Shown here: positions 1 to 64,000 of the stretch, piece after piece
Layout: each line of letters starts with the position of its first letter
Numbering within the stretch: position 1 is the stretch's first letter
Assembly: GCF_900010725.2 (NCBI RefSeq)
Contig: NZ_LR734869.1
Coordinates: 353,672-417,671 of the forward strand
Direction: 5' to 3'
Length of the DNA: 64,000 nt
From: Planktothrix serta PCC 8927
GTDB taxonomy: Bacteria > Cyanobacteriota > Cyanobacteriia > Cyanobacteriales > Microcoleaceae
The notes under the pieces: model-generated
Databases searched by the model: none
What the model was told of the DNA's origin: nothing
Seen by the model: the letters and a program-made list of their open reading frames with translations, nothing else
Made by a program: the position numbers and the translations under genes

Positions 1-807
1 CTCTACGATGACAGCTTGGCTATCGCTGACCAACTTATAACTAAGTTTATGTAGAAAATCTTGCCGGGAATTACTAACTCGTTCGTACAGTTTAGCTACA
101 ATTTTTCTATACTTTTGTCTTGACTTACTTCCTTTTTGTTTACGCGCTAATTTCTTCTGTTTGCGTTTGAGGTTTTTCTCATGTTTAGCTAAGTGTTTAG
201 GATTGTCATATTTAGAAACCTTTTCACCATCAGTAACAACTGCAAAGTTTTTGATTCCTAAGTCAATACCATAAATCTTACCTTCTGAAACAGTAGGGTT
301 TTCCCCTTCTACTTCTGTCAGGATAGATGCCAAATATTTCCCGGAAGGTGTTTGACTAATAGTTACAGTCTTGATTTTCCCTTCAATGGGTCTATGTATT
401 TTAGCTTTGACTATCCCAATATTGCCAGGAAGTTTGACATTACCCTCAACAATTTTGACATTTTGAGGGTATTGAATTGACTGTTTGCCATGTTTAGACT
501 TAAACTTAGGGAAACCTGCACGTTGAGCAAAAAAGTTTTTATATGCTGTGGTTAGATTAAGTGTTGTAGCTTGTAAAACCTGACTATAACAATTAGCCAG
601 CCACAGGGTATCTTCGGCTTTTTTGAGCTTAGGCAGTAGGGCGTTGAGTGCTAAGCGTCCCAATCCTTTCCCCGTATCTTGATAAACCTGAATGGATTTA
701 TTTAAGGCATAATTCCACCACCAGCGCGAACATCCAAATGTTTGGGCTAGTCGTGCTTTTTGCCATGCAGTTGGATACAGACGGACTTGTACAGCTTTAT
801 GTAGCAC
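1..807 (-). CDS. tnpB: TnpB family RNA-guided endonuclease, 5' part only (runs off left edge)
   Basis: Reading the minus strand from a GTG at 807 gives 269 uninterrupted codons to the window edge, beginning VLHKAVQVRLYPTAWQKARL, a typical TnpB/IS200-IS605 OrfB N-terminus. An AGGAGG lies 10 bases before the GTG. The first RuvC motif (GIDLGIKNFAVVTDG, catalytic Asp) is present and the frame reaches VIVE, the catalytic Glu of the second RuvC motif, at the edge. The zinc finger, last catalytic Asp and any omega-RNA/right end lie outside. No TnpA is visible nearby. Family proteins cut DNA guided by an RNA from the element's right end and favour element retention. The partial state is due only to the window boundary. 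Confidence 0.88.
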   Translation of the reverse strand, partial: MLHKAVQVRLYPTAWQKARLAQTFGCSRWWWNYALNKSIQVYQDTGKGLGRLALNALLPKLKKAEDTLWLANCYSQVLQATTLNLTTAYKNFFAQRAGFPKFKSKHGKQSIQYPQNVKIVEGNVKLPGNIGIVKAKIHRPIEGKIKTVTISQTPSGKYLASILTEVEGENPTVSEGKIYGIDLGIKNFAVVTDGEKVSKYDNPKHLAKHEKNLKRKQKKLARKQKGSKSRQKYRKIVAKLYERVSNSRQDFLHKLSYKLVSDSQAVIVE

Positions 808-908
808 TCGATTTGCACCTCCTGGTCTGAATATATTACTACATACTCCCGAAAACAGTAAAATCAACTGTAATCAAGATCGTTTCTAAGGGGGAGGGCA
901 AAGTTTTC

Positions 909-2972
909 ATGGTTTATGCGGAAAATCTCTTATCACCATCTATTTTTGAATTAGCCCGTTCTGGAGATTTAAGGGCAATTAGCTATTTAATTAATACCTA
1001 TCTCAGACCCGAAGGCATTTATGCCAAAGTCGCACCTCCTGATCACAAAGGGTGCTTACCTGTCCTGGTTGAGTTTCAACAAGAACCGATAGCCGAAAGT
1101 ATTGTTAAGTTTATCTGTCACTTCCTCTGGAAACTTAACGCTCCCAACCTAGAAGGGGTGAGAATTGCGGCTCGGTATCAAGGGGATGGGGAGATCCTCT
1201 GGAAACAATCGGTGCGACTTGTTACCCCGGCTAATCGTGTGCATCGAGGACAAACCCGGTGGTTAAACCTAGACAGGATTAAATTTAAAACCCTGCGGTT
1301 AATGCTGCTGATGGGTTCAGCCGTTTCTTCCTTTGTTTTAGGCTGTTGGGTAAGTTATTACGAAGTCGCGGCTCAAGGATTGCCCCTACCCCCAAATCGA
1401 GCCCAAGAAAACGTCGTCATGATCGCGCCCCCTCCTAAACGTTCTGAGACTGTCCAAGCTGCCTTAGAAGCAGTTCCGGTGGTGCAACACCAACAGGTTC
1501 AAAATCCCCAAGACCCGACCGTTACCTTAGTTTTTGGGGGGGATGTCACCCTGGCGAATCACTTTGAAAATGTGATTGGAACTAACTATTCCTTACCCTT
1601 TGCCCAACTGTCCGAATACCGGGATGCGGATCTGGCGATGGTGAATTTAGAAAATCCCCTCACCCGTTCAACTCTGCGCCGTCCCAACAAACAGTTTAAT
1701 TTCAAAGCCGATCCAGAAGCCGTTAAGGTATTAACAGAAGGGGGTATTGATATTGTCAATCTAGCCAATAATCACACGATGGACTATGAGGAATCCGGGC
1801 TAGTGGAAACGATGGAAACCTTAGACCGGGCTGGAATTCAGGCGGTGGGAGCAGGTCGAGATCTCAAAGAAGCTCGTCGCCCTGTGATTGTTGAAGTTAA
1901 AGGTCAACGCATTGCCTATTTCGGTTATTATGACGCCGACTTTCATGCAGCGGCTGAGGGAGTCGCGGGAACCAATCCCCGATATGATGATCGGGTGGCG
2001 GCGGATATTAAAACGATTCGAGATCAGGTGGATTGGGTGGTGGTTAACTATCATTGGGGGGCAGAATTGGCTGATTACCCCGGAGACTGGCAAATTGACT
2101 TAGCTCGATTCACCATTGACCAAGGGGCAGATGTAGTGATTGGTCATCATCCCCATGTTTTGCAGGGTGCAGAAATTTATAAGGGTCGGCCAATTGTTTA
2201 CTCCCTGGGGAATTTTATTTTTGGGGGGAATAGTCGTACAGACTATGAAACGGCGGTTTTAAGAGTGGCTTTAAATAATAATCGCAAAATGAAGGTGGAA
2301 TTTTTACCTGTGGAGGTGACTCAATATCAAGCTAAGGTGATATCGGGAGAAAAGGGCGAGGATATTGTCAAGCGGGTAGCGCGACTCTCACAAATTTTTG
2401 ATCAACCGATGCAGTCTGCTGTGGTTTTAGACGCGCCCCAGCGTGAGATTAAACAAGTTGATGCCCCTTTAACCCCAGTCGGGGAAACGACTTTACCCTT
2501 CGTTACCGAAACTGAGCCGAAACCGTCATCGACTGTTACCGAGGGATCTCCTGCTGAACCTCCAATTGAGTCTGTGTCTCAACCGTCAGCAACGGAAGAA
2601 TTACCGAAACCGTTATCGGAGGAGTCGGGTTCTGCATTGACCGAGACAACACCCTTACCGCCTAAATTGGAGACTAAAACCGAAAGTCAGGATGACCTGA
2701 AACCTTATATTGAGCAACCTTTTATTAAAGATCCGTTTATTTCTCTTCCTTCTTTTCCCCAAACGACCGTTCCCAACTCTCAAAGTTCCCAGAGTCCCAA
2801 TTCCCCGATCTCCTTTCAAATTGTGATTCCCGATCGCCATTCTGGACAGGAAAAGCCTGCTTCAACGGCATCAGAAGTGTCTGGAACACAACCCGGAAAG
2901 ACATCTCATTCTGGGATAGAACTTCCTTTAATGTCTGAACAATATCCAGCATTTTATCAAGCCATCGGCTAA
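909..2972 (+). CDS. CapA family protein (PGA_cap metallophosphoesterase-like fold), membrane-anchored
   Basis: 687 aa. Residues about 1-130 form a cytoplasmic domain I do not recognise. One membrane segment follows at about 133-153 (LMLLMGSAVSSFVLGCWVSY). The CapA/PGA_cap domain spans about 200-465 with the motifs VFGGDVTLANHF, LENPLT, NLANNHTMDY, NYHWGAE and GHHPHVLQG, then YSLGNFIFGG. The tail (about 480-687) is low-complexity, rich in Pro, Thr, Ser and Glu. In Bacillus CapA takes part in poly-gamma-glutamate export; cyanobacterial homologues usually lack the cap operon, and none is seen here, so the substrate is unknown. A purine-rich stretch (GGGGGAGGGC) precedes the ATG. Confidence 0.8.
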   Translation: MVYAENLLSPSIFELARSGDLRAISYLINTYLRPEGIYAKVAPPDHKGCLPVLVEFQQEPIAESIVKFICHFLWKLNAPNLEGVRIAARYQGDGEILWKQSVRLVTPANRVHRGQTRWLNLDRIKFKTLRLMLLMGSAVSSFVLGCWVSYYEVAAQGLPLPPNRAQENVVMIAPPPKRSETVQAALEAVPVVQHQQVQNPQDPTVTLVFGGDVTLANHFENVIGTNYSLPFAQLSEYRDADLAMVNLENPLTRSTLRRPNKQFNFKADPEAVKVLTEGGIDIVNLANNHTMDYEESGLVETMETLDRAGIQAVGAGRDLKEARRPVIVEVKGQRIAYFGYYDADFHAAAEGVAGTNPRYDDRVAADIKTIRDQVDWVVVNYHWGAELADYPGDWQIDLARFTIDQGADVVIGHHPHVLQGAEIYKGRPIVYSLGNFIFGGNSRTDYETAVLRVALNNNRKMKVEFLPVEVTQYQAKVISGEKGEDIVKRVARLSQIFDQPMQSAVVLDAPQREIKQVDAPLTPVGETTLPFVTETEPKPSSTVTEGSPAEPPIESVSQPSATEELPKPLSEESGSALTETTPLPPKLETKTESQDDLKPYIEQPFIKDPFISLPSFPQTTVPNSQSSQSPNSPISFQIVIPDRHSGQEKPASTASEVSGTQPGKTSHSGIELPLMSEQYPAFYQAIG

Positions 2973-3343
2973 TATCCCGGTCGGAATGGGTTGAGTTGGG
3001 TAGTTCACTGCCAGTTTCTTGTATGCTATTATTCGGTATGATAAAACTTAACAGAGAATCTAGCCAGATATAGCTACTTTGATCAGAATTGGTGGGTGAA
3101 ACTCCCAGTGGTGGGACGTTGATCAGAATTGTGGGTTCAAGACAGAGATTAAAATGGGGCAATTAATCTCAAAAATGCCCCAAATCATTGAGTAAGTCTG
3201 GCTTAGGCTGAAGTTACGCCTGTGGACAAGAAGGAGCCGACTCCCTTGGTCGAAGCAGGAAGAAAACATCAATTTATCTGATCAATTTTGGATAACTTTG
3301 AGTAAGTTTTTTAGAGCAGTGTCAATCATTCTTAACTATCACT
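2973..3343. other. Intergenic region with a short direct repeat and transposase debris
   Basis: No intact gene is seen. It holds two near copies of TTGATCAGAATTG followed by TGGGT, at about 3079 and 3119, and a short remnant of a tnpB 3' end (separate entry). Confidence 0.5.
3207..3281 (+). pseudogene. Remnant of a tnpB 3' end
   Basis: The frame from 3207 reads AEVTPVDKKEPTPLVEAGRK then HQFI and a TGA at 3279-3281. This resembles the extreme C-terminal tail of many cyanobacterial IS200/IS605-type TnpB proteins. An in-frame TAG lies immediately upstream, so only about 24 codons survive. The assignment rests on my memory of such tails, without a search. Confidence 0.4.
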
Positions 3344-4237
3344 GTGTTTGCGATCGCACTAAAGCCTCACCAACAATACAAAACCTACGTCCTCTCTGAC
3401 CGGACTACCCAGTCTAGCCTAGAAGTTGTACCCGAACGAGGAGGAATCATTACCCGTTGGCAAGTCGGGGGCCAGGACTTACTCTATTTAGACACTGAAC
3501 GATTTGCCAACCCGGATTTAACGGTACGGGGAGGGATTCCGATTTTGTTCCCCATTTGTGGAAATTTACCGGATGATACCTACACCTATCAAGGTCAACG
3601 GTATACCCTGAAACAACATGGCTTTGCTCGGAATTTGCCCTGGACAGTGACGCAGCAGGAAACGGCGGTCGGTGCGTCAATTACGTTAGTCTTGAAAAGC
3701 AATGCTCAAACGCGATCGGTTTATCCGTTTGATTTTGAAGTGGAGTTTACCTACACCCTCAAGGGCAATTCTTTACAAATTTTCCAACGCTACACCAACC
3801 TTTGCGGGACAATAGATAGTTTACCTCCCCAAACAATGCCCTTTTCAACGGGGTTACATCCTTATTTTTTAGCTGTGAATAAGGATAAATTGGCTTTTGA
3901 AATTCCAGCGATGCAGTATCGAGATCAACGCACGGAAAAAACTCAGGTGTTTACGGGCAAATTTGATGCTTCTGAGGAGGAAATTGATGTGCTGTTTAGT
4001 CCCTTAACCGGGTTAGCGACAACAACCATTGATCACGCTCAGAGGTCAAAAATTATCCTCAGCTATAGTTCTGCCTATTCGAGTGTGGTGTATTGGACAC
4101 TCAAGGGCAAAGATTACTATTGTTTGGAACCTTGGACAGCGCCCCGCAATGCGATGAATACGGGGAAATTATTGACCTATCTCAAGCCGGGAGCCAGTTG
4201 TGAGATGCTCGTTCACCTCAGCGCAACATTTTTTTGA
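3344..4237 (+). CDS. Aldose 1-epimerase / hexose mutarotase family protein
   Basis: 297 aa, about the family length for galactose-mutarotase-like proteins. Recognisable features are the N-terminal beta strands (SLEVVPERGGIITRWQVGGQ), the GGIPILFPICGNL motif, KQHGFARNLPW with the family His, and a C-terminal EPWTAPRNAMNTG segment. The fold interconverts alpha and beta anomers of hexoses or hexose phosphates; this sub-branch resembles D-hexose-6-phosphate epimerase-like proteins and the exact sugar cannot be read. The chosen start is a GTG overlapping a HIP1 site (GCGATCGC at 3350). No clear ribosome binding site is visible, so the start is uncertain by a few codons. Confidence 0.8.
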   Translation: MFAIALKPHQQYKTYVLSDRTTQSSLEVVPERGGIITRWQVGGQDLLYLDTERFANPDLTVRGGIPILFPICGNLPDDTYTYQGQRYTLKQHGFARNLPWTVTQQETAVGASITLVLKSNAQTRSVYPFDFEVEFTYTLKGNSLQIFQRYTNLCGTIDSLPPQTMPFSTGLHPYFLAVNKDKLAFEIPAMQYRDQRTEKTQVFTGKFDASEEEIDVLFSPLTGLATTTIDHAQRSKIILSYSSAYSSVVYWTLKGKDYYCLEPWTAPRNAMNTGKLLTYLKPGASCEMLVHLSATFF

Positions 4238-4244
4238 AAACTAC

Positions 4245-4276
4245 TTGTCAAGCCAAAAATGTTGTGCTACTATAAT
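4245..4276 (+). promoter_or_regulatory. Possible promoter of tRNA-Lys
   Basis: A perfect TATAAT (4271-4276) lies 30 bases before the tRNA. TTGTCA (4245-4250) is a possible -35 but the 20-base spacing is long. Confidence 0.4.
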
Positions 4277-4306
4277 AAACTGTGCGTGAGAAAAGAAAAC
4301 ACACAC

Positions 4307-4378
4307 GGGTCGCTAACTCAACGGTAGAGTACTCGGCTTTTAACCGATTAGTTCCGGGTTCGAATCCCGGGCGACCCA
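4307..4378 (+). tRNA. tRNA-Lys (UUU)
   Basis: 72 nt. Acceptor stem GGGTCGC (4307-4313) pairs with GCGACCC (4371-4377), discriminator A at 4378. The D arm contains AACTCAACGGTAGAGT, the anticodon loop CTTTTAA gives anticodon TTT, and the T arm is CCGGGTTCGAATCCCGG. CCA is not encoded. An accessory patch begins directly downstream. Confidence 0.96.
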
Positions 4379-4387
4379 TATCATTAA

Positions 4388-4720
4388 TTAATGCAGTTCT
4401 AAGCAATGAAAATTAGGATTTTCTAAAAGCTCTTGTATTGCTTCTTGCCCAGAGCGGATCAAAGTTTCGACTTGACGGGTTGGTGCATTTCCACATCTTA
4501 ACCAAACCACTTTCGGAGGAGAACCATACAGTCGGCTTCTTTCCGCAAAATCTGCATCCTGAGTTACAATGCAGAACTCATTCAATTTAGCAAAATCCCA
4601 AATTTCTGTATCTGTCTTCTCTGCTAGTTCAAAAAACTGCAAATGACTAGCATCAGGGAAAATATCAGCCAAGCGAGTCACTAATTTTCGGCTTAGGTTT
4701 TGATCAAAGAGTAGTTTCAA
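4388..4720 (-). CDS. DUF5615 family PIN-like toxin
   Basis: 110 aa. It opens with MKLLFDQNLSRKLVTRLADI, whose early Asp-Gln-Asn is the hallmark of the DUF5615 (Mut7-C-like, PIN-related) family, and has the internal FCIVTQDADF motif with acidic residues placed as in the active site. The start codon overlaps the stop of the DUF433 gene by four bases (ATGA), so the two are translationally coupled. DUF433/DUF5615 pairs are widely treated as type II toxin-antitoxin modules with the DUF5615 protein as presumed nuclease toxin. That role is inferred from family and arrangement. Confidence 0.85.
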   Translation of the reverse strand: MKLLFDQNLSRKLVTRLADIFPDASHLQFFELAEKTDTEIWDFAKLNEFCIVTQDADFAERSRLYGSPPKVVWLRCGNAPTRQVETLIRSGQEAIQELLENPNFHCLELH

Positions 4721-4947
4721 GTATTACTTACCAAAGCAACTAAACGATGATCCCGATCAGCGGCAAACTCTAAACAGGCTCTAATATCTGTTTCTGTTAG
4801 TTCTGGGAAATCGTCAATAATCTCAGCCACCGACATTCCAGCAGCTAACCATCCCAGAACATCATAAACCGTAATCCGCATCCGACGAATACAAGGCTTA
4901 CCACCTCGCTTATCTGGTTCAAGGGTGATGAGATTGTGATAACTCAT
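4717..4947 (-). CDS. DUF433 domain antitoxin
   Basis: 76 aa, typical DUF433 length. Motifs: LITLEPDKRGGKPCIRRMRI near the N-terminus and VYDVLGWLAAGMSVAEIIDD with FPELTETDIRACLEFAADRD, the helix-turn-helix-like region expected to bind DNA. It is the first gene of a two-gene minus-strand operon with the DUF5615 toxin. By analogy with type II modules it should neutralise the toxin and repress its own promoter, which would lie in 4948-5000. Confidence 0.85.
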   Translation of the reverse strand: MSYHNLITLEPDKRGGKPCIRRMRITVYDVLGWLAAGMSVAEIIDDFPELTETDIRACLEFAADRDHRLVALVSNT

Positions 4948-5009
4948 AGATCAAACTAAGCTACTTAATTAAACTAGACTAACACAGAAGGAAAACAGGA
5001 GTTTGGTAG

Positions 5010-5037
5010 CCTCGCCTCTTAGAGCGGGGAGTATCAA
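5010..5037 (+). mobile_element. Orphan IS200/IS605-type right-end hairpin
   Basis: CCTCGCCTC, loop TTA, GAGCGGGG form a bulged stem at 5010-5029, followed by AGTATCAA. This resembles the right ends of cyanobacterial IS200/IS605-type elements (G-rich hairpin then a GTCAA or ATCAA end). No tnpB frame adjoins it on its 5' side, so it would be a solo end. Confidence 0.35.
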
Positions 5038-5082
5038 GATATCAAAGTTAATCGCAGAATTCTCAAAAGCCAACAGCGATAC

Positions 5083-5111
5083 TTGACAAAATTAATATTA
5101 TATGATATACA
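5083..5111 (+). promoter_or_regulatory. Sigma70-like promoter in the first copy of the duplicated leader
   Basis: TTGACA (5083-5088), 17 bases, TATACA (5106-5111). It points at the repeat that follows and has no gene of its own sense downstream. A matching TTGACA lies at 7483, before the second repeat copy and fba. Confidence 0.4.
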
Positions 5112-5135
5112 AAGTTCAAAACCGATACGAAGCCC

Positions 5136-5268
5136 ACAATATCAATGGTTGTAAGCTTTTCTGGCCTTAACTTAGAGTGATTTTGAAGTTTCTTATCTGT
5201 GGCCATGAAATTGAAGCCCTGAAGGGCTTACTACAATTTTGAAGCCCTTCAGGGCTTACTACAATTTT
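5136..5268 (+). repeat. Direct repeat, copy A (second copy at 7523-7683)
   Basis: From ACAATATCAATGGTTGTAAG the sequence matches 7523 onward with only a few mismatches. It ends in two tandem 28-bp units (5213-5240, 5241-5268) of form GAAGCCCTGAAGGGCTTACT then ACAATTTT, each containing a near-palindrome. Copy B has three units. Confidence 0.9.
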
Positions 5269-5273
5269 GTGAA

Positions 5274-6518
5274 TTGACACTCTCACCGTCAATCGCTTGG
5301 CGATGTGACGGGAGATTCTTCGTTCAACGAATTGACTTGCCCCAACAGGATTGCTCCAGTTAAAGTAGAGGTCAATTCTCCCAAAGCGTTAATCGGTTCT
5401 AAACCGAAAGTTCCGGTATGTCCTGCCGTACTTAATCCAATTCTTAAAATATTCCGAGCAGCGTTTTCATCCCTATCTAAACTACACCCACAACTACAAA
5501 CATGGGTTCTTGTAGATAGGGATTTTTTTACGGTTTTTCCACAATTTGAACAGTTTTGGCTTGTATATTGGGGAGGAACGGCAACAGTAGCTTTCCCGTA
5601 CTTTCTACCAAAATATTCTAACCAAACTCGGAATTGATACCATGCTGCATCATTAATTGACTTAGCTAGACAATGATTTTTAACTAAGTTCTTAATCCTT
5701 AAATCTTCGTAGGCTACCACGTCGTTAGAGTGGATGACGGAGTATGCAACACGCTTGCAGAACTCTTTTCGTTGCCGACTAATTTTCAGATGAGACTTAG
5801 CTAATCGCTGTCTGGCTTTTTTGCGGTTATTAGAGCCTTTCTGTTTTCGAGAAAGTTGTCTCTGCAACCGCTTAATTTTCTTTTCTCCCTTTCTCAAAAA
5901 TTTAGGGTTATCTACTTTATTACCCTGATCATCGGTGTAGAAAGCAGATAAACCTACATCTAAACCGATGGTTTTGTTAGTCGGTTCAGATTTAATTTGA
6001 ACATCAATTGAAATCAGAAATTGGCAATAGTATCCGTCTGCACGTTTAACTAATCTAACCCGTTTAATTTGTTCGGGTTGATAGAAATGCAGATCGTAGC
6101 TTCCCACTAACCGTAACCGCCCAATCCCTTTTTTATCCGTAAAGGTAATGGCTTTACGAGTTTCTAAATTTAATTGCCATCCCGTTGTTTTGTACTCAAC
6201 CGAACGGCAATTAGACTTGAATTTAGGGAAGCCTTTTTTACCTGGAACTTTCCGTTTGCAATTGTCAGAGAATCGAGCGATAGCTGACCATGCTCTCTCT
6301 GCACTAGATTGTCTAGCTTGAGAGTTTAATTCGTTTGCGAATTTAAAGTCATGAGCTAATACACGACAATATTTGTTCAAATCGTACTTATTAACTCCTT
6401 TGTTGTCCATCCAATATCTTAAGCATTTATTCTGGACAAATTGAGCGGTACGAATTGCTTCATCTATCGCCTTGTGCTGTTGCAATGCGGCTCTAACTTT
6501 AAATTCTAAAACCAACAT
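5274..6518 (-). mobile_element. IS200/IS605-type element with tnpB only
   Basis: On the minus strand the tnpB stop is followed by CGGTGAGAGTGTCAA, giving a plausible right-end boundary at 5274. The left end, beyond the start codon at 6518, is not resolved. There is no tnpA, so the element is non-autonomous or a domesticated tnpB. Confidence 0.6.
5289..6518 (-). CDS. tnpB: TnpB family RNA-guided endonuclease (complete)
   Basis: 409 aa, full length for the family. N-terminal wedge/helical part about 1-165, then a split RuvC domain with GLDVGLSAFYTDD (Asp), VAYEDLRIKNL (Glu) and LDRDENAARNIL (Asp), so all three catalytic acids are present. A four-cysteine zinc finger (CSNCG about 22 residues before CSCGC) lies between the last two. 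The C-terminal tail (GHTGTFGLEPINALGE and on) resembles other cyanobacterial copies. It should act as an RNA-guided nuclease whose omega-RNA comes from the right end overlapping the 3' end of the gene. The intact catalytic set suggests it is active or recently so. Confidence 0.92.
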   Translation of the reverse strand: MLVLEFKVRAALQQHKAIDEAIRTAQFVQNKCLRYWMDNKGVNKYDLNKYCRVLAHDFKFANELNSQARQSSAERAWSAIARFSDNCKRKVPGKKGFPKFKSNCRSVEYKTTGWQLNLETRKAITFTDKKGIGRLRLVGSYDLHFYQPEQIKRVRLVKRADGYYCQFLISIDVQIKSEPTNKTIGLDVGLSAFYTDDQGNKVDNPKFLRKGEKKIKRLQRQLSRKQKGSNNRKKARQRLAKSHLKISRQRKEFCKRVAYSVIHSNDVVAYEDLRIKNLVKNHCLAKSINDAAWYQFRVWLEYFGRKYGKATVAVPPQYTSQNCSNCGKTVKKSLSTRTHVCSCGCSLDRDENAARNILRIGLSTAGHTGTFGLEPINALGELTSTLTGAILLGQVNSLNEESPVTSPSD

Positions 6519-6728
6519 TTATACTACCTATCTCGACCTAAATTTAGGTTAGCACAAGTTTCCGATTTTGTGTCAACTATTTCTATGTCGTGCTACGCTG
6601 GGTATGTGGCTCGGTTTTTCATCCCACCGTTAAGCAAAGCTGTAACTATAGTACCTTCAAACCGAGATCCTAGATAAAATAATGATTAACTGGGTAATTG
6701 GGCTCAGTTAATTCTAAAATAGATAACT

Positions 6729-6989
6729 ATGAATACAGTTCAATTACGCCAGAAAATTGAAAAGCAACTCAATCAACTTTCACCTGAAAGACTGGCTCTA
6801 GTCAGTGAGTTTCTGGACTCTATCGAGCCTGTAGAACCCATTGAGTCATCTTCATTGCGTAAACTATCCCCCATTAAAAGAGGCAAAATAGCTAAAGATT
6901 TACTAAAATTTGCCAAAACTTGGCAGGGTGATGACCTCGAAGATTGCCTGAATTTCGTACATGAAACTCGTTCTAAAACGCAGTTTTAA
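6729..6989 (+). CDS. Putative antitoxin of a VapBC-type pair
   Basis: 86 aa. The N-terminal LRQKIEKQLNQLSPERLALV with SEFLDSIEP resembles short antitoxin-like proteins found before cyanobacterial PIN toxins. The middle is basic and the end acidic. It ends four bases before the PIN gene's ATG, so the pair is surely co-transcribed. No defined DNA-binding fold can be named with confidence; the antitoxin role is inferred from size and position. Confidence 0.65.
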   Translation: MNTVQLRQKIEKQLNQLSPERLALVSEFLDSIEPVEPIESSSLRKLSPIKRGKIAKDLLKFAKTWQGDDLEDCLNFVHETRSKTQF

Positions 6990-6993
6990 GCCC

Positions 6994-7440
6994 ATGCCTT
7001 ATCTACTGGATACGAACCACTGTAGCTATATTATTAATGGTAACTCTCAACTAATTGATGCCTTAAATGCTCATGGCAATGACATTATTGGGATTAGTAT
7101 TATCACTTATGCTGAATTGCTGTACATGACGGATAAATCCCAGAGATCGGTGCAAAATCGGATAGCAGTTGAATCCTTTTTGAATCAGATTGACCTGTAT
7201 TTGATAGATGAAGAAACTGCTATTATTTATAGTAGGATTAAAGCATCAGTGTTTAATCAATTTGCCCCAAAAGATAAAAATAAACGTCGCCACACCAGTA
7301 TGAGTAACTTGGGATTTACCGACCATGATCTTTGGATTGTCGCCACAGCTATTCAACACGGACTAACTCTAGTTTCCACCGATAATGATTTTAAACGCAT
7401 CAACCAAGTTGAGTCATTCTCTTGGGAATCCTGGGTTTGA
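6994..7440 (+). CDS. PIN domain ribonuclease toxin, VapC-like
   Basis: 148 aa from the ATG at 6994. An upstream in-frame ATG at 6961 would add 11 residues that overlap the antitoxin gene, whereas MPYLLDTNHCSYII is a canonical PIN start. Acidic residues sit at LLDTN (strand 1), TYAEL (helix), TDHDLWIVATA and STDNDF, so the Mg-dependent RNase centre looks complete. Family members cleave tRNA or rRNA when freed from the antitoxin. The cyanobacterial relatives carry the same FTDHDLWI motif. Part of the patch between tRNA-Lys and fba. Confidence 0.85.
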   Translation: MPYLLDTNHCSYIINGNSQLIDALNAHGNDIIGISIITYAELLYMTDKSQRSVQNRIAVESFLNQIDLYLIDEETAIIYSRIKASVFNQFAPKDKNKRRHTSMSNLGFTDHDLWIVATAIQHGLTLVSTDNDFKRINQVESFSWESWV

Positions 7441-7482
7441 TCTGCCAGAAACCCGGTTTGTATTCAAACTCAGGGTAATTAC

Positions 7483-7510
7483 TTGACAAAATCCAGATTT
7501 TGTGAATAAC
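7483..7510 (+). promoter_or_regulatory. Possible fba promoter
   Basis: TTGACA (7483-7488) then 16 bases and AATAAC (7505-7510). It is placed like the stronger promoter at 5083 relative to the other repeat copy. If used, fba would have a 5' leader of nearly 300 bases containing three hairpins. Confidence 0.3.
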
Positions 7511-7522
7511 CAGCACGACCGG

Positions 7523-7683
7523 ACAATATCAATGGTTGTAAGCTTTTCTGGGCTTAAGTTAGAGTGATTTTGAAGTTTCTTATCTGTGGCCATGAGATTG
7601 AAGCCCTGAAGGGCTTACTACAATTTTGAAGCCCTGAAGGGCTTACTACAATTTTGCAGCCCTGAAGGGCTTACTACAATTTT
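7523..7683 (+). repeat. Direct repeat, copy B, with three 28-bp hairpin units
   Basis: Matches copy A at 5136. The 28-bp units lie at 7600-7627, 7628-7655 and 7656-7683, each with AAGCCCTGAAGGGCTT. On the minus strand each unit reads GTAGTAAGCCC and on, the GTAG-headed form discussed in the findings. Confidence 0.9.
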
Positions 7684-7690
7684 GTGTACC

Positions 7691-7760
7691 AAATTTGACA
7701 AATTTCTGATCTGATCCACCGCAAATGACCAAATTGTCTTAAGATTATTTTAATTAAGAC
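7691..7760 (+). promoter_or_regulatory. Inverted repeats upstream of fba (candidate operators)
   Basis: AAATTTG-A-CAAATTT (7691-7705) is a perfect odd palindrome. GTCTTAA (7736-7742), 11 bases, TTAAGAC (7754-7760) is a perfect 7+7 inverted repeat with LysR-like spacing. An AGGAGG ribosome site (from 7790) precedes the ATG at 7803. The regulatory role is inferred from position and symmetry. Confidence 0.35.
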
Positions 7761-7802
7761 GGTCTCGGAATAAATTTAGACAACGACTTAGGAGGAGATT
7801 TT

Positions 7803-8882
7803 ATGGCGCTCGTACCCATGCGGCTTTTGCTGGATCATGCGGCTGAGAATGATTATGGACTTCCTGCATACAATGTGAATAACATGGAGCAGATCCAAGC
7901 CATTATGCAGGCGGCGGAAGAAACCAATAGCCCTGTGATTTTGCAAGCTTCTCGCGGCGCTCGTCAATATGCAGGCGAAAGCTTCCTGCGCCACCTAATT
8001 TTAGCGGCGGTGGAAACCTATCCCCACATCCCCATTGCCATGCACCAAGATCACGGCAACTCTCCCGCCACCTGCTATTCGGCGATGCGTCATGGCTTTA
8101 CTAGCGTGATGATGGATGGTTCCCTTGAAGCCGATGGCAAAACCCCTGCCAGCTTTGAATATAACGTGGCTGTCACCTTAGAAGTGGTGAAAGTGGCTCA
8201 CTCCATTGGCGTTAGTGTTGAAGGTGAACTGGGTTGTTTAGGTTCCCTGGAAACCATGCAAGGTGACAAAGAAGATGGTCACGGTGCAGAAGGAAAGTTA
8301 ACAATGGAACAACTGTTAACTGACCCTGACCAAGCTGTTGAGTTCGTGGAACGTACCCAAGTAGACGCTTTAGCGATCGCTATTGGTACCAGTCACGGTG
8401 CTTATAAATTCACTCGGAAACCCACCGGAGAAATTCTGGCTATTAGCCGCATTGAAGAAATTCACCGTCGTTTACCGAATACTCATTTAGTGATGCACGG
8501 TTCTTCTTCTGTTCCTGAAGATCTGTTAGAAATCATCAACAAATACGGGGGTCAGATCCCTGAAACCTACGGGGTTCCTGTGGAAGAAATCCAAAAAGGA
8601 ATTAAGAGCGGTGTCCGTAAAGTTAATATTGATACTGACAACCGTTTAGCCATTACCGCAGCCTTCCGTGAAGCGGCGTTCAAAGATCCTTCTAATTTCG
8701 ATCCTCGTCACTTCCTGAAACCTTCTATTAAATATATGAAGAAAGTTTGTGCGGATCGTTATAATCAATTCGGTTCTGCGGGTAATGCAGATAAAATCAA
8801 AGTTCAAACTTTAGATGAATTTGCAGCTAAATATGCAAAAGGTGAATTGAGTGCTACGACTAAATCGGCTGTTGCTGTCTAA
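7803..8882 (+). CDS. fba: Class II fructose-bisphosphate aldolase (Calvin subtype)
   Basis: 359 aa. [20 protein letters not shown] is the classic start of the Zn-dependent cbbA/fbaA type found in cyanobacteria. Metal and substrate motifs include the MHQDHGNS segment (His and Asp), [36 protein letters not shown] and [13 protein letters not shown]. It cleaves fructose 1,6-bisphosphate and condenses dihydroxyacetone phosphate with glyceraldehyde 3-phosphate or erythrose 4-phosphate in the Calvin cycle and gluconeogenesis. It is monocistronic, with a strong AGGAGG site and a good terminator after it. The upstream region carries repeat copy B and two inverted repeats. Confidence 0.97.
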
Positions 8883-8915
8883 TTTCAAGCCTCAATTTTA
8901 AAATTTAATGGTTTA

Positions 8916-8950
8916 AAAACCTGGTTTTCTCAACTGAGAAGCCAGGTTTT
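8916..8950. terminator. Bidirectional terminator between fba and the symporter gene
   Basis: AAAACCTGG (8916-8924) pairs with CCAGGTTTT (8942-8950) and TTCTCA with TGAGAA inside. The T-run on one strand and A-run on the other suit both convergent genes. Confidence 0.85.
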
Positions 8951-8961
8951 CTATTGAGTCC

Positions 8962-10653
8962 TTAATCTAAATGTTCTTCGTCAATTTCATCTAAAGCCGG
9001 GGGTTCATTGATAGGACTGCGTAACTCTTCAACTAAGGCTTGAATCTCTAAAGGTGGAGGTGCTGTGACGCGAGAAACACCGAAAGTTACTAAGAAATTT
9101 AAGATCATTCCAACGGTGCCAATTCCTTCAGGAGAAACGCCGAAAAACCAAGGGGTCATCCCATAGAATTTAACCCCTACAATATAAAATAAAGTAAAGC
9201 CTAAACCCACAATCATTCCGGTAATTGCGCCTTCTCGGTTCGTGCGTTTGTCGAAAATTCCTAATATAATGACGGGGAAAAAACTTGCCGCCGCTAACCC
9301 AAAGGCAAAGGCTACCACTTGCGCCACAAACCCTGGAGGATTTACCCCAAAATAACCTGCAATGGCTAATGCAAATCCAACCATGATTCGCCCCACCATC
9401 ACCCGTAATGATTCCGATGCGCCAGGGTTAATAATTCGATAATAAACATCATGGGCTATAGAACTGGAAATGACTAAAAGCAAGCCGGATGCTGTTGATA
9501 AAGCTGCGGCTAATGCTCCGGCTGCGACTAAGGCAATCATCCAAGGGGCAAGTTTAGCGACTTCAGGGGTTGATAATACAATAATATCGTTATCAACTTT
9601 GATTTCACTGGTTTCTTTATCAGGGGTAAATTGAACTCTGCCATCGTTATTTTTATCTTCAAACGTGAGCAGTTTGGTTCTTTCCCACTTTTGTACCCAA
9701 TCTAATTTTTGAACTTCAACAATGGGTTGATTATGCAATGTATTGATAAGATTATATCGGGCAAACATTGCTAAAGCGGGGGCTGTGGTATATAAAATGG
9801 CGATAAATAATAATGCCCAACCTGCGGAAAAGCGGGCGGATCTAACGTCAGGAACGGTGTAAAATCGGACAATAACATGGGGTAAACCTGCGGTTCCCAC
9901 CATTAAGGCTAGAGTGGTAAATAACACATCTAGCATCGATTTATTAACGAAGGGTTGGGTATATTCCTGAAACCCTAAATCCACTAAAGTTTCATTCAGT
10001 TGTGAGCTAATATCACTAAAGGTAAAGGCTAACTGGGGAATGGGATTTCCGGTTAAGATCCAAGCAAGGGCAATCGCGGGAATTAAATAGGCAACAATTA
10101 ACACAAAATATTGAGCTACTTGTGTCCAAGTAATGCCTTTCATTCCCCCTAAAATAGCAAAAAAACCGACAATAACCATGCCGATAATTACACCCGTTTC
10201 AATGGGAACTTGTAAAAATCGACTAAATACAATGCCGACGCCCCGCATTTGTCCTGCTACATAGGTCATCGACACAAAAATAGCAGCAATTACGGCAACA
10301 ATTCGAGCGATATTTGAGTAATAGCGATCGCCAACAAAATCAGGAACTGTATATTTTCCAAACTTGCGTAAATAGGGAGCTAATAGTAAGGCTAAAAGAA
10401 CATAACCTCCCGTCCATCCCATCAAATAAATTGAGCCATCATAGCCTAAAAAAGAAATCAATCCCGCCATTGACATAAAAGAGGCGGCAGACATCCAATC
10501 AGCAGCAGTTGCGGCACCATTTGCTAGAGACGGAACCCCATGTCCTGCTACATAAAATCCTTTACTATCTTTGACTCTAGCTTGCCAACCAATGTATAAA
10601 TACAGGATAAAAGATAGAATGACAAAAACCGTTGTCCAAACTTCTACACTCAT
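8962..10653 (-). CDS. Sodium:solute symporter, VC_2705/ActP-like
   Basis: 563 aa with about 13 predicted membrane segments. Signatures are the N-terminal GWQARVKDSKGFYVAGHGVP, ATAADWMSAASFMSMAGLI, the GMKGITWTQVAQYFVLIVAY helix and the AGALAAALSTASGLLLVISS region. A soluble insert (about 325-375) contains an EF-hand-like DKNNDGRVQF stretch. The family takes up acetate, pyruvate or similar small carboxylates with sodium, but the substrate is not readable. The ATG overlaps the stop of the DUF4212 gene (TAATG), the usual pairing for this subfamily, so the small protein is probably a transporter subunit. Confidence 0.88.
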   Translation of the reverse strand: MSVEVWTTVFVILSFILYLYIGWQARVKDSKGFYVAGHGVPSLANGAATAADWMSAASFMSMAGLISFLGYDGSIYLMGWTGGYVLLALLLAPYLRKFGKYTVPDFVGDRYYSNIARIVAVIAAIFVSMTYVAGQMRGVGIVFSRFLQVPIETGVIIGMVIVGFFAILGGMKGITWTQVAQYFVLIVAYLIPAIALAWILTGNPIPQLAFTFSDISSQLNETLVDLGFQEYTQPFVNKSMLDVLFTTLALMVGTAGLPHVIVRFYTVPDVRSARFSAGWALLFIAILYTTAPALAMFARYNLINTLHNQPIVEVQKLDWVQKWERTKLLTFEDKNNDGRVQFTPDKETSEIKVDNDIIVLSTPEVAKLAPWMIALVAAGALAAALSTASGLLLVISSSIAHDVYYRIINPGASESLRVMVGRIMVGFALAIAGYFGVNPPGFVAQVVAFAFGLAAASFFPVIILGIFDKRTNREGAITGMIVGLGFTLFYIVGVKFYGMTPWFFGVSPEGIGTVGMILNFLVTFGVSRVTAPPPLEIQALVEELRSPINEPPALDEIDEEHLD

Positions 10654-10907
10654 TAATCTTTCCTTTTATATTTTCGATCCAATTTATCCATTTGCACGGC
10701 GTAAACAAAAATCAACACAACAAAAACATAAATTGATCCCTGTTGTGCCATCCAAAATCCAAAGGGTACACCAAAAAAACGAATGGTATTTAAAGGCTGA
10801 ACGAATAAAATACTCATGCCTAGCGAAACAACGGCCCAGACAATTAAAAGATTTCTAATTAAAGCCGTATTTTCTCGCCAATACGCTTGACGATTATTGG
10901 GATTCAT
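10653..10907 (-). CDS. DUF4212 small membrane subunit of the symporter
   Basis: 84 aa. Two membrane helices (about 15-35 and 45-70), with NRQAYWRENTALIRNLLIVW and RFFGVPFGFWMAQQGSIYVF typical of DUF4212. Members are nearly always encoded directly before a VC_2705-type sodium:solute symporter, as here, with a one-base overlap. Confidence 0.88.
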   Translation of the reverse strand: MNPNNRQAYWRENTALIRNLLIVWAVVSLGMSILFVQPLNTIRFFGVPFGFWMAQQGSIYVFVVLIFVYAVQMDKLDRKYKRKD

Positions 10908-10996
10908 AATGATTGAATTGATGAATTAGAATCCAAACTATAGATAAATTATAATTTTGTCAATTCCTGTTTATATTTCTTAATATATTTTATTTT

Positions 10997-11159
10997 AAAT
11001 TAAAAATTGATCCAGAAGGTAAACCTATTAAGTTTTTATTGGAGGTTAATTCATAATATTGATGAACAATATATTGTTAGGTTAATTGGTCAAGTGATCA
11101 CCGTTAGTTTAGAAACCGTTAAAATTGTAAATGATTTGCCCGATTTGGGATTATCCTAA
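10997..11159 (+). pseudogene. Frameshifted remnant of a small unknown gene
   Basis: Frame one reads KLKIDPEGKPIKFLLEVN. Skipping one T near 11049, the next frame continues HNIDEQYIVRLIGQVITVS then LETVKIVNDLPDLGLS and TAA at 11157-11159. The joined translation has the look of a real protein C-terminus, but I do not recognise the family. No start codon is visible. Confidence 0.35.
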
Positions 11160-11164
11160 GAGAA

Positions 11165-11186
11165 GAAGCCCTGAAGGGCTTACTAC
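11165..11186 (-). repeat. GTAG-headed REP-like palindrome
   Basis: On the minus strand GTAGTA then AGCCCTTCAGGGCTTC, the same unit as at 5213 and 7600. Confidence 0.85.
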
Positions 11187-11360
11187 GATACTGCGTTCTT
11201 GGGAACAGTTGGCAGTTACCCAGTCCCAGAAATCGTTGGGTCTTTTGATCGCTTCGGATACTATCTTGATATGTTGTCTCACAATTGTTTGTAGATTGGA
11301 CTTCCTAAGAATAGTAGACAGATGTTAAAGTAACGAAACCCAAGATTATTTTTATTGTTT

Positions 11361-11747
11361 TTAATCCCATAATCTCTGAATAGGATAAGCATCAAACTTG
11401 ATATCTCTGCTAATTAAAATTAGGGATCTATTGATGGCTTGAGCGATTAACATTCGATCAAAAGGATCTCGATGATGTAAGGGTAGATTACAAATTTGTA
11501 ACGTATCAATAAACATAATAGGGAGCAAAAGAATATCTGAATTTTCAAGCTTATCTTCAATGGTTTTATAACTTTGTTGTAATGACAATTTACCCAAATT
11601 TAACTTAATCGCAATTTCCCAAAGACTGGCAATACTCAGATAAACATGATCCGCTATATCAATCATCTCTCTTAGGCTATCAGGTAAATTAGGATCATTT
11701 TCCGATAACCAAATAAAAGTATGAGTATCTAACAGAAAAGAATTCAT
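11361..11747 (-). CDS. PIN domain toxin, VapC-like
   Basis: 128 aa, normal for the family. MNSFLLDTHTFIWLSENDPN is the standard start (Asp in LLDTH), with SIASLWEIAIKLNLGKL (Glu) and HHRDPFDRMLIAQAI (Asp pair), then SRDIKFDAY. The catalytic centre is complete. Its ATG overlaps the antitoxin stop by four bases. It is the type II toxin-antitoxin subfamily common in cyanobacteria and should be an RNase restrained by its partner. Confidence 0.9.
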   Translation of the reverse strand: MNSFLLDTHTFIWLSENDPNLPDSLREMIDIADHVYLSIASLWEIAIKLNLGKLSLQQSYKTIEDKLENSDILLLPIMFIDTLQICNLPLHHRDPFDRMLIAQAINRSLILISRDIKFDAYPIQRLWD

Positions 11748-11974
11748 TCCATATATTCCTTAAAATCTTCTAAAGGTTCATCAAAATCATCAGATAGAGG
11801 TAAAACAAAAGTCCCTTGTAATATTCCTGAGCGACGTTTTTTAACAGGGGGCTGCTCTGAGGGAGTCTTTTGGGAGTAGTTTTCCATAAGATAGTTAGCA
11901 TAATGTAGAAGCTCTTGTTTTAGAGATTCTGGCATTATCCCAACCATTTGTAGGATTTCCGTATCAATATTCAT
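11744..11974 (-). CDS. DUF2281-like antitoxin
   Basis: 76 aa. Helical N-terminus (EILQMVGIMPESLKQELLHY), a basic linker with KKRRSGILQGTFVLPLSDDF and an acidic end (DEPLEDFKEYME), the usual DUF2281-type antitoxin layout in which the C-terminal tail wraps the PIN toxin. First gene of a coupled two-gene minus-strand operon. Confidence 0.8.
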   Translation of the reverse strand: MNIDTEILQMVGIMPESLKQELLHYANYLMENYSQKTPSEQPPVKKRRSGILQGTFVLPLSDDFDEPLEDFKEYME

Positions 11975-12065
11975 AATAGCTGTTGTGATTTATTCCCATC
12001 GTTTTTTAGACTGACCAACTAGACTAGACAAAAATTTATATATCCCCCTATTATAACTTATAGCG

Positions 12066-12087
12066 GAAGCCCTGAAGGGCTGACTAC
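12066..12087 (-). repeat. GTAG-headed REP-like palindrome
   Basis: Minus strand GTAGTC then AGCCCTTCAGGGCTTC. It lies between the antitoxin start and gltS. Confidence 0.8.
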
Positions 12088-12151
12088 GACACCGAACTTA
12101 ACGTATAATCAAAAACTTAAGTGCAATGCTCAGGGATTAAGATTTTACACC

Positions 12152-13360
12152 ATGAATATCCTGCAACTCAATGTACGCGAAACGGTGATTGTGGCGATTT
12201 TAGTTCTGTATCTGGGGAAATATTTAACCGAAAAGATTAAATTTCTTAGAGATTTTAATATCCCCGATGCGGTTTCGGGAGGTGTCCTCGCCTCCTTATT
12301 TTTTGGTCTTTGTTTTGCGGTTTTCCAGCATCAAATAGAATTCGATCTCAATGTCCGTGATGGTTTATTGATTGTTTTTTTTACCACTATTGGGCTTTCT
12401 GCCAAACTGAAAACCTTGGTGAAAGGGGGAAAACCGCTATTAATTTTGTTAGTAATGGCGGTCAGTTATCTGATTGTCCAAAATCTAACGGGAGTTGCGA
12501 TCGCAGCCCTAACAGGATTAAAATTGCCCATCGGTTTGCTGGCGGGGTCGATTTCTCTGAGTGGAGGACATGGGACGGTGATCGCCTGGTCTCCTATTTT
12601 TAAGGATACCTATGGAATTGCCAATGCTTCCGAAATTGGGATTGCGAGTGCTACCTTTGGTTTAGTGTTTGGGGGAATTGTCGGGGGGCCGATCGCCAAA
12701 TTTTTAATTAACAAAAACCGACTCCAAGCAAATCACCCCGATCAAGACCTGAGTATCGGTATTAAGGACGACCAGAAGAATGTCAATATTGACTACAAGA
12801 CCATGCTGAATTCGGTGTTAGTGATTGGTCTGGCTGTTGGTTTGGGACTGGAAATCAATGCGATCGCTACCGCCATCGGTTTAAAATTGCCTGTGTTTGT
12901 GGGTTGTTTATTAGCGGGAATTATTCTAACCAATACCGTCCCTTTGCTATTCAAACGCTTTGCTTGGCCGTCTGATACGCCGTCTCTGGCTTTAATTTCT
13001 GATGTCAGTTTGGGTTTATTTTTAGCGATGTCCTTAATGAGTTTACAGTTGTGGACATTGGTGGACTTGGCTGGGCCGATCGCTTTATTATTATTGGTAC
13101 AGTTATTGATGATTACGGTTTATACCATTTTTGTCGTGTTTCCGGTCATGGGCAAAAACTATGATGCGGCGGTGATTTCGGCAGGATATTCGGGACTCGC
13201 ATTAGGGGCGACTCCAACAGCAATGGCTAATATGACGGCTGTAACTGAACATTTTGGAGCTTCACCCCAAGCTTTTATTATTGTTCCTCTAGTGGGGGCC
13301 TTTTTTATCGATATTGCCAATGCCCTCGTGATCCAGAATTTTCTCAATTTCTTATCGTAG
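12152..13360 (+). CDS. gltS: Sodium/glutamate symporter
   Basis: 402 aa, the typical GltS length, with 10 or more membrane helices in two inverted halves. Family motifs include LGKYLTEKIKFLRDFNIPDA near the N-terminus, the LSGGHGTVIAWSP loop and the second-half GYSGLALGATPTAMANM. It imports glutamate with sodium at the plasma membrane. The stop codon TAG is part of the GTAG head of a REP-like palindrome, so the repeat has either supplied or replaced the native end; the family C-terminus looks almost complete. It appears to be a single-gene unit. Confidence 0.92.
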   Translation: MNILQLNVRETVIVAILVLYLGKYLTEKIKFLRDFNIPDAVSGGVLASLFFGLCFAVFQHQIEFDLNVRDGLLIVFFTTIGLSAKLKTLVKGGKPLLILLVMAVSYLIVQNLTGVAIAALTGLKLPIGLLAGSISLSGGHGTVIAWSPIFKDTYGIANASEIGIASATFGLVFGGIVGGPIAKFLINKNRLQANHPDQDLSIGIKDDQKNVNIDYKTMLNSVLVIGLAVGLGLEINAIATAIGLKLPVFVGCLLAGIILTNTVPLLFKRFAWPSDTPSLALISDVSLGLFLAMSLMSLQLWTLVDLAGPIALLLLVQLLMITVYTIFVVFPVMGKNYDAAVISAGYSGLALGATPTAMANMTAVTEHFGASPQAFIIVPLVGAFFIDIANALVIQNFLNFLS

Positions 13361-13377
13361 TCAGCCCTTCAGGGCTT
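13357..13377 (+). repeat. REP-like palindrome containing the gltS stop codon
   Basis: GTAG (13357-13360) then TCAGCCCTTCAGGGCTT. TAG at 13358-13360 is the gltS stop. Confidence 0.85.
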
Positions 13378-13479
13378 AAATCTTAATTGACCGACCGCTT
13401 GCACCGACCCCAAACAAGCAGAATTTGAAATATAACTTTTTCTGATCACATAGATTTAGAAAAAATTTCTTAAAACCAC

Positions 13480-13509
13480 TTTACAAAACTCAACTATCTG
13501 TGTCATATT
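13480..13509 (+). promoter_or_regulatory. Candidate psbA promoter
   Basis: TTTACA (13480-13485), the -35 form known from cyanobacterial psbA genes, with a weak CATATT -10 at 13504-13509 (18-base spacing). This would give a leader of roughly 60 bases. Confidence 0.4.
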
Positions 13510-13574
13510 ACTAATCAAGGTAGAGAAAACACTATCGAAGTACCTCGACAAATACATAGCAATATATACCTAAC

Positions 13575-14657
13575 ATGACAACCACGATTCAACAGCGCGA
13601 GAGCGCCTCGGTCTGGGAACGGTTCTGTAACTGGGTGACATCCACCAACAACCGGATTTATATCGGTTGGTTCGGTGTACTGATGATCCCCACACTGTTA
13701 ACCGCCACCATCTGCTACATCATCGCCTTTGTCGCCGCTCCTCCAGTGGACATCGATGGTATTCGTGAACCCGTTGCGGGCTCACTGTTATACGGAAACA
13801 ACATCATCTCTGGTGCAGTTGTTCCTTCCTCTAACGCCATCGGCTTACACTTCTACCCGATTTGGGAAGCAGCTTCTCTGGATGAGTGGCTGTACAACGG
13901 AGGCCCTTACCAGTTAGTGGTATTCCACTTCCTGATCGGCATCTTGTGCTACATGGGTCGGGAATGGGAATTATCCTACCGTTTAGGGATGCGTCCTTGG
14001 ATCTGCGTTGCCTACTCTGCACCTGTTGCAGCAGCCGCCGCCGTATTCTTGATTTATCCCATCGGTCAAGGTTCATTCTCTGACGGAATGCCTTTAGGTA
14101 TCTCTGGAACCTTCAACTTCATGTTAGTGTTCCAAGCTGAACACAACATCCTGATGCACCCCTTCCATATGTTAGGCGTTGCCGGGGTGTTCGGAGGAAG
14201 CTTATTCTCCGCGATGCACGGTTCTTTAGTCACCTCTTCTCTGGTGCGTGAAACCACCGAAACCGAATCTCAAAACTACGGTTACAAATTCGGTCAAGAA
14301 GAAGAAACCTACAACATTGTTGCAGCCCACGGTTACTTTGGTCGTTTAATCTTCCAATACGCCAGCTTCAACAACAGTCGCAGCTTACACTTCTTATTAG
14401 GTGCATGGCCCGTTGTCGGGATTTGGTTCACTGCTTTAGGTGTGTCCACAATGGCGTTCAACCTGAACGGTTTCAACTTCAACCAGTCAATCATCGACTC
14501 TACCGGTCGCGTGATCAATACTTGGGCTGATGTGTTAAACCGCGCTAACCTGGGTATGGAAGTAATGCACGAGCGCAACGCTCACAACTTCCCCTTAGAC
14601 TTAGCTTCTGGTGAATCTGCTCCTGTGGCTTTGATTGCTCCTCAAATCAATGGTTAA
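13575..14657 (+). CDS. psbA: Photosystem II protein D1 (Glu130, high-light type)
   Basis: 360 aa. Every functional residue checks by position: Tyr161 (YZ), Asp170, Glu189-His190, His198 (P680 ligand), His215 and His272 (non-heme iron), Ser264 (QB/herbicide), His332, Glu333, His337, Asp342 and Ala344 of the Mn4CaO5 site, followed by a 16-residue tail removed by CtpA after Ala344. Residue 130 is Glu ([10 protein letters not shown]), which marks the high-light D1:2-type isoform rather than the Gln130 form. Five membrane helices in the thylakoid. Codon use is more biased (TTC, AAC, CAC) than in neighbours, as expected for a highly expressed gene. Strong terminator follows. Confidence 0.99.
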
Positions 14658-14676
14658 TTTTTAACCTAAATAATAC

Positions 14677-14708
14677 AAAAAACGCTCTCCGAAAGGGGGG
14701 CGTTTTTT
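14677..14708 (+). terminator. psbA terminator
   Basis: AAAAAACG CTCTCC, loop GAAA, GGGGGG CGTTTTTT: an uninterrupted 14-bp stem (two G-T pairs) with a tetraloop and T-run. Confidence 0.92.
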
Positions 14709-14810
14709 GTTGATAATCCAGGGACAATCCTATTCATGTTAAAGTTAAAATATAGCAATACGCATTACAGTTAGGACATTTTTTAATCCTGAAAGCCTTT
14801 CACTTCTAAC

Positions 14811-14857
14811 TGTTCCCTGTTCCCTGTCCCCTGTTCCCTGTTCCCTGTTCCCTGTTC
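14811..14857 (-). repeat. Heptanucleotide tandem repeat (GGGAACA)n
   Basis: About six units of TGTTCCC on the plus strand, one of them altered to TGTCCCC. Other arrays of the same unit lie at 23034, 31403, 51807 and 51978. Confidence 0.9.
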
Positions 14858-14889
14858 AATATAGCAGTCTTGAACTCAACATCAAGCTT

Positions 14890-15585
14890 ATGCTCCAACA
14901 ACTGCAACCCCAAAATCAAACCCCCATTGTTTATCCCGATAGTGATGGACAACCCATGTCTGACAATACGCTGCAATTTCAATGGATTGTAACAATTAAG
15001 GAAAATTTAGAACTGTTATTTGCTGACAATTCTAATGTGTTTGTAGCGGGAGATTTACTCTGGTATCCCGTTGAAGGCAATAATACGATTCGTCGCGCCC
15101 CGGATACAATGGTAGTGTTTGGAAGACCCAAAGGTTATCGGGGTTCTTATAAACAATGGCAAGAAGATAATATCCCGCCCCAGGTGGTATTTGAGATTCT
15201 TTCCCCTGGCAATAGAATTAAAGAAATGGCAGCCAAACTGCAATTTTATCAACAATATGGTGTGGAGGAATATTATCTCTATGATCCTGAAAAAGTTGAT
15301 TTTGCCGGATGGCAAAAAATCGATGGACAATTAACTATTATTGATGAAATTCAAGGTTGGGTCAGTCCCCGTTTAGGAGTTCGGTTTGAAATGGCACAGG
15401 AATTACAAATTTTTACCCCCACAGGAGAACGGTTTTTAACGTTTGTAGAATTGGGGCAAATTAAGCAAAAAATGGAACAAGAATTACAGCAAGAACGAAG
15501 ACGGGCAGAACAAGCAGAAGCTCGGTTAAAAGAGTTAGAAGAACGATTGAAAAGTTTAGGAGTTGATCCGAATCTCTCAGAATAG
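14890..15585 (+). CDS. Uma2 family endonuclease-like protein
   Basis: 231 aa. Residues about 20-190 form the Uma2 (DUF820) PD-(D/E)XK fold: DNTLQFQWIVTIKENLELLF, FVAGDLLWYPVEGN, RRAPDTMVVFGRPKGYRGSY (Asp), PPQVVFEILSPGN (Glu) and GVEEYYLYDPE. The C-terminal 45 residues form a charged coiled coil (QELQQERRRAEQAEARLKEL). Uma2 genes are hugely amplified in cyanobacteria; function is undefined, nuclease activity is inferred from the fold. No ribosome site is obvious before the ATG, which follows a GGGAACA array by about 30 bases. Confidence 0.85.
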   Translation: MLQQLQPQNQTPIVYPDSDGQPMSDNTLQFQWIVTIKENLELLFADNSNVFVAGDLLWYPVEGNNTIRRAPDTMVVFGRPKGYRGSYKQWQEDNIPPQVVFEILSPGNRIKEMAAKLQFYQQYGVEEYYLYDPEKVDFAGWQKIDGQLTIIDEIQGWVSPRLGVRFEMAQELQIFTPTGERFLTFVELGQIKQKMEQELQQERRRAEQAEARLKELEERLKSLGVDPNLSE

Positions 15586-15593
15586 AGGAATAA

Positions 15594-17129
15594 CTATTGC
15601 CCTAACCACAACGTATCCAAATAATTAATCCGGGCGGAGGGACTCAAGGCGGTTAATACTTGTTCTCCATAACTGCGATGCAACACTCGACTATCAAATA
15701 ACGCCACAACCCCTTGACTATCGCGGACAGTGGCAACGGCTCTTTGCAACTCACTTAAAGCTGTGGGTAACAAATAAAACCGAAACCAATCCAGATGTCG
15801 TTGTTTATAATAGGCGACTTGTCCAGCAACTAAGGGATCTTCTAAAGAGGGAATCGGTAAAGTAGCGATCGCCAATAAATAAGGTGAGGGTAAATCCCCT
15901 TGATGCTGTCGCCAAAACTCCCAACCCGTAACTAAAACCCCATTTTCGGGCAAATTCGTTGTTTCTACCTGTACCCGTGAACCGAATTCTGCCGCCATAG
16001 CCGTACTCACCTGAGCTTTTAACGGCACATCTCCGATTAATAAAACACTTAACCTTTGTACCGACAAACTCATACATAAAATCGTATAAATCTCTTTAAT
16101 CAAAGATACTTGAAACTGAGGCGTATTCGGTAAAGGTAAACCCGATGGGATATAAAGTTGAATCAGTTGGCTTTGCCGATCTGGAGTAAATTTTACACCC
16201 GTCATTTCTCCTAATCCTAGGGACTGACGGAAAATCGGGGCCGTTTTGTCTAAATCCAACGCTCCCCCAATCAACACCACAGGCTGTTGCGGCCAAATGG
16301 GACTTAACTCTGATGCTACATCCACTGGCCCACAAAACAGGGAAAAAGTTCCTAATATCCGATCCACAACGGCCCATTTTAATTGATCTGTGAGTTGCCA
16401 GCGTTGCCAAAACCTCTGCCATTGCGCCAACATTAGATCAGAATTGAGTTTAAGAACAGAATACAGTTGCTCGATAATCTCCTGTTCAGGACTGTCCAAC
16501 ACATAACATTGATAGGGGTTGGGGGGATGTTGGAATAATACCCGTGTTAGCTGTACTCGTGCATCTCGAATGGTTTCTGCTTGTTCAGGTTGATATTGCA
16601 TCAGATGATTCCAGTCCTGGGGATGCAAACTCACCGTTAGGGTTTGGCGTGTCCACCCTTCTAAATCATCGGCCCCATCAATCAGGGTGAGAACCTGTTG
16701 CGGAAAGGCCTTTTTGCCCCTTAAACGGGCGGATAACCAGGCTGGGGGCGTTGTGAGCAATACCCCTTGAAAGTTGTCATCGGGCCAGCGATCGCCTCGT
16801 GCGATAGGTTTATCAGCGATTAAATCGGGATGGTTTAAGGTTTCTGGGTTAATCCATTCTGAAAAATTCAGCCCTTGTAGCTCGTCTAAAATCCCATCCG
16901 GTGCAACCACTATCGCCGGTTGATGCCAAACTAACAACGGTATCCAATAACTAAATCGATAGGGATGATCAGAATGGCTAGGGGGAATTCCCGTTTGAAT
17001 TAAGGCATTGCGTCCCAATCGCAAGGCTCTGGCCACCAAACGAGCCATCGTTAGATGATGGGGCCAAGGAGTTTCGCCTTGCGACTTCAGAAAGTTTCGC
17101 AATAAGTTATGGACTTCAACTTCAATCAA
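15594..17129 (-). CDS. DinG/XPD-like helicase homologue lacking a Walker A motif
   Basis: 511 aa. The overall architecture matches cyanobacterial DinG-like superfamily 2 helicases: an N-terminal ATPase-like part, a middle helical part and the C-terminal LQRAVATVRDSQGVVALFDS region with RVLHRSYG, equivalent to the DinG motif V/VI end. Where the P-loop belongs, residues 41-60 read NALIQTGIPPSHSDHPYRFS, with no GxGKT or GxGKS. The DEAH box position reads LTLIDGADDLEG, and the QxxGRxxR motif is reduced to QRAVATVR. It is therefore probably inactive as an ATPase and may be a structural or regulatory paralogue. The frame is intact and long, so this is not simple decay. Confidence 0.7.
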   Translation of the reverse strand: MIEVEVHNLLRNFLKSQGETPWPHHLTMARLVARALRLGRNALIQTGIPPSHSDHPYRFSYWIPLLVWHQPAIVVAPDGILDELQGLNFSEWINPETLNHPDLIADKPIARGDRWPDDNFQGVLLTTPPAWLSARLRGKKAFPQQVLTLIDGADDLEGWTRQTLTVSLHPQDWNHLMQYQPEQAETIRDARVQLTRVLFQHPPNPYQCYVLDSPEQEIIEQLYSVLKLNSDLMLAQWQRFWQRWQLTDQLKWAVVDRILGTFSLFCGPVDVASELSPIWPQQPVVLIGGALDLDKTAPIFRQSLGLGEMTGVKFTPDRQSQLIQLYIPSGLPLPNTPQFQVSLIKEIYTILCMSLSVQRLSVLLIGDVPLKAQVSTAMAAEFGSRVQVETTNLPENGVLVTGWEFWRQHQGDLPSPYLLAIATLPIPSLEDPLVAGQVAYYKQRHLDWFRFYLLPTALSELQRAVATVRDSQGVVALFDSRVLHRSYGEQVLTALSPSARINYLDTLWLGQ

Positions 17130-17178
17130 ACCTGTTCAAAAATGCCTATTGAATTTCTACGTCTACCATCATCGCGCA

Positions 17179-18735
17179 TTAACTCAGATAATCAAAGCTT
17201 TCGATAAAATCAATCACCTGTTTGAAATCGGGAAGGGTAGAGTGACGGGAATTCAGGGTTAAATCCGCATCGGTTTGACGGGTCGATAATTCATCAAAGC
17301 GTTTGCCAAAATTAGCATGACTGTGAACAATTAAACTATGTTGACTACTATTTTTTAACAGGGTTTGGGTTGCAGACTTAAAAAAAGCAGACCGAGACTT
17401 ACCCTGATTTTCTCGGACTAAGGTTTTAAAATCATTGGCTTTAATAATCACCTGATTCATTGCCGTTAAAATTTGAACTTTACGATTTTTTCCTAAATTG
17501 TCTTCTTTGATTCTTTTCATTAAGGTAATAATATTTTTTTGAGTGGCGGAGGAATCATCAAAGGGAAAAATCGTCATACAAGCCAAGGGAAATAAATGTT
17601 CTTCTCTTTCTACGGAAAAGGTTAAAGTAGTACGTCGATAATCCACATCTACACTAGGAGGACGATTCATCACGGGATAGACTTGGGATAATTTATGATA
17701 AATTTTCATTAGAATTAAATTAGATTCAAAATCTAAAGGCGCATCAATGAAAATTTGAACAGTGGGAAGACTTTGATGAAAAAACTTTCTCAGCGTTTCG
17801 GGATTAAATTGGATAACATGACTATGATCTCCATTCGGACTTAAATCCATCCACTCACATTTAAGATCTTCTGCTTTTAAACTAAATCGATGCACATTAT
17901 AAAGTTTAGCTCCGGTTAAGGTAGCCCCCGATAAATCAGCCCCTACCCAGTCAGATTGAATTAAATTCGCTTGGGTTAAATCCGCATGAACAAAACTGGC
18001 TTTAACTAAATTCGTATTACTTAAATTTGACCCACTTAAATTAGCCCCACTTAAGTTAGCTTCACTTAAATTGGCGCCTGCTAAGTTGGCGCCTCGTAAA
18101 TCGGCCCAGCGTAAATTCGCCCCGCTTAAATCCGCCCCACTTAAATTAACATGGGTGAGGTTAACTTGTCGCATTTCTGCATAACTAAAATCGGCTTTGG
18201 GTAAGTCGGCTTTGGTTAAATTAGCTCCTCTTAAATCTGCTCTCCTAAAGCAAGTTCCGACCCCAAAAATGGCGCGTAAATTCGCCCCGCTTAAATTAGC
18301 ATAGGTAAAATCGGCTTGTTCAACTTTAGCTTCTCTTAAATCGGCCCCGTTTAAGTTAGCTTGAATTAATTTGGCTTGACTGAGTAAGGCTTGAATTAAT
18401 TCTCCTCGAATTAATAGACTTTCAATTAGAGAGGCTTCTGTTAAATCGGCGCGAACTAAATTACTAACATTTAAGGTGGCTCGGTCTAAAATAGCTTTAC
18501 TCAAATTGGCATTACTGAGTCGAGCTACATTAAGATTCGCTCCTGTGAGGTTACAACCACTTAAATTAGCGGCGGTTAAATTAGCAACCATAAAAGAAGC
18601 TTGACTTAAATTCGCTTGACTAAGTTTAATTCGGCTTAAATTTGCTTCATTGAGATTAATTCCGACAAAATTTCGCTCTCCTTCCTGATATTGTTTAACA
18701 ATTTGATAGACTCTGACTAATTCACTTTCGATCAT
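17179..18735 (-). CDS. Pentapeptide-repeat protein with conserved C-terminal domain (copy 2)
   Basis: 518 aa. Residues about 20-290 are some 50 pentapeptides of the A(D/N)LXX type, for example ANLSGANLSGSNLSNTNLVK, predicted to form a right-handed quadrilateral beta helix. Residues about 290-518 are not repeats: a domain with KAEDLKCEWMDLSPNGD, SLPTVQIFIDAPLDFESNLI and YRRTTLTFSVERE, then a Ser/Lys-rich tail with LLKNSSQHSLIVHSHANFGK. The upstream neighbour is a paralogue with the same layout. No signal peptide, so probably cytosolic. Function unknown. Confidence 0.88.
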   Translation of the reverse strand: MIESELVRVYQIVKQYQEGERNFVGINLNEANLSRIKLSQANLSQASFMVANLTAANLSGCNLTGANLNVARLSNANLSKAILDRATLNVSNLVRADLTEASLIESLLIRGELIQALLSQAKLIQANLNGADLREAKVEQADFTYANLSGANLRAIFGVGTCFRRADLRGANLTKADLPKADFSYAEMRQVNLTHVNLSGADLSGANLRWADLRGANLAGANLSEANLSGANLSGSNLSNTNLVKASFVHADLTQANLIQSDWVGADLSGATLTGAKLYNVHRFSLKAEDLKCEWMDLSPNGDHSHVIQFNPETLRKFFHQSLPTVQIFIDAPLDFESNLILMKIYHKLSQVYPVMNRPPSVDVDYRRTTLTFSVEREEHLFPLACMTIFPFDDSSATQKNIITLMKRIKEDNLGKNRKVQILTAMNQVIIKANDFKTLVRENQGKSRSAFFKSATQTLLKNSSQHSLIVHSHANFGKRFDELSTRQTDADLTLNSRHSTLPDFKQVIDFIESFDYLS

Positions 18736-18807
18736 AATAACGATCCTCTGACCCTGATTAAATGAACAGTTATTCTGAATAGGGACTCAAACACGGATAA
18801 AAGGCTA

Positions 18808-20367
18808 CTAAAATCCTTTAATAAAGTTTAAAAGGGTTTCTATATCAAGGGGTTTGGGGTTTAAATAGGGATTGTTCAGAGATTCTGAACTTTCCGAGGA
18901 GTCAGGAGAACTTGCTAAACTTCTACCAAAATAAGCATGGCTATGCAGAATTAAATTTTGATGGCTAGAACTTTTGAGAAGGGTGCGTGTGGGATAGAGA
19001 AAGAAAGGCGTTGAGGTTTCAATTTCTTCATGCAAAGACTGGGGTAGTCTTATATCGCTTAAAAAGCGAATCTGTTGAGCCATTTCAACCCCTAATTGTA
19101 CAATCCGATTGGATAACTGGACTGGAAATTGACTACAGGTTTCTGGAGTTAACTGTTTAATTGCCATTTCAATGGCATTTTTGGTGGCATTAACATCCCG
19201 AAAGGGTAAAATGGCGATATAAGCCACGCTCAACAGTTGTTCATTCGATTCAATTTTGAATGAAATAACGGTTCGTCTGGAGTTAACTTCAAGGGTGGGA
19301 GGCTGGTTGAATAACGAGGATTGTTGTTGAATATAATGATAAATTTTAGCGAGAATCGTGTGAGCTTCAAATCCCAATCGGCTATCAACGCTAATTTCAA
19401 CGGTTGGAAAGGTCGCATTAAAAAATTTATTTGCTTCTTTAGAGCTAAAGGTTTGAATCTGATTACTATCTCCAAGGGGACTTAAATCAATCCAATCACA
19501 GGTAATTTCCTCGGCTTTTAAGTCAAACCGGGATACCCCAAAAAGTTTAGATCCGGTTAAGGAAGAACCTGTTAAATCGGCTCCGGTACAGTCAGCATTG
19601 ATTAAATTAGCTTGGGTTAAATCCGCATGAATTAAAACGGCATTCATCAGGTTTGCGCCACTTAAATTGGCTCCACACAAACTCGCTCCACTTAATCGAG
19701 CTTGCTCTAAATTAGCGCCACTTAAATTAGCTCCATTCAAATCAGCCCAACGGAGATTTGCACCTCGAAGATCAGCCCCACTGAGATTAGCTTTAGACAG
19801 GTTAATTTGTCTCAATTCACTATTCGTTAAATTAACCCCTCTTAAATCTGCTTTTGTAAGACAAGCTCGATGTAAACTAGCGCGTTCTAAATTACATCCA
19901 ATTAATACGGCATCGGTTAAATTTGCCCCATTCAAATTGACTTGTTCAAGGTTAGCTTGTCGCAGGTTGGCTTCTCTTAAATCGGCTTCACTGAGATTAG
20001 CCCCCATCAGTAAAGCCTGACTGAGATCGGAACGCATCAGTTCAGCCCGAATTAGAGAGGCATTGATTAAAGATGCTTCTCTAAGATCGGCACGGATAAG
20101 ATTGGCAACATTGAGAATGGCATCATCAAGGCACGCACCCGTTAAATTCGCACCACTGAGGCGAGCAACATTTAGTTTAGCGTGACTGAAATTGACTTCC
20201 GAGAGATTTGCACCACTGAGATTCGTAATACTCAAAATGGCTTGGCTCAGGTTAGCTTGACTGAGATTGGCTCGACTGAGATTAGCTTCACAAAGCAGAA
20301 TAGCCGTAAAGTCTCTTGTGCCTGATTTATATTTGAGCAGAAGTTCATCGGCATCCATGCCTTCCAA
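18808..20367 (-). CDS. Pentapeptide-repeat protein with conserved C-terminal domain (copy 1)
   Basis: 519 aa, same order as its neighbour 72 bp downstream: a short N-terminal YKSGTRDFTAILLCEANLSR, a pentapeptide helix to about residue 290, then the shared domain (KAEEITCDWIDLSPLGDSNQ, FPTVEISVDSRLGFEAHTIL, SRRTVISFKIESNEQL) and the tail motif LLKSSSHQNLILHSHAYFGR. The pair arose by tandem duplication and has diverged considerably. Probably co-transcribed from the 20368-20611 region. Confidence 0.88.
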   Translation of the reverse strand: MEGMDADELLLKYKSGTRDFTAILLCEANLSRANLSQANLSQAILSITNLSGANLSEVNFSHAKLNVARLSGANLTGACLDDAILNVANLIRADLREASLINASLIRAELMRSDLSQALLMGANLSEADLREANLRQANLEQVNLNGANLTDAVLIGCNLERASLHRACLTKADLRGVNLTNSELRQINLSKANLSGADLRGANLRWADLNGANLSGANLEQARLSGASLCGANLSGANLMNAVLIHADLTQANLINADCTGADLTGSSLTGSKLFGVSRFDLKAEEITCDWIDLSPLGDSNQIQTFSSKEANKFFNATFPTVEISVDSRLGFEAHTILAKIYHYIQQQSSLFNQPPTLEVNSRRTVISFKIESNEQLLSVAYIAILPFRDVNATKNAIEMAIKQLTPETCSQFPVQLSNRIVQLGVEMAQQIRFLSDIRLPQSLHEEIETSTPFFLYPTRTLLKSSSHQNLILHSHAYFGRSLASSPDSSESSESLNNPYLNPKPLDIETLLNFIKGF

Positions 20368-20412
20368 CTCTCCAGTTTAGTTAGGTGGGTTATAGGAAAT
20401 TATAACAAAATA

Positions 20413-20431
20413 GGGTAGAATCTATCTACCC
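20413..20431. other. Hairpin in the pentapeptide-gene / tyrA intergenic region
   Basis: GGGTAGA, loop ATCTA, TCTACCC. It lies 46 bases upstream of the minus-strand pentapeptide gene and might be an operator or leader stem. The remaining AT-rich sequence to 20626 shows nothing else clear. Confidence 0.35.
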
Positions 20432-20626
20432 ATAAAAGGGGAAAAGTTGTTCTAAAAATATCAGTTAAAATCTTAAACAATTGGGTTTAAATCTAATTTA
20501 ATGGGAAACAGTTTAATTATCAATTAAAGAACTTTAACTCAACTTAACAATGGGTTTGAAAAGTAGAGCCTTAAGTGATAGGTTTAAGAAGGTTTTACTT
20601 TAACAATTTTAATGGAGTCGTTATTG

Positions 20627-21511
20627 ATGAATATTGGCATTGTCGGACTGGGTTTAATGGGGGGATCACTGGGTTTAGATTTATACACCCATCGACAACA
20701 AACCCAAGACAGTAATTCTCCTGCTTTTCAACCCCAATCCTATCGCATTCTCGGTATTAGTCGTCAACAACAAACCTGTGAGGTGGCTGTTGAACGAGGG
20801 GTTGTAGATGAAGCCAGCGTCGATTTATCCTTAATGAATCAAGCTGACATTATTTTTATTTGTACACCCATTGCGGCCATCGCTCCCACGGTTGCAGAAT
20901 TAATTCCCTATTTGCAACCCCATACTATTTTAACGGATGTTGGTTCTGTCAAAAAACCGATTGTAGATAGTTGCTCGGCGTTATGGCCCAATTTTGTTGG
21001 GGGACATCCAATGGCCGGGAATACGCAAACCGGAATTGATGCGGCTCAACATCATCTATTTGTTGACAAACCCTATGTAATTACACCTACTGCTAACACG
21101 TCGCTCGAATCTATTAAAATTGTAGAATCAATTGTAGATTTATTGCAAGCTAAAATTTATCATTGTCAACCCGAAGAACATGATCGGGCTGTGGCCTGGA
21201 TTTCCCATTTACCTGTGATCATTAGTGGTAGTTTAATTGCCGCTTTAAAACAGGAAGATAACCCGGATGTTGCCCTATTAGCTCATTATTTTGCCAGTTC
21301 AGGATTTCGAGATACCAGCCGCGTTGGTGGGGGGAATCCCGAACTGGGATTAATGATGGCAAAATATAATCGGGAAGCTTTATTGCGCTCCATAAAATCC
21401 TATCGCCAAACCTTAGATAAAATTACCACTTATATTGAACAGGAAGACTGGGAAACCTTAGATAAACAGTTAAATCAAAATCATTCTGATCGTCTAAAAT
21501 TCCATTTCTAA
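20627..21511 (+). CDS. tyrA: Prephenate/arogenate dehydrogenase
   Basis: 294 aa from the ATG at 20627, nine bases after GGAG; the in-frame ATG at 20612 has no ribosome site. The Rossmann start MNIGIVGLGLMGGSLGLDLY (GxGxxG) is followed by ILGISR, FICTPI, LTDVGSVKKPI, VGGHPMAGNTQTGIDAA (catalytic His region) and HDRAVAWISHLPVIISGSL. It oxidatively decarboxylates prephenate or arogenate in tyrosine synthesis; cyanobacterial enzymes are usually arogenate-specific with NADP. Monofunctional, with no chorismate mutase or ACT domain. A REP-like palindrome starts four bases after the stop. Confidence 0.93.
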   Translation: MNIGIVGLGLMGGSLGLDLYTHRQQTQDSNSPAFQPQSYRILGISRQQQTCEVAVERGVVDEASVDLSLMNQADIIFICTPIAAIAPTVAELIPYLQPHTILTDVGSVKKPIVDSCSALWPNFVGGHPMAGNTQTGIDAAQHHLFVDKPYVITPTANTSLESIKIVESIVDLLQAKIYHCQPEEHDRAVAWISHLPVIISGSLIAALKQEDNPDVALLAHYFASSGFRDTSRVGGGNPELGLMMAKYNREALLRSIKSYRQTLDKITTYIEQEDWETLDKQLNQNHSDRLKFHF

Positions 21512-21514
21512 CCC

Positions 21515-21535
21515 GTAGTAAGCCCTTCAGGGCTT
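21515..21535 (+). repeat. GTAG-headed REP-like palindrome
   Basis: GTAGTA then AGCCCTTCAGGGCTT, between the convergent tyrA and the small membrane protein gene. Confidence 0.85.
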
Positions 21536-21536
21536 T

Positions 21537-21773
21537 CTAATTTCCTCCTGAAGAACGAGAGTTTAAAATTAAATTCCATAACGTTTGCGGTAACTGGATC
21601 AAATGGTCTAATAACTCCTGGGGCCCAATTCCAAACACAAGCTGTAATATTAATACAATAGCTGCGATCGCAACGGCCGTACTAATACTCGCTTTTAACA
21701 CCTGAACCGCCCAAGTAAAAACCAACCAAGCAACCAACAATGATGCTAATAAAATAATTAATTCAAGGGGCAT
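21537..21773 (-). CDS. Small two-helix membrane protein, unknown
   Basis: 78 aa. Two hydrophobic helices (about 3-27 LELIILLASLLVAWLVFTWA and 30-50 STAVAIAAIVLILQLVFGIG), then an amphipathic GPQELLDHLIQLPQTLWNLI and a polar end. It resembles short conserved cyanobacterial membrane proteins without assigned function. The gene starts 18 bases after the stop of the NurA-like gene, so the two may be co-transcribed. Confidence 0.65.
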   Translation of the reverse strand: MPLELIILLASLLVAWLVFTWAVQVLKASISTAVAIAAIVLILQLVFGIGPQELLDHLIQLPQTLWNLILNSRSSGGN

Positions 21774-21791
21774 AATTCCTAATTCCTAATT

Positions 21792-23015
21792 TTATGCAAT
21801 ACTTCCCCGTTTCCTCGCTTCCTTATAAGAAATTCCCACATTTCTTAATCCGGCTTTAATCATTTCTTGTTCTAACATCGTAAAAAATCGAGTGCGATCG
21901 CCTCCTTTAACAACAGCTTGATTATGCGCTTCTGCTAATACCACCGGATACCCATATCCCTTTTGCACTTGAGCAATTACCATTCCTAATGCTAACTCTA
22001 ACTGTTCAGAATCTTCCACCACCCAAGCCGGAACTTCTAAACGGGCAATTTCCATACCCATATTGACATAACAAAAATAGATTTGATGACGCTGATCATA
22101 TAAATCCAAAATTGACGAATTAGACCGCCAAAACGGACTGCGTTGACCGGGTTTTAATTGAGTTTCCCATAATACCGTATCCCGTAAGGGATCACACACT
22201 TGACAGGAGGCTTTTTTCTCCGTTCCCGTTGAACTTATTCCACCCGTACCCGGACAATATTTTAAACAATTGGGTTGATCAAAAGTACAAGCTTGTAAGC
22301 GTAAAAAAGATAAACTTTCACTACTTCGAGATGCACTTACATAACCAATTAAGGGAATTTTTGCTAACCGTAGCTGTTCCCAAGATTGTAAAATTGGTTG
22401 TAAAATTAAATCTCGTGCTTCTGAGGGTAATTGTTCTAAAAACCAATAGACTAATGAACCATCAACCAAGGCTAAAGTCGGAACAGTTAAAGCTTGATTG
22501 GGAGAAATTTCTAATAATTGAGTTCCCGATTCTGCTAAAATAATTGCTTCAGAAACAGCCCGACGATAGCCCATCCATTCTTCCGTTTTAATTCCCCATT
22601 GACGGGATAAATATAAATCTTCAGGACGATAATAAATCTCAGGAACACTATCTAAAACTGGGTGACGACTTTGACCGTAATGTAAAATCACTCGCCCCAC
22701 ATTAATTAAATAACAATAGGCAATTTCATGGGCACTGGGCGCAATTTGAGAACCATCGGTTGCAAATACCGTATGAGCTAAAGGAGGTTCAATAATATAG
22801 GGATAATGATTTAAAGGTTCTAACGGAGTCGCAGGCTTAAAGATCATCCTCTGTTTAAATTCTTCATATTTTTGCCTTAAATTCTCAGAGTTTAATTTTG
22901 CTTCCTCCATCAAATTTAAAGCAATTTCAATCCGTTTTCGAGACGCTTCCGCTTCTCGATTAATATGTTGACTCATCCCTTGCATTTGTTGGGATAATTT
23001 TGTTAGATCTAACAT
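21792..23015 (-). CDS. NurA domain nuclease-like protein
   Basis: 407 aa from the ATG at 23015 (MLDLTKLSQQMQGMSQHINR). An upstream in-frame start at 23063 would translate the GGGAACA array and is rejected. A helical N-terminus precedes the NurA domain: TVFATDGSQIAPSAHE (Asp of site I), LALVDGSLVYWFLEQL (second Asp), and a C-terminal VVLAEAHNQAVVKGGDRTRF. NurA nucleases act with the HerA ATPase in end resection; no herA is nearby, and bacterial members of this type may act otherwise. Six cysteines or so at about 255-290 (CTFDQPNCLKYC, CQVCD) suggest a metal or cluster site. Confidence 0.78.
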   Translation of the reverse strand: MLDLTKLSQQMQGMSQHINREAEASRKRIEIALNLMEEAKLNSENLRQKYEEFKQRMIFKPATPLEPLNHYPYIIEPPLAHTVFATDGSQIAPSAHEIAYCYLINVGRVILHYGQSRHPVLDSVPEIYYRPEDLYLSRQWGIKTEEWMGYRRAVSEAIILAESGTQLLEISPNQALTVPTLALVDGSLVYWFLEQLPSEARDLILQPILQSWEQLRLAKIPLIGYVSASRSSESLSFLRLQACTFDQPNCLKYCPGTGGISSTGTEKKASCQVCDPLRDTVLWETQLKPGQRSPFWRSNSSILDLYDQRHQIYFCYVNMGMEIARLEVPAWVVEDSEQLELALGMVIAQVQKGYGYPVVLAEAHNQAVVKGGDRTRFFTMLEQEMIKAGLRNVGISYKEARKRGSIA

Positions 23016-23033
23016 CGGTTTTATTGATATAGG

Positions 23034-23062
23034 AGGGAACAGGGAACAGGGAACAGGGAACA
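23034..23062 (+). repeat. Heptanucleotide tandem repeat (GGGAACA)n
   Basis: Four units just upstream of the NurA-like gene's start. Confidence 0.9.
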
Positions 23063-23162
23063 CCGCAGGAAAAGAGTTTTGTTTCTAAGCAGGTGTCAGG
23101 TTTCATTTCCCGACACCCGACACCCGATACCTATTCAAAAGGAAACTTTAGGAAGATCAAAT

Positions 23163-25028
23163 CTAGGGAATTCCTAAATATCCTCTGGGTGTAATCATCC
23201 AATTTTCATAAATTCCGGTGCTTTGATTTCCGATTAATACCGTTGTTAACATATCTACAGTATCAGGATTAAAATGTTCTAAAGTCGTTAAGGTAATTTC
23301 CTCATCGGGTCGATAGGCAGATCGAACAATTGCCACGGCCGTATTCCCAGAACGAGCCTCTAAAAAAATCCGTTTAGCGGTGTGTAATTGCTCGGTGCGG
23401 GTACGCGATCGCGGATTATATAAAATGCAAACAAAATCCGCTTGGGCAGCCGCAATTAATCGTTTTTCAATCACCTCCAATGGTGTTAATAAATCACTCA
23501 AACTAATTGCACAAAAATCGTGCATTAACGGCGCCCCTACCCGACTCGCGGCCGACTGTAAGGCACTAATTCCCGGAAACACCTGCACCGCCGGGGTTTT
23601 GCCATCCCATCCCCTTGTCCGCAACTGTTCAAACACTAACCCAGCCATGCCATAAATGCCACAGTCTCCCGACGACACCACCGCCACCGTTAACCCCCAC
23701 TGGGCCAAATCAATCGCCCGTTCTGCCCGTTGACGTTCTTGGGTAATCGGATAGGATTCAACAATCTGACCCGGATGCAATAACGGTGCAATTAACTCCA
23801 AATACAAGGAATATCCGATCACTACATCCGCCTGAACAATAGCCGTTTGAGCCGCTGGGGTGATTTGATCCAGTTCACCGGGGCCAGTTCCGACTAACAA
23901 TAACTGTCCCGTGCGTCCAGTATATTCCCGTTCAGCTTGGGAAATCGCCACCGTTACCGCCTGTCCAATTCGGTTGGAAATTTGAGAGGTTGGTAAATCA
24001 TCTCGATAAATTTGCTTAGAAACCAGCAAGGTTTGAACCCCGGCGGCTTGTAAAGCAGCGGCTTCCGCTACGCTAGGGGTTCCCACTTCTGCGGCTACCA
24101 CTTCTGACGGGTTAGGAACCTCTATCTGTCGCAGAACTTCGGAGGGAAAGGTGCGTAACGGCCAATGCTGGGCTTGGCACAATTCCACTAACCCCGGTTC
24201 ATCTCCTTTAATATCTAGGGTAGCAATTCCGGCGATCGCGGCTTCTGCTAAATTATACTGTTGTAAAACCTGCTCAATTGCCTTTTCAATTAACGCTTTA
24301 GGGGTATTGCGTTCACAGCCAATTCCCAGCCATAACACCCTCGGGAACCACTGAACTTGAGCAGTATCGGAGATCGCCGGATTAAGTTGAGGTTGATAAC
24401 TGATGGAGATGCGGAATTTCGCCTCTGTATTCGGGACAAAATCAAAGGGATGACCGGGGGGTAAACTATGTTGCCATAAGGCTGAACCCGCCTCCTGAAG
24501 CACGTTAACCCGTTCTCCTCTAGCGATGGCTGCACTCACTTCCGTCCAGTCTCCTGGCCCCCGTCGCCAACCGAAGGGAACCCCCAACAAATCCACCGCA
24601 GGTAATCCTAAAGCGTTCGCCGCACCTGTAATAATGGCAGTAGCAGTTAATTGGTGGGCGACCAAGCGAGTCAGTTGATCGGCGCCTCCTTGATGTCCAC
24701 CACATAAACTGATCACAAATTTTCCGGTTTGATCCACGACTACAACCGCAGGATCACTGGATTTATGTTGTAATAAAGGAGCAATTAATCGCACTACAGC
24801 CCCGGATGCTAAACCAAAAATTAAAGCCCGGTGGCTTGACCAGAGGGTAGCCAGGTGTTCTGCTAAAGAACCTGAATAGACTTGTGTTCCGGGTAAGGGG
24901 TGGAGTGTGTTGGGTATCCACAGCGTTGCATCTAAACGTTGACACAGGGGTTGTAGCCGTTGTAGAGCCCCGGATGTGGTAGCAATGGCAGCAATGGGTT
25001 GAAAAGATTGAAATTGGGAAAAACTCAT
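23163..25028 (-). CDS. cobJ: Fused CbiG / precorrin-3B C17-methyltransferase (CobJ)
   Basis: 621 aa from the ATG at 25028; a TTG six codons upstream is possible. Residues about 10-350 are CbiG (cobalt-precorrin-5A hydrolase-like): HRALIFGLASGAVVRLIAPL, FVISLCGGHQGGADQLTRLV, WLGIGCERNTPKALIEKAIE, VGTPSVAEAAAL. Residues about 375-620 are a TP-methylase of CobJ/CbiH type: LLLVGTGPGELDQITPAA, VVSSGDCGIYGMAGLVFEQL, FPGISALQSAASRVGAPLMH, FVCILYNPRS. The fusion catalyses ring contraction steps in corrin synthesis and is common in cyanobacteria. No cobalamin riboswitch is seen upstream. Confidence 0.93.
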   Translation of the reverse strand: MSFSQFQSFQPIAAIATTSGALQRLQPLCQRLDATLWIPNTLHPLPGTQVYSGSLAEHLATLWSSHRALIFGLASGAVVRLIAPLLQHKSSDPAVVVVDQTGKFVISLCGGHQGGADQLTRLVAHQLTATAIITGAANALGLPAVDLLGVPFGWRRGPGDWTEVSAAIARGERVNVLQEAGSALWQHSLPPGHPFDFVPNTEAKFRISISYQPQLNPAISDTAQVQWFPRVLWLGIGCERNTPKALIEKAIEQVLQQYNLAEAAIAGIATLDIKGDEPGLVELCQAQHWPLRTFPSEVLRQIEVPNPSEVVAAEVGTPSVAEAAALQAAGVQTLLVSKQIYRDDLPTSQISNRIGQAVTVAISQAEREYTGRTGQLLLVGTGPGELDQITPAAQTAIVQADVVIGYSLYLELIAPLLHPGQIVESYPITQERQRAERAIDLAQWGLTVAVVSSGDCGIYGMAGLVFEQLRTRGWDGKTPAVQVFPGISALQSAASRVGAPLMHDFCAISLSDLLTPLEVIEKRLIAAAQADFVCILYNPRSRTRTEQLHTAKRIFLEARSGNTAVAIVRSAYRPDEEITLTTLEHFNPDTVDMLTTVLIGNQSTGIYENWMITPRGYLGIP

Positions 25029-25103
25029 TTTCTGGAGTGACAACAATAGATTAGAATAAAGAACTTGTTTCTTTTTTATTGTAAATTGGGAAGACTCTTA
25101 AAG

Positions 25104-25187
25104 ACAAAAGGTAAAAGGCAAGAGGGAAGGGGCAAAAGGCAAAAGGCAAGAGGCAAGAGGCAAAAGGCAAAAGGCAAAAGGCAAAAG
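25104..25187 (+). repeat. Heptanucleotide tandem repeat (AAAAGGC)n
   Basis: About eleven units of AAAAGGC and AAGAGGC variants between cobJ and the divergent cNMP-binding gene. Confidence 0.9.
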
Positions 25188-25266
25188 AAATATTAACTAT
25201 TGCTTCTTGCGTATTTAGAATAAAGTTGTCAATTTTTATTTTAGGTAAAAAGGTGGAGCATCTGTA

Positions 25267-26058
25267 ATGGATCAGAAAACGGAATTATTATTAAAGTTAG
25301 ATATTTTTAGAGAATTTTATACAGAAGAAGTCGAACTAATTAGTGAGTATTTTTCGATTCATAAGTTTTTTGATTTACAAGTGATTATGCCCCAAACAGG
25401 TCAGGATTCTTCCTTTGGGATTATTCTATCTGGGGAAGTCAGCATTATTGATGATCAGATGGAAAATAGTAGTCGAACTAAAGGAGATATTTTAGGGGAA
25501 ATGGCATTTATCCAAGTCGGTCGTCGAGCCGATTTTGTTGCTGCAAGTAATGGAGCCATTGCAATTATGACCTTTGATGATATTGAAAAATTAAAATTAA
25601 AACAACCCTATTTAGCCGTTAAATTAATCAGTCTGGTGACTCGTAATCTTGTTAATGATTTACGTCAAAAAAATAAAAAAAGCTCAACAGAAATGATTGT
25701 ATTATTAGCCGATTATAATTTGTTTTCTGATTTGCTGAATTTAGTTAAGGATCATCTTCATATCATTAAAAACTTTTCGATTGTAACGACTGAAAAATTA
25801 AAAACATTCTTGGAAGCAACAACAGATTTAACCATCAGTCAAGTCATCGAACCCCAATGTTTGATTTTAGGTGAAACGGCCATCGGTTCCCAAATTCTGT
25901 TAGATCAAGTGAAAGCAATTTTTTATTTACGCGATGCGGTGACAATTGAATCTAATCCGCCATCCTTTGAAGCTTTATCTCGTCTGTGTGATTTGCAACA
26001 GGTTTTGTTTGCGACAAATTTATTAACAGCTAATGCTGTTTTTCAATATTTGGAGTAA
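25267..26058 (+). CDS. Cyclic-nucleotide-binding domain fused to a methylglyoxal-synthase-like domain
   Basis: 263 aa. Residues about 8-115 form a cNMP-binding domain (FGIILSGEVSII, then GDILGEMAFIQVGRRADFVA). The phosphate-binding cassette keeps Gly77-Glu78 and Arg87-Ala88, so ligand binding is plausible. Residues about 143-262 follow the methylglyoxal synthase fold: MIVLLADYN, IVTTEKLKTFLEATTDLTIS, LGETAIGSQILLDQVKAIFY, EALSRLCDLQQVLFATNLLT. Catalytic residues of MgsA appear lost: AHD is ADY, the GGDQQIG loop is GETAIG, and the WDP and PHDPD motifs are RDA and SNPPS. It is likely a sensor rather than an enzyme. It lies 48 bp before a saccharopine-dehydrogenase-like gene on the same strand. 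Confidence 0.72.
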   Translation: MDQKTELLLKLDIFREFYTEEVELISEYFSIHKFFDLQVIMPQTGQDSSFGIILSGEVSIIDDQMENSSRTKGDILGEMAFIQVGRRADFVAASNGAIAIMTFDDIEKLKLKQPYLAVKLISLVTRNLVNDLRQKNKKSSTEMIVLLADYNLFSDLLNLVKDHLHIIKNFSIVTTEKLKTFLEATTDLTISQVIEPQCLILGETAIGSQILLDQVKAIFYLRDAVTIESNPPSFEALSRLCDLQQVLFATNLLTANAVFQYLE

Positions 26059-26106
26059 CCCCAAAAATTACATTAATTGAAATGAATTAAAAGGAGCTTA
26101 AACCCC

Positions 26107-27192
26107 ATGAACAAGCAAGTTTTAATTTTAGGAGGTCGAGGACGAATTGGCAACAGTGTTGCTGAAGATTTGGCTCAATATACCTCTGCTGATATTACAA
26201 TTACCGGACGGAAACTTAAGGGAAATCTTGCCCTAAATCCTCGGTTTCAGGTCTTAGAATTAGAGTTAGAAGATCAACAGAAATTAGAAATAGCGATCGC
26301 AAATTCCGATTTAGTCATCCACTGTGCAGGGCCCTTCCATTATCGAGATACCGAGGTGTTACAAGCCTGTATTCGACAGAACGTTAATTATATTGATGTT
26401 AGTGATAATCGTGGATTTACCAGTCGGATTTTAGAGCATTCTGAAGCCGCTAAAAAGGCTGGAGTTACTGCTATTATTAATACAGGTATTTTTCCGGGTA
26501 TTTCTAATAGTATGGTGCGTCAAGGCGTTGAACAATTTGATCAGGTTGAAAAGATCCATTTAAGTTATGTCGTTGGGGGGTCTGGCGGTGCGGGAATAAC
26601 CGTAATGCGAACCACCTTTTTAGGATTACAACGTCCGTTTGAAGTGTGGATAAACGGACAATGGAAAATTATTAAACCCTATAGTGAACGAGAAACCATT
26701 GAATTTCCTCCCCCCTACGGAAAAACAGGAGTTTATTGGTTTGATATGCCAGAATGTTTCACCTTAGTAGACTCTTTTCCGGTTAAAACTGTAATTACAA
26801 AATTTGGCACTGTTCCCGATTTTTATAATTATCTTACCTGGAGTGTCGCCCATTGGTGGCCTGCGAGTTGGTTACAAAATCCAGCCGTGATTGAGTTTCT
26901 ATCTCACGTCAGTTATCGCATGACCAATGTTACGGATATTGGGAGTGGAATTGGGGTCGCTGTTCGGTCTTGTGTCACCGGAATTAAACAGGGGAAAACC
27001 GTTGATTTTTGTTCTACAATTGTTCATGAAAATACTGCTACAATTGCCGGAATAGGAACCGGAACAATTGCAGAATTGTGCTTAAACGGTGAACTCCAAA
27101 AACCCGGTGTTTGGCCCGTTGAACAAGTATTATCAACTCCCTTATTTGAAGCCGCGATGAACAACCGAGGAGTTAACATTCAAACCTCGTAG
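26107..27192 (+). CDS. Saccharopine dehydrogenase NADP-binding family protein
   Basis: 361 aa. N-terminal Rossmann fold KQVLILGGRGRIGNSVAEDL (GxGxxG variant), ADITITGRKL, SDLVIHCAGPFHYRDTEVLQ, NVNYIDVSDNRGF and AGVTAIINTGIFPGISNSMV. The C-terminal part has GGAGITVMRTTFLGLQRPFE and TDIGSGIGVAVRSCVTGIKQ. The family includes true saccharopine reductases and many oxidoreductases of unknown substrate; this resembles the latter. AAGGAGC precedes the ATG. Probably in one operon with the cNMP-binding fusion. The TAG stop is embedded in a REP-like palindrome. Confidence 0.82.
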   Translation: MNKQVLILGGRGRIGNSVAEDLAQYTSADITITGRKLKGNLALNPRFQVLELELEDQQKLEIAIANSDLVIHCAGPFHYRDTEVLQACIRQNVNYIDVSDNRGFTSRILEHSEAAKKAGVTAIINTGIFPGISNSMVRQGVEQFDQVEKIHLSYVVGGSGGAGITVMRTTFLGLQRPFEVWINGQWKIIKPYSERETIEFPPPYGKTGVYWFDMPECFTLVDSFPVKTVITKFGTVPDFYNYLTWSVAHWWPASWLQNPAVIEFLSHVSYRMTNVTDIGSGIGVAVRSCVTGIKQGKTVDFCSTIVHENTATIAGIGTGTIAELCLNGELQKPGVWPVEQVLSTPLFEAAMNNRGVNIQTS

Positions 27193-27217
27193 GGTGCGTA
27201 AGCGCAGCGCACGCACC
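27189..27217 (+). repeat. REP-like palindrome containing the stop codon of the upstream gene
   Basis: GTAG (27189-27192) then GGTGCGT, AAGCGCAGCGC, ACGCACC. TAG at 27190-27192 ends the saccharopine-dehydrogenase-like gene. The convergent protease gene ends only 10 bases further. Confidence 0.85.
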
Positions 27218-27227
27218 AGCCTAGAAT

Positions 27228-28415
27228 TTATTGTAACTCTTTAAGACGATCTAACGCATCTTGATAGGACGTTTTTCGGCCTAATTTTTCATAGAGTTCG
27301 GCTGCTTTTTGGAAATCGGCGATCGCTTTAATTTTATCCTTTAATTCCAAATAAGCTAAGGCTCGATTATAATAAGCATCAGCAAAACCCGGATTTAAAC
27401 GAATTGCTTCGGTGTAATCTTCAATTGGATTGGGAGCGCGAGTCGGTTCAATAATTTGAGCCGCCAAAAGGGTTCGAGCAATCCCCCGATTAAAAAAAGC
27501 TTCAGGATTATTAGGATTTAATTCAATCGCTTGATTAAAAGCATCAATCGCATCCCAAGTTTCCCCTTGATCTAATAACGTTAATCCTTGAAAATAAAAC
27601 GCTTGATAACTTTGAGGATGATCTAAAGATACAGGATTCGCTTCTGGCGGTTTTTCATCAATCACTAAATCCGATGATTTTAATCCCGTTTCTAATAATT
27701 CTCCCATAAATAAATTAATCGGAATTGCCGCATTAAATCCGGTTTTAATCGGAGCCACATCACCGGAACTGGTTTGAGCAAAACCAAATTCTCCCTGTCC
27801 ATGTAACCCCACTACACGGCCTTCAGAATCGAAAACCGGCCCCCCACTCATGCCACTCCAAGTCACCGCTTGATAGCGTAAATTATAGCCTTCTGGACGA
27901 TTTTTCGGGCGACTGGTGACTAATCCAGGGGATAATTCTGGTTCCCGTTCAACACCTGTTAATCCCCCCGTTGCGGGATATCCATAAACATAAATTTGAA
28001 CACCAATCACCGCCTGTTCAGAATTACCTAATGTCGCAACCGGATACTGTTGAGAACTCTCAAATTGAACAATCGCTAAATCCGGTTCTTGATCATCATT
28101 TTGTAAGCGAATAACCTTCAAACTGGGATGATTTGTACTATCATACGTCCGCACACTATATTGAACATTGGGATCTTCAACAACATGATTTACCGTCAAA
28201 ACCGTATAAGTTTTGCCATTTTTAGCAATAATGACCCCCGAACCATCCCCTAACTGACTATTAATTTGTACCGTAATTGGTGCAGCAATTTCCGCTACCT
28301 GTTGCGCCGTTTTTGCCATTACAATTGTCGATTGACTGACAACTATTGCAGCCACCGTTGCTGTTCCTGTTAGGAGATAAAGAAAAGAATCAGACGAAAA
28401 CAACCCTAAACCCAT
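27228..28415 (-). CDS. Trypsin-like serine protease with TPR repeats
   Basis: 395 aa. An N-terminal hydrophobic segment (about 10-34, FLYLLTGTATVAAIVVSQST) is a signal peptide or anchor. The protease domain (about 40-245) has the catalytic triad: His in VLTVNHVV, Asp in EPDLAIVQF and Ser in TWSGMSGGPVFD. Two to three TPR motifs follow (about 265-390: SYQAFYFQGLTLLDQGETWD, AFNQAIELNPNNPEAFFNRG, GFADAYYNRALAYLELKDKI). It is probably exported to the periplasm or thylakoid lumen. Such trypsin-TPR fusions are common in cyanobacteria; the substrate is unknown. Confidence 0.88.
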   Translation of the reverse strand: MGLGLFSSDSFLYLLTGTATVAAIVVSQSTIVMAKTAQQVAEIAAPITVQINSQLGDGSGVIIAKNGKTYTVLTVNHVVEDPNVQYSVRTYDSTNHPSLKVIRLQNDDQEPDLAIVQFESSQQYPVATLGNSEQAVIGVQIYVYGYPATGGLTGVEREPELSPGLVTSRPKNRPEGYNLRYQAVTWSGMSGGPVFDSEGRVVGLHGQGEFGFAQTSSGDVAPIKTGFNAAIPINLFMGELLETGLKSSDLVIDEKPPEANPVSLDHPQSYQAFYFQGLTLLDQGETWDAIDAFNQAIELNPNNPEAFFNRGIARTLLAAQIIEPTRAPNPIEDYTEAIRLNPGFADAYYNRALAYLELKDKIKAIADFQKAAELYEKLGRKTSYQDALDRLKELQ

Positions 28416-28846
28416 AATTCAACCCCTCTGTATGAATTCCCTTGATTTGCTATCATCCGTTACCCACTCCCCGTTAAAAATTTGGATAAAAATTAGCAAG
28501 AGGACAATATGATCCATAGACGTAAATTCACCGGATTTTGTTCATCATTTTTCTGACTTCTATTTTAAGCTAATCTCAATTCTGTGAAAACAATAGAACA
28601 CTTCTGACTTCCTCCCCCTGTAGAGACTTGTAGGGTCAGCGCTATTTCACTCTCAAAGTTTCTTATCCCTAGACACAAGATGCAGTGGGATGTTCAGGCA
28701 ATATTTTCTCGTTTTTATGATCCGTCTAATTTTTATATGAGATATCAATGTTGTTTTGAACTTGATAAACAACTTAATGAGGAGGTAGAGACCTTCCATG
28801 GAAGGTCTCTACCTCCTGTAACTCATGCGATCGCACAACGGGAGCA
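28416..28846. other. Region of about 430 bp with a small unknown ORF and a perfect palindrome
   Basis: It holds the upstream region of the protease gene, a 56-codon ORF (28680-28850) and a perfect 36-bp palindrome (28781-28816) inside that ORF. Nothing else is evident. Confidence 0.5.
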
Positions 28847-28850
28847 TTAA
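28680..28850 (+). pseudogene. Short ORF, possible gene remnant carrying a palindrome
   Basis: The plus frame reads MQWDVQAIFSRFYDPSNFYM then RYQCCFELDKQLNEE before entering the palindrome and ending HAIAQREH. The first 35 residues look like real protein and the frame is open back to 28608. The second half is repeat-derived, so a palindrome probably inserted into a small or decayed gene. I do not recognise the family. It overlaps the convergent PIN gene's stop by four bases. Confidence 0.3.
28781..28816. repeat. Perfect 36-bp palindrome with a GTAG...CTAC core
   Basis: Left half GGAGGTAGAGACCTTCCA, followed by its exact reverse complement. The inner 28 bp (28785-28812) start GTAG and end CTAC, as do those at 49155 and 53516. 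Confidence 0.95.
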
Positions 28851-29464
28851 GAACTATTTTGACTTCTGAACCAACCTAGAAAATCTGCTGTCTTAGGAAA
28901 ATATTTATTAATACCAGCCTCCTGTAAAATTTCTTTGATATCTGGCTTGCCAAACTCTTTAGAATTATTTGTTAACAATGCTTTTTGAAGACTGGGATAT
29001 TGTTGGGAATGATCAATAATACATTGTAAAATTAAATTATCACGAAGCTGTTTATCTTTTTTAAAGATTGGCTGATTAAACGTTTTAACAATACTATCTT
29101 TTCTAAGTTCAATCAAATTTAATTGATGGCAATTGCAAACTAAATTAATTCCATCAACAAAACATTGATGAAAATCATTTAACGATTTCTCATAAGACAA
29201 TTTAGCTTCCCGTAATTTTGTTAATAATAGACTAGGATCTTGTCCAAAATTTCGGCTTTCTTCGTTAATCTGTATATCAAGATGATTCAGAAATATAGTT
29301 CGTTGTTTGCGCTCATTTTCTAAAGCAATAATCGCTTCCATATAACATAAACTAGGCATGATTAAATTAACTCCCATCGGAGGATGTTTTAGCATTTCTT
29401 CGGCTTCTTTGTCCTGACCTTTAGCAATTGCCATAATCAAGTTAGTTTCAACATAGAGAATCAT
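28847..29464 (-). CDS. PIN-like domain protein
   Basis: 205 aa. MILYVETNLIMAIAKGQDKE starts with the Glu variant of the PIN first acidic residue, followed by IMPSLCYMEAIIALENERK (Glu) and the end motif NNSKEFGKPDIKEILQEAGI, which matches PIN-like proteins ending in NRNSKDFDDPDI-type sequences. Longer than VapC toxins, with a helical insert at about 60-150. Its ATG overlaps the stop of the upstream gene by four bases, so the two form one module. RNase activity is inferred from the fold. Confidence 0.7.
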   Translation of the reverse strand: MILYVETNLIMAIAKGQDKEAEEMLKHPPMGVNLIMPSLCYMEAIIALENERKQRTIFLNHLDIQINEESRNFGQDPSLLLTKLREAKLSYEKSLNDFHQCFVDGINLVCNCHQLNLIELRKDSIVKTFNQPIFKKDKQLRDNLILQCIIDHSQQYPSLQKALLTNNSKEFGKPDIKEILQEAGINKYFPKTADFLGWFRSQNSS

Positions 29465-29955
29465 GAAAGCTTGACCTCTACTACATCAACTCCTTGCTCG
29501 TTTATTCCATGATCCAGTTTCTCTAGCAAACCGATTTTTTTGATTTCTTCTAAAAATGGGGGATGAGAAGATTGCCATTGATAAGCTAAATCGCTTAACC
29601 AAGCTTCCATGAGACTTACAAAATAGTCGTAAAATATCCTTTTTTTTCTAAATTCGGGTTCATAAGGGCTTAAAGTATCGGCTGTAGTCAATACACAAAT
29701 AGGCTCCAGCCAATGCTCAGTTCCCCATTTAAAAATACTAATTTTTTCTATATCAGCTAACATCCCAAATGGAATATTACCATGAGCTTGTGCTAATAAA
29801 TCTGTAATTTTGGTATGGATTTGGGCATCTTTTGTGCTGGTTTTAATATCAACCAGTAAGACCGGGTTGCCGTTTTTGTCTTTAGCAACAATATCAGCAT
29901 TAATGAACAATCGCAAAACTTGAGAATTGATAGAATTACCTGTGCTAATGTCCAT
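29461..29955 (-). CDS. Unknown protein with PD-(D/E)XK-like nuclease core
   Basis: 164 aa from the ATG at 29955, which has AAGAAGG five bases upstream; a TTG at 29973 would add six residues. ADIVAKDKNGNPVLLVDIKT gives the D...(D/E)xK pattern of restriction-like nucleases (Asp, then VDIK). LLAQAHGNIPFGMLADIEKI resembles restriction-type proteins from cyanobacteria that carry an IPFGMLVT-like strand. The C-terminus is helical. No family name is certain. Coupled to the PIN-like gene by a four-base overlap. Confidence 0.55.
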   Translation of the reverse strand: MDISTGNSINSQVLRLFINADIVAKDKNGNPVLLVDIKTSTKDAQIHTKITDLLAQAHGNIPFGMLADIEKISIFKWGTEHWLEPICVLTTADTLSPYEPEFRKKRIFYDYFVSLMEAWLSDLAYQWQSSHPPFLEEIKKIGLLEKLDHGINEQGVDVVEVKLS

Positions 29956-30103
29956 AATTACCTTCTTTTTCAATATAATCTATTGACGTAAATTCACCAG
30001 ATTTTGTTTAGGATCTCCCTCAATTTTATCAAACGGGATATTTTATATTTGAGTCATTTTGATTGGAGGGGAGGGTGAGCAATAGCCCACCATGCCCGTT
30101 AAT

Positions 30104-31306
30104 TTAACCTCTCATTTTTTCCGACCAAACGCGAGTCGGTAAACCCCAAACATAGATAAATCCTTCCGCCGCTTTGTGATCAAATACATCCTCAGAACCG
30201 TAGGTTGCTAAGTCGTGACTGTAGAGAGAATTGCTAGATTTCCGTCCAACAATTGTGGCATTTCCCTTAAACAATTTGACTCGCACAACACCAGAAACCC
30301 GTTCTTGAGTTTGTTCTATAAAAGCATCCAAGGCTGCTTTTAAAGGACTGTACCACAAGCCATTATAAACTAACTGGCTATAGGTTTCTTCAATGCCGCG
30401 TTTATAACGAGTCACATCGGCCGTTAACGTTAAACTTTCTAAATCTCGGTGGGCATTAATTAACACAATCATCGCCGGAGATTCGTAAATTTCGCGTGAT
30501 TTAATCCCTACTAAACGGTTTTCAATCATGTCAAGACGCCCAACACCATGATTTCCGGCAATTTCATTTAATTTTCCAATTAATTGAACCCCGTTCATAG
30601 TTTCCCCGTTTAAACTGATGGGAACTCCGGTGTCAAACCCGATTTCAATATATTCTGGTTCATTGGGAGTTTCAGCAATGGGTTTCGTCATCGCATAAAC
30701 TTCTTCCAAGGGTTCTGTCCAAGGATCTTCTAATGGCCCTGCTTCAATAGCAATCCCTAACAAATTTTTATCTAAACTGTAGGGAGAGGATTTTTTCACC
30801 GGGGAAGCAATGCCAAATTTTTCTCCATAAGCAATGGTTTCTTCCCGACTCATTCCCCATTCCCGCGCCGGAGCCAGAATTTTTATTTTCGGGTTTAATG
30901 CACCAATGGAGACATCAAACCGCACTTGGTCGTTCCCTTTTCCGGTACAACCATGAGCAATAGCATCAGCACCGTATTTTTCGGCGACTTCCACTAAGGT
31001 TTTGGCAATTAACGGCCGAGCTAAGGCTGTTGCTAAGGGATAACGGTTTTCATACAACGCATTGGCTTGAATGGCCGGGAAAGCGTAATCTTTAACGAAA
31101 CTTTCCTGCACATCAATAACCAGGGACTCGACAGCACCAGAGTCTAAGGCTTTTTGTTTGACTGGCCCTAGTTCATCGCCCTGTCCTAAGTCTACGGCGA
31201 GGGTGATCACTTCTTTGACGCCAAATTCATTTTTTAAGTAGGGGATACAAACGGAAGTATCCACCCCACCAGAATAAGCAAGCACAACTTTTTCAGCGCG
31301 ACCCAT
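30104..31306 (-). CDS. argG: Argininosuccinate synthase
   Basis: 400 aa, standard length. [19 protein letters not shown] is the ATP pyrophosphatase P-loop (SGGxDTS), with [62 protein letters not shown] and [20 protein letters not shown]. It condenses citrulline and aspartate with ATP in arginine synthesis. AGGAGA precedes the ATG. No arg neighbours, as usual for cyanobacteria where arg genes are scattered. Confidence 0.98.
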
Positions 31307-31402
31307 GATTAATGTTTTCTCCTGAAGTAACCAAATGTTACATTATCCCCCCTTTTAGGTTGCTAGGATGTCAGGGTTTATGTAGATTTTGGCAAATATA
31401 GC

Positions 31403-31432
31403 AGGGAACAGGGAACAGGGAACAGGGAACAG
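31403..31432 (+). repeat. Heptanucleotide tandem repeat (GGGAACA)n
   Basis: Four units within the 310-bp gap between divergent argG and the glycosyltransferase gene. The rest of that gap shows no gene. Confidence 0.9.
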
Positions 31433-31619
31433 GTAGGAAAAGATTTCTCAGTCTATGTCCTAACACCCCAGGCGGGACTGCTATATCCGGTGTCTGTTAC
31501 CATCGGATACGGTTGGGACAGGTTTACCCCAGTTGTTTGGGGGTGACAAAATTCCTGAGAGAACCTACCGCTACAACCGTTTAAAATAAAAGGGATCTGA
31601 ATTCTGTTTTAAAATTACC

Positions 31620-32540
31620 GTGTTTTTAACTGTTGTCATTCCGACTTATAATCGTTTATCGATTTTACAAAAGTGTTTAAAAGCTTTAGAAAAACAACAA
31701 TATCATCATCCTATTACTAATTATGAAGTGGTTTTAGTTGATGATGGTTCAACGGATGGAACGTTAATTTGGTTAGAGGAAAATCGGTTAGGATTTCCCC
31801 ATGTTCGGGTATTTTGTCAATCTCATCAAGGCCCTGCTGCGGCTAGAAATTTAGGAGTTGAACAAGCGCAGGGAGAAATTATTATTTTTATTGATAGTGA
31901 TTTAGTGGTGACAGAAACGTTTTTACAATGTCACGGGGATGCTTTGGCTGAAGGATACAAAACCTCAGAGAAAGTTTTTACCTATGGTCGGGTGATTAAT
32001 ACTTGTAATTTTGAAAATCCGACTTCTGAACCTTATAAAATAACGGATTTCTCGGCGGCTTATTTTGCGACAGGGAATGTTGCGATCGCTCGTCATTGGT
32101 TAATTGAAGCCGGATTATTTGATCATCAATTTCAACAATATGGCTGGGAAGATTTAGAATTAGGAGTTAGGTTAAAGAAATTAGGCTTAAAATTAATTAA
32201 ATGTCCTGATGCTGTCGGTTATCATTGGCATCCAGCTTTTAGTTTAGAACAATTACCTAAATTAATAGATCGAGAAATTCAACGGGGAAGAATGGGAGTT
32301 TTATTTTATCAAAAACATCCCTGTTTTGAAGTTAAAATGATGATTCAGATGACCATATTACATCAAATTTTATGGGGTTTACTATCCTTGGGAGGACGTT
32401 TGAACGAAAAAACAATGGCTGGATTTTTACAAGGTTTAATTGATCAAGGAAAACCTCAGTTAGCGTTAGAAATTGCCAGAATATTTCTAAATTGGTATAA
32501 TGTTAAAGCTGTTTATGCAGCTTACAATCAATTAAAGTAG
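31620..32540 (+). CDS. Glycosyltransferase family 2
   Basis: 306 aa from a GTG start. GT-A fold: FLTVVIPTYNRLSILQKCL, VVLVDDGSTDGTLIWL, GPAAARNLGVEQAQGEIIIF, IDSDLVV (DxD), FATGNVAIARHWLIEAGLFD and QYGWEDLELGVRLKKLGLK (catalytic acid region). The C-terminal helices are amphipathic, without clear membrane spans. Probably builds a surface or cell-wall polysaccharide; donor and acceptor unknown. The stop TAG is the TAG of a REP-like GTAG. Confidence 0.88.
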   Translation: MFLTVVIPTYNRLSILQKCLKALEKQQYHHPITNYEVVLVDDGSTDGTLIWLEENRLGFPHVRVFCQSHQGPAAARNLGVEQAQGEIIIFIDSDLVVTETFLQCHGDALAEGYKTSEKVFTYGRVINTCNFENPTSEPYKITDFSAAYFATGNVAIARHWLIEAGLFDHQFQQYGWEDLELGVRLKKLGLKLIKCPDAVGYHWHPAFSLEQLPKLIDREIQRGRMGVLFYQKHPCFEVKMMIQMTILHQILWGLLSLGGRLNEKTMAGFLQGLIDQGKPQLALEIARIFLNWYNVKAVYAAYNQLK

Positions 32541-32557
32541 GATGGGCTTTGCCCATC
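32537..32557 (+). repeat. REP-like palindrome containing the glycosyltransferase stop codon
   Basis: GTAG (32537-32540) then GATGGGC, TTT, GCCCATC. Confidence 0.85.
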
Positions 32558-32567
32558 TTAAAACGAA

Positions 32568-32822
32568 TTATAAACTCGATTCTGAATCAGGAGCAATTTC
32601 TAACCCTGGTATTTGTTTCAGTTGTTGCTGTTCTGTAATTAAATCCGATAAAGAATCAATATTCACACCTATTTTATGACAGGCGGCTTGTAATTCTTCC
32701 ATAAATTTATCCACATCATTGCCATAACCTGATAGTTGAGTCGCATTAGCAATGCCTTGTTTAGCATTAGCTTTAGCACAGTCAATTAATTCAATGCCTG
32801 TAAGCGGTTTTGATGTAGTCAT
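32568..32822 (-). CDS. Small conserved-looking protein, unknown
   Basis: 84 aa, acidic and soluble. Sequence features: TGIELIDCAKANAKQGIANA, GYGNDVDKFMEELQAACHKI, GVNIDSLSDLITEQQQLKQI. Mostly helical with no membrane segment. I do not recognise it. It lies downstream of the response regulator on the same strand (gap 77 bp) and may be co-transcribed. Confidence 0.6.
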   Translation of the reverse strand: MTTSKPLTGIELIDCAKANAKQGIANATQLSGYGNDVDKFMEELQAACHKIGVNIDSLSDLITEQQQLKQIPGLEIAPDSESSL

Positions 32823-32899
32823 AGTTAACTTATTAATCCTATTAATGACAATGGCTCAATTCCGTCTAAAATTACTCCCTCTTAAGGGGGAATATTGAT

Positions 32900-33628
32900 C
32901 TATTTTAGCAAAATTTGGTCTGAGTCGGCGTCTTCAAATTTATATCCTACCCCCGTCACCGTTTTGATAAAGCTAGGATGGGAAGGATCAGGTTCAATTT
33001 TTTTCCGCAGTCTGGCCACATGGGTATCCACAACTCGTTCATCCCCAAAAAAGTCATCTCCCCACAGTTTATCAATCAGTTGGGTACGAGTCCACACCCG
33101 ACCCGGATAACTAATAAAAGTTGATAATAAATTAAATTCTAAAGTTGTTAAATCTAGGGGTTCTGTGTCACCTGATTCTAACTGACGGCTGGCTATTCTT
33201 TGGTCTAAATCTACTAAAAAATGGGGGGTTTGATAAGTTTGATTTTGTTGACCTCCTTGGCGAAAACTGCGTCTTAATAGTGCTCTAACTCTGGCGACTA
33301 ATTCCCTAGGACTAAAGGGTTTAACAAAATAATCATCCGCGCCTGTTGATAAGCCAATAATTCGATCTAATTCTTCGCCTTTGGCGGTTAACATTAAAAT
33401 ATAGGGATCTTTTTGTCCGGGTTTTTGGCGAATTCTAGCACAAACTTCTAATCCATCTAACCCCGGTATCATTAAGTCTAAAATAATTAAATCGGGTTGT
33501 AGTTCTTGAAATTTTTGTAACGCTGCTAACCCATTATTAGAAATCTGACAAGAAAATCCTTCCGCTTCTAAGGTGTGCTGAATTAAACGAGCAATTTCGG
33601 GTTCATCCTCAACAATTAAAATATCCAT
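32900..33628 (-). CDS. OmpR/PhoB family response regulator
   Basis: 242 aa. Receiver domain (1-120): MDILIVEDEPEIARLIQ (acidic pocket Glu-Asp), LIILDLMIPGLDG (phospho-Asp), MLTAKGEELDRI and DDYFVKPFSPREL (Lys). The winged-helix DNA-binding domain (about 140-235) has LDLTTLEFNLLSTFISYPGR, VWTRTQLIDKLWGDDFFGDE and RVVDTHVARLRKKIEPDPSH. It activates or represses promoters when phosphorylated. No histidine kinase gene adjoins, so the partner is unknown. Confidence 0.93.
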   Translation of the reverse strand: MDILIVEDEPEIARLIQHTLEAEGFSCQISNNGLAALQKFQELQPDLIILDLMIPGLDGLEVCARIRQKPGQKDPYILMLTAKGEELDRIIGLSTGADDYFVKPFSPRELVARVRALLRRSFRQGGQQNQTYQTPHFLVDLDQRIASRQLESGDTEPLDLTTLEFNLLSTFISYPGRVWTRTQLIDKLWGDDFFGDERVVDTHVARLRKKIEPDPSHPSFIKTVTGVGYKFEDADSDQILLK

Positions 33629-33748
33629 AAATAGGAATTTAGAGTTAAACTTTAGTATAATTGTAGAATAAAAGGGGCAATCACATCCGGTGCTACTTCA
33701 ATCATCGCTATAAAATTGATTCTGAAAATTCGACTCCAGGAGAAAATT

Positions 33749-34717
33749 ATGCCGTTAGGAATGTTAGTGGATGGACAATGGACAACGGAATGGACAGAAC
33801 GAGATCAACAAGGTCGATTTAATCGAATGCCAACTCGATTTAGAAATTGGATTAAAGCGGATAAATCTAGTGAATTTAGACCCGAATTAAATCGTTATCA
33901 TCTTTATGTCTGTTTGGCTTGTCCTTGGGCGCATCGTACCTTGATCATGAGAAGTATTAAGGGGTTAAATAACGCTATTGGTTTATCAATTGTTGATCCT
34001 GAAATGGGGGATAATGGATGGGAATTTTCGGATAATTCCGGTTGTATTCCAGATCAAGTGAATGGGGCAAAATATTTGCGCGAAGTTTACTTAAAAGCCA
34101 ATGCTCAATATACTGGGCGAGTAACAGTTCCGATTTTATGGGATAAACAAAAACAAACTATTGTTAATAATGAGTCCCGTGAGATTATTCGGATGTTTGA
34201 TCATGAATTTCAAGACTATGCTGAATCAGAAATTAACTATTGTCCTGAGTCTTTAAAGCCAAAAATTGATCATACAATTGATGCGATTTACGAACCGATT
34301 AATAATGGCGTTTATCGGTCGGGTTTTGCATCCTCTCAATTGGCTTATGAGGAAGCTGTGACAGAACTCTTTCAGCAGTTAGATCATTGGGAGACGGTTC
34401 TTAAAACCCAGCGTTATTTATGTGGAAATCAATTAACAGAAGCGGATATTTGTCTGTTTACAACGTTGTTACGATTTGATGCTGTTTATCACGGTCATTT
34501 TAAATGTAACCTCCGGCGAATTATTGATTATCCGAATTTGTGGAATTATCTCAAAGATATTTATCAATATCCGGGGGTAAAAGAAACTTGCAATTTAGAT
34601 CATATTAAACGTCATTATTATAAAAGTCAAACCCAAGTTAATCCCACTCGCATTGTTCCTAATGGGCCAATTATTGACTTTGAAGAACCTCATAATCGAG
34701 ATCGATTTCTAACTTAA
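33749..34717 (+). CDS. Glutathionyl-hydroquinone reductase (xi-class glutathione transferase)
   Basis: 322 aa from the ATG at 33749, which has AGGAGA at a good distance; an upstream ATG at 33716 lacks one. The thioredoxin-fold N-domain carries the catalytic Cys58 in CLACPWAHRTL (CPWA motif), NNESREIIRMFDHEF is the glutathione-binding SRE site, and the C-domain has INNGVYRSGFASSQ and LTEADICLFTTLLRFDAVYH. This is the YqjG/ECM4 family, which reduces glutathionyl-hydroquinones. Divergent from the response regulator gene with a 120-bp gap. Confidence 0.92.
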   Translation: MPLGMLVDGQWTTEWTERDQQGRFNRMPTRFRNWIKADKSSEFRPELNRYHLYVCLACPWAHRTLIMRSIKGLNNAIGLSIVDPEMGDNGWEFSDNSGCIPDQVNGAKYLREVYLKANAQYTGRVTVPILWDKQKQTIVNNESREIIRMFDHEFQDYAESEINYCPESLKPKIDHTIDAIYEPINNGVYRSGFASSQLAYEEAVTELFQQLDHWETVLKTQRYLCGNQLTEADICLFTTLLRFDAVYHGHFKCNLRRIIDYPNLWNYLKDIYQYPGVKETCNLDHIKRHYYKSQTQVNPTRIVPNGPIIDFEEPHNRDRFLT

Positions 34718-34777
34718 GATAGATGTAAAAAACAATTCAATAAATTTTGATCAGTTTATTAATTTTGAATTAAAAAA

Positions 34778-36127
34778 ATGAGGAATCGTCAACGTATTCA
34801 ATCAAAATTTAAAACTCCTGCTTTTAACATTAGGAACAAAAAATCAATTTTTTTGAAGCTTAAATTTTCATTATTTTATCAATGGGGTTTAACTTTATTG
34901 CTAGTAATTATTATCAGTAGCTTAACCCTTAAACCCGCATTTTCGCAACAACCTGTTACGGTTAAAGTCCTGGTTCAAGCTTTAGAGTCAACCCAATGGG
35001 AACCGATGATCAAAAGCTTCCATCAAACCCATCCCAAAATCCGTTTAGAAGTTGTTAAAGCCCCTAATAATACTAATCTTGTTGAAGATTTATATACCTC
35101 TGCTTATTTATTAGGGGATTCTCCCTATGATTTGGCTTATATGGATGTGGTTTGGGTACAGAAATTTGCAGCAGCCGGATGGTTAGAAAATTTAACCGAA
35201 AAAGTTGAATCTGAGGAATTAAACGCTTATATTCAGGGCGACGTTGAAGGAGGAAAATATCAAGATAAATTGTACAGAATGCCTTTTAGAACGGATGTAG
35301 GAATGCTATATTATCGAAAAGATCTATTACAAAAAGCGGGATTAAAGCCTCCTAAAACCTTTGAAGATTTAATCAATATTTCTAAAACCATTCAAGACCA
35401 AAATTTAGCGAAATGGGGTTATGTTTGGCAAGGAAAACAATACGAAGGATTAGCCGCCATGTTCACTGAAATTTTACAAGGATATGGAGGATTTTGGGTG
35501 AATCCTCAAACCCAAGCCATCGGATTAGATGCGCCTGAAAGTATAGAAGCCGTTAAGTTTTTACGCCAAACGATTAAAGAAGCTATTTCTCCTCCTGGCG
35601 TTACTACCTATGGAGAAGAAGAAACTCGACGGTTATTTGAAAGCGGAAATACGCTTTTTTTAAGAAATTGGCCCTACGTTTATGCCCTAGCATCTAATTC
35701 TTCCATTGCTGGAAATTATGCCCTGCAACCGATGGTGCATCTCCCTGGAAAACAAAGCGGAGCTTGTTTAGGAGGGTGGGGATTTGGGATTTCCAAAAGT
35801 TCAAAACATCAACAAGAAGCTTGGCAAGTTATTGAATATTTTAATCAACCAGCTATTCAACGCCAATACTTTTTAGAAACGGGTTATGTTCCCTCGCGGA
35901 AATCCCTATTTACCGATGATATTTTAGTTAACCAATATAACTATCTACCCGCTTTATTACAGGGGGCTGAAAACGCTGTTTTACGTCCTCCCATTCCTCA
36001 ATATGCTCAAGCCTCTGATATTTTACAACGGTATCTGAGTGCAGCATTAACAGGAAGCAAAACTCCAGAACAAGCGATGAAAGCCGCCGCCGATGAAACT
36101 CGAACTTTATTAAACATTAACTTGTAA
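34778..36127 (+). CDS. Sugar ABC transporter substrate-binding protein
   Basis: 449 aa. A basic N-terminus and hydrophobic segment (about 32-52, WGLTLLLVIIISSLTL) ending at AFSQQ form an export signal. The mature part is a family 1 carbohydrate-binding protein: VTVKVLVQALESTQWEPMIK, SPYDLAYMDVVWVQKFAAAG, YRMPFRTDVGMLYYRKDLLQ, LFLRNWPYVYALAS and CLGGWGFGISKSSKHQQEAW. It resembles trehalose/maltose-type binders (ThuE). It is the first gene of a four-gene importer operon; the exact sugar cannot be told. Confidence 0.9.
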   Translation: MRNRQRIQSKFKTPAFNIRNKKSIFLKLKFSLFYQWGLTLLLVIIISSLTLKPAFSQQPVTVKVLVQALESTQWEPMIKSFHQTHPKIRLEVVKAPNNTNLVEDLYTSAYLLGDSPYDLAYMDVVWVQKFAAAGWLENLTEKVESEELNAYIQGDVEGGKYQDKLYRMPFRTDVGMLYYRKDLLQKAGLKPPKTFEDLINISKTIQDQNLAKWGYVWQGKQYEGLAAMFTEILQGYGGFWVNPQTQAIGLDAPESIEAVKFLRQTIKEAISPPGVTTYGEEETRRLFESGNTLFLRNWPYVYALASNSSIAGNYALQPMVHLPGKQSGACLGGWGFGISKSSKHQQEAWQVIEYFNQPAIQRQYFLETGYVPSRKSLFTDDILVNQYNYLPALLQGAENAVLRPPIPQYAQASDILQRYLSAALTGSKTPEQAMKAAADETRTLLNINL

Positions 36128-36136
36128 ATTTTAAAC

Positions 36137-37045
36137 ATGAATTCTAATTCTTTAGAAAAACAGGAAAAAATAACCGGATGGTTGTTAATTTTGCCCGCCT
36201 TGTTAATGATTACTTTGGTATTTATCTACCCGATTTTAAGGTCATTTTGGTTAAGTCTATTCACGCAAAATTTAGGAACTCAATTACAACCCATTTTTTC
36301 AGGATTGAGTAATTATCAACGACTCTTAGGAGATGGTCGATTTTGGCAAACCCTATGGAATACTAGCGTTTTTACCAGTATTTCTATTATCTTAGAATTG
36401 ATTTTCGGTTTATTGATTGCTTTAATTTTGAATCAAAGCTTTAAAGGTCGAGGATTTGTGAGAACAACCGCATTAATTCCTTGGGCGTTACCAACGGCCG
36501 TTATGGGGTTAGCTTGGGCGTGGATTTTTAATGACCAATATGGTGTAGTCAATGATATTTTGCAACGCCTCAATATTATTAATAGTCCCATGACTTGGTT
36601 AGGAGAACCGAATCGGGCAATGTTCGCCATGATTGTTGCTGATGTTTGGAAAACGACCCCATTTATGGCTATTATTTTATTAGCCGGATTGCAATCGATT
36701 TCTCAGGATTTATATGAAGCTCATGCTATTGATGGGGCGAATTCAATCCAAAGCTTTTATCAAATCACTATCCCTTTAATTACCCCGCAAATTATTATTG
36801 CTTTACTGTTTAGATTTGCTCAAGCTTTTGGGATTTTTGATTTAGTCCAGGTGATGACCGGAGGCGGCCCAGCAGGAGCAACAGAAACCGTTTCAATTTA
36901 TATTTATGCCACGATTAGACGGTATCTGGATTTTGGTTATGGAGCCGCGTTAGTGGGGGTAACATTTTTATTATTGATCGTTGCGGTTTGTATCGCGGGT
37001 TTTTTCCTATCTAAACTTGATGTTAACGTGATTGGAGATCAATAA
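36137..37045 (+). CDS. Sugar ABC transporter permease (MalF-type)
   Basis: 302 aa with six membrane helices. GWLLILPALLMITLVFIYPI starts the protein and the EAA loop (YEAHAIDGANSIQSFYQITI) contacts the ATPase. Nine bases separate it from the binding-protein gene and it ends directly before the second permease, in the order expected for CUT1 importers. Confidence 0.93.
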   Translation: MNSNSLEKQEKITGWLLILPALLMITLVFIYPILRSFWLSLFTQNLGTQLQPIFSGLSNYQRLLGDGRFWQTLWNTSVFTSISIILELIFGLLIALILNQSFKGRGFVRTTALIPWALPTAVMGLAWAWIFNDQYGVVNDILQRLNIINSPMTWLGEPNRAMFAMIVADVWKTTPFMAIILLAGLQSISQDLYEAHAIDGANSIQSFYQITIPLITPQIIIALLFRFAQAFGIFDLVQVMTGGGPAGATETVSIYIYATIRRYLDFGYGAALVGVTFLLLIVAVCIAGFFLSKLDVNVIGDQ

Positions 37046-37909
37046 ATGTCAATTTTTCATCCCTCAAGCGCCTTAAGTTCAATTCAGTGGAAAAAAATAT
37101 TACTCCCCTTGGGTGTAATTTTCACAATTTTGTTTTGTTTAGCTCCGGTTTTCTGGCAATTGCTAACTTCTTTTAAAACGAATGCTGCGATTTCAACCGT
37201 TCCGAATATTTATTTTCCTTCTTTAGAACAACTCACTTTTCAACATTATTTCAGCTTGGGAAATCAATTTATTCGTTATATTTTTAATAGTGCTTTTGTA
37301 TCCATGATTTCAACCTTATTCTGTTTAATGATTGGGACTCCGGCTGCTTATGCCTTAGCTCGATTAAAACTGCCTGGAGAAAATCTAATTTTAGCGTTGA
37401 TTTTACTAATCACCTTATTTCCCTATATTCTGTTATTTATGGGCTTGTTAGAATTAGTTAAATTTTTTCAGGTCGGGAATAATTATTTGGCGTTAATTAT
37501 TCCCTATACAGCAATTAATTTACCCTTAACGATTTTAATTTTAAGAAGTTTTTTCAAACAACTTCCCAAAGATTTAGAAGATTCTGCCAAAATTGATGGC
37601 TTCAATACAATATCTATGCTATTAAATATTGTTTTACCATTAACCCTTCCCGCCTTAGTCACCACCGGAATATTAACTTTCATTTTCGCTTGGAATGAAT
37701 TTATTTTTGCCTTAACCTTTATTACCCGTGAAGATTTATATACGATTCCGGTTGCCGTAGCACAAATTGGCGGAGCTTCTTTATTAGAAATTCCCTATGG
37801 GCCCATGGCTGCGGCTACCTTAGCAGGAACCTTTCCTTTAGTAATTTTAGTGTTAATTTTTCAACGCCGAATTGTTCAAGGAATTACCGCAGGAGCCGTC
37901 AAAGGTTAA
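37046..37909 (+). CDS. Sugar ABC transporter permease (MalG-type)
   Basis: 287 aa, six membrane helices. It begins at the base after the previous stop. LEDSAKIDGFNTISMLLNIV is the EAA loop and FAWNEFIFALTFI with GITAGAVKG at the end are typical of MalG-like subunits. Confidence 0.93.
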   Translation: MSIFHPSSALSSIQWKKILLPLGVIFTILFCLAPVFWQLLTSFKTNAAISTVPNIYFPSLEQLTFQHYFSLGNQFIRYIFNSAFVSMISTLFCLMIGTPAAYALARLKLPGENLILALILLITLFPYILLFMGLLELVKFFQVGNNYLALIIPYTAINLPLTILILRSFFKQLPKDLEDSAKIDGFNTISMLLNIVLPLTLPALVTTGILTFIFAWNEFIFALTFITREDLYTIPVAVAQIGGASLLEIPYGPMAAATLAGTFPLVILVLIFQRRIVQGITAGAVKG

Positions 37910-37967
37910 AACTGACATCATTACTTTATCCTTAAAGAATTGTTAAACTTAATGGAGATTATTAATC

Positions 37968-39032
37968 ATGGCTAAACTGGAACTTCAACATTTAAAAAAG
38001 CAATTTTCTAATCAAGTAATTCCCGTTAAAGATATCACCCTAGAAGTCAATGATGGGGAATTCCTAACCTTATTAGGCCCGTCCGGTTGTGGAAAATCAA
38101 CATTATTAAGAATGATTGCAGGACTCGACCAACCGACCGAGGGAAAAGTAATTTTAGGAAATCGAGATCTTACAACAGTTCCCCCTGGTGAACGGAATAT
38201 TGCCATGGTTTTTCAAAGTTATGCACTGTATCCCCATTTAACCGTTTTTGATAATATTTCAACCGCTTTAAAATTAAGAAAAATTTCAAACCCTGAGATT
38301 CAAACCCGCGTTTATGATGTCGCTAACCGCTTAGAAATCGAACATTTATTAACTCGAAAACCTGCTCAACTTTCCGGGGGTCAACGTCAACGGGTTGCTT
38401 TAGCACGAGCGTTAGTCAGAAATCCTGAAGTTTTTTTATTAGATGAACCCTTAAGTAATTTAGATGCGTTATTACGAGAACAGGTGAGAGCCGATTTAAA
38501 ACAATTATTTAATTCTCAACAAAAACCTGTGGTTTATGTCACCCATGATCAAACAGAAGCCCTGACTTTATCGAGTAAAATTGCTGTACTTTATCAAGGC
38601 TATTTACAACAATTAGCTTCTCCTTCAGAAATTTATAATGCTCCTGCTAATCAATTTGTAGCGGGTTTTGTTGGCAGTCCTCAGATGAATTTACTCTGCT
38701 TAAATTGTCGAGATAATCAGGCAATTTTAGGAGAGTTTCAAATTCCTTTACCGCCTTTAAAGACACAACCCTCGAAAATTGTCTTAGGAATTCGCCCCGA
38801 AGATATCCATCTAGGGACATGGGAGGATTCTGATCATTTAGAAGCTCAAATTTTTTTAGTAGAAGATTTGGGAAAAGAGAAACTTTTGAATGTCAGAATA
38901 GCCGAATTCGATCAAAGAATCCGTTTTTTGGTTCCCGCACAACAAACTTGGGAAGGTGAAACGGTAAAGTTGAGTTTATCGCCCCAACGGATACACTGGT
39001 TTGATGCCGAATCTGGCGATCGCTTCTCTTAA
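37968..39032 (+). CDS. Sugar ABC transporter ATP-binding protein (MsiK/UgpC type)
   Basis: 354 aa. Walker A LLGPSGCGKSTLLRMIAG, Q-loop MVFQSYALYPHL, signature AQLSGGQRQRVALARALVRN, Walker B EVFLLDEPLSNLD and switch His in VTHDQTEAL. A C-terminal TOBE-type regulatory domain (about 235-350) contains LGIRPEDIHLG. It energises the importer made by the three preceding genes. Having its own ATPase is notable since many cyanobacterial CUT1 operons borrow a distant one. Confidence 0.94.
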   Translation: MAKLELQHLKKQFSNQVIPVKDITLEVNDGEFLTLLGPSGCGKSTLLRMIAGLDQPTEGKVILGNRDLTTVPPGERNIAMVFQSYALYPHLTVFDNISTALKLRKISNPEIQTRVYDVANRLEIEHLLTRKPAQLSGGQRQRVALARALVRNPEVFLLDEPLSNLDALLREQVRADLKQLFNSQQKPVVYVTHDQTEALTLSSKIAVLYQGYLQQLASPSEIYNAPANQFVAGFVGSPQMNLLCLNCRDNQAILGEFQIPLPPLKTQPSKIVLGIRPEDIHLGTWEDSDHLEAQIFLVEDLGKEKLLNVRIAEFDQRIRFLVPAQQTWEGETVKLSLSPQRIHWFDAESGDRFS

Positions 39033-39091
39033 AAATGATGCCAGATCCTTAATGCACTATATATAGCGTCCTTGCGTAAGTCCTGAGAGAT

Positions 39092-39475
39092 TTAACCCCC
39101 TCTTACTCCCCCTACCCCTTGTCCTAAAATATCTTCACAATAACTTAATAAAGTATTAAGGCGATTTTGAATCGGGGTGAGGCGGCTGTTGAGAGTAGAG
39201 GGTTGATGGGATGCTTGCAAAAATTTCAGATCCATTTCTAACAGTCGCATCTGTTTATGGGTTTCGGTTAAATAGGATTGAATTATAGACTCAACAGGGG
39301 GATCAAAATCACTAGAGTTGATCCCCATAATTTGAGTTTGAAAGGTGATTTTTAGCTGTTTAAAAGTTTGTTTTAAACCGCTAAGATCAAGAGGGACTGA
39401 GATCGCGGTGCTGTGAAGCTGTTGTAAGCTGTTTTGGAACTCGGCGATCGCTTGACAAGTAGATTTTGATAACAT
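39092..39475 (-). CDS. PatD-like protein
   Basis: 127 aa, helical and soluble. The middle YLTETHKQMRLLEMDLKFLQ followed by ASHQPSTLNSRLTPIQNRLN and TLLSYCEDIL recalls PatD, described in Anabaena as a control of heterocyst frequency. The match is from memory and moderate. No heterocyst genes are in the window; PatD-like proteins also occur in non-heterocystous species, where their role is unclear. Confidence 0.55.
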   Translation of the reverse strand: MLSKSTCQAIAEFQNSLQQLHSTAISVPLDLSGLKQTFKQLKITFQTQIMGINSSDFDPPVESIIQSYLTETHKQMRLLEMDLKFLQASHQPSTLNSRLTPIQNRLNTLLSYCEDILGQGVGGVRGG

Positions 39476-39846
39476 AATGTTAAGAAATTTGTCTATATTA
39501 TTAAATAATAGACAAATATTCAGACTTGATTCAACAGGGGTTTAGTAAAATCCGATCGCCATACCCCCCAAGACCAAATGCTGATTTTGAGGGGATTCGC
39601 GGTTCTTCCTGTTCTCCAAACCTGCTCCTGAGTGCAGGTTAAGCGGAGTTCAAGAGAATGCTATTGTTCTGTTAAGTGCAGTTTGCTCCAGTGCGTGAAA
39701 GCCCGGATCACAACTCCATCAACTCCGTGAAACTTACCCGTTTCACCCGCTAGGATTTTTATCCCTGTTACTGGTATAAAAAAGATACTTAACTCGCTGT
39801 TATCTGATCATTTTATCAGTATTATTACCCTTTAGGTGTAACTCTC
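39476..39846 (+). other. Structured 370-bp leader/intergenic region before rel
   Basis: AT-rich start, then a stretch with stems: AACCTGC (39619-39625) with GCAGGTT (39634-39640); GTGAAAC (39727-39733) with GTTTCAC (39740-39746); and GGAGTT near 39645 with AACTCC at 39712 or 39721. A TATAAA at about 39775 may be the -10 of rel. The stems could be a small RNA or a leader; I cannot match them to a known class. Confidence 0.4.
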
Positions 39847-42117
39847 ATGAATATTGAAATTCTTTCTAAGACTGACCTTGACTATGAATGCAGCATTCCT
39901 GACTGGCTGCAACAGTGTATGGAGATCTCGACGGCCTTAGTCAAATCTGATACTCCTCCGACCACCAACGGCGATTTAATTGTGCGGGCGTTTCAATTTG
40001 CCTATAAATTGCATCAAGGACAATATCGCAAATCAGGAGAACCTTATATCAATCATCCCATTGCCGTAGCGGGTTTATTACGCTATTTAGGAGGGGATTC
40101 TGCCATGGTGGCGGCGGGTTTTCTTCATGACATTATTGAAGATACTGATGTCACTCCCGAAGAATTAGAACAGCATTTTGGGGCAGAAGTTCGCCATCTG
40201 GTTGAAGGTGTAACAAAGCTGTCTAAATTTAATTTTTCCAACACCACAGAACGCCAAGCGGAAAACTTTCGCCGAATGTTTTTGGCAATGGCGAAAGATA
40301 TTCGGGTGATTGTAGTTAAACTCGCTGACCGACTGCATAATATGCGAACGTTGGATTTTCTACCTGAACATAAACAGCGCAGTATTGCCTTAGAAACCCG
40401 TGAAATTTTTGCCCCCTTAGCCAACCGTTTAGGGATTGGTCGGTTTAAATGGGAATTAGAAGATTTATCCTTTAAATATTTAGAGCCAGAAGCTTACAAA
40501 AATATTAAAGAATTAGTCTCTGATCGGCGAGCCTTTCGAGAAGAAAAATTAGCTGAACTTGCCCAAGTTCTCCGAGACAGACTGGAGAAAGGAAGCATTA
40601 AATGTTATGAAGTGAGTGGACGACCTAAACATCTGTATGGCATTTATAAAAAAATGAACCAGAGACAGAAACAGTTCCATGAAATTTATGATATTGCTGC
40701 CTTACGGGTAATTGTTGAAACCAATGAAGAATGTTATCGAACTTTAGCGATTGTTCATGATGCCTTTCGCCCGATTCCTGGACGTTTCAAAGATTATATT
40801 GGGCTGCCTAAACCTAATCGTTATCAGTCCTTACATACGGGGGTGATTGGTAATACGGGAAGACCCGTTGAAGTCCAAATTCGTACCGTAGAAATGCACC
40901 ATATTGCCGAATATGGGATTGCTGCCCATTGGAAGTATAAAGAAAAAGGCAATTCTAATATAGGTCAAGTCACCGGAATGGATGATAAATTCACCTGGTT
41001 ACGGCAATTATTGGAATGGCAAACTGATTTAAAAGATGCTACCGAATATCTCGAAAGTGTTAAAAGTAACTTAGAATTTGATGATGTTTATGTGTTTACC
41101 CCCGAAGGGGATGTAATGGCATTGACTCATGGAGCCACTCCCGTTGATTTTGCCTATCGCATTCATAGTGAAGTGGGAAATCGTTGTAAGGGAGCAAAAG
41201 TTAATGATCGAATTGTTCCCTTAGATACACCTCTAAAAAATGGCGATATTGTGGAAATATTAACCCAGAAAAATATTCGCCCCAGTTTAGATTGGTTGAA
41301 TTTCGTTAAAACCAGTACGGCTAAAAACCGAATTCGTCAGTGGTATAAGCGATCGCACCGAGATGAAAATATCGCACGGGGACGGGAATTATTAGAAAAA
41401 GAAATGGGAAAAAATGGCTTTGAATCCCTGCTCAAATCTGAACCGATGCTTTCCGTTTCCAAGCGCTGTAATTATCACAGTGTTGATGATTTATTAGCGG
41501 CATTGGGTTATGGGGAAATTACCTTAAATTTAGTTGTTAATCGTCTGCGGGATGTGGTCAGATCCCAGAGTCAAATTCAAACGGTTTCCCAAGAACTCAC
41601 CACCACTTCTTTACAAGTTCCTAATCTGCCTTCGGCGTCTCCCCTTCCTTCTTCTTCTGCAAGTAATTCTCCGATTACAGGAGTTGAAGGATTACTCTAT
41701 CATATTGCGGGGTGTTGTAATCCAATTCCAGGGGAACCAATTATTGGGGTTGTGACTCGAACAAAAGGGATTTCGATTCATCAACAAGGATGTTCTAATA
41801 CCTTAACAGTAGAGGGAGAACGCTTTGTTCCTGTGAGTTGGAATCCTAATTATTATCATGGCGGACGTCCTCAAACCTATGCGGTCAATATTTCAATTGA
41901 AGTCTTAGATCGGGTGGGAGTTTTGAATGATATTCTATCCCGCTTGAAAGATAATAATATTAACGTTTGTAGCGCTCAAGTTAAAACATTTCCCGATGCG
42001 CCAGCGTTAATTGAGTTAGGCATTGAAATTTGCGATCGAGAGCAATTTGAACGCACTTGTACCCAAGTTAAAAACATCAGTGATGTGTTAAATTTGCGTC
42101 GAATTAATAGCAAATGA
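39847..42117 (+). CDS. Bifunctional (p)ppGpp synthetase/hydrolase, Rel/SpoT family
   Basis: 756 aa. HD hydrolase domain: KSGEPYINHPIAVAGLL, AAGFLHDIIEDTDVTPEELE (HDxxED intact), KLADRLHNMRTLDFL. Synthetase domain: YDIAALRVIVETNEECYRTL, GRFKDYIGLPKPNRYQSLHT. TGS domain (about 415-475): DDVYVFTPEGDVMALTHGAT. A Ser/Pro/Leu-rich linker at about 580-610 precedes the cysteine-containing zinc-finger-like CCNPIPGEPIIGVV and a C-terminal ACT domain. Both catalytic sites look intact, so it should make and degrade the alarmone. Followed by a strong terminator. Confidence 0.96.
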   Translation: MNIEILSKTDLDYECSIPDWLQQCMEISTALVKSDTPPTTNGDLIVRAFQFAYKLHQGQYRKSGEPYINHPIAVAGLLRYLGGDSAMVAAGFLHDIIEDTDVTPEELEQHFGAEVRHLVEGVTKLSKFNFSNTTERQAENFRRMFLAMAKDIRVIVVKLADRLHNMRTLDFLPEHKQRSIALETREIFAPLANRLGIGRFKWELEDLSFKYLEPEAYKNIKELVSDRRAFREEKLAELAQVLRDRLEKGSIKCYEVSGRPKHLYGIYKKMNQRQKQFHEIYDIAALRVIVETNEECYRTLAIVHDAFRPIPGRFKDYIGLPKPNRYQSLHTGVIGNTGRPVEVQIRTVEMHHIAEYGIAAHWKYKEKGNSNIGQVTGMDDKFTWLRQLLEWQTDLKDATEYLESVKSNLEFDDVYVFTPEGDVMALTHGATPVDFAYRIHSEVGNRCKGAKVNDRIVPLDTPLKNGDIVEILTQKNIRPSLDWLNFVKTSTAKNRIRQWYKRSHRDENIARGRELLEKEMGKNGFESLLKSEPMLSVSKRCNYHSVDDLLAALGYGEITLNLVVNRLRDVVRSQSQIQTVSQELTTTSLQVPNLPSASPLPSSSASNSPITGVEGLLYHIAGCCNPIPGEPIIGVVTRTKGISIHQQGCSNTLTVEGERFVPVSWNPNYYHGGRPQTYAVNISIEVLDRVGVLNDILSRLKDNNINVCSAQVKTFPDAPALIELGIEICDREQFERTCTQVKNISDVLNLRRINSK

Positions 42118-42147
42118 ATATCTAACCTCCATTAACGAGGGGGAATT

Positions 42148-42173
42148 AGGGGGATCAAAGTCCCCCTTTTTTA
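42148..42173 (+). terminator. Terminator after rel/spoT
   Basis: AGGGGGA, loop TCAAAG, TCCCCCT then T-run. It belongs to a GGGGGATC-type repeat present in other intergenic and coding places here. Confidence 0.8.
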
Positions 42174-42256
42174 GGGGGATTTAGGGGGATCTGATCCTGG
42201 GGTTCTTCATCAAATTCATCTATTATAGAAAGATAGCGTTTACAAATCTTCATACA

Positions 42257-43156
42257 ATGACAGCAAGCACTCCCCCAAAAATAGCCACAACCCGATTTGA
42301 GCCCCTAACCTGGACATGGAAAGGACATCAAATTCAGTACACTGTTCAGGGAAGTGGACATCCTTTAGTCCTGATTCATGGGTTTGGCGCGTCTATTGGA
42401 CATTGGCGTCAGAATATTTCCGTTTTAGCTGAGGGCGGGTATCGCGTTTTTGCCTTAGATTTATTAGGATTTGGTGCTTCTGCTAAACCTATTCTGGATT
42501 ATAGTTTAGAATTATGGGAAGAATTACTAACGGATTTTTGGGCAGAAAACATTAAACAACCCGCTATTTTTATCGGTAATTCTATCGGGGCATTATTAAG
42601 TTTAATCATGGTTGCCCAGCATCCTGAAATATCCTCTGGGGCTGTATTGCTTAATTGTGCCGGAGGGTTAAATCATCGCCCCGAAGAATTGAATTTCCCC
42701 CTACGGGCAATTATGGGATTATTCACAAAATTTGTGAGTTCTCCTATAATTGGGTCGTTTATGTTTAATCAAATTCGACAAAAGCATCGAATTCGGAATA
42801 CATTGCGTCAAGTTTATGGCAATCAAGAAGCGATTACCGATGAATTAGTAGACCTATTATATACTCCTTCTAATGATATCGGTGCTCAACAAGTCTTTGC
42901 TTCTATTTTAACCGCCCCTCCCGGCCCCCATCCTTCAGAATTATTACCCCATATTCAAAAACCGTTATTAATTATTTGGGGAGAAACTGATCCTTGGACA
43001 CCGATTACAGGAGCAAAAATTTATCAAGATTTAGCAGATCTCAGTGAATCTGTTGAGTTTATTTCAATTCCAAATACAGGTCATTGTCCCCATGATGAAC
43101 GTCCTGAACAAGTAAATCCTATTATTTTGAATTGGTTAAACCAACATTCTTTTTAA
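42257..43156 (+). CDS. Alpha/beta hydrolase
   Basis: 299 aa. PLVLIHGFGASIGHWRQNIS (oxyanion HGFG), FIGNSIGALLSLIMVAQHPE (nucleophile Ser in GNSIG), LLIIWGETDPWTPITGAKIY (Asp) and FISIPNTGHCPHDERPEQVN (His) give a complete triad. Related to the chloroplast PPH/epoxide-hydrolase-like hydrolases widespread in cyanobacteria; substrate unknown. No signal peptide. Confidence 0.88.
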   Translation: MTASTPPKIATTRFEPLTWTWKGHQIQYTVQGSGHPLVLIHGFGASIGHWRQNISVLAEGGYRVFALDLLGFGASAKPILDYSLELWEELLTDFWAENIKQPAIFIGNSIGALLSLIMVAQHPEISSGAVLLNCAGGLNHRPEELNFPLRAIMGLFTKFVSSPIIGSFMFNQIRQKHRIRNTLRQVYGNQEAITDELVDLLYTPSNDIGAQQVFASILTAPPGPHPSELLPHIQKPLLIIWGETDPWTPITGAKIYQDLADLSESVEFISIPNTGHCPHDERPEQVNPIILNWLNQHSF

Positions 43157-43166
43157 CTCACATAAA

Positions 43167-43187
43167 GTAGGGTGGGCTATGCCCACC
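43167..43187 (+). repeat. GTAG-headed REP-like palindrome
   Basis: GTAG then GGTGGGC, TAT, GCCCACC, 11 bases after the hydrolase stop. A T/A-run follows, so it may also end transcription. Confidence 0.85.
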
Positions 43188-43226
43188 TTCTTAAAAAAAA
43201 TCTAAGAAAAAAAGTTATAAAATCTT

Positions 43227-44444
43227 ATGGGAATCGGAAACTACCAGCGTCAAAGCCAATATTTTAACAATCCCCAAGTTTATAAACCTTTAGAAGAAAT
43301 TTACTCAGATTTAGATAGCTGGACAAATGAAATTTTTGAACAAGAAGCAGATCGATTTGAAAACGTTAATTTGTCGGTTGTGCTTCCGCCTTTATTCTAT
43401 GAAGGTAAATTTATTAAAGGATTTTATTTTAGTGAATCCGTCGATTTATTAAATAAACTTTTACCTCAACTTTCTGATTTCTTCTTTTCAATGGCAGATT
43501 CTCACTGGTGTTCCTACCCTTGGTCTAATACCGCCGATGCCTATGCTTGTTTATATCATAATCCCTCCCGTGCAGATTGGTTTAGAAAAACCTATCCGCA
43601 ACGGGCGAATAAAGTTTTAATTCCGGTTTCTGATTCGGATTTTATTCATGAATATTTAATTGCACCTCAGCCTATTAATATCAAAGATATTGATGTTTTG
43701 TGTGTGTCTCGGTTATCTTCTGTTAATAATCTTCCTGTGATTGCTAAGGCGTTAAAAATCTATCGAAAGAAATATAACAAACTCTTAAAAATGACCTTAA
43801 TTTTAGAACATTATTTTGACTTAAATTCCATCCATTTACTCAGTGGAGAAGCTCAATTAGAATGGCAAAAAATTAAAAATATTTTAGTCAATTCTTTAGA
43901 TTCTATTCAGGTTATTTCTCAGGTTGACTATTATCAAGAAATGCCCCTTTATTATTCTCGATCTAAACTGTTTCTGTTGGGTTCTCTTTTAGAAGGAAAA
44001 AATCGCAGGATTTCAGAAGCAATGAGTTGTAATATTCCGGTGATTTGTTTTCAAGAATTGAATCAATACGCCAGAGGTGAAGATGAAATAGTTCCTCCAG
44101 AATCAGGATTATTGTCTGCATTTGATCCCGAATCTTTGGCGGATACTCTGCATACAGCCTTAGAAAATTTGACGGTTTTTCAACCTCGTCTCAATTATTT
44201 AAAATATCGCGGAAGAAAGAACTTTTTTAATACTTGTTTAGATAGTTTCTCTTATTATGCGAATATCATTCCTGATTATATTCAAGGACAAGCCTATAAT
44301 AATTTGTGGTTGGATTTAGCCGTCCAACAGAATTATCAAATTAGTCTTCATGATTTTTTGTATGGGCGTTCTCCGCGATCGCATCTTCAAGGATTAACGA
44401 ATATTTATAAAACTCTTAACCAATGGATTAGAACTCAAGGTTAA
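43227..44444 (+). CDS. Glycosyltransferase, GT-B (group 1/GT4-like)
   Basis: 405 aa. Residues about 30-150 lack strong motifs. The C-terminal Rossmann-like half has IKDIDVLCVSRLSSVNNLPV, VDYYQEMPLYYSRSKLFLLG, LLEGKNRRISEAMSCNIPVI (Glu of the EX7E-type motif) and FDPESLADTLHTAL, as in GT4 enzymes. Probably soluble. Donor and acceptor unknown. Starts 70 bases after the hydrolase gene. Confidence 0.72.
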   Translation: MGIGNYQRQSQYFNNPQVYKPLEEIYSDLDSWTNEIFEQEADRFENVNLSVVLPPLFYEGKFIKGFYFSESVDLLNKLLPQLSDFFFSMADSHWCSYPWSNTADAYACLYHNPSRADWFRKTYPQRANKVLIPVSDSDFIHEYLIAPQPINIKDIDVLCVSRLSSVNNLPVIAKALKIYRKKYNKLLKMTLILEHYFDLNSIHLLSGEAQLEWQKIKNILVNSLDSIQVISQVDYYQEMPLYYSRSKLFLLGSLLEGKNRRISEAMSCNIPVICFQELNQYARGEDEIVPPESGLLSAFDPESLADTLHTALENLTVFQPRLNYLKYRGRKNFFNTCLDSFSYYANIIPDYIQGQAYNNLWLDLAVQQNYQISLHDFLYGRSPRSHLQGLTNIYKTLNQWIRTQG

Positions 44445-44455
44445 GATGAAATAAT

Positions 44456-44495
44456 AAAACACAAAGGCACTAAGACACAAAGAGACGAAGACAGG
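44456..44495 (+). repeat. Dispersed A-rich repeat (also inverted at 62195-62228)
   Basis: AAACACAAAGGCACTAAGAC and following; 62195-62228 holds an inverted relative (CTTAGTGTCTTAGTGTCTTT). A simple heptamer-like CACTAAG/CACAAAG theme. Confidence 0.6.
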
Positions 44496-44534
44496 GAGAA
44501 GGATAATTAAGGAGATATTCATGGGATTATTAGA

Positions 44535-45239
44535 ATGATGAAAACGATTAATTACCGCAAAATTATTGATTTAACCCATAATATTGATCCTAATATTCCT
44601 TTATGGCCTGGTGATCCTCCGGTTCAAATAGAAACCGTTGCAGATTTTTCGACATCAGGCTATTATTTAAGAAGGTTTTCTATGGGAGAACATAGCGGAA
44701 CTCATTTGAACGCTCCCAAAAGTTTTTATGAAGATGGAATTGGAATTGATGAATATTCCCCGGAGTCTTGTATTCTTCCCACCGTTGTGATTGATATTCG
44801 AGAAAAAACCATCTTAAATCCTGACTCAATTTTAACTCTAAATGATATTGAAGCTTGGGAAAAACAGCATCAGATTATTCCAGAAAATAGTATGGTTTTA
44901 CTCTATACAGGTTGGCAAGAAAAATGGCCTGATCCTGTGGCTTTTTTGAATGTTGATCAACAGGGAAAATTGCACTTTCCAGGGTTTGGAAGTGAGGCGA
45001 CTCAATTTTTAATCGAACAGCGACATATTAGGGGAGTAGGAATTGATACTCATGGCGTTGATCCGGGTTTTGATGATAGTTTTATAACTAATAAACTAAT
45101 TTTAAAAAACAACGGTTTTGTGTTAGAAAATCTGACGAATCTTGATCAACTTCCTGCTACTGAAATTACTTTAATTCTAGGAATTATCAGGCTCACAGGT
45201 GGTTCTGGTTCACCTGTTTCTGTGTTAGCCTTAATTTAA
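44535..45239 (+). CDS. Cyclase family protein (kynurenine formamidase-like)
   Basis: 234 aa. IDLTHNIDPNIPLWPGDPPV is the usual family opening. The metal motif HxGTHxDxP appears as EHSGTHLNAPKSF, with Asn where Asp is normal and the final His replaced. VVIDIREK, MVLLYTGWQEKW, GFGSEATQFLIEQRHIRGVG and GIDTHGVDPG follow. Family members hydrolyse amide or cyclic bonds using Zn or Mn. The changed ligand makes standard activity uncertain. The gene starts ATGATG; AGGAGAT lies upstream near 44511. Confidence 0.8.
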   Translation: MMKTINYRKIIDLTHNIDPNIPLWPGDPPVQIETVADFSTSGYYLRRFSMGEHSGTHLNAPKSFYEDGIGIDEYSPESCILPTVVIDIREKTILNPDSILTLNDIEAWEKQHQIIPENSMVLLYTGWQEKWPDPVAFLNVDQQGKLHFPGFGSEATQFLIEQRHIRGVGIDTHGVDPGFDDSFITNKLILKNNGFVLENLTNLDQLPATEITLILGIIRLTGGSGSPVSVLALI

Positions 45240-45287
45240 ACTTCCGTGATAGCTGCCTTTCTTAACTATCAATTCGGAGATTTTATT

Positions 45288-46454
45288 ATGCGTCTTGATA
45301 TTAGCACAATGTCCGTCATGGTCAGTGCAGCATCTATTTTACAATCAATTACTTTGATTTTTTTCTTCTTTTTAACGAGGAAATATCAAGGAATTGGGAT
45401 TTATACGATTGGCACTTTATTATCAGCACTCGGCTTTTTGTTGTTTCCGATTCGTCCCCTTTTATCTAATCCATTAATTGCATTGAATCTTCGGTTTTTG
45501 GGCAATTTGTTGATTACATATGCTCAAATTCTTTACACCGTTGGTATTATAAAATTTTTAAATAAAAAACCCCCTTCCTTTTTTTTTATTGCTTTAGCCT
45601 CTGTCTGCTTAGTGATCCAAGTTTATTTTGTCTATATCAAAAATGATTTTATTATCCGAAATATGGGTATAATTTTTACCTCCATAATTTCTTATTGTTG
45701 GGCTATTTATTTTTTAATTAAATTCCGAGAAAAGTCTCTCTATGCGTCATCTGTTTTTATTTGCATTTCATTTATTTTTAATATAATTTTTTTACTCTTC
45801 AGAGCTATTATGCTTCCCCTAACTAATACGAAGGCTTTACTGGAGTCTAATTCAGTTAATATAACCACAATTTGGTCTATATTTTTGTTTGACTACCTGC
45901 GGAATACTGGTTTTATTATGATGATCACTCAACGATTATATCATGATGTTAATCAATTAGCAACTCTCGATTTTTTAACAAATACCTTTAATCGTAGAGC
46001 AATGCAACAGTATTTAGAACATGAAATTGCTCGATTTAATCGCAGTCAAATTCCATTTTCACTGATTATGCTTGACGTGGATTACTTCAAATTAATTAAT
46101 GATACCTATGGGCATGATCGAGGAGATTTAGTGTTAAAACACTTAACAACAATACTAAAAGAAAATCTCCGATCTCAGGATCTCCTCAGTCGTTGGGGAG
46201 GGGAAGAATTTCTAATTTTGTTACCCCAGACAAATCTTCAAGAAGCATTCCTCCTTGCCAATAGACTGCGAACTACCGTTGAGGAAAATCCCGCTAACGA
46301 GGGATTGATTTATTATACAATTAGTTTGGGTGTAGGAACGTTTACTCAAGAATATAATGGAGCATTAACTCCCCTGTTAATAGCAATCGATCAAGCTCTT
46401 TATCAAGCCAAGCAAAACGGTAGAAATCAGGTTATTAAAGCTTCAAATTGTTAG
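45288..46454 (+). CDS. Membrane-bound diguanylate cyclase (GGDEF)
   Basis: 388 aa from the ATG at 45288 (GGAGA upstream); a GTG at 45246 is in frame but lacks a ribosome site. Residues about 5-220 contain six to seven membrane helices with no named sensor. The GGDEF domain (about 230-388) has DFLTNTFNRRAMQQYLEHE, LDVDYFKLINDTYGHDRGD, the active GGEEF in SRWGGEEFLILLP and the inhibitory RxxD site (RSQD) five residues before it. It should make cyclic di-GMP from GTP with product inhibition. Just downstream of the cyclase-family gene. Confidence 0.92.
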   Translation: MRLDISTMSVMVSAASILQSITLIFFFFLTRKYQGIGIYTIGTLLSALGFLLFPIRPLLSNPLIALNLRFLGNLLITYAQILYTVGIIKFLNKKPPSFFFIALASVCLVIQVYFVYIKNDFIIRNMGIIFTSIISYCWAIYFLIKFREKSLYASSVFICISFIFNIIFLLFRAIMLPLTNTKALLESNSVNITTIWSIFLFDYLRNTGFIMMITQRLYHDVNQLATLDFLTNTFNRRAMQQYLEHEIARFNRSQIPFSLIMLDVDYFKLINDTYGHDRGDLVLKHLTTILKENLRSQDLLSRWGGEEFLILLPQTNLQEAFLLANRLRTTVEENPANEGLIYYTISLGVGTFTQEYNGALTPLLIAIDQALYQAKQNGRNQVIKASNC

Positions 46455-46470
46455 TTTTATAGAAATCTAT

Positions 46471-46504
46471 AAAAAATACCCCCTGATTATAGATGAGGGG
46501 TTTT
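46471..46504. terminator. Bidirectional terminator between GGDEF and DUF488 genes
   Basis: AAAA-T-ACCCC pairs with GGGGT-TTTA around a 14-base loop, at the end of two convergent genes. It overlaps the DUF488 stop. Confidence 0.7.
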
Positions 46505-46943
46505 ATTCCAAATGTTCAATCTGGCTATTAGAAATTAATTGATTAAGTTGGCTGGCTACATCAGTTCTATGACATCGCTGAAAATTCATTTCAGCACACA
46601 ATAATAAAACCGTTCCTTTTTCAGCAAGTTCCGCAACTTCTTGTAACGCGAACTCGGCTTCTTCTCGGTCGGGTGGAATCCAGTTTTGCTTACCTGATGT
46701 ATTACCTAAAGCCGTTTTAGAGATGTATTGGACGTTATGAGTTTCACAGACTTCCTGTAATTTATTCCGGTGCCAATTATAGCTCCAAGCACGGGGACTT
46801 ATTCTGACATCGATTACGAAATTAACCTGATATTTGTCCAGGTATTCTAAAAATTGATCATGGTTTTTTCGGTTTCCATATCCAAAAGTTAGGATAAGTC
46901 CCTTGTTTGATTTAGATTTTTTAGTTCTCTTTTGGGTTTTCAT
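46503..46943 (-). CDS. DUF488 family protein
   Basis: 146 aa. ILTFGYGNRKNHDQFLEYLD, FVIDVRISPRAWSYNWHRNK (DVR), and LLLCAEMNFQRCHRTDVASQ (the CxExxxxxCHR motif) are diagnostic of DUF488. The two cysteines and His may bind a ligand or carry a rhodanese-like role. Function unknown. A basic N-terminal extension (KTQKRTKKSKSNKG) is unusual. Confidence 0.88.
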   Translation of the reverse strand: MKTQKRTKKSKSNKGLILTFGYGNRKNHDQFLEYLDKYQVNFVIDVRISPRAWSYNWHRNKLQEVCETHNVQYISKTALGNTSGKQNWIPPDREEAEFALQEVAELAEKGTVLLLCAEMNFQRCHRTDVASQLNQLISNSQIEHLE

Positions 46944-47207
46944 TCTCCCTGTATGTTTTGCTAATCCTAGGGTATGTCTTGGTTGTGATCAAGATTTTTC
47001 TTTCTTCCATTGGATAAGAGCGATCGCATCAAACCTTTTTATACCCTTGTAAGAGTGAACTCGTCAACGATTAGCTGTGAAACCTTCTCAGGGCTAAATC
47101 TAATATTTCCACTCTTGACCGCTCATCCCAACGTCAGAGCGTTAAACTAGATTTACCCCCACTGTCTTAACAGTTGGGACATAGCAACAGGAAAAGGTAG
47201 AGTTGAT

Positions 47208-49136
47208 ATGAAGAGGTCTTGGATCAAAGCCGGGATGGGGTGGTTAGATGCCAAACAGATAATCCCTCAAAAAACCATCATCGGGAAACGAGTGGGGCGG
47301 ATTTTGGGGAGTTGGATCATTGCCCAGAGTGTACTGTTGGGGACTCCCGCCTTCGCCAATAACACCCCAAAAACCCTAACCTATAGTCAACTGTTGCAGA
47401 AAATTGAGGCTGGGGACGTCCAAAAAATTGAAGAAGATCCCTCGCGCCAAATGGCGAAAGTCACCTTAAAGGCTGACAAAGATAAAAAGCCACCCTCGGT
47501 GTATCTGGTTTCGCTGTTTGAACAAAACCCGGAATTAATGCAGCAAATTCGGGCGAATAATGTTGAGTATGGAGTTAGCCCTACGGCTGATAATAGTGCG
47601 GCGATGGGGTTAATTATCAATATGCTAATTATTTTTGGCGTATTGGCATTTTTATTAATGATTCTGCGACGGTCTACCCAAGCATCGGGCCAAGCGATGA
47701 ATTTTGGCAAATCTAGGGCTAGATTCCAGATGGAAGCCAAAACGGGCATATTATTTGAAGATGTCGCTGGGGTGGAAGAAGCCAAGGAAGAATTGCAAGA
47801 AGTTGTCACTTTCCTGAAGCAACCGGAACGTTTTACCGCGATTGGGGCTAAAATTCCCAGAGGGGTATTGTTAATTGGGCCACCGGGAACGGGAAAAACC
47901 TTATTAGCTAAAGCCATTGCTGGAGAAGCCGGAGTTCCGTTTTTTAGTATTTCTGGGTCAGAGTTTGTGGAGATGTTCGTGGGGGTTGGCGCTTCACGGG
48001 TGCGGGATTTATTCAGAAAAGCTAAGGAAAATTCTCCTTGTTTAATTTTTATTGATGAAATTGATGCGGTCGGACGTCAACGCGGCGCCGGAATTGGGGG
48101 AGGAAATGATGAGCGCGAACAAACCCTAAACCAATTATTAACAGAAATGGATGGGTTTGAAGGCAATACGGGAATTATTGTGATTGCTGCTACCAACCGT
48201 CCTGATGTTTTGGATGCGGCGTTATTACGTCCAGGTCGATTTGATCGGCAAGTTATGGTGGATTTACCCACCTTTAATGGTCGTTTAGGAATTCTCAAAG
48301 TTCACGCCCGCAATAAGAAGTTATCTGAGGAGGTTTCTTTAGATGCGATCGCCCGTCGAACTCCGGGATTATCGGGCGCAGATTTAGCGAATTTACTCAA
48401 TGAAGCGGCAATATTAACCGCCCGACGTCGGAAGGAAGCGATTACTCCTTTAGAAATTGATGATGCGATTGATCGGATTACGATTGGGTTAGCGTTAACC
48501 CCGTTATTAGATAGTAAGAAAAAGCGGTTGATTGCCTATCACGAAATCGGACACGCTTTATTAATGACATTGTTGAAAAATTCCGATCCGTTAAATAAGG
48601 TGACAATTATCCCACGTTCTGGGGGAATTGGCGGTTTTGCTCAACAAATGTTTAATGAAGAAATGGTTGATAGTGGGTTATATACAAAATCCTGGTTAAT
48701 CGATCAAATTATAATTTGTTTGGGGGGACGAGCAGCAGAAATTGAAGTGTTTGGAGATTCAGAAGTTACCGTTGGTGCGAGTAATGATATTCAAACGGTG
48801 ACAAATTTAGCACGGGAAATGGTAACTCGTTACGGAATGTCAGAGTTAGGGTTAGTCGCTTTAGAAAGTCCATCGGGAGAAGTGTTTTTAGGGCGAGGAT
48901 TTCCCTCTCAGTCGGAATATTCCGAAGAAGTGGCGACCAAAATTGATCATCTGATTCGAGATCTGGCTTTTGAATGTTATGAACAAGCGCGAGAAATTGT
49001 TCGTCACAATCGAATGTTAATGGATCATTTGGTAGAATTATTGTTAGAAATAGAAACCTTAGATGGGGAACAATTTCGACAATTGGTTGCAGAATATACA
49101 ACCCTTCCAGAACGTCAATTAGCAACCCGCAGTTAA
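47208..49136 (+). CDS. ftsH: ATP-dependent zinc metalloprotease FtsH
   Basis: 642 aa. A first membrane segment/signal at about 30-50 ([20 protein letters not shown]), a lumenal domain, and a second helix at about 130-150 ([20 protein letters not shown]). AAA domain: [54 protein letters not shown] (arginine finger region). Protease: [10 protein letters not shown] zinc motif. C-terminal helices follow. Cyanobacterial FtsH hexamers turn over damaged D1 in photosystem II and other membrane proteins; which of the four cyanobacterial types this is cannot be settled here. A hairpin (CCCACTGT...ACAGTTGGG) precedes the start at 47158. Confidence 0.96.
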
Positions 49137-49154
49137 CCTGAATCAGTGATCAGT

Positions 49155-49182
49155 GTAGAGACGTTGCATGCAACGTCTCTAC
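49155..49182. repeat. Perfect 28-bp palindrome, GTAG...CTAC
   Basis: Left half GTAGAGACGTTGCA followed by its exact reverse complement, 18 bases after the ftsH stop. Confidence 0.95.
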
Positions 49183-49390
49183 GAGTTAATAAAAACTAAA
49201 AACTTTTCACTGATGACTGATGACTGAAGTTTTCCATCCTTTTTAAAGGGGATCTCTATCTCCAGGGAGACGAGTAGAAAACTTAAATCCTGAACTTATC
49301 CCTATCGACAAATTCGGAAGTTATAGAACAAGCTAGAAATCAAGCTACTTCTACAAAAATCTTTCGGAAACTAGATTTGGAGGATAACAA

Positions 49391-49756
49391 ATGCTAATTC
49401 CTATACCTTTACCTATCTCATCAAAAGCCAAAAATTCTTTTCAAAAGGAAGTCAACTCTCAGCTTAGATCCCAATATCTACCTTCCGCTTGTGAACCCAA
49501 TTCACCGCCTCGAAAAAAATATCGAGATCGGACTTTTACCAGCCAACCCCAGCCTCAAGAATTAGAAGTTTATTTAGGTTGGAAAACCAGTGATGTGATT
49601 GCAGAAATGCGGGATTTAGGTTATAATGTTGTTCTGAATGTTCCTCAAAGTTTAATGTATTTTGATCTGGGTTTTGGATATTTGCACTTCCATTTTGAAC
49701 CCGATCAATTGATTATCCTTACAGTAAAGTTTCACCCCGAAATTATGACATCTTGA
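49391..49756 (+). CDS. Small hypothetical protein
   Basis: 121 aa. The N-terminal 55 residues are polar and probably disordered. The rest (LEVYLGWKTSDVIAEMRDLG, YNVVLNVPQSLMYFDLGFGY, LHFHFEPDQLIILTVKFH) looks like a compact alpha/beta domain. I do not recognise it. AGGAGG-like bases (TTGGAGGATAAC) precede the ATG. It overlaps the 3' end of the convergent cyclase-like gene by 14 bases. Confidence 0.65.
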   Translation: MLIPIPLPISSKAKNSFQKEVNSQLRSQYLPSACEPNSPPRKKYRDRTFTSQPQPQELEVYLGWKTSDVIAEMRDLGYNVVLNVPQSLMYFDLGFGYLHFHFEPDQLIILTVKFHPEIMTS

Positions 49757-51800
49757 GTTTTAATGCTTTTAAAGGTGGAGTTTGGGGTTTTCCCAGACCA
49801 TCGGTTAAAGCATAACTGGTTGTTAATAACCACATCCAAAGTTTAGGATAACGGGGTTCTAACCAAGGTTGAATTTGGCGGGTGAAATTGGGAAGCCAAC
49901 CGAATAGGAAACTCACCACAGATAACGCCATAAACAGGATAAAATTCTTTGTCCATCGCAGGACTTCCCCCAGGGTTATAAAGTCTAAAATCCAAACTAA
50001 TAGCAGAGGGTTTATGCGGGCGGCTTTTAAGGCTAATTTTGTAAAAATCCACCAAGTTGTTCGATCTTTAATAAAGGTTTCTGCAATGTCTTGGGGTGCG
50101 ATCGCTAAAACCCCAAAAAAGGTATTTAAAATCGAGTTAATTTTTGCTGGGGGTAAATATTTCCCCGTGGGAACCATCATTCCTTTAGAAAATAACCAGG
50201 TTACAGAAATATTGGTTTGATACGCCCGAATTTTATCTAACCAATGTGCCGTTAATAAATTATGTTTTAAAGCCGTATTTAATAAATCCGTTAATCGAGA
50301 TAAATTTCGCACTAAAGATCCAAATCCAGTAAAGACTAAAGGAGATTGTAAAGAGGCAGCATCCCCAATTAAAATTAACCGATCAAACCCGACTTTGCGA
50401 TCGCTACTTCCATTACTAAAATGTCCCGGAATATAACCAAAAGTTGGTTTTTTCCAAACTAATTTATCCAGATCACATCGACGATATTCGGGTAAAATTG
50501 TGAAAAAGTCCTCATACATTTCTAATAGAGAACCTGGATTTTTAGGGTTGACTTGATGATAGTGAAATAAATAAAAGGTTAACTCATTTCCTGACCCTGG
50601 AAACAGTTCCCAAATCAACTGTCTTCCCCTTGAAATATCCCCATGAGTATTTAAGACATCTCCATAAGTGGCATCCCAAACCCCCGGTTCAAACCCGCCA
50701 TCAATTACCGCGCCAACCGTCGGACAAACGCTATCAAACGCCCGTCCTCCGTTCAATTGCCAAGCAATGGGAGACGCAGTTCCCATGGCATCGACTAATA
50801 ACCTTGCGGTTGCAGTTCGTTCCGTTTGGGTAGGAAGATAGAGGGATTTAATATTAACTAAATTGGGATTAATATCAGCTTTTAAAAACTCTGTTTCATC
50901 CCAAATTTCTCCCCCAGCTTGTTTAAGTTTTTCTCCTGATAATTTTAGCAAGATTTCGGCATTTAAAGCCACATTTAAAACCGTTGGCGTATGCAGAACT
51001 TGAGATTTTGCAAATTCAGGATTATAGGCATCAAAAAACTTATGAAAACCGTCTTTATATTCTCTAGCGATAAAACTTTCGATTTCAGTCGGGGTAAATA
51101 ATCCTAAATCAATTAAACTTTTTAACTCACTGCGAGAAATATTCCATTCTCGGTTCATTCGACCAAAGGGCAAGCGTTCAATTAATAATACTTTATAGCC
51201 TAATCTTGCCATCACTGCCGCATGAATCACCCCCAATGCACCCCCGATATAAATTAAGTCATATTGGGGAGAATCAGAGGGTTTTGAAGTATCAGTTTTA
51301 AAAATAACTTGTTTAGGCGTTTGGGGATTTTTTACTCCTTCTCGCCAACGTTTTTCCCACCAATAGACCCGTTTGAGATCAAATTCTCCATTGGGCATTT
51401 TTTTAAAGTATTTGACCGTTAAAGGATAATCTTTTTCTAAGGCTTCAAAAATGGATTTTTCAGATAAATTAATTTCTGGAGGTTCAGAATATTGATAGGG
51501 AAAGGCAATTCTAAGTTCTGTTTCTAAACGCTTTAAAAATAGTTTTTCTTGAGTTTTTGGAGGTTGACCGACTCGAAAGACTTTTAAATAGGTGGTGCGT
51601 TGAACTGACCAAACAAAGATTGAAAGCTCATTCCATTCTGTTGTATTTTGATTAAGTTGAGAAAATCGTAACCGAAAGCCATCGGGAGTGATAATTTTTT
51701 CTCCCATTTCTGCTTGAAAGTTTTGTTGCAACCAAGTACAAACTTCTTGAGTCTGGGGAGTGGGAACTTCAAGATATAAGATTTCTTTAATGTTTGCCAT
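49743..51800 (-). CDS. CruA/CruP family FAD-dependent lycopene cyclase homologue
   Basis: 685 aa. An N-terminal domain (1-180) precedes an FAD-binding Rossmann fold (YDLIYIGGALGVIHAAVMAR). FGRMNREWNISRSELKSLID is the hallmark of the CruA/CruP carotenoid cyclase family, followed by LLVDAMGTASPIAWQL and PTFGYIPGHFS, then LILIGDAASLQSPLVFTGFG. The C-terminal 120 residues include hydrophobic helices (ILFMALSVVSFLFGWL). CruA cyclises lycopene; CruP is a paralogue linked in plants to limiting carotenoid epoxide formation. I cannot decide between them from sequence alone. Confidence 0.78.
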   Translation of the reverse strand: MANIKEILYLEVPTPQTQEVCTWLQQNFQAEMGEKIITPDGFRLRFSQLNQNTTEWNELSIFVWSVQRTTYLKVFRVGQPPKTQEKLFLKRLETELRIAFPYQYSEPPEINLSEKSIFEALEKDYPLTVKYFKKMPNGEFDLKRVYWWEKRWREGVKNPQTPKQVIFKTDTSKPSDSPQYDLIYIGGALGVIHAAVMARLGYKVLLIERLPFGRMNREWNISRSELKSLIDLGLFTPTEIESFIAREYKDGFHKFFDAYNPEFAKSQVLHTPTVLNVALNAEILLKLSGEKLKQAGGEIWDETEFLKADINPNLVNIKSLYLPTQTERTATARLLVDAMGTASPIAWQLNGGRAFDSVCPTVGAVIDGGFEPGVWDATYGDVLNTHGDISRGRQLIWELFPGSGNELTFYLFHYHQVNPKNPGSLLEMYEDFFTILPEYRRCDLDKLVWKKPTFGYIPGHFSNGSSDRKVGFDRLILIGDAASLQSPLVFTGFGSLVRNLSRLTDLLNTALKHNLLTAHWLDKIRAYQTNISVTWLFSKGMMVPTGKYLPPAKINSILNTFFGVLAIAPQDIAETFIKDRTTWWIFTKLALKAARINPLLLVWILDFITLGEVLRWTKNFILFMALSVVSFLFGWLPNFTRQIQPWLEPRYPKLWMWLLTTSYALTDGLGKPQTPPLKALKLKMS

Positions 51801-51806
51801 TTTTCA

Positions 51807-51828
51807 AGGGAACAGGGAACAGGGAACA
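51807..51828 (+). repeat. Heptanucleotide tandem repeat (GGGAACA)n
   Basis: Three units. The flanking CATTTTTCAA is shared with the array inside the aldehyde dehydrogenase gene at 51970. Confidence 0.9.
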
Positions 51829-51954
51829 CCGAACAGCTTAACTGTAAACAGTAAAAGGGTTTGCTGGATTTATAATGGTCAAACGCCTTAATGGGTAGCG
51901 CTATAGATCAAGTTGTACCATAAAAAGGGATCAGGGAATTTTGGAGAAGCAAAA

Positions 51955-53430
51955 ATGAGTGAACAAACCCATTTTTCAAGGGAACAGGGAACAGGGAATG
52001 GGGAGTCGGGAGTCAAAAGCCGTAGGGGTGGGGTAACCCCGCCCGTAACCGTCAACCGTCAACCGTCAACTATTCAGTATTTAATTCAGCAACAGCGAGA
52101 CTTTTTTGCCACAGGACAAACCCAGAATATCCAGTTTCGCCTCACACAACTTTATCATTTAAAACAGGCGATCGCAGTCCATGAAACGGCTATTATTAAC
52201 GCTGTAAAAGCCGATTTAAGCCGTCCCGATCTGGAAGCTTATTTTGAACTCGCCCCCGTTGCTGAGATTAATTATGCCATTAAACATCTCAAATCTTGGG
52301 TTAAACCGCAAAAAGTCCGGGCATCTTTTAGTCAGCTTCCGGCGTCAACGTGGATTTATCCTCAACCCTTGGGAATTGTATTAATTATAGCACCTTGGAA
52401 TTATCCGTTTCAACTGATAATTTCTCCGTTAATTGGGGCGATCGCGGCGGGAAATTGTGCAATTTTAAAACCTTCAGAAATTGCAGTAAATACCTCTAAA
52501 ATTATTAGTGATATTATCAGCAAAACCTTTAATTCTGAATATATTACTGTTGTTGAAGGGGGAGTCGAAACCAGTCAAGAATTATTAGCCGAAAAGTTTG
52601 ATCATATTTTCTTTACAGGCGGTACAAAAGTCGGTCAAATTGTGATGGAAGCTGCGGCCAAACATTTAACCCCAGTCACCTTAGAGTTAGGGGGGAAAAG
52701 TCCCTGTATTGTGGATGATAATATTCAATTAGATTATACCGCAAAACGGATTATTTGGGGTAAATTTATTAATGCAGGTCAAACTTGTATTGCTCCTGAT
52801 TATGTGTTAGTGAATTCTCGAATAAAATCAGAATTAATCCTAGGGTTGCAAAAGTGGATTCAAACTTTTTTTGGAGATCATCCCGAAACTAGCCCCGATT
52901 ATTCCAGAATAATTAATTTATTTCATTTTAACAGATTAGAGGAATTTTTAAAAGCGGGTAATATTATTATCGGAGGTCAAAGGAATGCAGAAACAAAATA
53001 TATTGCTCCCACTTTAATTGATCATATTTCCTGGGATGATTCTATTATGCAGGAAGAAATTTTTGGGCCGATTTTACCGATTTTAGAGTATCAGGATTTA
53101 GGAGAAGCGATCGCAAAAATTAACAGTCGTCCGAAACCGTTAGCCTTATATTTATTTTCTCGGAATCAAGATAAACAAAACCGAATCTTACAAGAAACAT
53201 CATCAGGAACACTCTGTTTTAATGACACAGTATTGCAATTTGGGGGTAAATCTTTACCTTTTGGCGGTGTAGGGGAAAGCGGGATCGGAAGTTATCATGG
53301 AAAAGCAACCTTTGATCGTTTTTGTCATTATAAAAGTGTCTTAAAACAAACGTTTTTATTAGATTTACCCCTACGTTATGCACCCTACAAAGGGAAAGAA
53401 TGGTTAATCAAAAGAATTTTAATGCAATAA
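51955..53430 (+). CDS. Aldehyde dehydrogenase with repeat-derived N-terminus
   Basis: 491 aa from the ATG at 51955 (GGAG upstream). The conserved enzyme begins at about residue 40 (IQYLIQQQRDFFATGQT). It has LGIVLIIAPWNYPFQLIISP, FFTGGTKVGQIVMEAAAKHL, the catalytic Glu in VTLELGGKSPC, the catalytic Cys in FINAGQTCIAPDYV, and EIFGPILPI. A hydrophobic C-terminus resembles fatty aldehyde dehydrogenases. It oxidises aldehydes with NAD(P). Residues about 5-38 (SREQGTGNGESGVKSRRGGV and on) are encoded by three repeat types and look like an in-frame insertion. Confidence 0.9.
   Translation: MSEQTHFSREQGTGNGESGVKSRRGGVTPPVTVNRQPSTIQYLIQQQRDFFATGQTQNIQFRLTQLYHLKQAIAVHETAIINAVKADLSRPDLEAYFELAPVAEINYAIKHLKSWVKPQKVRASFSQLPASTWIYPQPLGIVLIIAPWNYPFQLIISPLIGAIAAGNCAILKPSEIAVNTSKIISDIISKTFNSEYITVVEGGVETSQELLAEKFDHIFFTGGTKVGQIVMEAAAKHLTPVTLELGGKSPCIVDDNIQLDYTAKRIIWGKFINAGQTCIAPDYVLVNSRIKSELILGLQKWIQTFFGDHPETSPDYSRIINLFHFNRLEEFLKAGNIIIGGQRNAETKYIAPTLIDHISWDDSIMQEEIFGPILPILEYQDLGEAIAKINSRPKPLALYLFSRNQDKQNRILQETSSGTLCFNDTVLQFGGKSLPFGGVGESGIGSYHGKATFDRFCHYKSVLKQTFLLDLPLRYAPYKGKEWLIKRILMQ
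51970..52070 (+). repeat. Three repeat types inside the aldehyde dehydrogenase reading frame
   Basis: GGGAACA heptamers (from 51979), a GTAG-headed palindrome (52022-52044, GGGTGGGGT / AACCCCGCCC) and CGTCAAC heptamers (to 52070). All are read in frame. Confidence 0.85.
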
Positions 53431-53780
53431 AAGCAGAAATATAGCAATTTTAAAGAGATTTTACAATCCTAATAATCAGGATGATTAATCTTAAAAAATT
53501 GACACAAACCCCTGTGTAGGGGCGAGGCGCGCCTCGCCCCTACGATTTTGGTAATTTGTACAAATGATTTAGACTTACTATAGCAATCCTAAAGGGTAGG
53601 GGTGGCGTCCCTCCCAACCCTCTTAGCTCTCACCCACCTGGGAATACAATTTCTGGGCGGGTTCATAATTTTATGTTAAAACAGAGGTGAATTCTGGACA
53701 ATAGGGTTTAAAATTAAACTGAATCGCAGGAAATTGAGAATTTTTAACCTCGTATCGTGTGTATAGTAGGAGTTTTATTG
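53431..53780. other. Intergenic region with palindromes
   Basis: Holds the perfect palindrome at 53516 and a looser G-rich one at about 53597. An AGGAG at 53769 serves the CHAT gene. No other gene is seen. Confidence 0.6.
53516..53543. repeat. Perfect 28-bp palindrome, GTAG...CTAC
   Basis: Left half GTAGGGGCGAGGCG followed by its exact reverse complement. Confidence 0.95.
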
Positions 53781-55451
53781 ATGAGTAGTGCCAGTCGCAA
53801 GAAAAAAACGATTTTATTTTTAGCCGCAAATCCTGAATCTTCTTGCCAGTTACGTTTAGATAAAGAAGTTAGAGAAATCGAAGAAGGATTAAAACGATCT
53901 CAAAAAAGATCAAAATTTAAGTTAGAGAAAAGATCCGCAGTCACACCCAAAGATATGCAGCGTGCTATCTTAGACTTAAATCCTCAAATTATTCACTTTT
54001 CCGGTCATGGAGTCGGAAAGGGTGGGTTAGAGTTAGAAGATGAACAGGGACAAGTCAAACTGGTGAGTGCTGAAGCGTTAGGGCGTTTATTTGAACTGTT
54101 TAAAGAACAGATAGAATGTGTGGTTTTAAATGCTTGTTACTCAGAAGTTCAAGCCCAAGCTATTGTTAAGTATATTCCTCATGTAATTGGGATGAAACAG
54201 GCAGTGAGTGATCAGGCTGCTATTGCATTTGCAATGGGATTTTATGATGCTTTAGGGGCGGGAAAAGACTATAATTTTGCTTATAAATCAGGCTGTACGA
54301 GTATTAGTATGGCAGGAATTAATGAGGGACTAAACCCGATTATTAAACGACAAGATGATTTAGAATCTCCGAGCATTCAAAAACCTGGTTTATCGAAAAT
54401 ATCCTCCACAACAATAACGAATTTTTCTGATATTTTAGATAGTCCTGAAGGGTCAGTGAGTTTAGATTCTCCCCTTTATATTGAACGTCCTCCCATTGAA
54501 GCAGATTGTTATGAAACCATCTTAAAAACAGGGGCATTAATTAGAATTAAAGCTCCCCGACAGATGGGAAAAACTTCTTTAATGCAGCGTATTCTTAACA
54601 CCGCTAAACAACAGCAACATCAAACGGCTTATCTAAATTTTCAAGAATTTGATCATGATTCTCTCAATAGTCTTGATTTGTTTTTACAGGGATTTTGTGC
54701 TAATGTTGCTAATGGGTTAGAATTAGAGGATAAATTATCGGATTTTTGGAAAGGAGGTTTAGGGAGTAAAACCAAATGTAGTAACTATTTTCAACGGTAT
54801 TTATTGACAACAATTTCTCAACCCTTAACCCTGGGATTAGATGAAGTGGATCAGGTGTTTCAACATCTTGAAATTGCTCAAGAATTTTTTGCGTTACTGC
54901 GAACTTGGCACGAAAAGGGCAAAAATGAACCTGTATGGCAACGTTTACGGCTAGTAATTGCCCATTCTAAAGAAGTTTATATTCCCTTAAATATTAATCA
55001 ATCTCCCTTTAATGTGGGTTTACCGATTGAATTACCAGAATTAACGGTAGAACAAGTTACAGATTTAGTCAAACGACATGGTTTAAGCTGGTCAAAATTA
55101 GAAATAGACAGTTTAATGGGAATGGTAGATGGACACCCGTATTTAGTCAGAAAAGCGTTGTATGAAATGGCGCGATCGCGTTTAACTTTAGAAGAATTTA
55201 TCACAATTTCTCCTACTGAAGAAGGGTTATATAGTGATCATTTACGTCGTCTTTTATCTAACTTAAATCAAAATGATGGAGAATTAGCTAATGCGATGAA
55301 AAAAGTTGTTGCTTCGGAGAATCCTGTGCGGTTAGAAGGCAATTTAGGCTTTAAACTGAGAAGTATGGGTTTAGTTAAATTTCGGGGAAATGATGTGATT
55401 CCGTTGTGTAATCTTTATCGGCTTTATTTTAGCGATCGCTTGGGGGTATAA
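53781..55451 (+). CDS. CHAT protease domain fused to AAA-like (STAND-type) ATPase
   Basis: 556 aa from the ATG at 53781 with AGGAG eight bases upstream; a GTG at 53757 lacks one. Residues about 8-185 are a CHAT caspase-like domain with catalytic His76 (IIHFSGHG) and Cys119 (VVLNACYS). Residues about 225-556 are an AAA-like domain: [19 protein letters not shown], Walker A variant [15 protein letters not shown], Walker [13 protein letters not shown], and a winged-helix-like end. CHAT proteases cleave partners in prokaryotic conflict systems. It overlaps the following AAA-WD40 gene by one base, so the two form one module. Cytosolic. Confidence 0.88.
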
Positions 55452-58060
55452 TGATGAATAATAATCCCCCATCTCGCTATGATTATCAAGTCGGGGGGAG
55501 TCTTCCCGTTGATGCTCCTACCTATATTAAAAGATTGGCTGATCAGGAATTTTACGACGCTTTAAAACAGGGAGAATTTTGCTATGTTCTCAACTGTCGT
55601 CAGATGGGAAAATCCAGTTTAAGGGTGCAAACCAGACGGCGGTTAGAGGATGAAGGATATGCTTGTGTGGCGATTGATATTACCGCCATTGGAACTTTAG
55701 AAATCACCCCCGAACAGTGGTATCGAGGGATGATTGAAGAAATTAGTAATAGCTTAGAATTATATACGGAATTTGACTCGGAGGAATGGTGGGAAAATCA
55801 TCAACATTTATCGTTTACTCAACGGTTTGGCAGGTTTTTAGAAGACATTCTTCTGAAATTAATTACAAAACCGATTGTGATTTTTATTGATGAAATTGAT
55901 AGTATTTTAAGTTTACCGTTTAAAATTGATGACTTTTTTGCCTTAATTCGAGAGTGTTATAATCATCGTGCTGATCAACCGATTTATCAACGGTTAACCT
56001 TTGCCTTATTAGGGGTGACAACGCCACCGGATTTAATTCAAGATAAACGACGCACCCCGTTTAATATTGGTCGAGGGATAGAATTAACCGGATTTCAATT
56101 AACAGAATCTCATCGCCTCGCCGATGGATTTATAGATCAAACTGATAACCCTGAAAAGGTATTAGAAGCGGTGTTAAATTGGACTGGAGGACAACCGTTT
56201 TTAACGCAAAAACTCTGTAAATTAATTCGGGAAACGGAGCAGAAAATTCCCTTAAATAAAGAGACAGAATGGGTGGAAAATTTAGTTCAAGACCGAATTA
56301 TTACCAACTGGGAAGGACAGGACACTCCCGAACATTTAAGAACAATTCGAGATCGGATTCTACGTTCAGGACATCAACGCACGGGACGACTTCTCGGACT
56401 CTATCAACAAATTTTACAACAACAGGGAATTGCTGCGGAAGATAACCCCGATCAAGTGATGTTGCGACTATCGGGATTAGTGGTAAAACAGCAGGGAAAA
56501 CTCAACGTTTATAATCAAATTTATGCAACGGTTTTTAATTTAACTTGGGTAGAAAAAGCCTTAGCAGATTTACGACCCTACTCAGAAGCGTTTAGTGCTT
56601 GGGAAAAGTCAGGACGTCAGGATGAGTCACGGTTATTGCAGGGGGAAGCGTTAAAAGAAGCGAAAAAATGGGCTGAGGGAAAAAGCCTGAGTAGTGAAGA
56701 TTATCAATATTTAGCCGCGAGTGAAGAATTAGATAAACGGGCGATGCAAGCGGAATTAGAGGCTCAAAAACAAGCCAATGAAATTTTAGTTAATGCCCAA
56801 CAGGAAGCTAATATTATCATCCAAGAGGCTCAAAGGAAACAGAAACAAGCTGAAGCCGCCGTCAAAGCAGCAGAATTAAAATTGGCAGCTACAGAAGTTA
56901 GATTAAAAGCGTCTTCTGCACGGGAATTATTCAGTCAGGGTCAAGGATTATTAGCATTAAAAGAAGCTTTAACCGCAGCCCAACAACTCAAAAAATTAGA
57001 TCCTTCTGTTTGGAAAAAAAATAATACCCGTTGGCAAACCGTCACCACCCTTCAAAAAATGTTATGTGACATCAGAGAGCGGAATAGCTGGAAGGGCCAT
57101 GAGGATTGGATCTGGAGTGTGAGTTGGAGTCCCGACGGCCAAACCCTCGCTTCTGGGAGTGGTGACAACACCATTAAGCTGTGGAGTCGAGAGGGTCAAC
57201 TGTTGCACACTCTCAACGGCCATGAGGATTCGGTTTGGAGTGTGAGTTGGAGTCCCGACGGCCAAACCCTGGCTTCTGGGAGTGATGACAACACCATTAA
57301 GCTGTGGAGTCGAGAGGGTCAACTGTTGCACACTCTCCAAAGCCATGAGAGTTGGGTCATCAGTGTGAGTTGGAGTCCCGACGGTCAAACCCTGGCTTCT
57401 GGGAGTGTTGACAAGACTATTAAGCTGTGGAGTCGAGAGGGTCAACTGTTGCACACTCTCAACGACTATAAGAATTCGGTCTATAGTGTGAGTTGGAGTC
57501 CCGACGGCCAAACCCTGGCTTCTGGGAGTGGTGACAAGACTATTAAGCTGTGGAGTCGAAAGGGTCAACTGTTGCACACTCTCAACGGCCATGAGGATTG
57601 GGTCAGGAGTGTGAGTTGGAGTCCCGACGGCCAAACCCTCGCTTCTGGGAGTTTTGACAACACCATTAAGCTGTGGAGTCAAGGGGGTCAACTGTTGCAG
57701 ACTCTCAACGGCTATGAGAGTTCATTCAGCAGTGTGAGTTGGAGTCCCGACGGTAAAACCCTGGCTTCTGGGAGTGAAGACAAGACCATTAAGCTGTGGT
57801 GGAGTCGAGAGGGTCAACTGTTGCGGACTCTCAACGGCCATAAGTATTGGGTCTGGAGTGTGAGTTGGAGTCCTGACGGCCAAACCTTGGCTTCTGGGAG
57901 TCATGACAACACCATCAAACTGTGGAATTTTGATTTGGATCAATTAATGGTATCGGCTTGTAAGTGGATGAAGGATTATCTGGAGAATAGTTCGAGTGTG
58001 AGTGAGGAGGACAGACATTTGTGTGATGGGGTGACGGTGAAGCAGAATTCTAAGCCTTGA
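55451..58060 (+). CDS. AAA-like ATPase with seven WD40 repeats
   Basis: 869 aa. Residues about 10-330 form the AAA-like domain: [20 protein letters not shown], Walker A variant [14 protein letters not shown], Walker [32 protein letters not shown] coiled coil runs about 430-480 ([20 protein letters not shown]). Residues about 541-830 are seven WD40 blades of 41 residues, all built on [15 protein letters not shown] and TIKLWS. Blade six has one extra Trp. The start ATGATG overlaps the stop of the CHAT gene (TAATG). It is the likely sensor and scaffold of the pair. Confidence 0.92.
57091..57930 (+). repeat. Tandem 123-bp DNA repeats encoding the WD40 blades
   Basis: Seven units with nearly identical cores, e.g. 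AGTGTGAGTTGGAGTCCCGA and CTTCTGGGAGT. The identity extends to silent positions, pointing to recent amplification or ongoing conversion. Confidence 0.92.
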
Positions 58061-58190
58061 AATAAATTTCAGGCTTAAAGCTCAAACCCGTTAAAACGGG
58101 TTAATAAAATCAAGTCTTGAGTTATCTTTAGATAACGTTAGCTTTCAGCCCGAACTTTAGTTCAGGGCATTAACCGTTTAAGTTGACATC
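58055..58190 (+). repeat. Hairpin-chain repeat, copy 1
   Basis: About 136 bp, repeated at 58238 (183-bp offset). It strings together small hairpins: TGAAA-TAAA-TTTCA, AACCCGT-TAAA-ACGGGTT, GTTATC-TTTA-GATAAC and GAAC-TTTA-GTTC. Starts just before the stop of the WD40 gene. Confidence 0.92.
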
Positions 58191-58237
58191 CTTACCGTTG
58201 TAAATTTGTTAAAATCGATTAAGAAAAATAACAAAAT

Positions 58238-58373
58238 CCTTGAAATAAATTTCAGGCTTAAAGCTCAAACCCGTTAAAACGGGTTAATAAAATCAAATCT
58301 TGAGTTATCTTTAGATAACGTTAGCTTTTAGCCCGAACTTTAGTTCAGGGCATTAATCATTTAAGTTGACACC
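58238..58373 (+). repeat. Hairpin-chain repeat, copy 2
   Basis: Matches copy 1 with a few mismatches; all four hairpins are kept. Lies between the WD40 gene and the HyuA/HyuB fusion gene. Confidence 0.92.
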
Positions 58374-58445
58374 CAGACCCCAAACCCTTAAAAATTAGTC
58401 CTATAAATATAGATAAAGTCTAAAAATAATCATTAAAATTAGCTC

Positions 58446-61400
58446 ATGACCTCCACACCCCAACAACACCCTAAAAACTATCAATTTTGGATTGACCGAG
58501 GCGGCACCTTTACTGATATTGTTGCCCGCAAACCGGATGGAAGTTTAATCACCCATAAATTATTATCAGAAAATCCCGATCGCTATCCTGATGCAGTCAT
58601 TCAAGGGATACGAGAAATATTAGAATTATCGCCCCATCAACCCATTCCCAGTGAATTAATTTCCGAAGTGAAAATGGGAACCACCGTTGCGACCAATGCC
58701 TTATTAGAACGAAAAGGCGATCGCACTTTATTAATTATAACAAAAGGCTTCAAAGATGCGTTAAGAATTGGCTATCAAAATCGCCCCGATATTTTTGCCC
58801 GTCAGATTATTTTACCAGAAATGCTCTATGAACAAGTCATAGAAGTCGAAGAACGTTATACCGCCCAAGGTGAAGAATTAACCCCCGTTAATTTAGCAAT
58901 ATTAAAACCTCAATTACAACAAGTTTATCAAACTGGAATTAGAAGTTGTGCCATTGTCTTAATGCACGGTTATCGCTATCCCCAACACGAACAAAAAATC
59001 GCAGCCTTAGCCCAAGAAATCGGCTTTACTCAAATTTCCGTTTCCCATCAAATTAGCCCGTTAATGAAATTAGTTAGCCGAGGGGATACCACCGTTGTTG
59101 ATGCCTATTTATCCCCTATTTTAAAACGTTATATTAATCAAGTTGCGTCTCAATTAAATTCTAACTCCCCCCTTTCTAAGGGGGGCTGGGGGGGATCAAA
59201 CCCCATTAAATTAATGTTTATGCAATCTAATGGGGGCTTAACCAATGCCCAAAAATTCCAAGGAAAAGATAGTATATTATCAGGGCCAGCCGGAGGAATT
59301 GTTGGCGCAGTTCAAACCAGTTTAAAAGCCGGATTTCAGAATATTATTACTTTCGATATGGGCGGAACATCCACCGATGTCGCCCATTTTAACGGCGAAT
59401 ATGAACGACAATTTGAAACAGAAATAGCCGGGGTGAGAATGCGAACTCCGATGATGGCTATTCATACCGTCGCGGCGGGAGGCGGTTCAATTTTAAGCTT
59501 TGATGGGTCACGATATCGCGTTGGGCCAGAGTCCGCAGGCGCAAATCCTGGGCCAGCTTGTTATCGCAATGGCGGACAATTAACGGTGACAGATGCTAAT
59601 GTAATGTTAGGGAAAATTCAGCCCCAATTCTTCCCGAAAGTATTTGGAAAAAACGGTGATTTACCCTTAGATGCTGAAATTGTTTGTCAAAAATTTAGGG
59701 AATTAGCAATAGAAATTCAAACCCAAGCCGAAGATAACCGCACACCGGAAGAAGTCGCCACCGGATTTATCACTATTGCGGTTGAAAATATGGCAAATGC
59801 GATTAAAAAGATCTCCTTACAACGGGGTTATGATATTTCTAATTATACCCTTTGTTGTTTTGGCGGTGCAGGGGGTCAACACGCTTGTTTAATAGCCAAT
59901 ACATTAGGAATTAAACAGATATTTATTCATCCCTACGCCGGGGTTTTGTCTGCTTATGGGATGGGTTTAGCGGATGTGCGAATATTACGAGAAAAAGCAA
60001 TAGAAAAACCATTAACCAAAAATTTGATTCCTGAGTTAGAAGCTAGTTTTTTAGAGTTAGAAACGGAAGCAAAAACAGAATTAGAAAATCCTGAATCAAA
60101 AATAGAGATAATTCTGAAGCTTAATCTCAAATATGAGGGAACAGATTCTATATTATCGGTTAATTTGATCCCCCCTACCCCCCTTAGTAAGGGGGGAGAA
60201 AGAGAGGTTAATTATTACAATTCAGTGTTAATTTCTTTAACCCAACAATTTGAACAACAACATCAAACCCGCTACGGATTTATTAAACCCGAAAAAAGCT
60301 TAATTGTTGAATCCATTAATATTGAAATTATTCAAAAAATGGATACTTCCGAAGAACCGATATTAACCCGAACTCGAACTCAACCTCCTACAGCGATCGC
60401 AACAGTTCTTATATATACCCATAACGAGTGGAAAAATACCCCCGTTTTCCCAAGAAATGATTTACAACCCGGAGATATTATTAACGGCCCCGCTATGATT
60501 ATAGAATCTATTGGCACAAATATTATTGAACCCGGATGGCAAGCAGAATTAACAGAAAACAATTATTTAATCCTCAAGTCAAATCATACTGTTAACTCTC
60601 CCTTAATTAAACAAGATAAAGCGGTAAAAGCTGACCCGGTAAAATTAGAAATCTTTAAAAATCTATTTCAATTTATTGCCGAACAAATGGGAATCACGTT
60701 GCAAAATACCGCCAGTTCTGTTAATATTAAAGAACGCCTGGATTTCTCCTGTGCTATTTTTGATCAAAACGGTCAATTAGTTGCAAACGCACCCCATATT
60801 CCTGTGCATTTGGGGTCAATGGGTGAAAGTGTTGAAAGTTTAATTGATGCGAAAGGAGAAACCCTAAAACCAGGGGATGTTTATCTATTAAATAATCCCT
60901 ATAATGGAGGAACTCATTTACCCGATGTCACCGTAATTACTCCCGTTTTTAATAATTCTGGGAAACAAATATTATTTTATGTTGCTTCACGGGGACATCA
61001 AGCGGATATTGGGGGAATAACACCGGGTTCTATGCCTCCCAATAGTACCACAATTGAACAAGAAGGAATTTTAATTGATCACTTTCAATTAGTCAATCAA
61101 GGACAGTTTAAAGAAGCAGAATTATTAAAATTATTAACATCTGGAAACTATCCCGCCCGAAATCCAGCCACTAATATTGCAGATTTACAAGCGCAAATTG
61201 CAGCCAATGAAAAAGGCGTTCAAGAACTTCTTAAAATGATTGAATATTATAGTTTAAATACCGTTCAAACCTATATGCAGTATGTTCAAGATAATGCAGA
61301 AGCATCCGTGCGTCGAGCAATTGATGTCTTAAAAGACGGTGAATTTAGTTATCAAATGGATAATGGGGGAATAATTAAAGTTAGGATTAAAATTGATAAA

Positions 61401-62168
61401 AATAACCGCACTGCTAAAATTGATTTTACCGGAACCTCTGAACAATTATCCAGTAATTTTAACGCTCCCAAATCTATTTGTAAAGCCGCCGTTTTGTATG
61501 TATTTAGAACCTTAGTAGACGATAATATTCCTCTGAATGCAGGGTGTCTAAAACCCTTAGAAATTATTATCCCTGAAGGCTGCTTTTTAAACCCTCGTTA
61601 TCCGGCGGCTGTGGTGGCGGGAAATGTAGAAACCTCTCAAGCCATTGTTGATGCTCTATATGGCGCGTTAAATATAATGTCAGCCTCTCAAGGAACAATG
61701 AATAACGTCACCTTTGGTAACGAAAATTATCAATATTATGAAACCATTTGTGGGGGTTCTGGTGCGGGAATCAATTATCATGGAACTGATGCCGTTCATA
61801 CCCACATGACCAACTCCCGTTTAACTGACCCAGAAGTATTAGAATGGCGTTATCCCGTATTATTACAAGAGTTTAGGATTCGAGAAAATAGTGGCGGTTT
61901 AGGACAATTTCAAGGCGGAAATGGGATAATTAGAAAAATTCAATTCTTAGAAAAAATGACCGCCGGAATATTATCAGAACATCGAATTATTCCCCCCTTT
62001 GGATTAAACGGAGGACAACCCGGTTTAGTCGGTAAAAATTATATCATTCGTAACAATAGAACAATAGAACAATTAACCAGTACCGCCACCGTTGAAATGA
62101 ATATTAATGATAGTTTAGTAATTGAAAGCCCCGGAGGAGGAGGATATGGAAAACGGGGGCAGATTTAA
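58446..62168 (+). CDS. 5-oxoprolinase / hydantoinase A-B fusion
   Basis: 1240 aa, the normal length for the fused enzyme. HyuA half (about 1-700): [60 protein letters not shown] (ASKHA-type ATP site), [20 protein letters not shown]. HyuB half (about 720-1240): [84 protein letters not shown]. It would open 5-oxoproline or a hydantoin with ATP. Two short peptides at about residues 239-253 and 574-588 are encoded by a G/C-run repeat inserted in frame. Confidence 0.94.
59164..59203 (+). repeat. In-frame repeat insertion 1 in the HyuA/HyuB fusion gene
   Basis: ACTCCCCCCTTTCTAAGGGG and following, encoding [13 protein letters not shown]. It matches the GGGGGATC family seen at 42141-42200. Confidence 0.85.
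60167..60210 (+). repeat. In-frame repeat insertion 2 in the HyuA/HyuB fusion gene
   Basis: GATCCCCCCTACCCCCCTTA and following, encoding [15 protein letters not shown]. Same family and same PLSKGG peptide as insertion 1. Confidence 0.85.
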
Positions 62169-62232
62169 TTAAATCCTTAATACCCCCTTTATTATCCTCT
62201 TAGTGTCTTAGTGTCTTTGTGGTTCCTTAATT

Positions 62233-62670
62233 TTAGGCAATTCGTTTTCTCATCACCAAACAATTTCGTTGATCATCTAACCGGATATAATACAATTCAT
62301 CCGTTAATTTAGACATAAAAATCAGTCCTCTTCCTCCTTCATGTTCTAACGGGTCAGCGTGCATTTCACTCATCAACTCTAGGGCTTTTTCTAAGTCAAA
62401 AGGTTCCCCCCAGTCCCAAATTCGCATTTCAATCCAGGGAGAAACAATCTTAACTTCTAACTCAATCAGTGTCGTTTCAGGTAAGGTACGATGAGCATGA
62501 CGCACAGCGTTTGTAAAACCTTCCGTTAAAGCAATTTGACACTTATGAAAAATATCTGAAGGCAAAAAAGTATAGGTGATTTTTTCAAACCACTGTAACA
62601 CATCTTCTAAAGAGGTTAAGGTCGTTTTCACCTGAAGATTAGATTGTGCTAGTAGCGCTTCATTACTCAT
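62233..62670 (-). CDS. RsbW-type anti-sigma/serine kinase (HATPase)
   Basis: 145 aa from the ATG at 62670, seven bases after the stop of the upstream STAS fusion gene; an in-frame start at 62709 would overlap that gene by 32 bases. The GHKL fold shows the N box CQIALTEGFTNAVRHAHR (Glu and Asn), G1 box IWDWGEPFD and G2 box EGGRGLIFMSKLTDE. Such kinases phosphorylate a STAS protein on Ser or hold a sigma factor. The adjoining STAS domain is the obvious partner. Confidence 0.88.
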   Translation of the reverse strand: MSNEALLAQSNLQVKTTLTSLEDVLQWFEKITYTFLPSDIFHKCQIALTEGFTNAVRHAHRTLPETTLIELEVKIVSPWIEMRIWDWGEPFDLEKALELMSEMHADPLEHEGGRGLIFMSKLTDELYYIRLDDQRNCLVMRKRIA

Positions 62671-62677
62671 CAATTCT

Positions 62678-63682
62678 CTACATAGCACCGCTATTTTTCT
62701 TGAATACAACCATTATAGTTTTGACAATCAACTTCATGTCGTACATCAAGCTCCAATTTTCTTGATACTTCAAATCTAAACGAATAATATCCTCAAAATT
62801 TTTAACTTGAGAGCGACCATTAACTTGCCATTCTCCCGTCATTCCGGGTTTAACATCTAATCTTTGCCATTGAGGAACTTCATAACGTTCCACCTCATCC
62901 GGTGTTGGCGGACGAGTACCCACTAAACTCATTTCCCCCTTTAAAACATTCCAAAATTGCGGTAATTCATCTAAACTGGTTCGCCGTAAAAACTGACCCA
63001 CTTTGGTAATTCGAGGGTCATTATCATTCTTGAAAATAGCGCCTTGTGCTTGATTGGGAATTTTATCTTTTAAGGCTTCAGCATTGGTACACATGGAACG
63101 AAACTTCCAAATGCGGAACCGTTTTCCCATCCAACCACAACGCACTTGACCAAAGAAAATTGGCCCCGGACTATCTAAACGAATGGCAACAATAATCGGA
63201 ACTGCTAAGATAGATGTAATTCCTAAACCCACAAGCGCACCCACGACATCAATTAACCGCTTCAACCAAGACCTAATCGAAGGATGAGTCACAGGAAGGC
63301 GATTTTCCCCTCTTATTTTCTCTTTGGGTCGGTCGTCTGCACTCCTCGGTTCAATGGTTAACACTTGGTCGAGGGAAGTGAGGGAAAAAACAGCCATCAC
63401 TTGAGAGCCAACGGATTTTAAAATTAACTCAATCCCTTTGGCTTTTGTTGTTTTCAGATTACTAATCAGTGCACCAATTCCGCTACTATCAATAAATATA
63501 GTCTGGCTAAAATCCAAAATAATTTTTTTGGGCGGAGGATTGAGAGAAATAACATCCTGGCAGGTAGTTTTAAAGGAAATCGCCTCTAACACACTCAAGC
63601 GTTCTGGTATGCGAACGGAGACGTTCTCTCCTGCTAGGGTAATCGGGAATTTTGCCTCTGGAATTTGACCAACCATCTCCAT
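62678..63682 (-). CDS. STAS domain fused to an initiating sugar transferase
   Basis: 334 aa. Residues about 12-115 are a STAS (anti-sigma antagonist) domain with the phospho-acceptor site FIDSSGIGALI (Ser66/Ser67). After a charged linker, one membrane helix (about 142-168) leads into the bacterial sugar transferase domain: DSPGPIFFGQVRCGWMGKRF, IWKFRSM, NDPRITKVGQFLRRTSLDEL, PQFWNVLKGEMSLVGTRPPT, GMTGEWQVNGRS. This enzyme type moves a sugar phosphate onto undecaprenyl phosphate, the first step of exopolysaccharide synthesis. The fusion and the RsbW gene directly downstream suggest phosphorylation control. Confidence 0.92.
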   Translation of the reverse strand: MEMVGQIPEAKFPITLAGENVSVRIPERLSVLEAISFKTTCQDVISLNPPPKKIILDFSQTIFIDSSGIGALISNLKTTKAKGIELILKSVGSQVMAVFSLTSLDQVLTIEPRSADDRPKEKIRGENRLPVTHPSIRSWLKRLIDVVGALVGLGITSILAVPIIVAIRLDSPGPIFFGQVRCGWMGKRFRIWKFRSMCTNAEALKDKIPNQAQGAIFKNDNDPRITKVGQFLRRTSLDELPQFWNVLKGEMSLVGTRPPTPDEVERYEVPQWQRLDVKPGMTGEWQVNGRSQVKNFEDIIRLDLKYQENWSLMYDMKLIVKTIMVVFKKNSGAM

Positions 63683-63852
63683 GATTTGCTGGGTAGTTGT
63701 TGTTAGTTTTCTTGCTCTATCTTAACGATACCTAAAGAGAATGGAGAAAGGGCTTCCGTTAGGGTCGAGGAACAAGTTATTTGATTTACCCCTTTCTGTT
63801 ATGACAATCGCACCCCTGGTAAATCTCTATTATTTTAAGATCCAAAACGATT

Positions 63853-64000
63853 CTATCTTAAAATTTCACCGACCGCCACACGGGTTCCATTGGCAAAATC
63901 CCAAGCCGACTGTACTCGTTTACCCGCTAATTGTACCTCTCTCAACAACAGCAATCCCGAACCTGTTTGCACTACGGGCCCAAAACGTTTAACTAAAGCC
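63853..64000 (-). CDS. fmt: Methionyl-tRNA formyltransferase, 3' end only
   Basis: The minus strand from the edge reads ALVKRFGPVVQTGSGLLLLR then EVQLAGKRVQSAWDFANGTR and VAVGEILR with a TAG at 63853-63855. This is the Fmt C-terminal domain (LLLLREVQLAGKR-type signature). The N-terminal catalytic part lies beyond the window. It formylates initiator Met-tRNA. The STAS-sugar transferase gene starts 170 bp downstream on the same strand. Confidence 0.88.
   Translation of the reverse strand, partial: ALVKRFGPVVQTGSGLLLLREVQLAGKRVQSAWDFANGTRVAVGEILR

Follow-up and report, generated by a model that had tools for sequence, protein, structure and literature searches.

Do two overlapping genes of Planktothrix serta PCC 8927, one joining a CHAT protease to an ATPase and the other joining a related ATPase to a WD40 propeller, form a conflict system, or do they belong to a more general signalling machinery? 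The original prediction, made from the DNA letters, proposed a candidate conflict system. The pair lies in the window, by which we mean the whole stretch of 64,000 nucleotides that was analysed, and its features are as follows.

53768..53772 (+): Shine-Dalgarno-like AGGAG, with the ATG of gene A 8 nt further on (sequence reading)
53781..55451 (+): gene A (gene 1, P0001), coding for the CHAT-AAA_35 protein of 556 aa; start conserved in orthologs
53817..54269 (+): CHAT protease domain, residues 13-163 of protein A (Pfam PF12770, 3e-12)
54006..54008 (+): codon of His76, predicted catalytic His, SGHG motif
54135..54137 (+): codon of Cys119, predicted catalytic Cys, NACYS motif
54444..55433 (+): AAA_35 domain of protein A, residues 222-551, a STAND-like ATPase with winged helix (PF14516, 6.7e-142)
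54552..54578 (+): Walker A of protein A, residues 258-266 (G263 and K264 invariant)
54828..54845 (+): Walker B of protein A, its last residues D354 and E355, intact in the window (motif reading)
55449..55453 (+): TAATG stop/start overlap of genes A and B (sequence reading)
55451..58060 (+): gene B (gene 2, P0002), coding for the AAA_35-coiled coil-WD40 protein of 869 aa (Pfam and reading frame)
55496..56536 (+): AAA_35 domain of protein B, residues 16-362 (PF14516, 9.6e-36; motif counts; Foldseek)
56693..56935 (+): coiled-coil segment of protein B, residues ~415-495 (AF2 helices 415-460 and 467-495)
57089..57952 (+): WD40 propeller of protein B, seven-bladed and WRAP-like, residues 547-834 (Pfam, seven WD40 stretches)

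The CHAT domain of protein A scored 47 bits against a Pfam cut-off of 24, and it matched the SAVED-CHAT protease in structure (Foldseek, 8tl0, 4.8e-12) and in sequence (phmmer, 7.5e-15). His76 and Cys119 line up with the dyad of SAVED-CHAT and were invariant across 36 aligned homologues of 43-88% identity. A low-confidence linker separates the CHAT domain from the AAA_35 domain, which reached 472.6 bits in Pfam and gave Foldseek matches to 2fna, 2qen, NLR and ORC structures.

The TAA of gene A (55449-55451) shares one base with the ATG of gene B (55451-55453). The AAA_35 domain of protein B scored lower in Pfam (123.7 bits) and has an intact Walker A and an intact Walker B (FIDEID). The AF2 models, computed as single chains with pLDDT of 87.5 for protein A and 85.8 for protein B, matched the archaeal STAND-like ATPases 2fna and 2qen, plant NLRs, ORC and Avs3/Avs4 in Foldseek. 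Both proteins thus show the architecture of STAND NTPases, with a P-loop carrying Walker A and B, a winged helix, and sensor or effector domains. The original prediction had read this anatomy correctly, from the intact His76/Cys119 (numbering included) on a CHAT domain fused to an AAA-like ATPase to the one-base overlap with a second gene coding for a related AAA domain, a coiled coil and a WD40 propeller. Outside the genes, two tandem 136-nt copies (58061-58196 and 58244-58379), 95% identical and with internal palindromes, lie 3' of the pair, and a near-perfect GC-rich palindrome, GTAGGGGCGAGGCGCGCCTCGCCCCTAC, lies upstream at 53515-53544 and may be a terminator-like or repeat element.

Through a search of GTDB genomes, 80 CHAT-AAA_35 loci were found, every one of them cyanobacterial. 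Three were uninformative and left out, and an adjacent AAA_35 partner (B) was present at 72 of the remaining 77, as expected if the pair recurs in cyanobacterial genomes. Over the 80 loci, B was located downstream on the same strand at 65 and upstream at four, and it was frameshifted or at a contig edge at three; five loci had no B. In the class, an A-type match was detected in 257 of 390 genomes, and a full-length CHAT-AAA_35 protein in at least 39 of them. The P. serta genome itself contained 24 AAA_35 matches. By Pfam score these separate into A domains, which score high (about 230-500 bits), and B domains, which score low (about 70-125 bits); six of the eight A genes in this genome adjoin a B gene.

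Within Planktothrix, the CHAT-AAA_35 pair was found in three of ten genomes, at different sites. The copies of two genus-mates (G001 and G002) are 87-89% identical to that of the window; the hydantoinase neighbour of the pair is kept in G002, and in P. rubescens, the nearest named match, the pair sits elsewhere. Because of this patchy presence and the different site in P. rubescens, the pair is an accessory locus. Purifying selection acts on both genes between three Planktothrix species (omega 0.11-0.28, referring to CHAT and both AAA domains), which together with the wide recurrence argues against a chance arrangement. Compared with P. rubescens (L185), dS was 0.51 in the CHAT part and 0.19 in the AAA core, a ratio of about 2.6, and this hints at recombination, exchange or gene conversion between modules. 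A phage origin was rejected, as a comparison of the pair with 50,697 phage records yielded nothing.

In the tree, the AAA_35 domains of A and B formed two separate clades with a support of 100, and therefore A and B became partners before the module swaps described below. The A and B distances within genomes were correlated (r = 0.84, 0/5000 permutations, 26 pairs from five genomes), also after removal of the most divergent pair (r = 0.66, 6/5000 permutations). This supports contact between the two domains without proving it, because linked duplication could give the same correlation. The proposed partnership of the two AAA domains is strengthened by both the clades and the co-variation. The Walker B Glu is kept in 49/49 nonredundant B domains versus 36/55 nonredundant A domains, being lost in 19/55 of the latter. 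Judged from these motifs, protein B looks like the active ATPase and protein A like a follower, though the A of the window has an intact Walker B.

Among the blade positions of 19 AAA_35B propellers, 25, 6, 7, 9 and 27 varied most. Per site and blade pair, nonsynonymous differences amounted to 0.66 and synonymous ones to 0.03 at positions 7, 9, 25 and 27, and at the positions outside these four the values were 0.08 and 0.12. The propeller in the window, of which 2YMU is the best PDB match, has a mean blade identity of 71% with codons conserved outside the hot spots, the mark of recent blade amplification, and its seven quartets at these positions are all distinct (WWGN, SWDN, WIVK, SYGK, WRFN, SSEK and WWHN). 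Codons 7, 9, 25 and 27 are under positive selection in the propellers of the Podospora hnwd (HET) genes of non-self recognition (PMC2873952), and the variable positions of the AAA_35B propellers coincide with them, position 6 being additional. The hypervariable blades are the strongest evidence that the pair may recognise a variable partner.

We consider it slightly more probable than even (about 0.52) that the pair is a heteromeric STAND-type sensor/effector switch, a CHAT variant of the WRAP-family AAA_35 pairs compared below, causing growth arrest or death. Protein B would be the receptor, and the upper face of its propeller, diversified blade by blade, would bind a variable trigger. Binding, which in the copy of the window would probably occur in the cytosol, may release nucleotide exchange in the intact ATPase of B, and B would then assemble with protein A through the AAA_35 domain that is its cognate there. 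The CHAT domains clustered in this way could become an active protease that cuts one or more cellular targets, and the cleavage would lead the cell to growth arrest or death.

The same chassis carries many other modules. Protein A may bear CHAT, TIR, CHAT-TIR, a Ser/Thr kinase (L045, L052, L195, L197, L198), a class III cyclase (L027, L043, L051, L042), CHAT plus cyclase, or GGDEF (L028); other versions have just a short helical or HTH-like region, and in L026 and L186 no output was recognised. Two Planktothrix genomes (L043, L051) contain a 62%-identical A core with a cyclase in place of CHAT. The C-terminal modules of protein B include WD40, TPR, GUN4, type I periplasmic-binding protein, CHASE2, Trypsin/COP23, peptidoglycan-binding, histidine kinase and a second CHAT. 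Since the modules are swapped on each protein, A can be assigned as the output side and B as the sensing side. The idea that the WD40 end of protein B is the sensor part agrees with these swaps as well as with the hypervariable blades. CHAT as the effector holds in that it is one of several interchangeable outputs, but it shares its chassis with cyclase, GGDEF, kinase and HTH versions. Because the swapped outputs and sensors include second-messenger and metabolite types, the AAA_35 chassis is not conflict-specific.

Some single loci were also recorded. In the P. serta genome, the AAA_35 pair at L031 (contig C13, 4253-10538) is divergent: its B bears HEPN_Swt1 together with a dynamin-like GTPase, and after the pair come a small GTPase-like gene and a further AAA_35-like gene. 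This locus may be a conflict system of another type that uses the AAA_35 chassis. The same genome has a TIR-AAA_35 gene (L029, C6) whose partner, close to a transposase-like gene, is broken up over several frames, and two tandem, closely similar AAA_35B genes with no A gene adjoining (L035, C49:123706-127956). On a plasmid of Nostoc sp. HK-01, L221 (1637-12154) consists of a CHAT-TIR-AAA_35 gene and an AAA_35-GUN4-PG_binding gene, and its neighbours are two restriction genes, one for a type II enzyme and one of type III, and a caspase (Peptidase_C14)-FGE-sulfatase gene. Another plasmid locus, L222 (2461-4488), has an AAA_35B domain fused to a histidine kinase (HisKA-HATPase_c); a NACHT gene and a pair with CHAT-TIR-AAA_35 lie beside it.

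Around the copies, no defence-island signal was detected among 125 flanking genes, which were mostly housekeeping in a raw tally without matched control. Enrichment in defence islands, which had been suggested as a check, was thus not borne out in general, though several plasmid copies adjoin restriction enzymes, a NACHT gene, or toxin-antitoxin and integrase genes.

With such outputs as GGDEF, cyclase and kinase, or none recognised, with GUN4, periplasmic-binding, CHASE2, peptidoglycan-binding and histidine kinase modules on B, and with housekeeping flanks, the pairs might instead be a physiological relay. AAA_35 pairs would then be a general sensor-to-output chassis, and the CHAT version would perform regulated proteolysis on an internal or external cue, likened to a caspase with non-death roles. 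We regard this as possible, though on the doubtful side: the propeller is hypervariable at recognition positions, which is unusual for a housekeeping cue, blade number shifts between sister species, and the pair is patchy within the genus. The notion of a conflict system draws support from the CHAT and TIR outputs, the hypervariable sensor, the patchiness and the plasmid copies next to restriction, NACHT or toxin-antitoxin genes, but it does not describe the general meaning of the chassis. We might speculate, as a tentative suggestion, that bacteria have in the AAA_35 A/B pairs a relay distinct from two-component systems and running alongside them: exchangeable, often extracytoplasmic sensors on a single-pass B would drive exchangeable cytoplasmic outputs on the cognate A via ATPase-ATPase assembly, and pairs combining a hypervariable propeller with CHAT or TIR would have become innate immune receptors.

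Hydropathy revealed a single hydrophobic helix between AAA_35B and the C-terminal module in 54/58 CHAT-type relatives, with a K/R excess N-terminal of the helix in 47 of these 54 and the reverse in one. Because of this transmembrane helix, the K/R bias, and the periplasmic-binding, CHASE2 and peptidoglycan-binding modules, the sensor of the relatives is predicted to be outside the cytoplasm. The sister species have RATLIGLISGVAFAVAFVAFVGVTIAVREA at the slot where the B of the window has a charged coiled coil. The coiled coil first predicted for protein B agrees with the AF2 helices of this copy, but the slot is a transmembrane helix in almost all relatives. As the usual membrane helix is absent, the sensor of the B in the window is probably in the cytosol, making it an unusual soluble copy. 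The B of the window also has seven blades versus 14 in P. rubescens, and two sister-species orthologs have the membrane helix and about 14 blades. Having neither the helix nor half of the blades of its orthologs, it may work differently, which counts against the conflict switch.

An extracytoplasmic propeller in most relatives, with variable blade positions that are exactly those of the fungal HNWD codons, would also fit recognition of self versus non-self (allorecognition) or toxin-like kin discrimination, the model being fungal HET-E/HET-D, where the propeller senses a polymorphic cellular partner and not phage. We judge this improbable, as no polymorphic partner locus was identified and the copy of the window is predicted to be cytosolic. 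That the pair is a decaying copy, no longer functional after losing the membrane helix and seven blades that its two sister-species orthologs keep, is very improbable even with other copies visibly broken (L040, L029, L141), for both frames are open, omega is low on all three domains, and the start/stop coupling and the catalytic residues are intact.

Among known systems, those in PADLOC were rejected, since no complete defence system was matched and protein A received partial CHAT models and nothing more. In the open literature searched, the accession PF14516 was absent and a text search for AAA_35 gave chance matches only; nor did this literature, which excludes subscription papers, turn out to describe how broad the swapping is, the asymmetry between A and B, the membrane topology or the agreement in hypervariable positions. 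The VMAP/iSTAND ternary systems (Kaur et al. 2020, PMC7159879; PMC8195603) are alike in swapping NTPase-coupled effectors and sensors and in occurring in multicellular bacteria, but they differ from the pair of the window, which has no MoxR, vWA or VMAP gene; a VMAP/MoxR ternary system was rejected because these domains were found neither in the two proteins nor in the Pfam-scanned flanking ORFs. PMC7159879 mentions neither CHAT nor AAA_35.

The SAVED-CHAT protease (PDB 8tl0) shares with protein A the CHAT fold and the same His and Cys motifs, and its activation by assembly is a likeness to the switch proposed here. The pair differs in having no SAVED domain and no cyclic-nucleotide input, its switch being the AAA_35 ATPase. 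Two-component systems are similar in their separate sensor and output proteins, their often extracytoplasmic sensors and their swapped outputs, whereas the AAA_35 pairs are proposed to signal through paired ATPases and not through phosphotransfer. The natural module swaps open this sensor-to-effector coupling to direct testing.

The APAF-1 apoptosome and the fungal HET-E/HET-D NLRs place an NTPase and a WD40 sensor over a caspase-like or death effector, as proposed here, and the pair would be a compact two-gene bacterial counterpart of apoptosome/NLR logic. It differs in that separate polypeptides carry the effector and the sensor, and each of the two has an ATPase; these ATPases are archaeal-ATPase/ORC-like STAND (2fna, 2qen) and not NB-ARC or NACHT by Pfam. 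The hypervariable blade positions shared by AAA_35B propellers and fungal HNWD (PMC2873952) suggest one solution to the diversification of propeller receptors in bacteria and in fungal non-self recognition.

The closest known system is the WRAP operon. In the passage on it in PMC9218822, WRAP couples a STAND-WD40 gene to a TIR-STAND gene, in some cases with an added caspase domain, and is said to have been proposed as bacterial innate immunity (citing Dunin-Horkawicz, Kopec and Lupas 2014). This is the operon of Nostoc punctiforme (Npun_R6612), and 2YMU comes from WRAP. Our comparison ran on WRAP homologues from other Nostoc genomes. These WRAP-like loci (L219/L220) had 84-86% identity to 2YMU over the blades and AAA_35 in both genes. 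Like the pair of the window, WRAP couples two STAND ATPase genes, and in the downstream gene the WD40 propeller has been amplified recently; in both cases an effector-STAND gene is joined with a STAND-WD40 gene of the same ATPase family. The WRAP partner carries TIR, or caspase plus TIR, whereas that of the window has CHAT alone; the WRAP-type A domain belongs to another subfamily (score 333 versus about 500 with the local profile); and WRAP has 14 near-identical blades, compared with seven diversified blades and no membrane helix in the window. Since the WRAP-like loci have AAA_35 in both genes and CHAT-TIR-AAA_35 proteins exist (L221, L222), we place the pair of the window as a CHAT variant of the WRAP kind. 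The original statement that no description of this exact two-gene arrangement was known is hard to maintain, as the published WRAP operon is of the same AAA_35 pair family, and WRAP, an immune-like operon published but little followed, becomes tied to a large and mostly undescribed cyanobacterial family of paired ATPases.

Follow-up and report, generated by a model that had tools for sequence, protein, structure and literature searches.

The locus occupies positions 62233–63682 of the window, that is, the whole 64,000-nt stretch of the Planktothrix serta PCC 8927 genome that was analysed, and comprises two genes on the minus strand. One open reading frame (63682–62678, ATG start) encodes a single polypeptide of 334 amino acids, in which Pfam searches matched a STAS domain (PF01740, E = 7.9e-14) at residues 22–114 and a Bac_transf domain (PF02397, E = 2.2e-67) at residues 141–328; the motif FIDSSGIGALI lies at residues 63–73. 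Its TAG stop codon is followed by seven nucleotides, AGAATTG, and then by the ATG of a second open reading frame (62670–62236), which carries an HATPase_c_2 domain (PF13581, E = 7e-22). The features of the locus, all on the minus strand, are as follows.

62678–63682, minus: gene for the fusion of STAS and phosphoglycosyl transferase, 334 aa (open reading frame, Pfam, AlphaFold2 model, fold matches)
63341–63619, minus: STAS domain, residues 22–114, of the anti-sigma-antagonist type (PF01740; matches to TM1442, SpoIIAA and RsbV)
63485–63487, minus: codon of Ser66, the predicted phospho-acceptor, which is the first Ser of DSSG and opens helix 66–81 (conservation, model)
63263–63340, minus: variable linker, residues 115–140, with a conserved THPSxxS at its end (low pLDDT at 121–130; alignment)
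62699–63262, minus: catalytic domain of the monotopic phosphoglycosyl transferase type, residues 141–328 (PF02397; PglC 8g1n, WbaP 8t53)
62966–62971, minus: Asp238-Glu239 in TSLDELPQ, predicted catalytic pair (invariant in 62 fusions)
62671–62677, minus: 7 nt separating the stop codon of the fusion from the start codon of the kinase, in a two-gene unit (sequence)
62236–62670, minus: gene for an RsbW-type serine kinase, 145 aa, stop codon at 62233–62235 (PF13581; matches to RsbW and SpoIIAB)

A search for terminator-like sites in 62100–63950 found none. By inspection, the 5' neighbour of the fusion gene is fmt and the 3' neighbour of the kinase gene is a convergent 5-oxoprolinase-like gene; the Planktothrix pair thus stands alone, without flanking exopolysaccharide (EPS) genes. 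The fusion is 90% identical to that of Planktothrix sp. PCC 11201.

We then modelled both proteins. The AlphaFold2 model of the fusion, built on 62 aligned fusions, contained two domains (pLDDT 88.8, pTM 0.80) with a weak block at residues 121–130, and Ser66 opened the helix spanning residues 66–81. Foldseek matched the STAS half to TM1442, SpoIIAA and RsbV, and the transferase half to PglC (8g1n, E = 3.1e-15) and WbaP (8t53). The kinase model (pLDDT 92.6) matched the folds of SpoIIAB and RsbW. Polyubiquitin matches in a PDB sequence search were discarded as artefacts of repeated weak hits. Asp238 and Glu239 were invariant across the 62 diverse fusions, and by analogy to PglC we take them to be the catalytic pair. 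A Bac_transf domain, a conserved Asp-Glu pair and a PglC-like fold are together the marks of monotopic phosphoglycosyl transferases, and on the modelled fold the transferase is assigned to this re-entrant-helix class. Its catalytic domain thus matches PglC and WbaP by sequence and fold, whereas large transferases of the WbaP type carry a four-helix bundle and a DUF where the fusion has STAS. In WbaP, catalysis is under the control of the N-terminal accessory domain; the N-terminal DUF of large transferases also serves in dimerisation, and phosphorylation activates CapM, a small transferase.

Sequence conservation was concentrated at the expected acceptor site. In the alignment of 62 diverse fusions Ser66 was invariant and Asp65, Ser67 and Gly68 nearly so; Ser66 was also kept in all 47 kinase-linked fusions described below, and it persists in Nostocales main-clade fusions without an adjacent kinase. 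The acceptor is most likely Ser66, since Ser56 of Vibrio fischeri SypA is the first Ser after Asp in the mutagenic primers (PMC10120452). A STAS fold with a D-S/T-S/T-G acceptor site at the start of a helix is the arrangement of anti-sigma-factor antagonists. Within the Planktothrix genome, the nearest relative of the fused STAS domain was likewise a free STAS protein of this type and not a SulP domain; four free STAS proteins carry DSSG, and the aligned SulP STAS domains have IDGS or IDTT at the acceptor place. In the linker (window 63263–63340 and relatives), His133 and Ser138 of the THPSxxS motif were invariant across the 62 diverse fusions.

The Asp of the GxxD loop (SpoIIAA Asp23) was absent: this position, which aligned to the Asp of TM1442, was Ser or Thr in 45 of the 47 kinase-linked fusions. 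Comparable changes in SpoIIAA break its interaction with the kinase, according to the SypA study (PMC10120452), and judged by sequence the missing Asp is a real departure from a canonical kinase partner. The kinase carries the E-x-x-x-N box and glycine boxes of the RsbW/SpoIIAB family on its HATPase_c_2 domain, with Glu50, Asn54, Gly88 and Gly115 invariant in the 47 linked kinases. Arg114, beside the invariant Gly115, was Trp in 10 of the 47. The glycine-box GRG was changed to HWG or a similar triplet in L187, L189, L190, L080, L078 and L197 (the Nostocales and Cyanobium/Synechococcus clade), a substitution that could possibly alter ATP handling.

These results bear out the preliminary description of the locus, which had placed a STAS domain with FIDSSGIGALI and a sugar transferase on one polypeptide and an RsbW-type kinase gene seven bases after it: the exact open reading frame, both Pfam domains, the 7-nt gap and the kinase domain were all recovered. 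Its membrane sugar transferase was refined through the Bac_transf/PglC fold match to the monotopic, re-entrant-helix type rather than a multi-spanning one, and of the two acceptors it had allowed, Ser66 or Ser67, the former was retained as the more likely and the latter was not.

To survey the fusion in other cyanobacteria, as had been proposed, we searched 386 sampled genomes of the phylum. It was present at full length in 85 of them, counted among the matches listed, and within the genus Planktothrix 9 of 10 genomes carried it in full. These counts exclude a chance joining of the two domains. In one Planktothrix genome, G261 (L268, G261:C196), neither the fusion nor this kinase was matched. 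Joint loss of the two genes there was considered and dropped: fmt stops close to the edge of a contig, next to a transposase-like fragment, so an assembly gap is possible.

Among 115 distinct fusions, for which flanks of about 1.5 to 6 kb were covered to varying extents, 47 had the kinase no more than 0.9 kb downstream, in the same orientation. A further 65 had none in the flank covered, two had one nearby in another arrangement, and one stretch was incomplete. None of 33 loci with unfused transferases, with flanks up to 6 kb, contained such a kinase. Kinase-linked fusions were spread over the two deep halves of their tree, and the closest unlinked paralogues of the kinase formed a clade (support 91/90) to which the linked kinases did not belong. 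No linkage was seen in the main Nostocales clade (44 rows), and any kinase serving these fusions must therefore act in trans. Taken together, the fusion and the kinase gene are linked repeatedly across the cyanobacterial tree; the link is real and not universal.

Two further analyses were set aside. In a mirror-tree comparison of the 47 linked pairs, STAS–kinase distances correlated at 0.81 against 0.71 for transferase–kinase distances; in 11 genomes that also have a paralogous kinase, however, STAS correlated at 0.86 with the paralogue and at 0.67 with the linked kinase. The STAS domain thus tracks the paralogue at least as well, so the signal reflects shared species history. This kinase found no match in three genomes (G014, G076 and G093), and loss of Ser66 in kinase-free genomes was considered as a natural experiment; it was abandoned since all three carry other RsbW-type kinases.

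Three Nostocales loci were examined (L221, L222 and L223). In each of them a cluster of polysaccharide genes ends with the fusion and the kinase, next to which lies a receiver-PP2C phosphatase gene.

L221, 8262–11558: EPS cluster with fusion, kinase, receiver-PP2C and free STAS
L222, 8966–16627: EPS cluster with fusion, kinase, receiver-PP2C, free STAS, H-NOX and HNOBA-histidine kinase
L223, 9644–12706: EPS cluster with fusion, kinase and receiver-PP2C
L272, 1340–3827 (G000:C49:139500–144500): free partner-switch module of the Planktothrix genome, with STAS, receiver-PP2C and RsbW-type kinase

Pfam searches of the L221 cluster identified an export protein, a Wzx-type flippase, a pyruvyl transferase, an Alg14-like protein and a glycosyltransferase, and confirmed the domains of the fusion, kinase, free STAS and receiver-SpoIIE phosphatase. 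At L222, the receiver-SpoIIE phosphatase, an HNOBA-GAF-histidine kinase-receiver-Hpt protein and H-NOX were confirmed by their domains, and the fusion, kinase and STAS were identified by open reading frame and profile searches. Free STAS was not detected at the L223 locus; it also lay downstream in L188 and L191. No sigma factor was recognised among the genes listed in these clusters, whose fusions are paralogous to those of the Nostocales main clade. Kinase, STAS and PP2C are thus all adjacent in L221 and L222, while the window holds the kinase and the fused STAS and the genome encodes PP2C elsewhere, as in the related free module, which lies 275 kb away on the same contig.

We compared this arrangement with known systems. 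The folds, acceptor motif and kinase boxes of the Bacillus pairs RsbV/RsbW and SpoIIAA/SpoIIAB are common to the Planktothrix pair; the Bacillus output, however, is a sigma factor, and the fused STAS domain is without the GxxD Asp. In V. fischeri, an RsbW-type kinase and a STAS Ser likewise govern polysaccharide-dependent biofilm: SypE acts on Ser56 of SypA below the level of transcription (PMC10120452). In Nostoc punctiforme, HmpU (PP2C), HmpV (STAS output) and HmpW (kinase) control motility and polysaccharide with no known sigma factor. SypA and HmpV are free proteins, whereas the Planktothrix STAS domain is joined to an enzyme that is its likely target. In both the SypA/SypE and the HmpUVW papers the STAS output governs polysaccharide; the target of SypA is not known (PMC10120452) and the effector of HmpV is undefined.

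The fusion itself is not new. As PMC8256260 states, citing Wang et al. 2007, Anabaena all4160 encodes a glycosyltransferase with an N-terminal STAS domain and concerns heterocyst envelope polysaccharide (HEP); PMC4390870 lists it among the HEP genes. The PCC 7120 protein shares this domain order with the Planktothrix fusion and is very probably its Nostocales orthologue. The passages on all4160 name no kinase partner or phosphorylation, and the fusions of the Nostocales main clade have no adjacent kinase. A literature search, with most subscription journals outside its reach, found no prior description of a STAS-transferase-kinase system. The parts are known and the fusion was partly noted before; an enzyme as likely direct output of a partner switch is likely to be a new arrangement.

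On these sequence comparisons, the pair probably constitutes the output end of an Rsb-type partner switch, with the transferase rather than a sigma factor as effector. The kinase would bind the N-terminal STAS domain of the phosphoglycosyl transferase and phosphorylate Ser66, and a PP2C from another Planktothrix locus, such as the receiver-PP2C of the free module, would reverse this. Kinase binding, the STAS phosphate, or both would alter the activity of the attached transferase and thereby change sugar entry into the exopolysaccharide pathway, with the unphosphorylated fusion, as in SypA, being the active form. We infer the binding, the phosphate transfer, the sign of the switch and the response of the enzyme. 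The mechanism is plausible, and it is better backed by the relatives than by the window itself: domains and folds, the invariant Ser66, the conserved kinase residues, recurrent linkage, the position of the linked kinases outside the unlinked paralogue group, the cluster neighbourhoods in relatives and the precedents of SypE/SypA, HmpUVW, WbaP and CapM argue for it, while the lost GxxD Asp, the Trp beside Gly115 in 10 linked kinases, the unlinked Nostocales main clade and the missing EPS neighbours in Planktothrix argue against it. The earlier proposal of such a switch, in which phosphorylation of the fused STAS domain would directly gate the first committed step of polysaccharide synthesis, is accordingly upheld in part, as to the identity of its parts, the invariant Ser66, the ATP boxes and the recurrent linkage, and is weakened by the many Nostocales fusions without an adjacent kinase and by the GxxD position.

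Three other explanations were weighed. The fused STAS domain might be a membrane-anchored regulator or sink for the kinase that controls a free HmpV-like STAS, leaving the transferase unregulated. Canonical RsbV and SpoIIAA act upstream of the kinase (PMC10120452), and a free STAS gene follows the kinase in several Nostocales loci and exists in the Planktothrix genome; yet the covalent link recurs with one enzyme class, the linked clusters examined are polysaccharide clusters, and orphan fusions persist without an adjacent kinase, making this explanation rather unlikely. We also consider it unlikely that the STAS domain serves in structure, dimerisation or localisation as a replacement for the N-terminal part of large transferases, with kinase adjacency reflecting co-expression only. 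The dimerisation role of the large-transferase DUF, the lost GxxD Asp and the many unlinked Nostocales fusions fit such a role, but the invariance of Ser66 and near-invariance of Asp65 and Gly68, a pattern absent from the genome's aligned SulP STAS domains, do not, nor does linkage to 47 of 115 fusions against none of 33 unfused transferases.

That the kinase merely shares an operon with the fusion and targets another free STAS protein or a sigma factor appears improbable. Such partners would be available in the four other STAS proteins of DSSG type that the genome encodes, but the clade of unlinked paralogues does not include the linked kinases, and the paralogous kinase has a free STAS and a PP2C of its own beside it.

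If the partner switch acts on the transferase, polysaccharide initiation would be governed through reversible serine phosphorylation of an accessory domain. The widespread STAS-transferase fusion, often with an adjoining kinase, provides a concrete target class for STAS outputs. In Nostocales such as L222, a longer route is conceivable, though doubtful, in which H-NOX and the HNOBA-histidine kinase act on receiver-PP2C and this in turn sets the phosphorylation of free STAS and of the STAS domain on the initiating transferase of that EPS cluster, so that NO or another signal would directly switch polysaccharide initiation with no transcription step. If true, such a sensor-to-enzyme pathway would point to initiating transferases as what SypA and HmpV act on.

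Further fusion loci showed individual features. A fusion without an adjacent kinase was found on a contig labelled Rhabdochromatium marinum, a gammaproteobacterium (L076 5824–6975), possibly through gene transfer or contamination. In L196 (1579–2636) STAS and transferase lie in different overlapping frames, a frameshift or sequencing error. Divergent fusions in L224 (9617–10941) and L225 (10117–11518) are directly followed by a free STAS gene, with no kinase. By inspection, unlinked Nostocales fusions (L045, L050, L059 and L043) are frequently found close to a queE-like gene and to a gene for a WcaI-like glycosyltransferase, the latter supported by Pfam near the L050 fusion.
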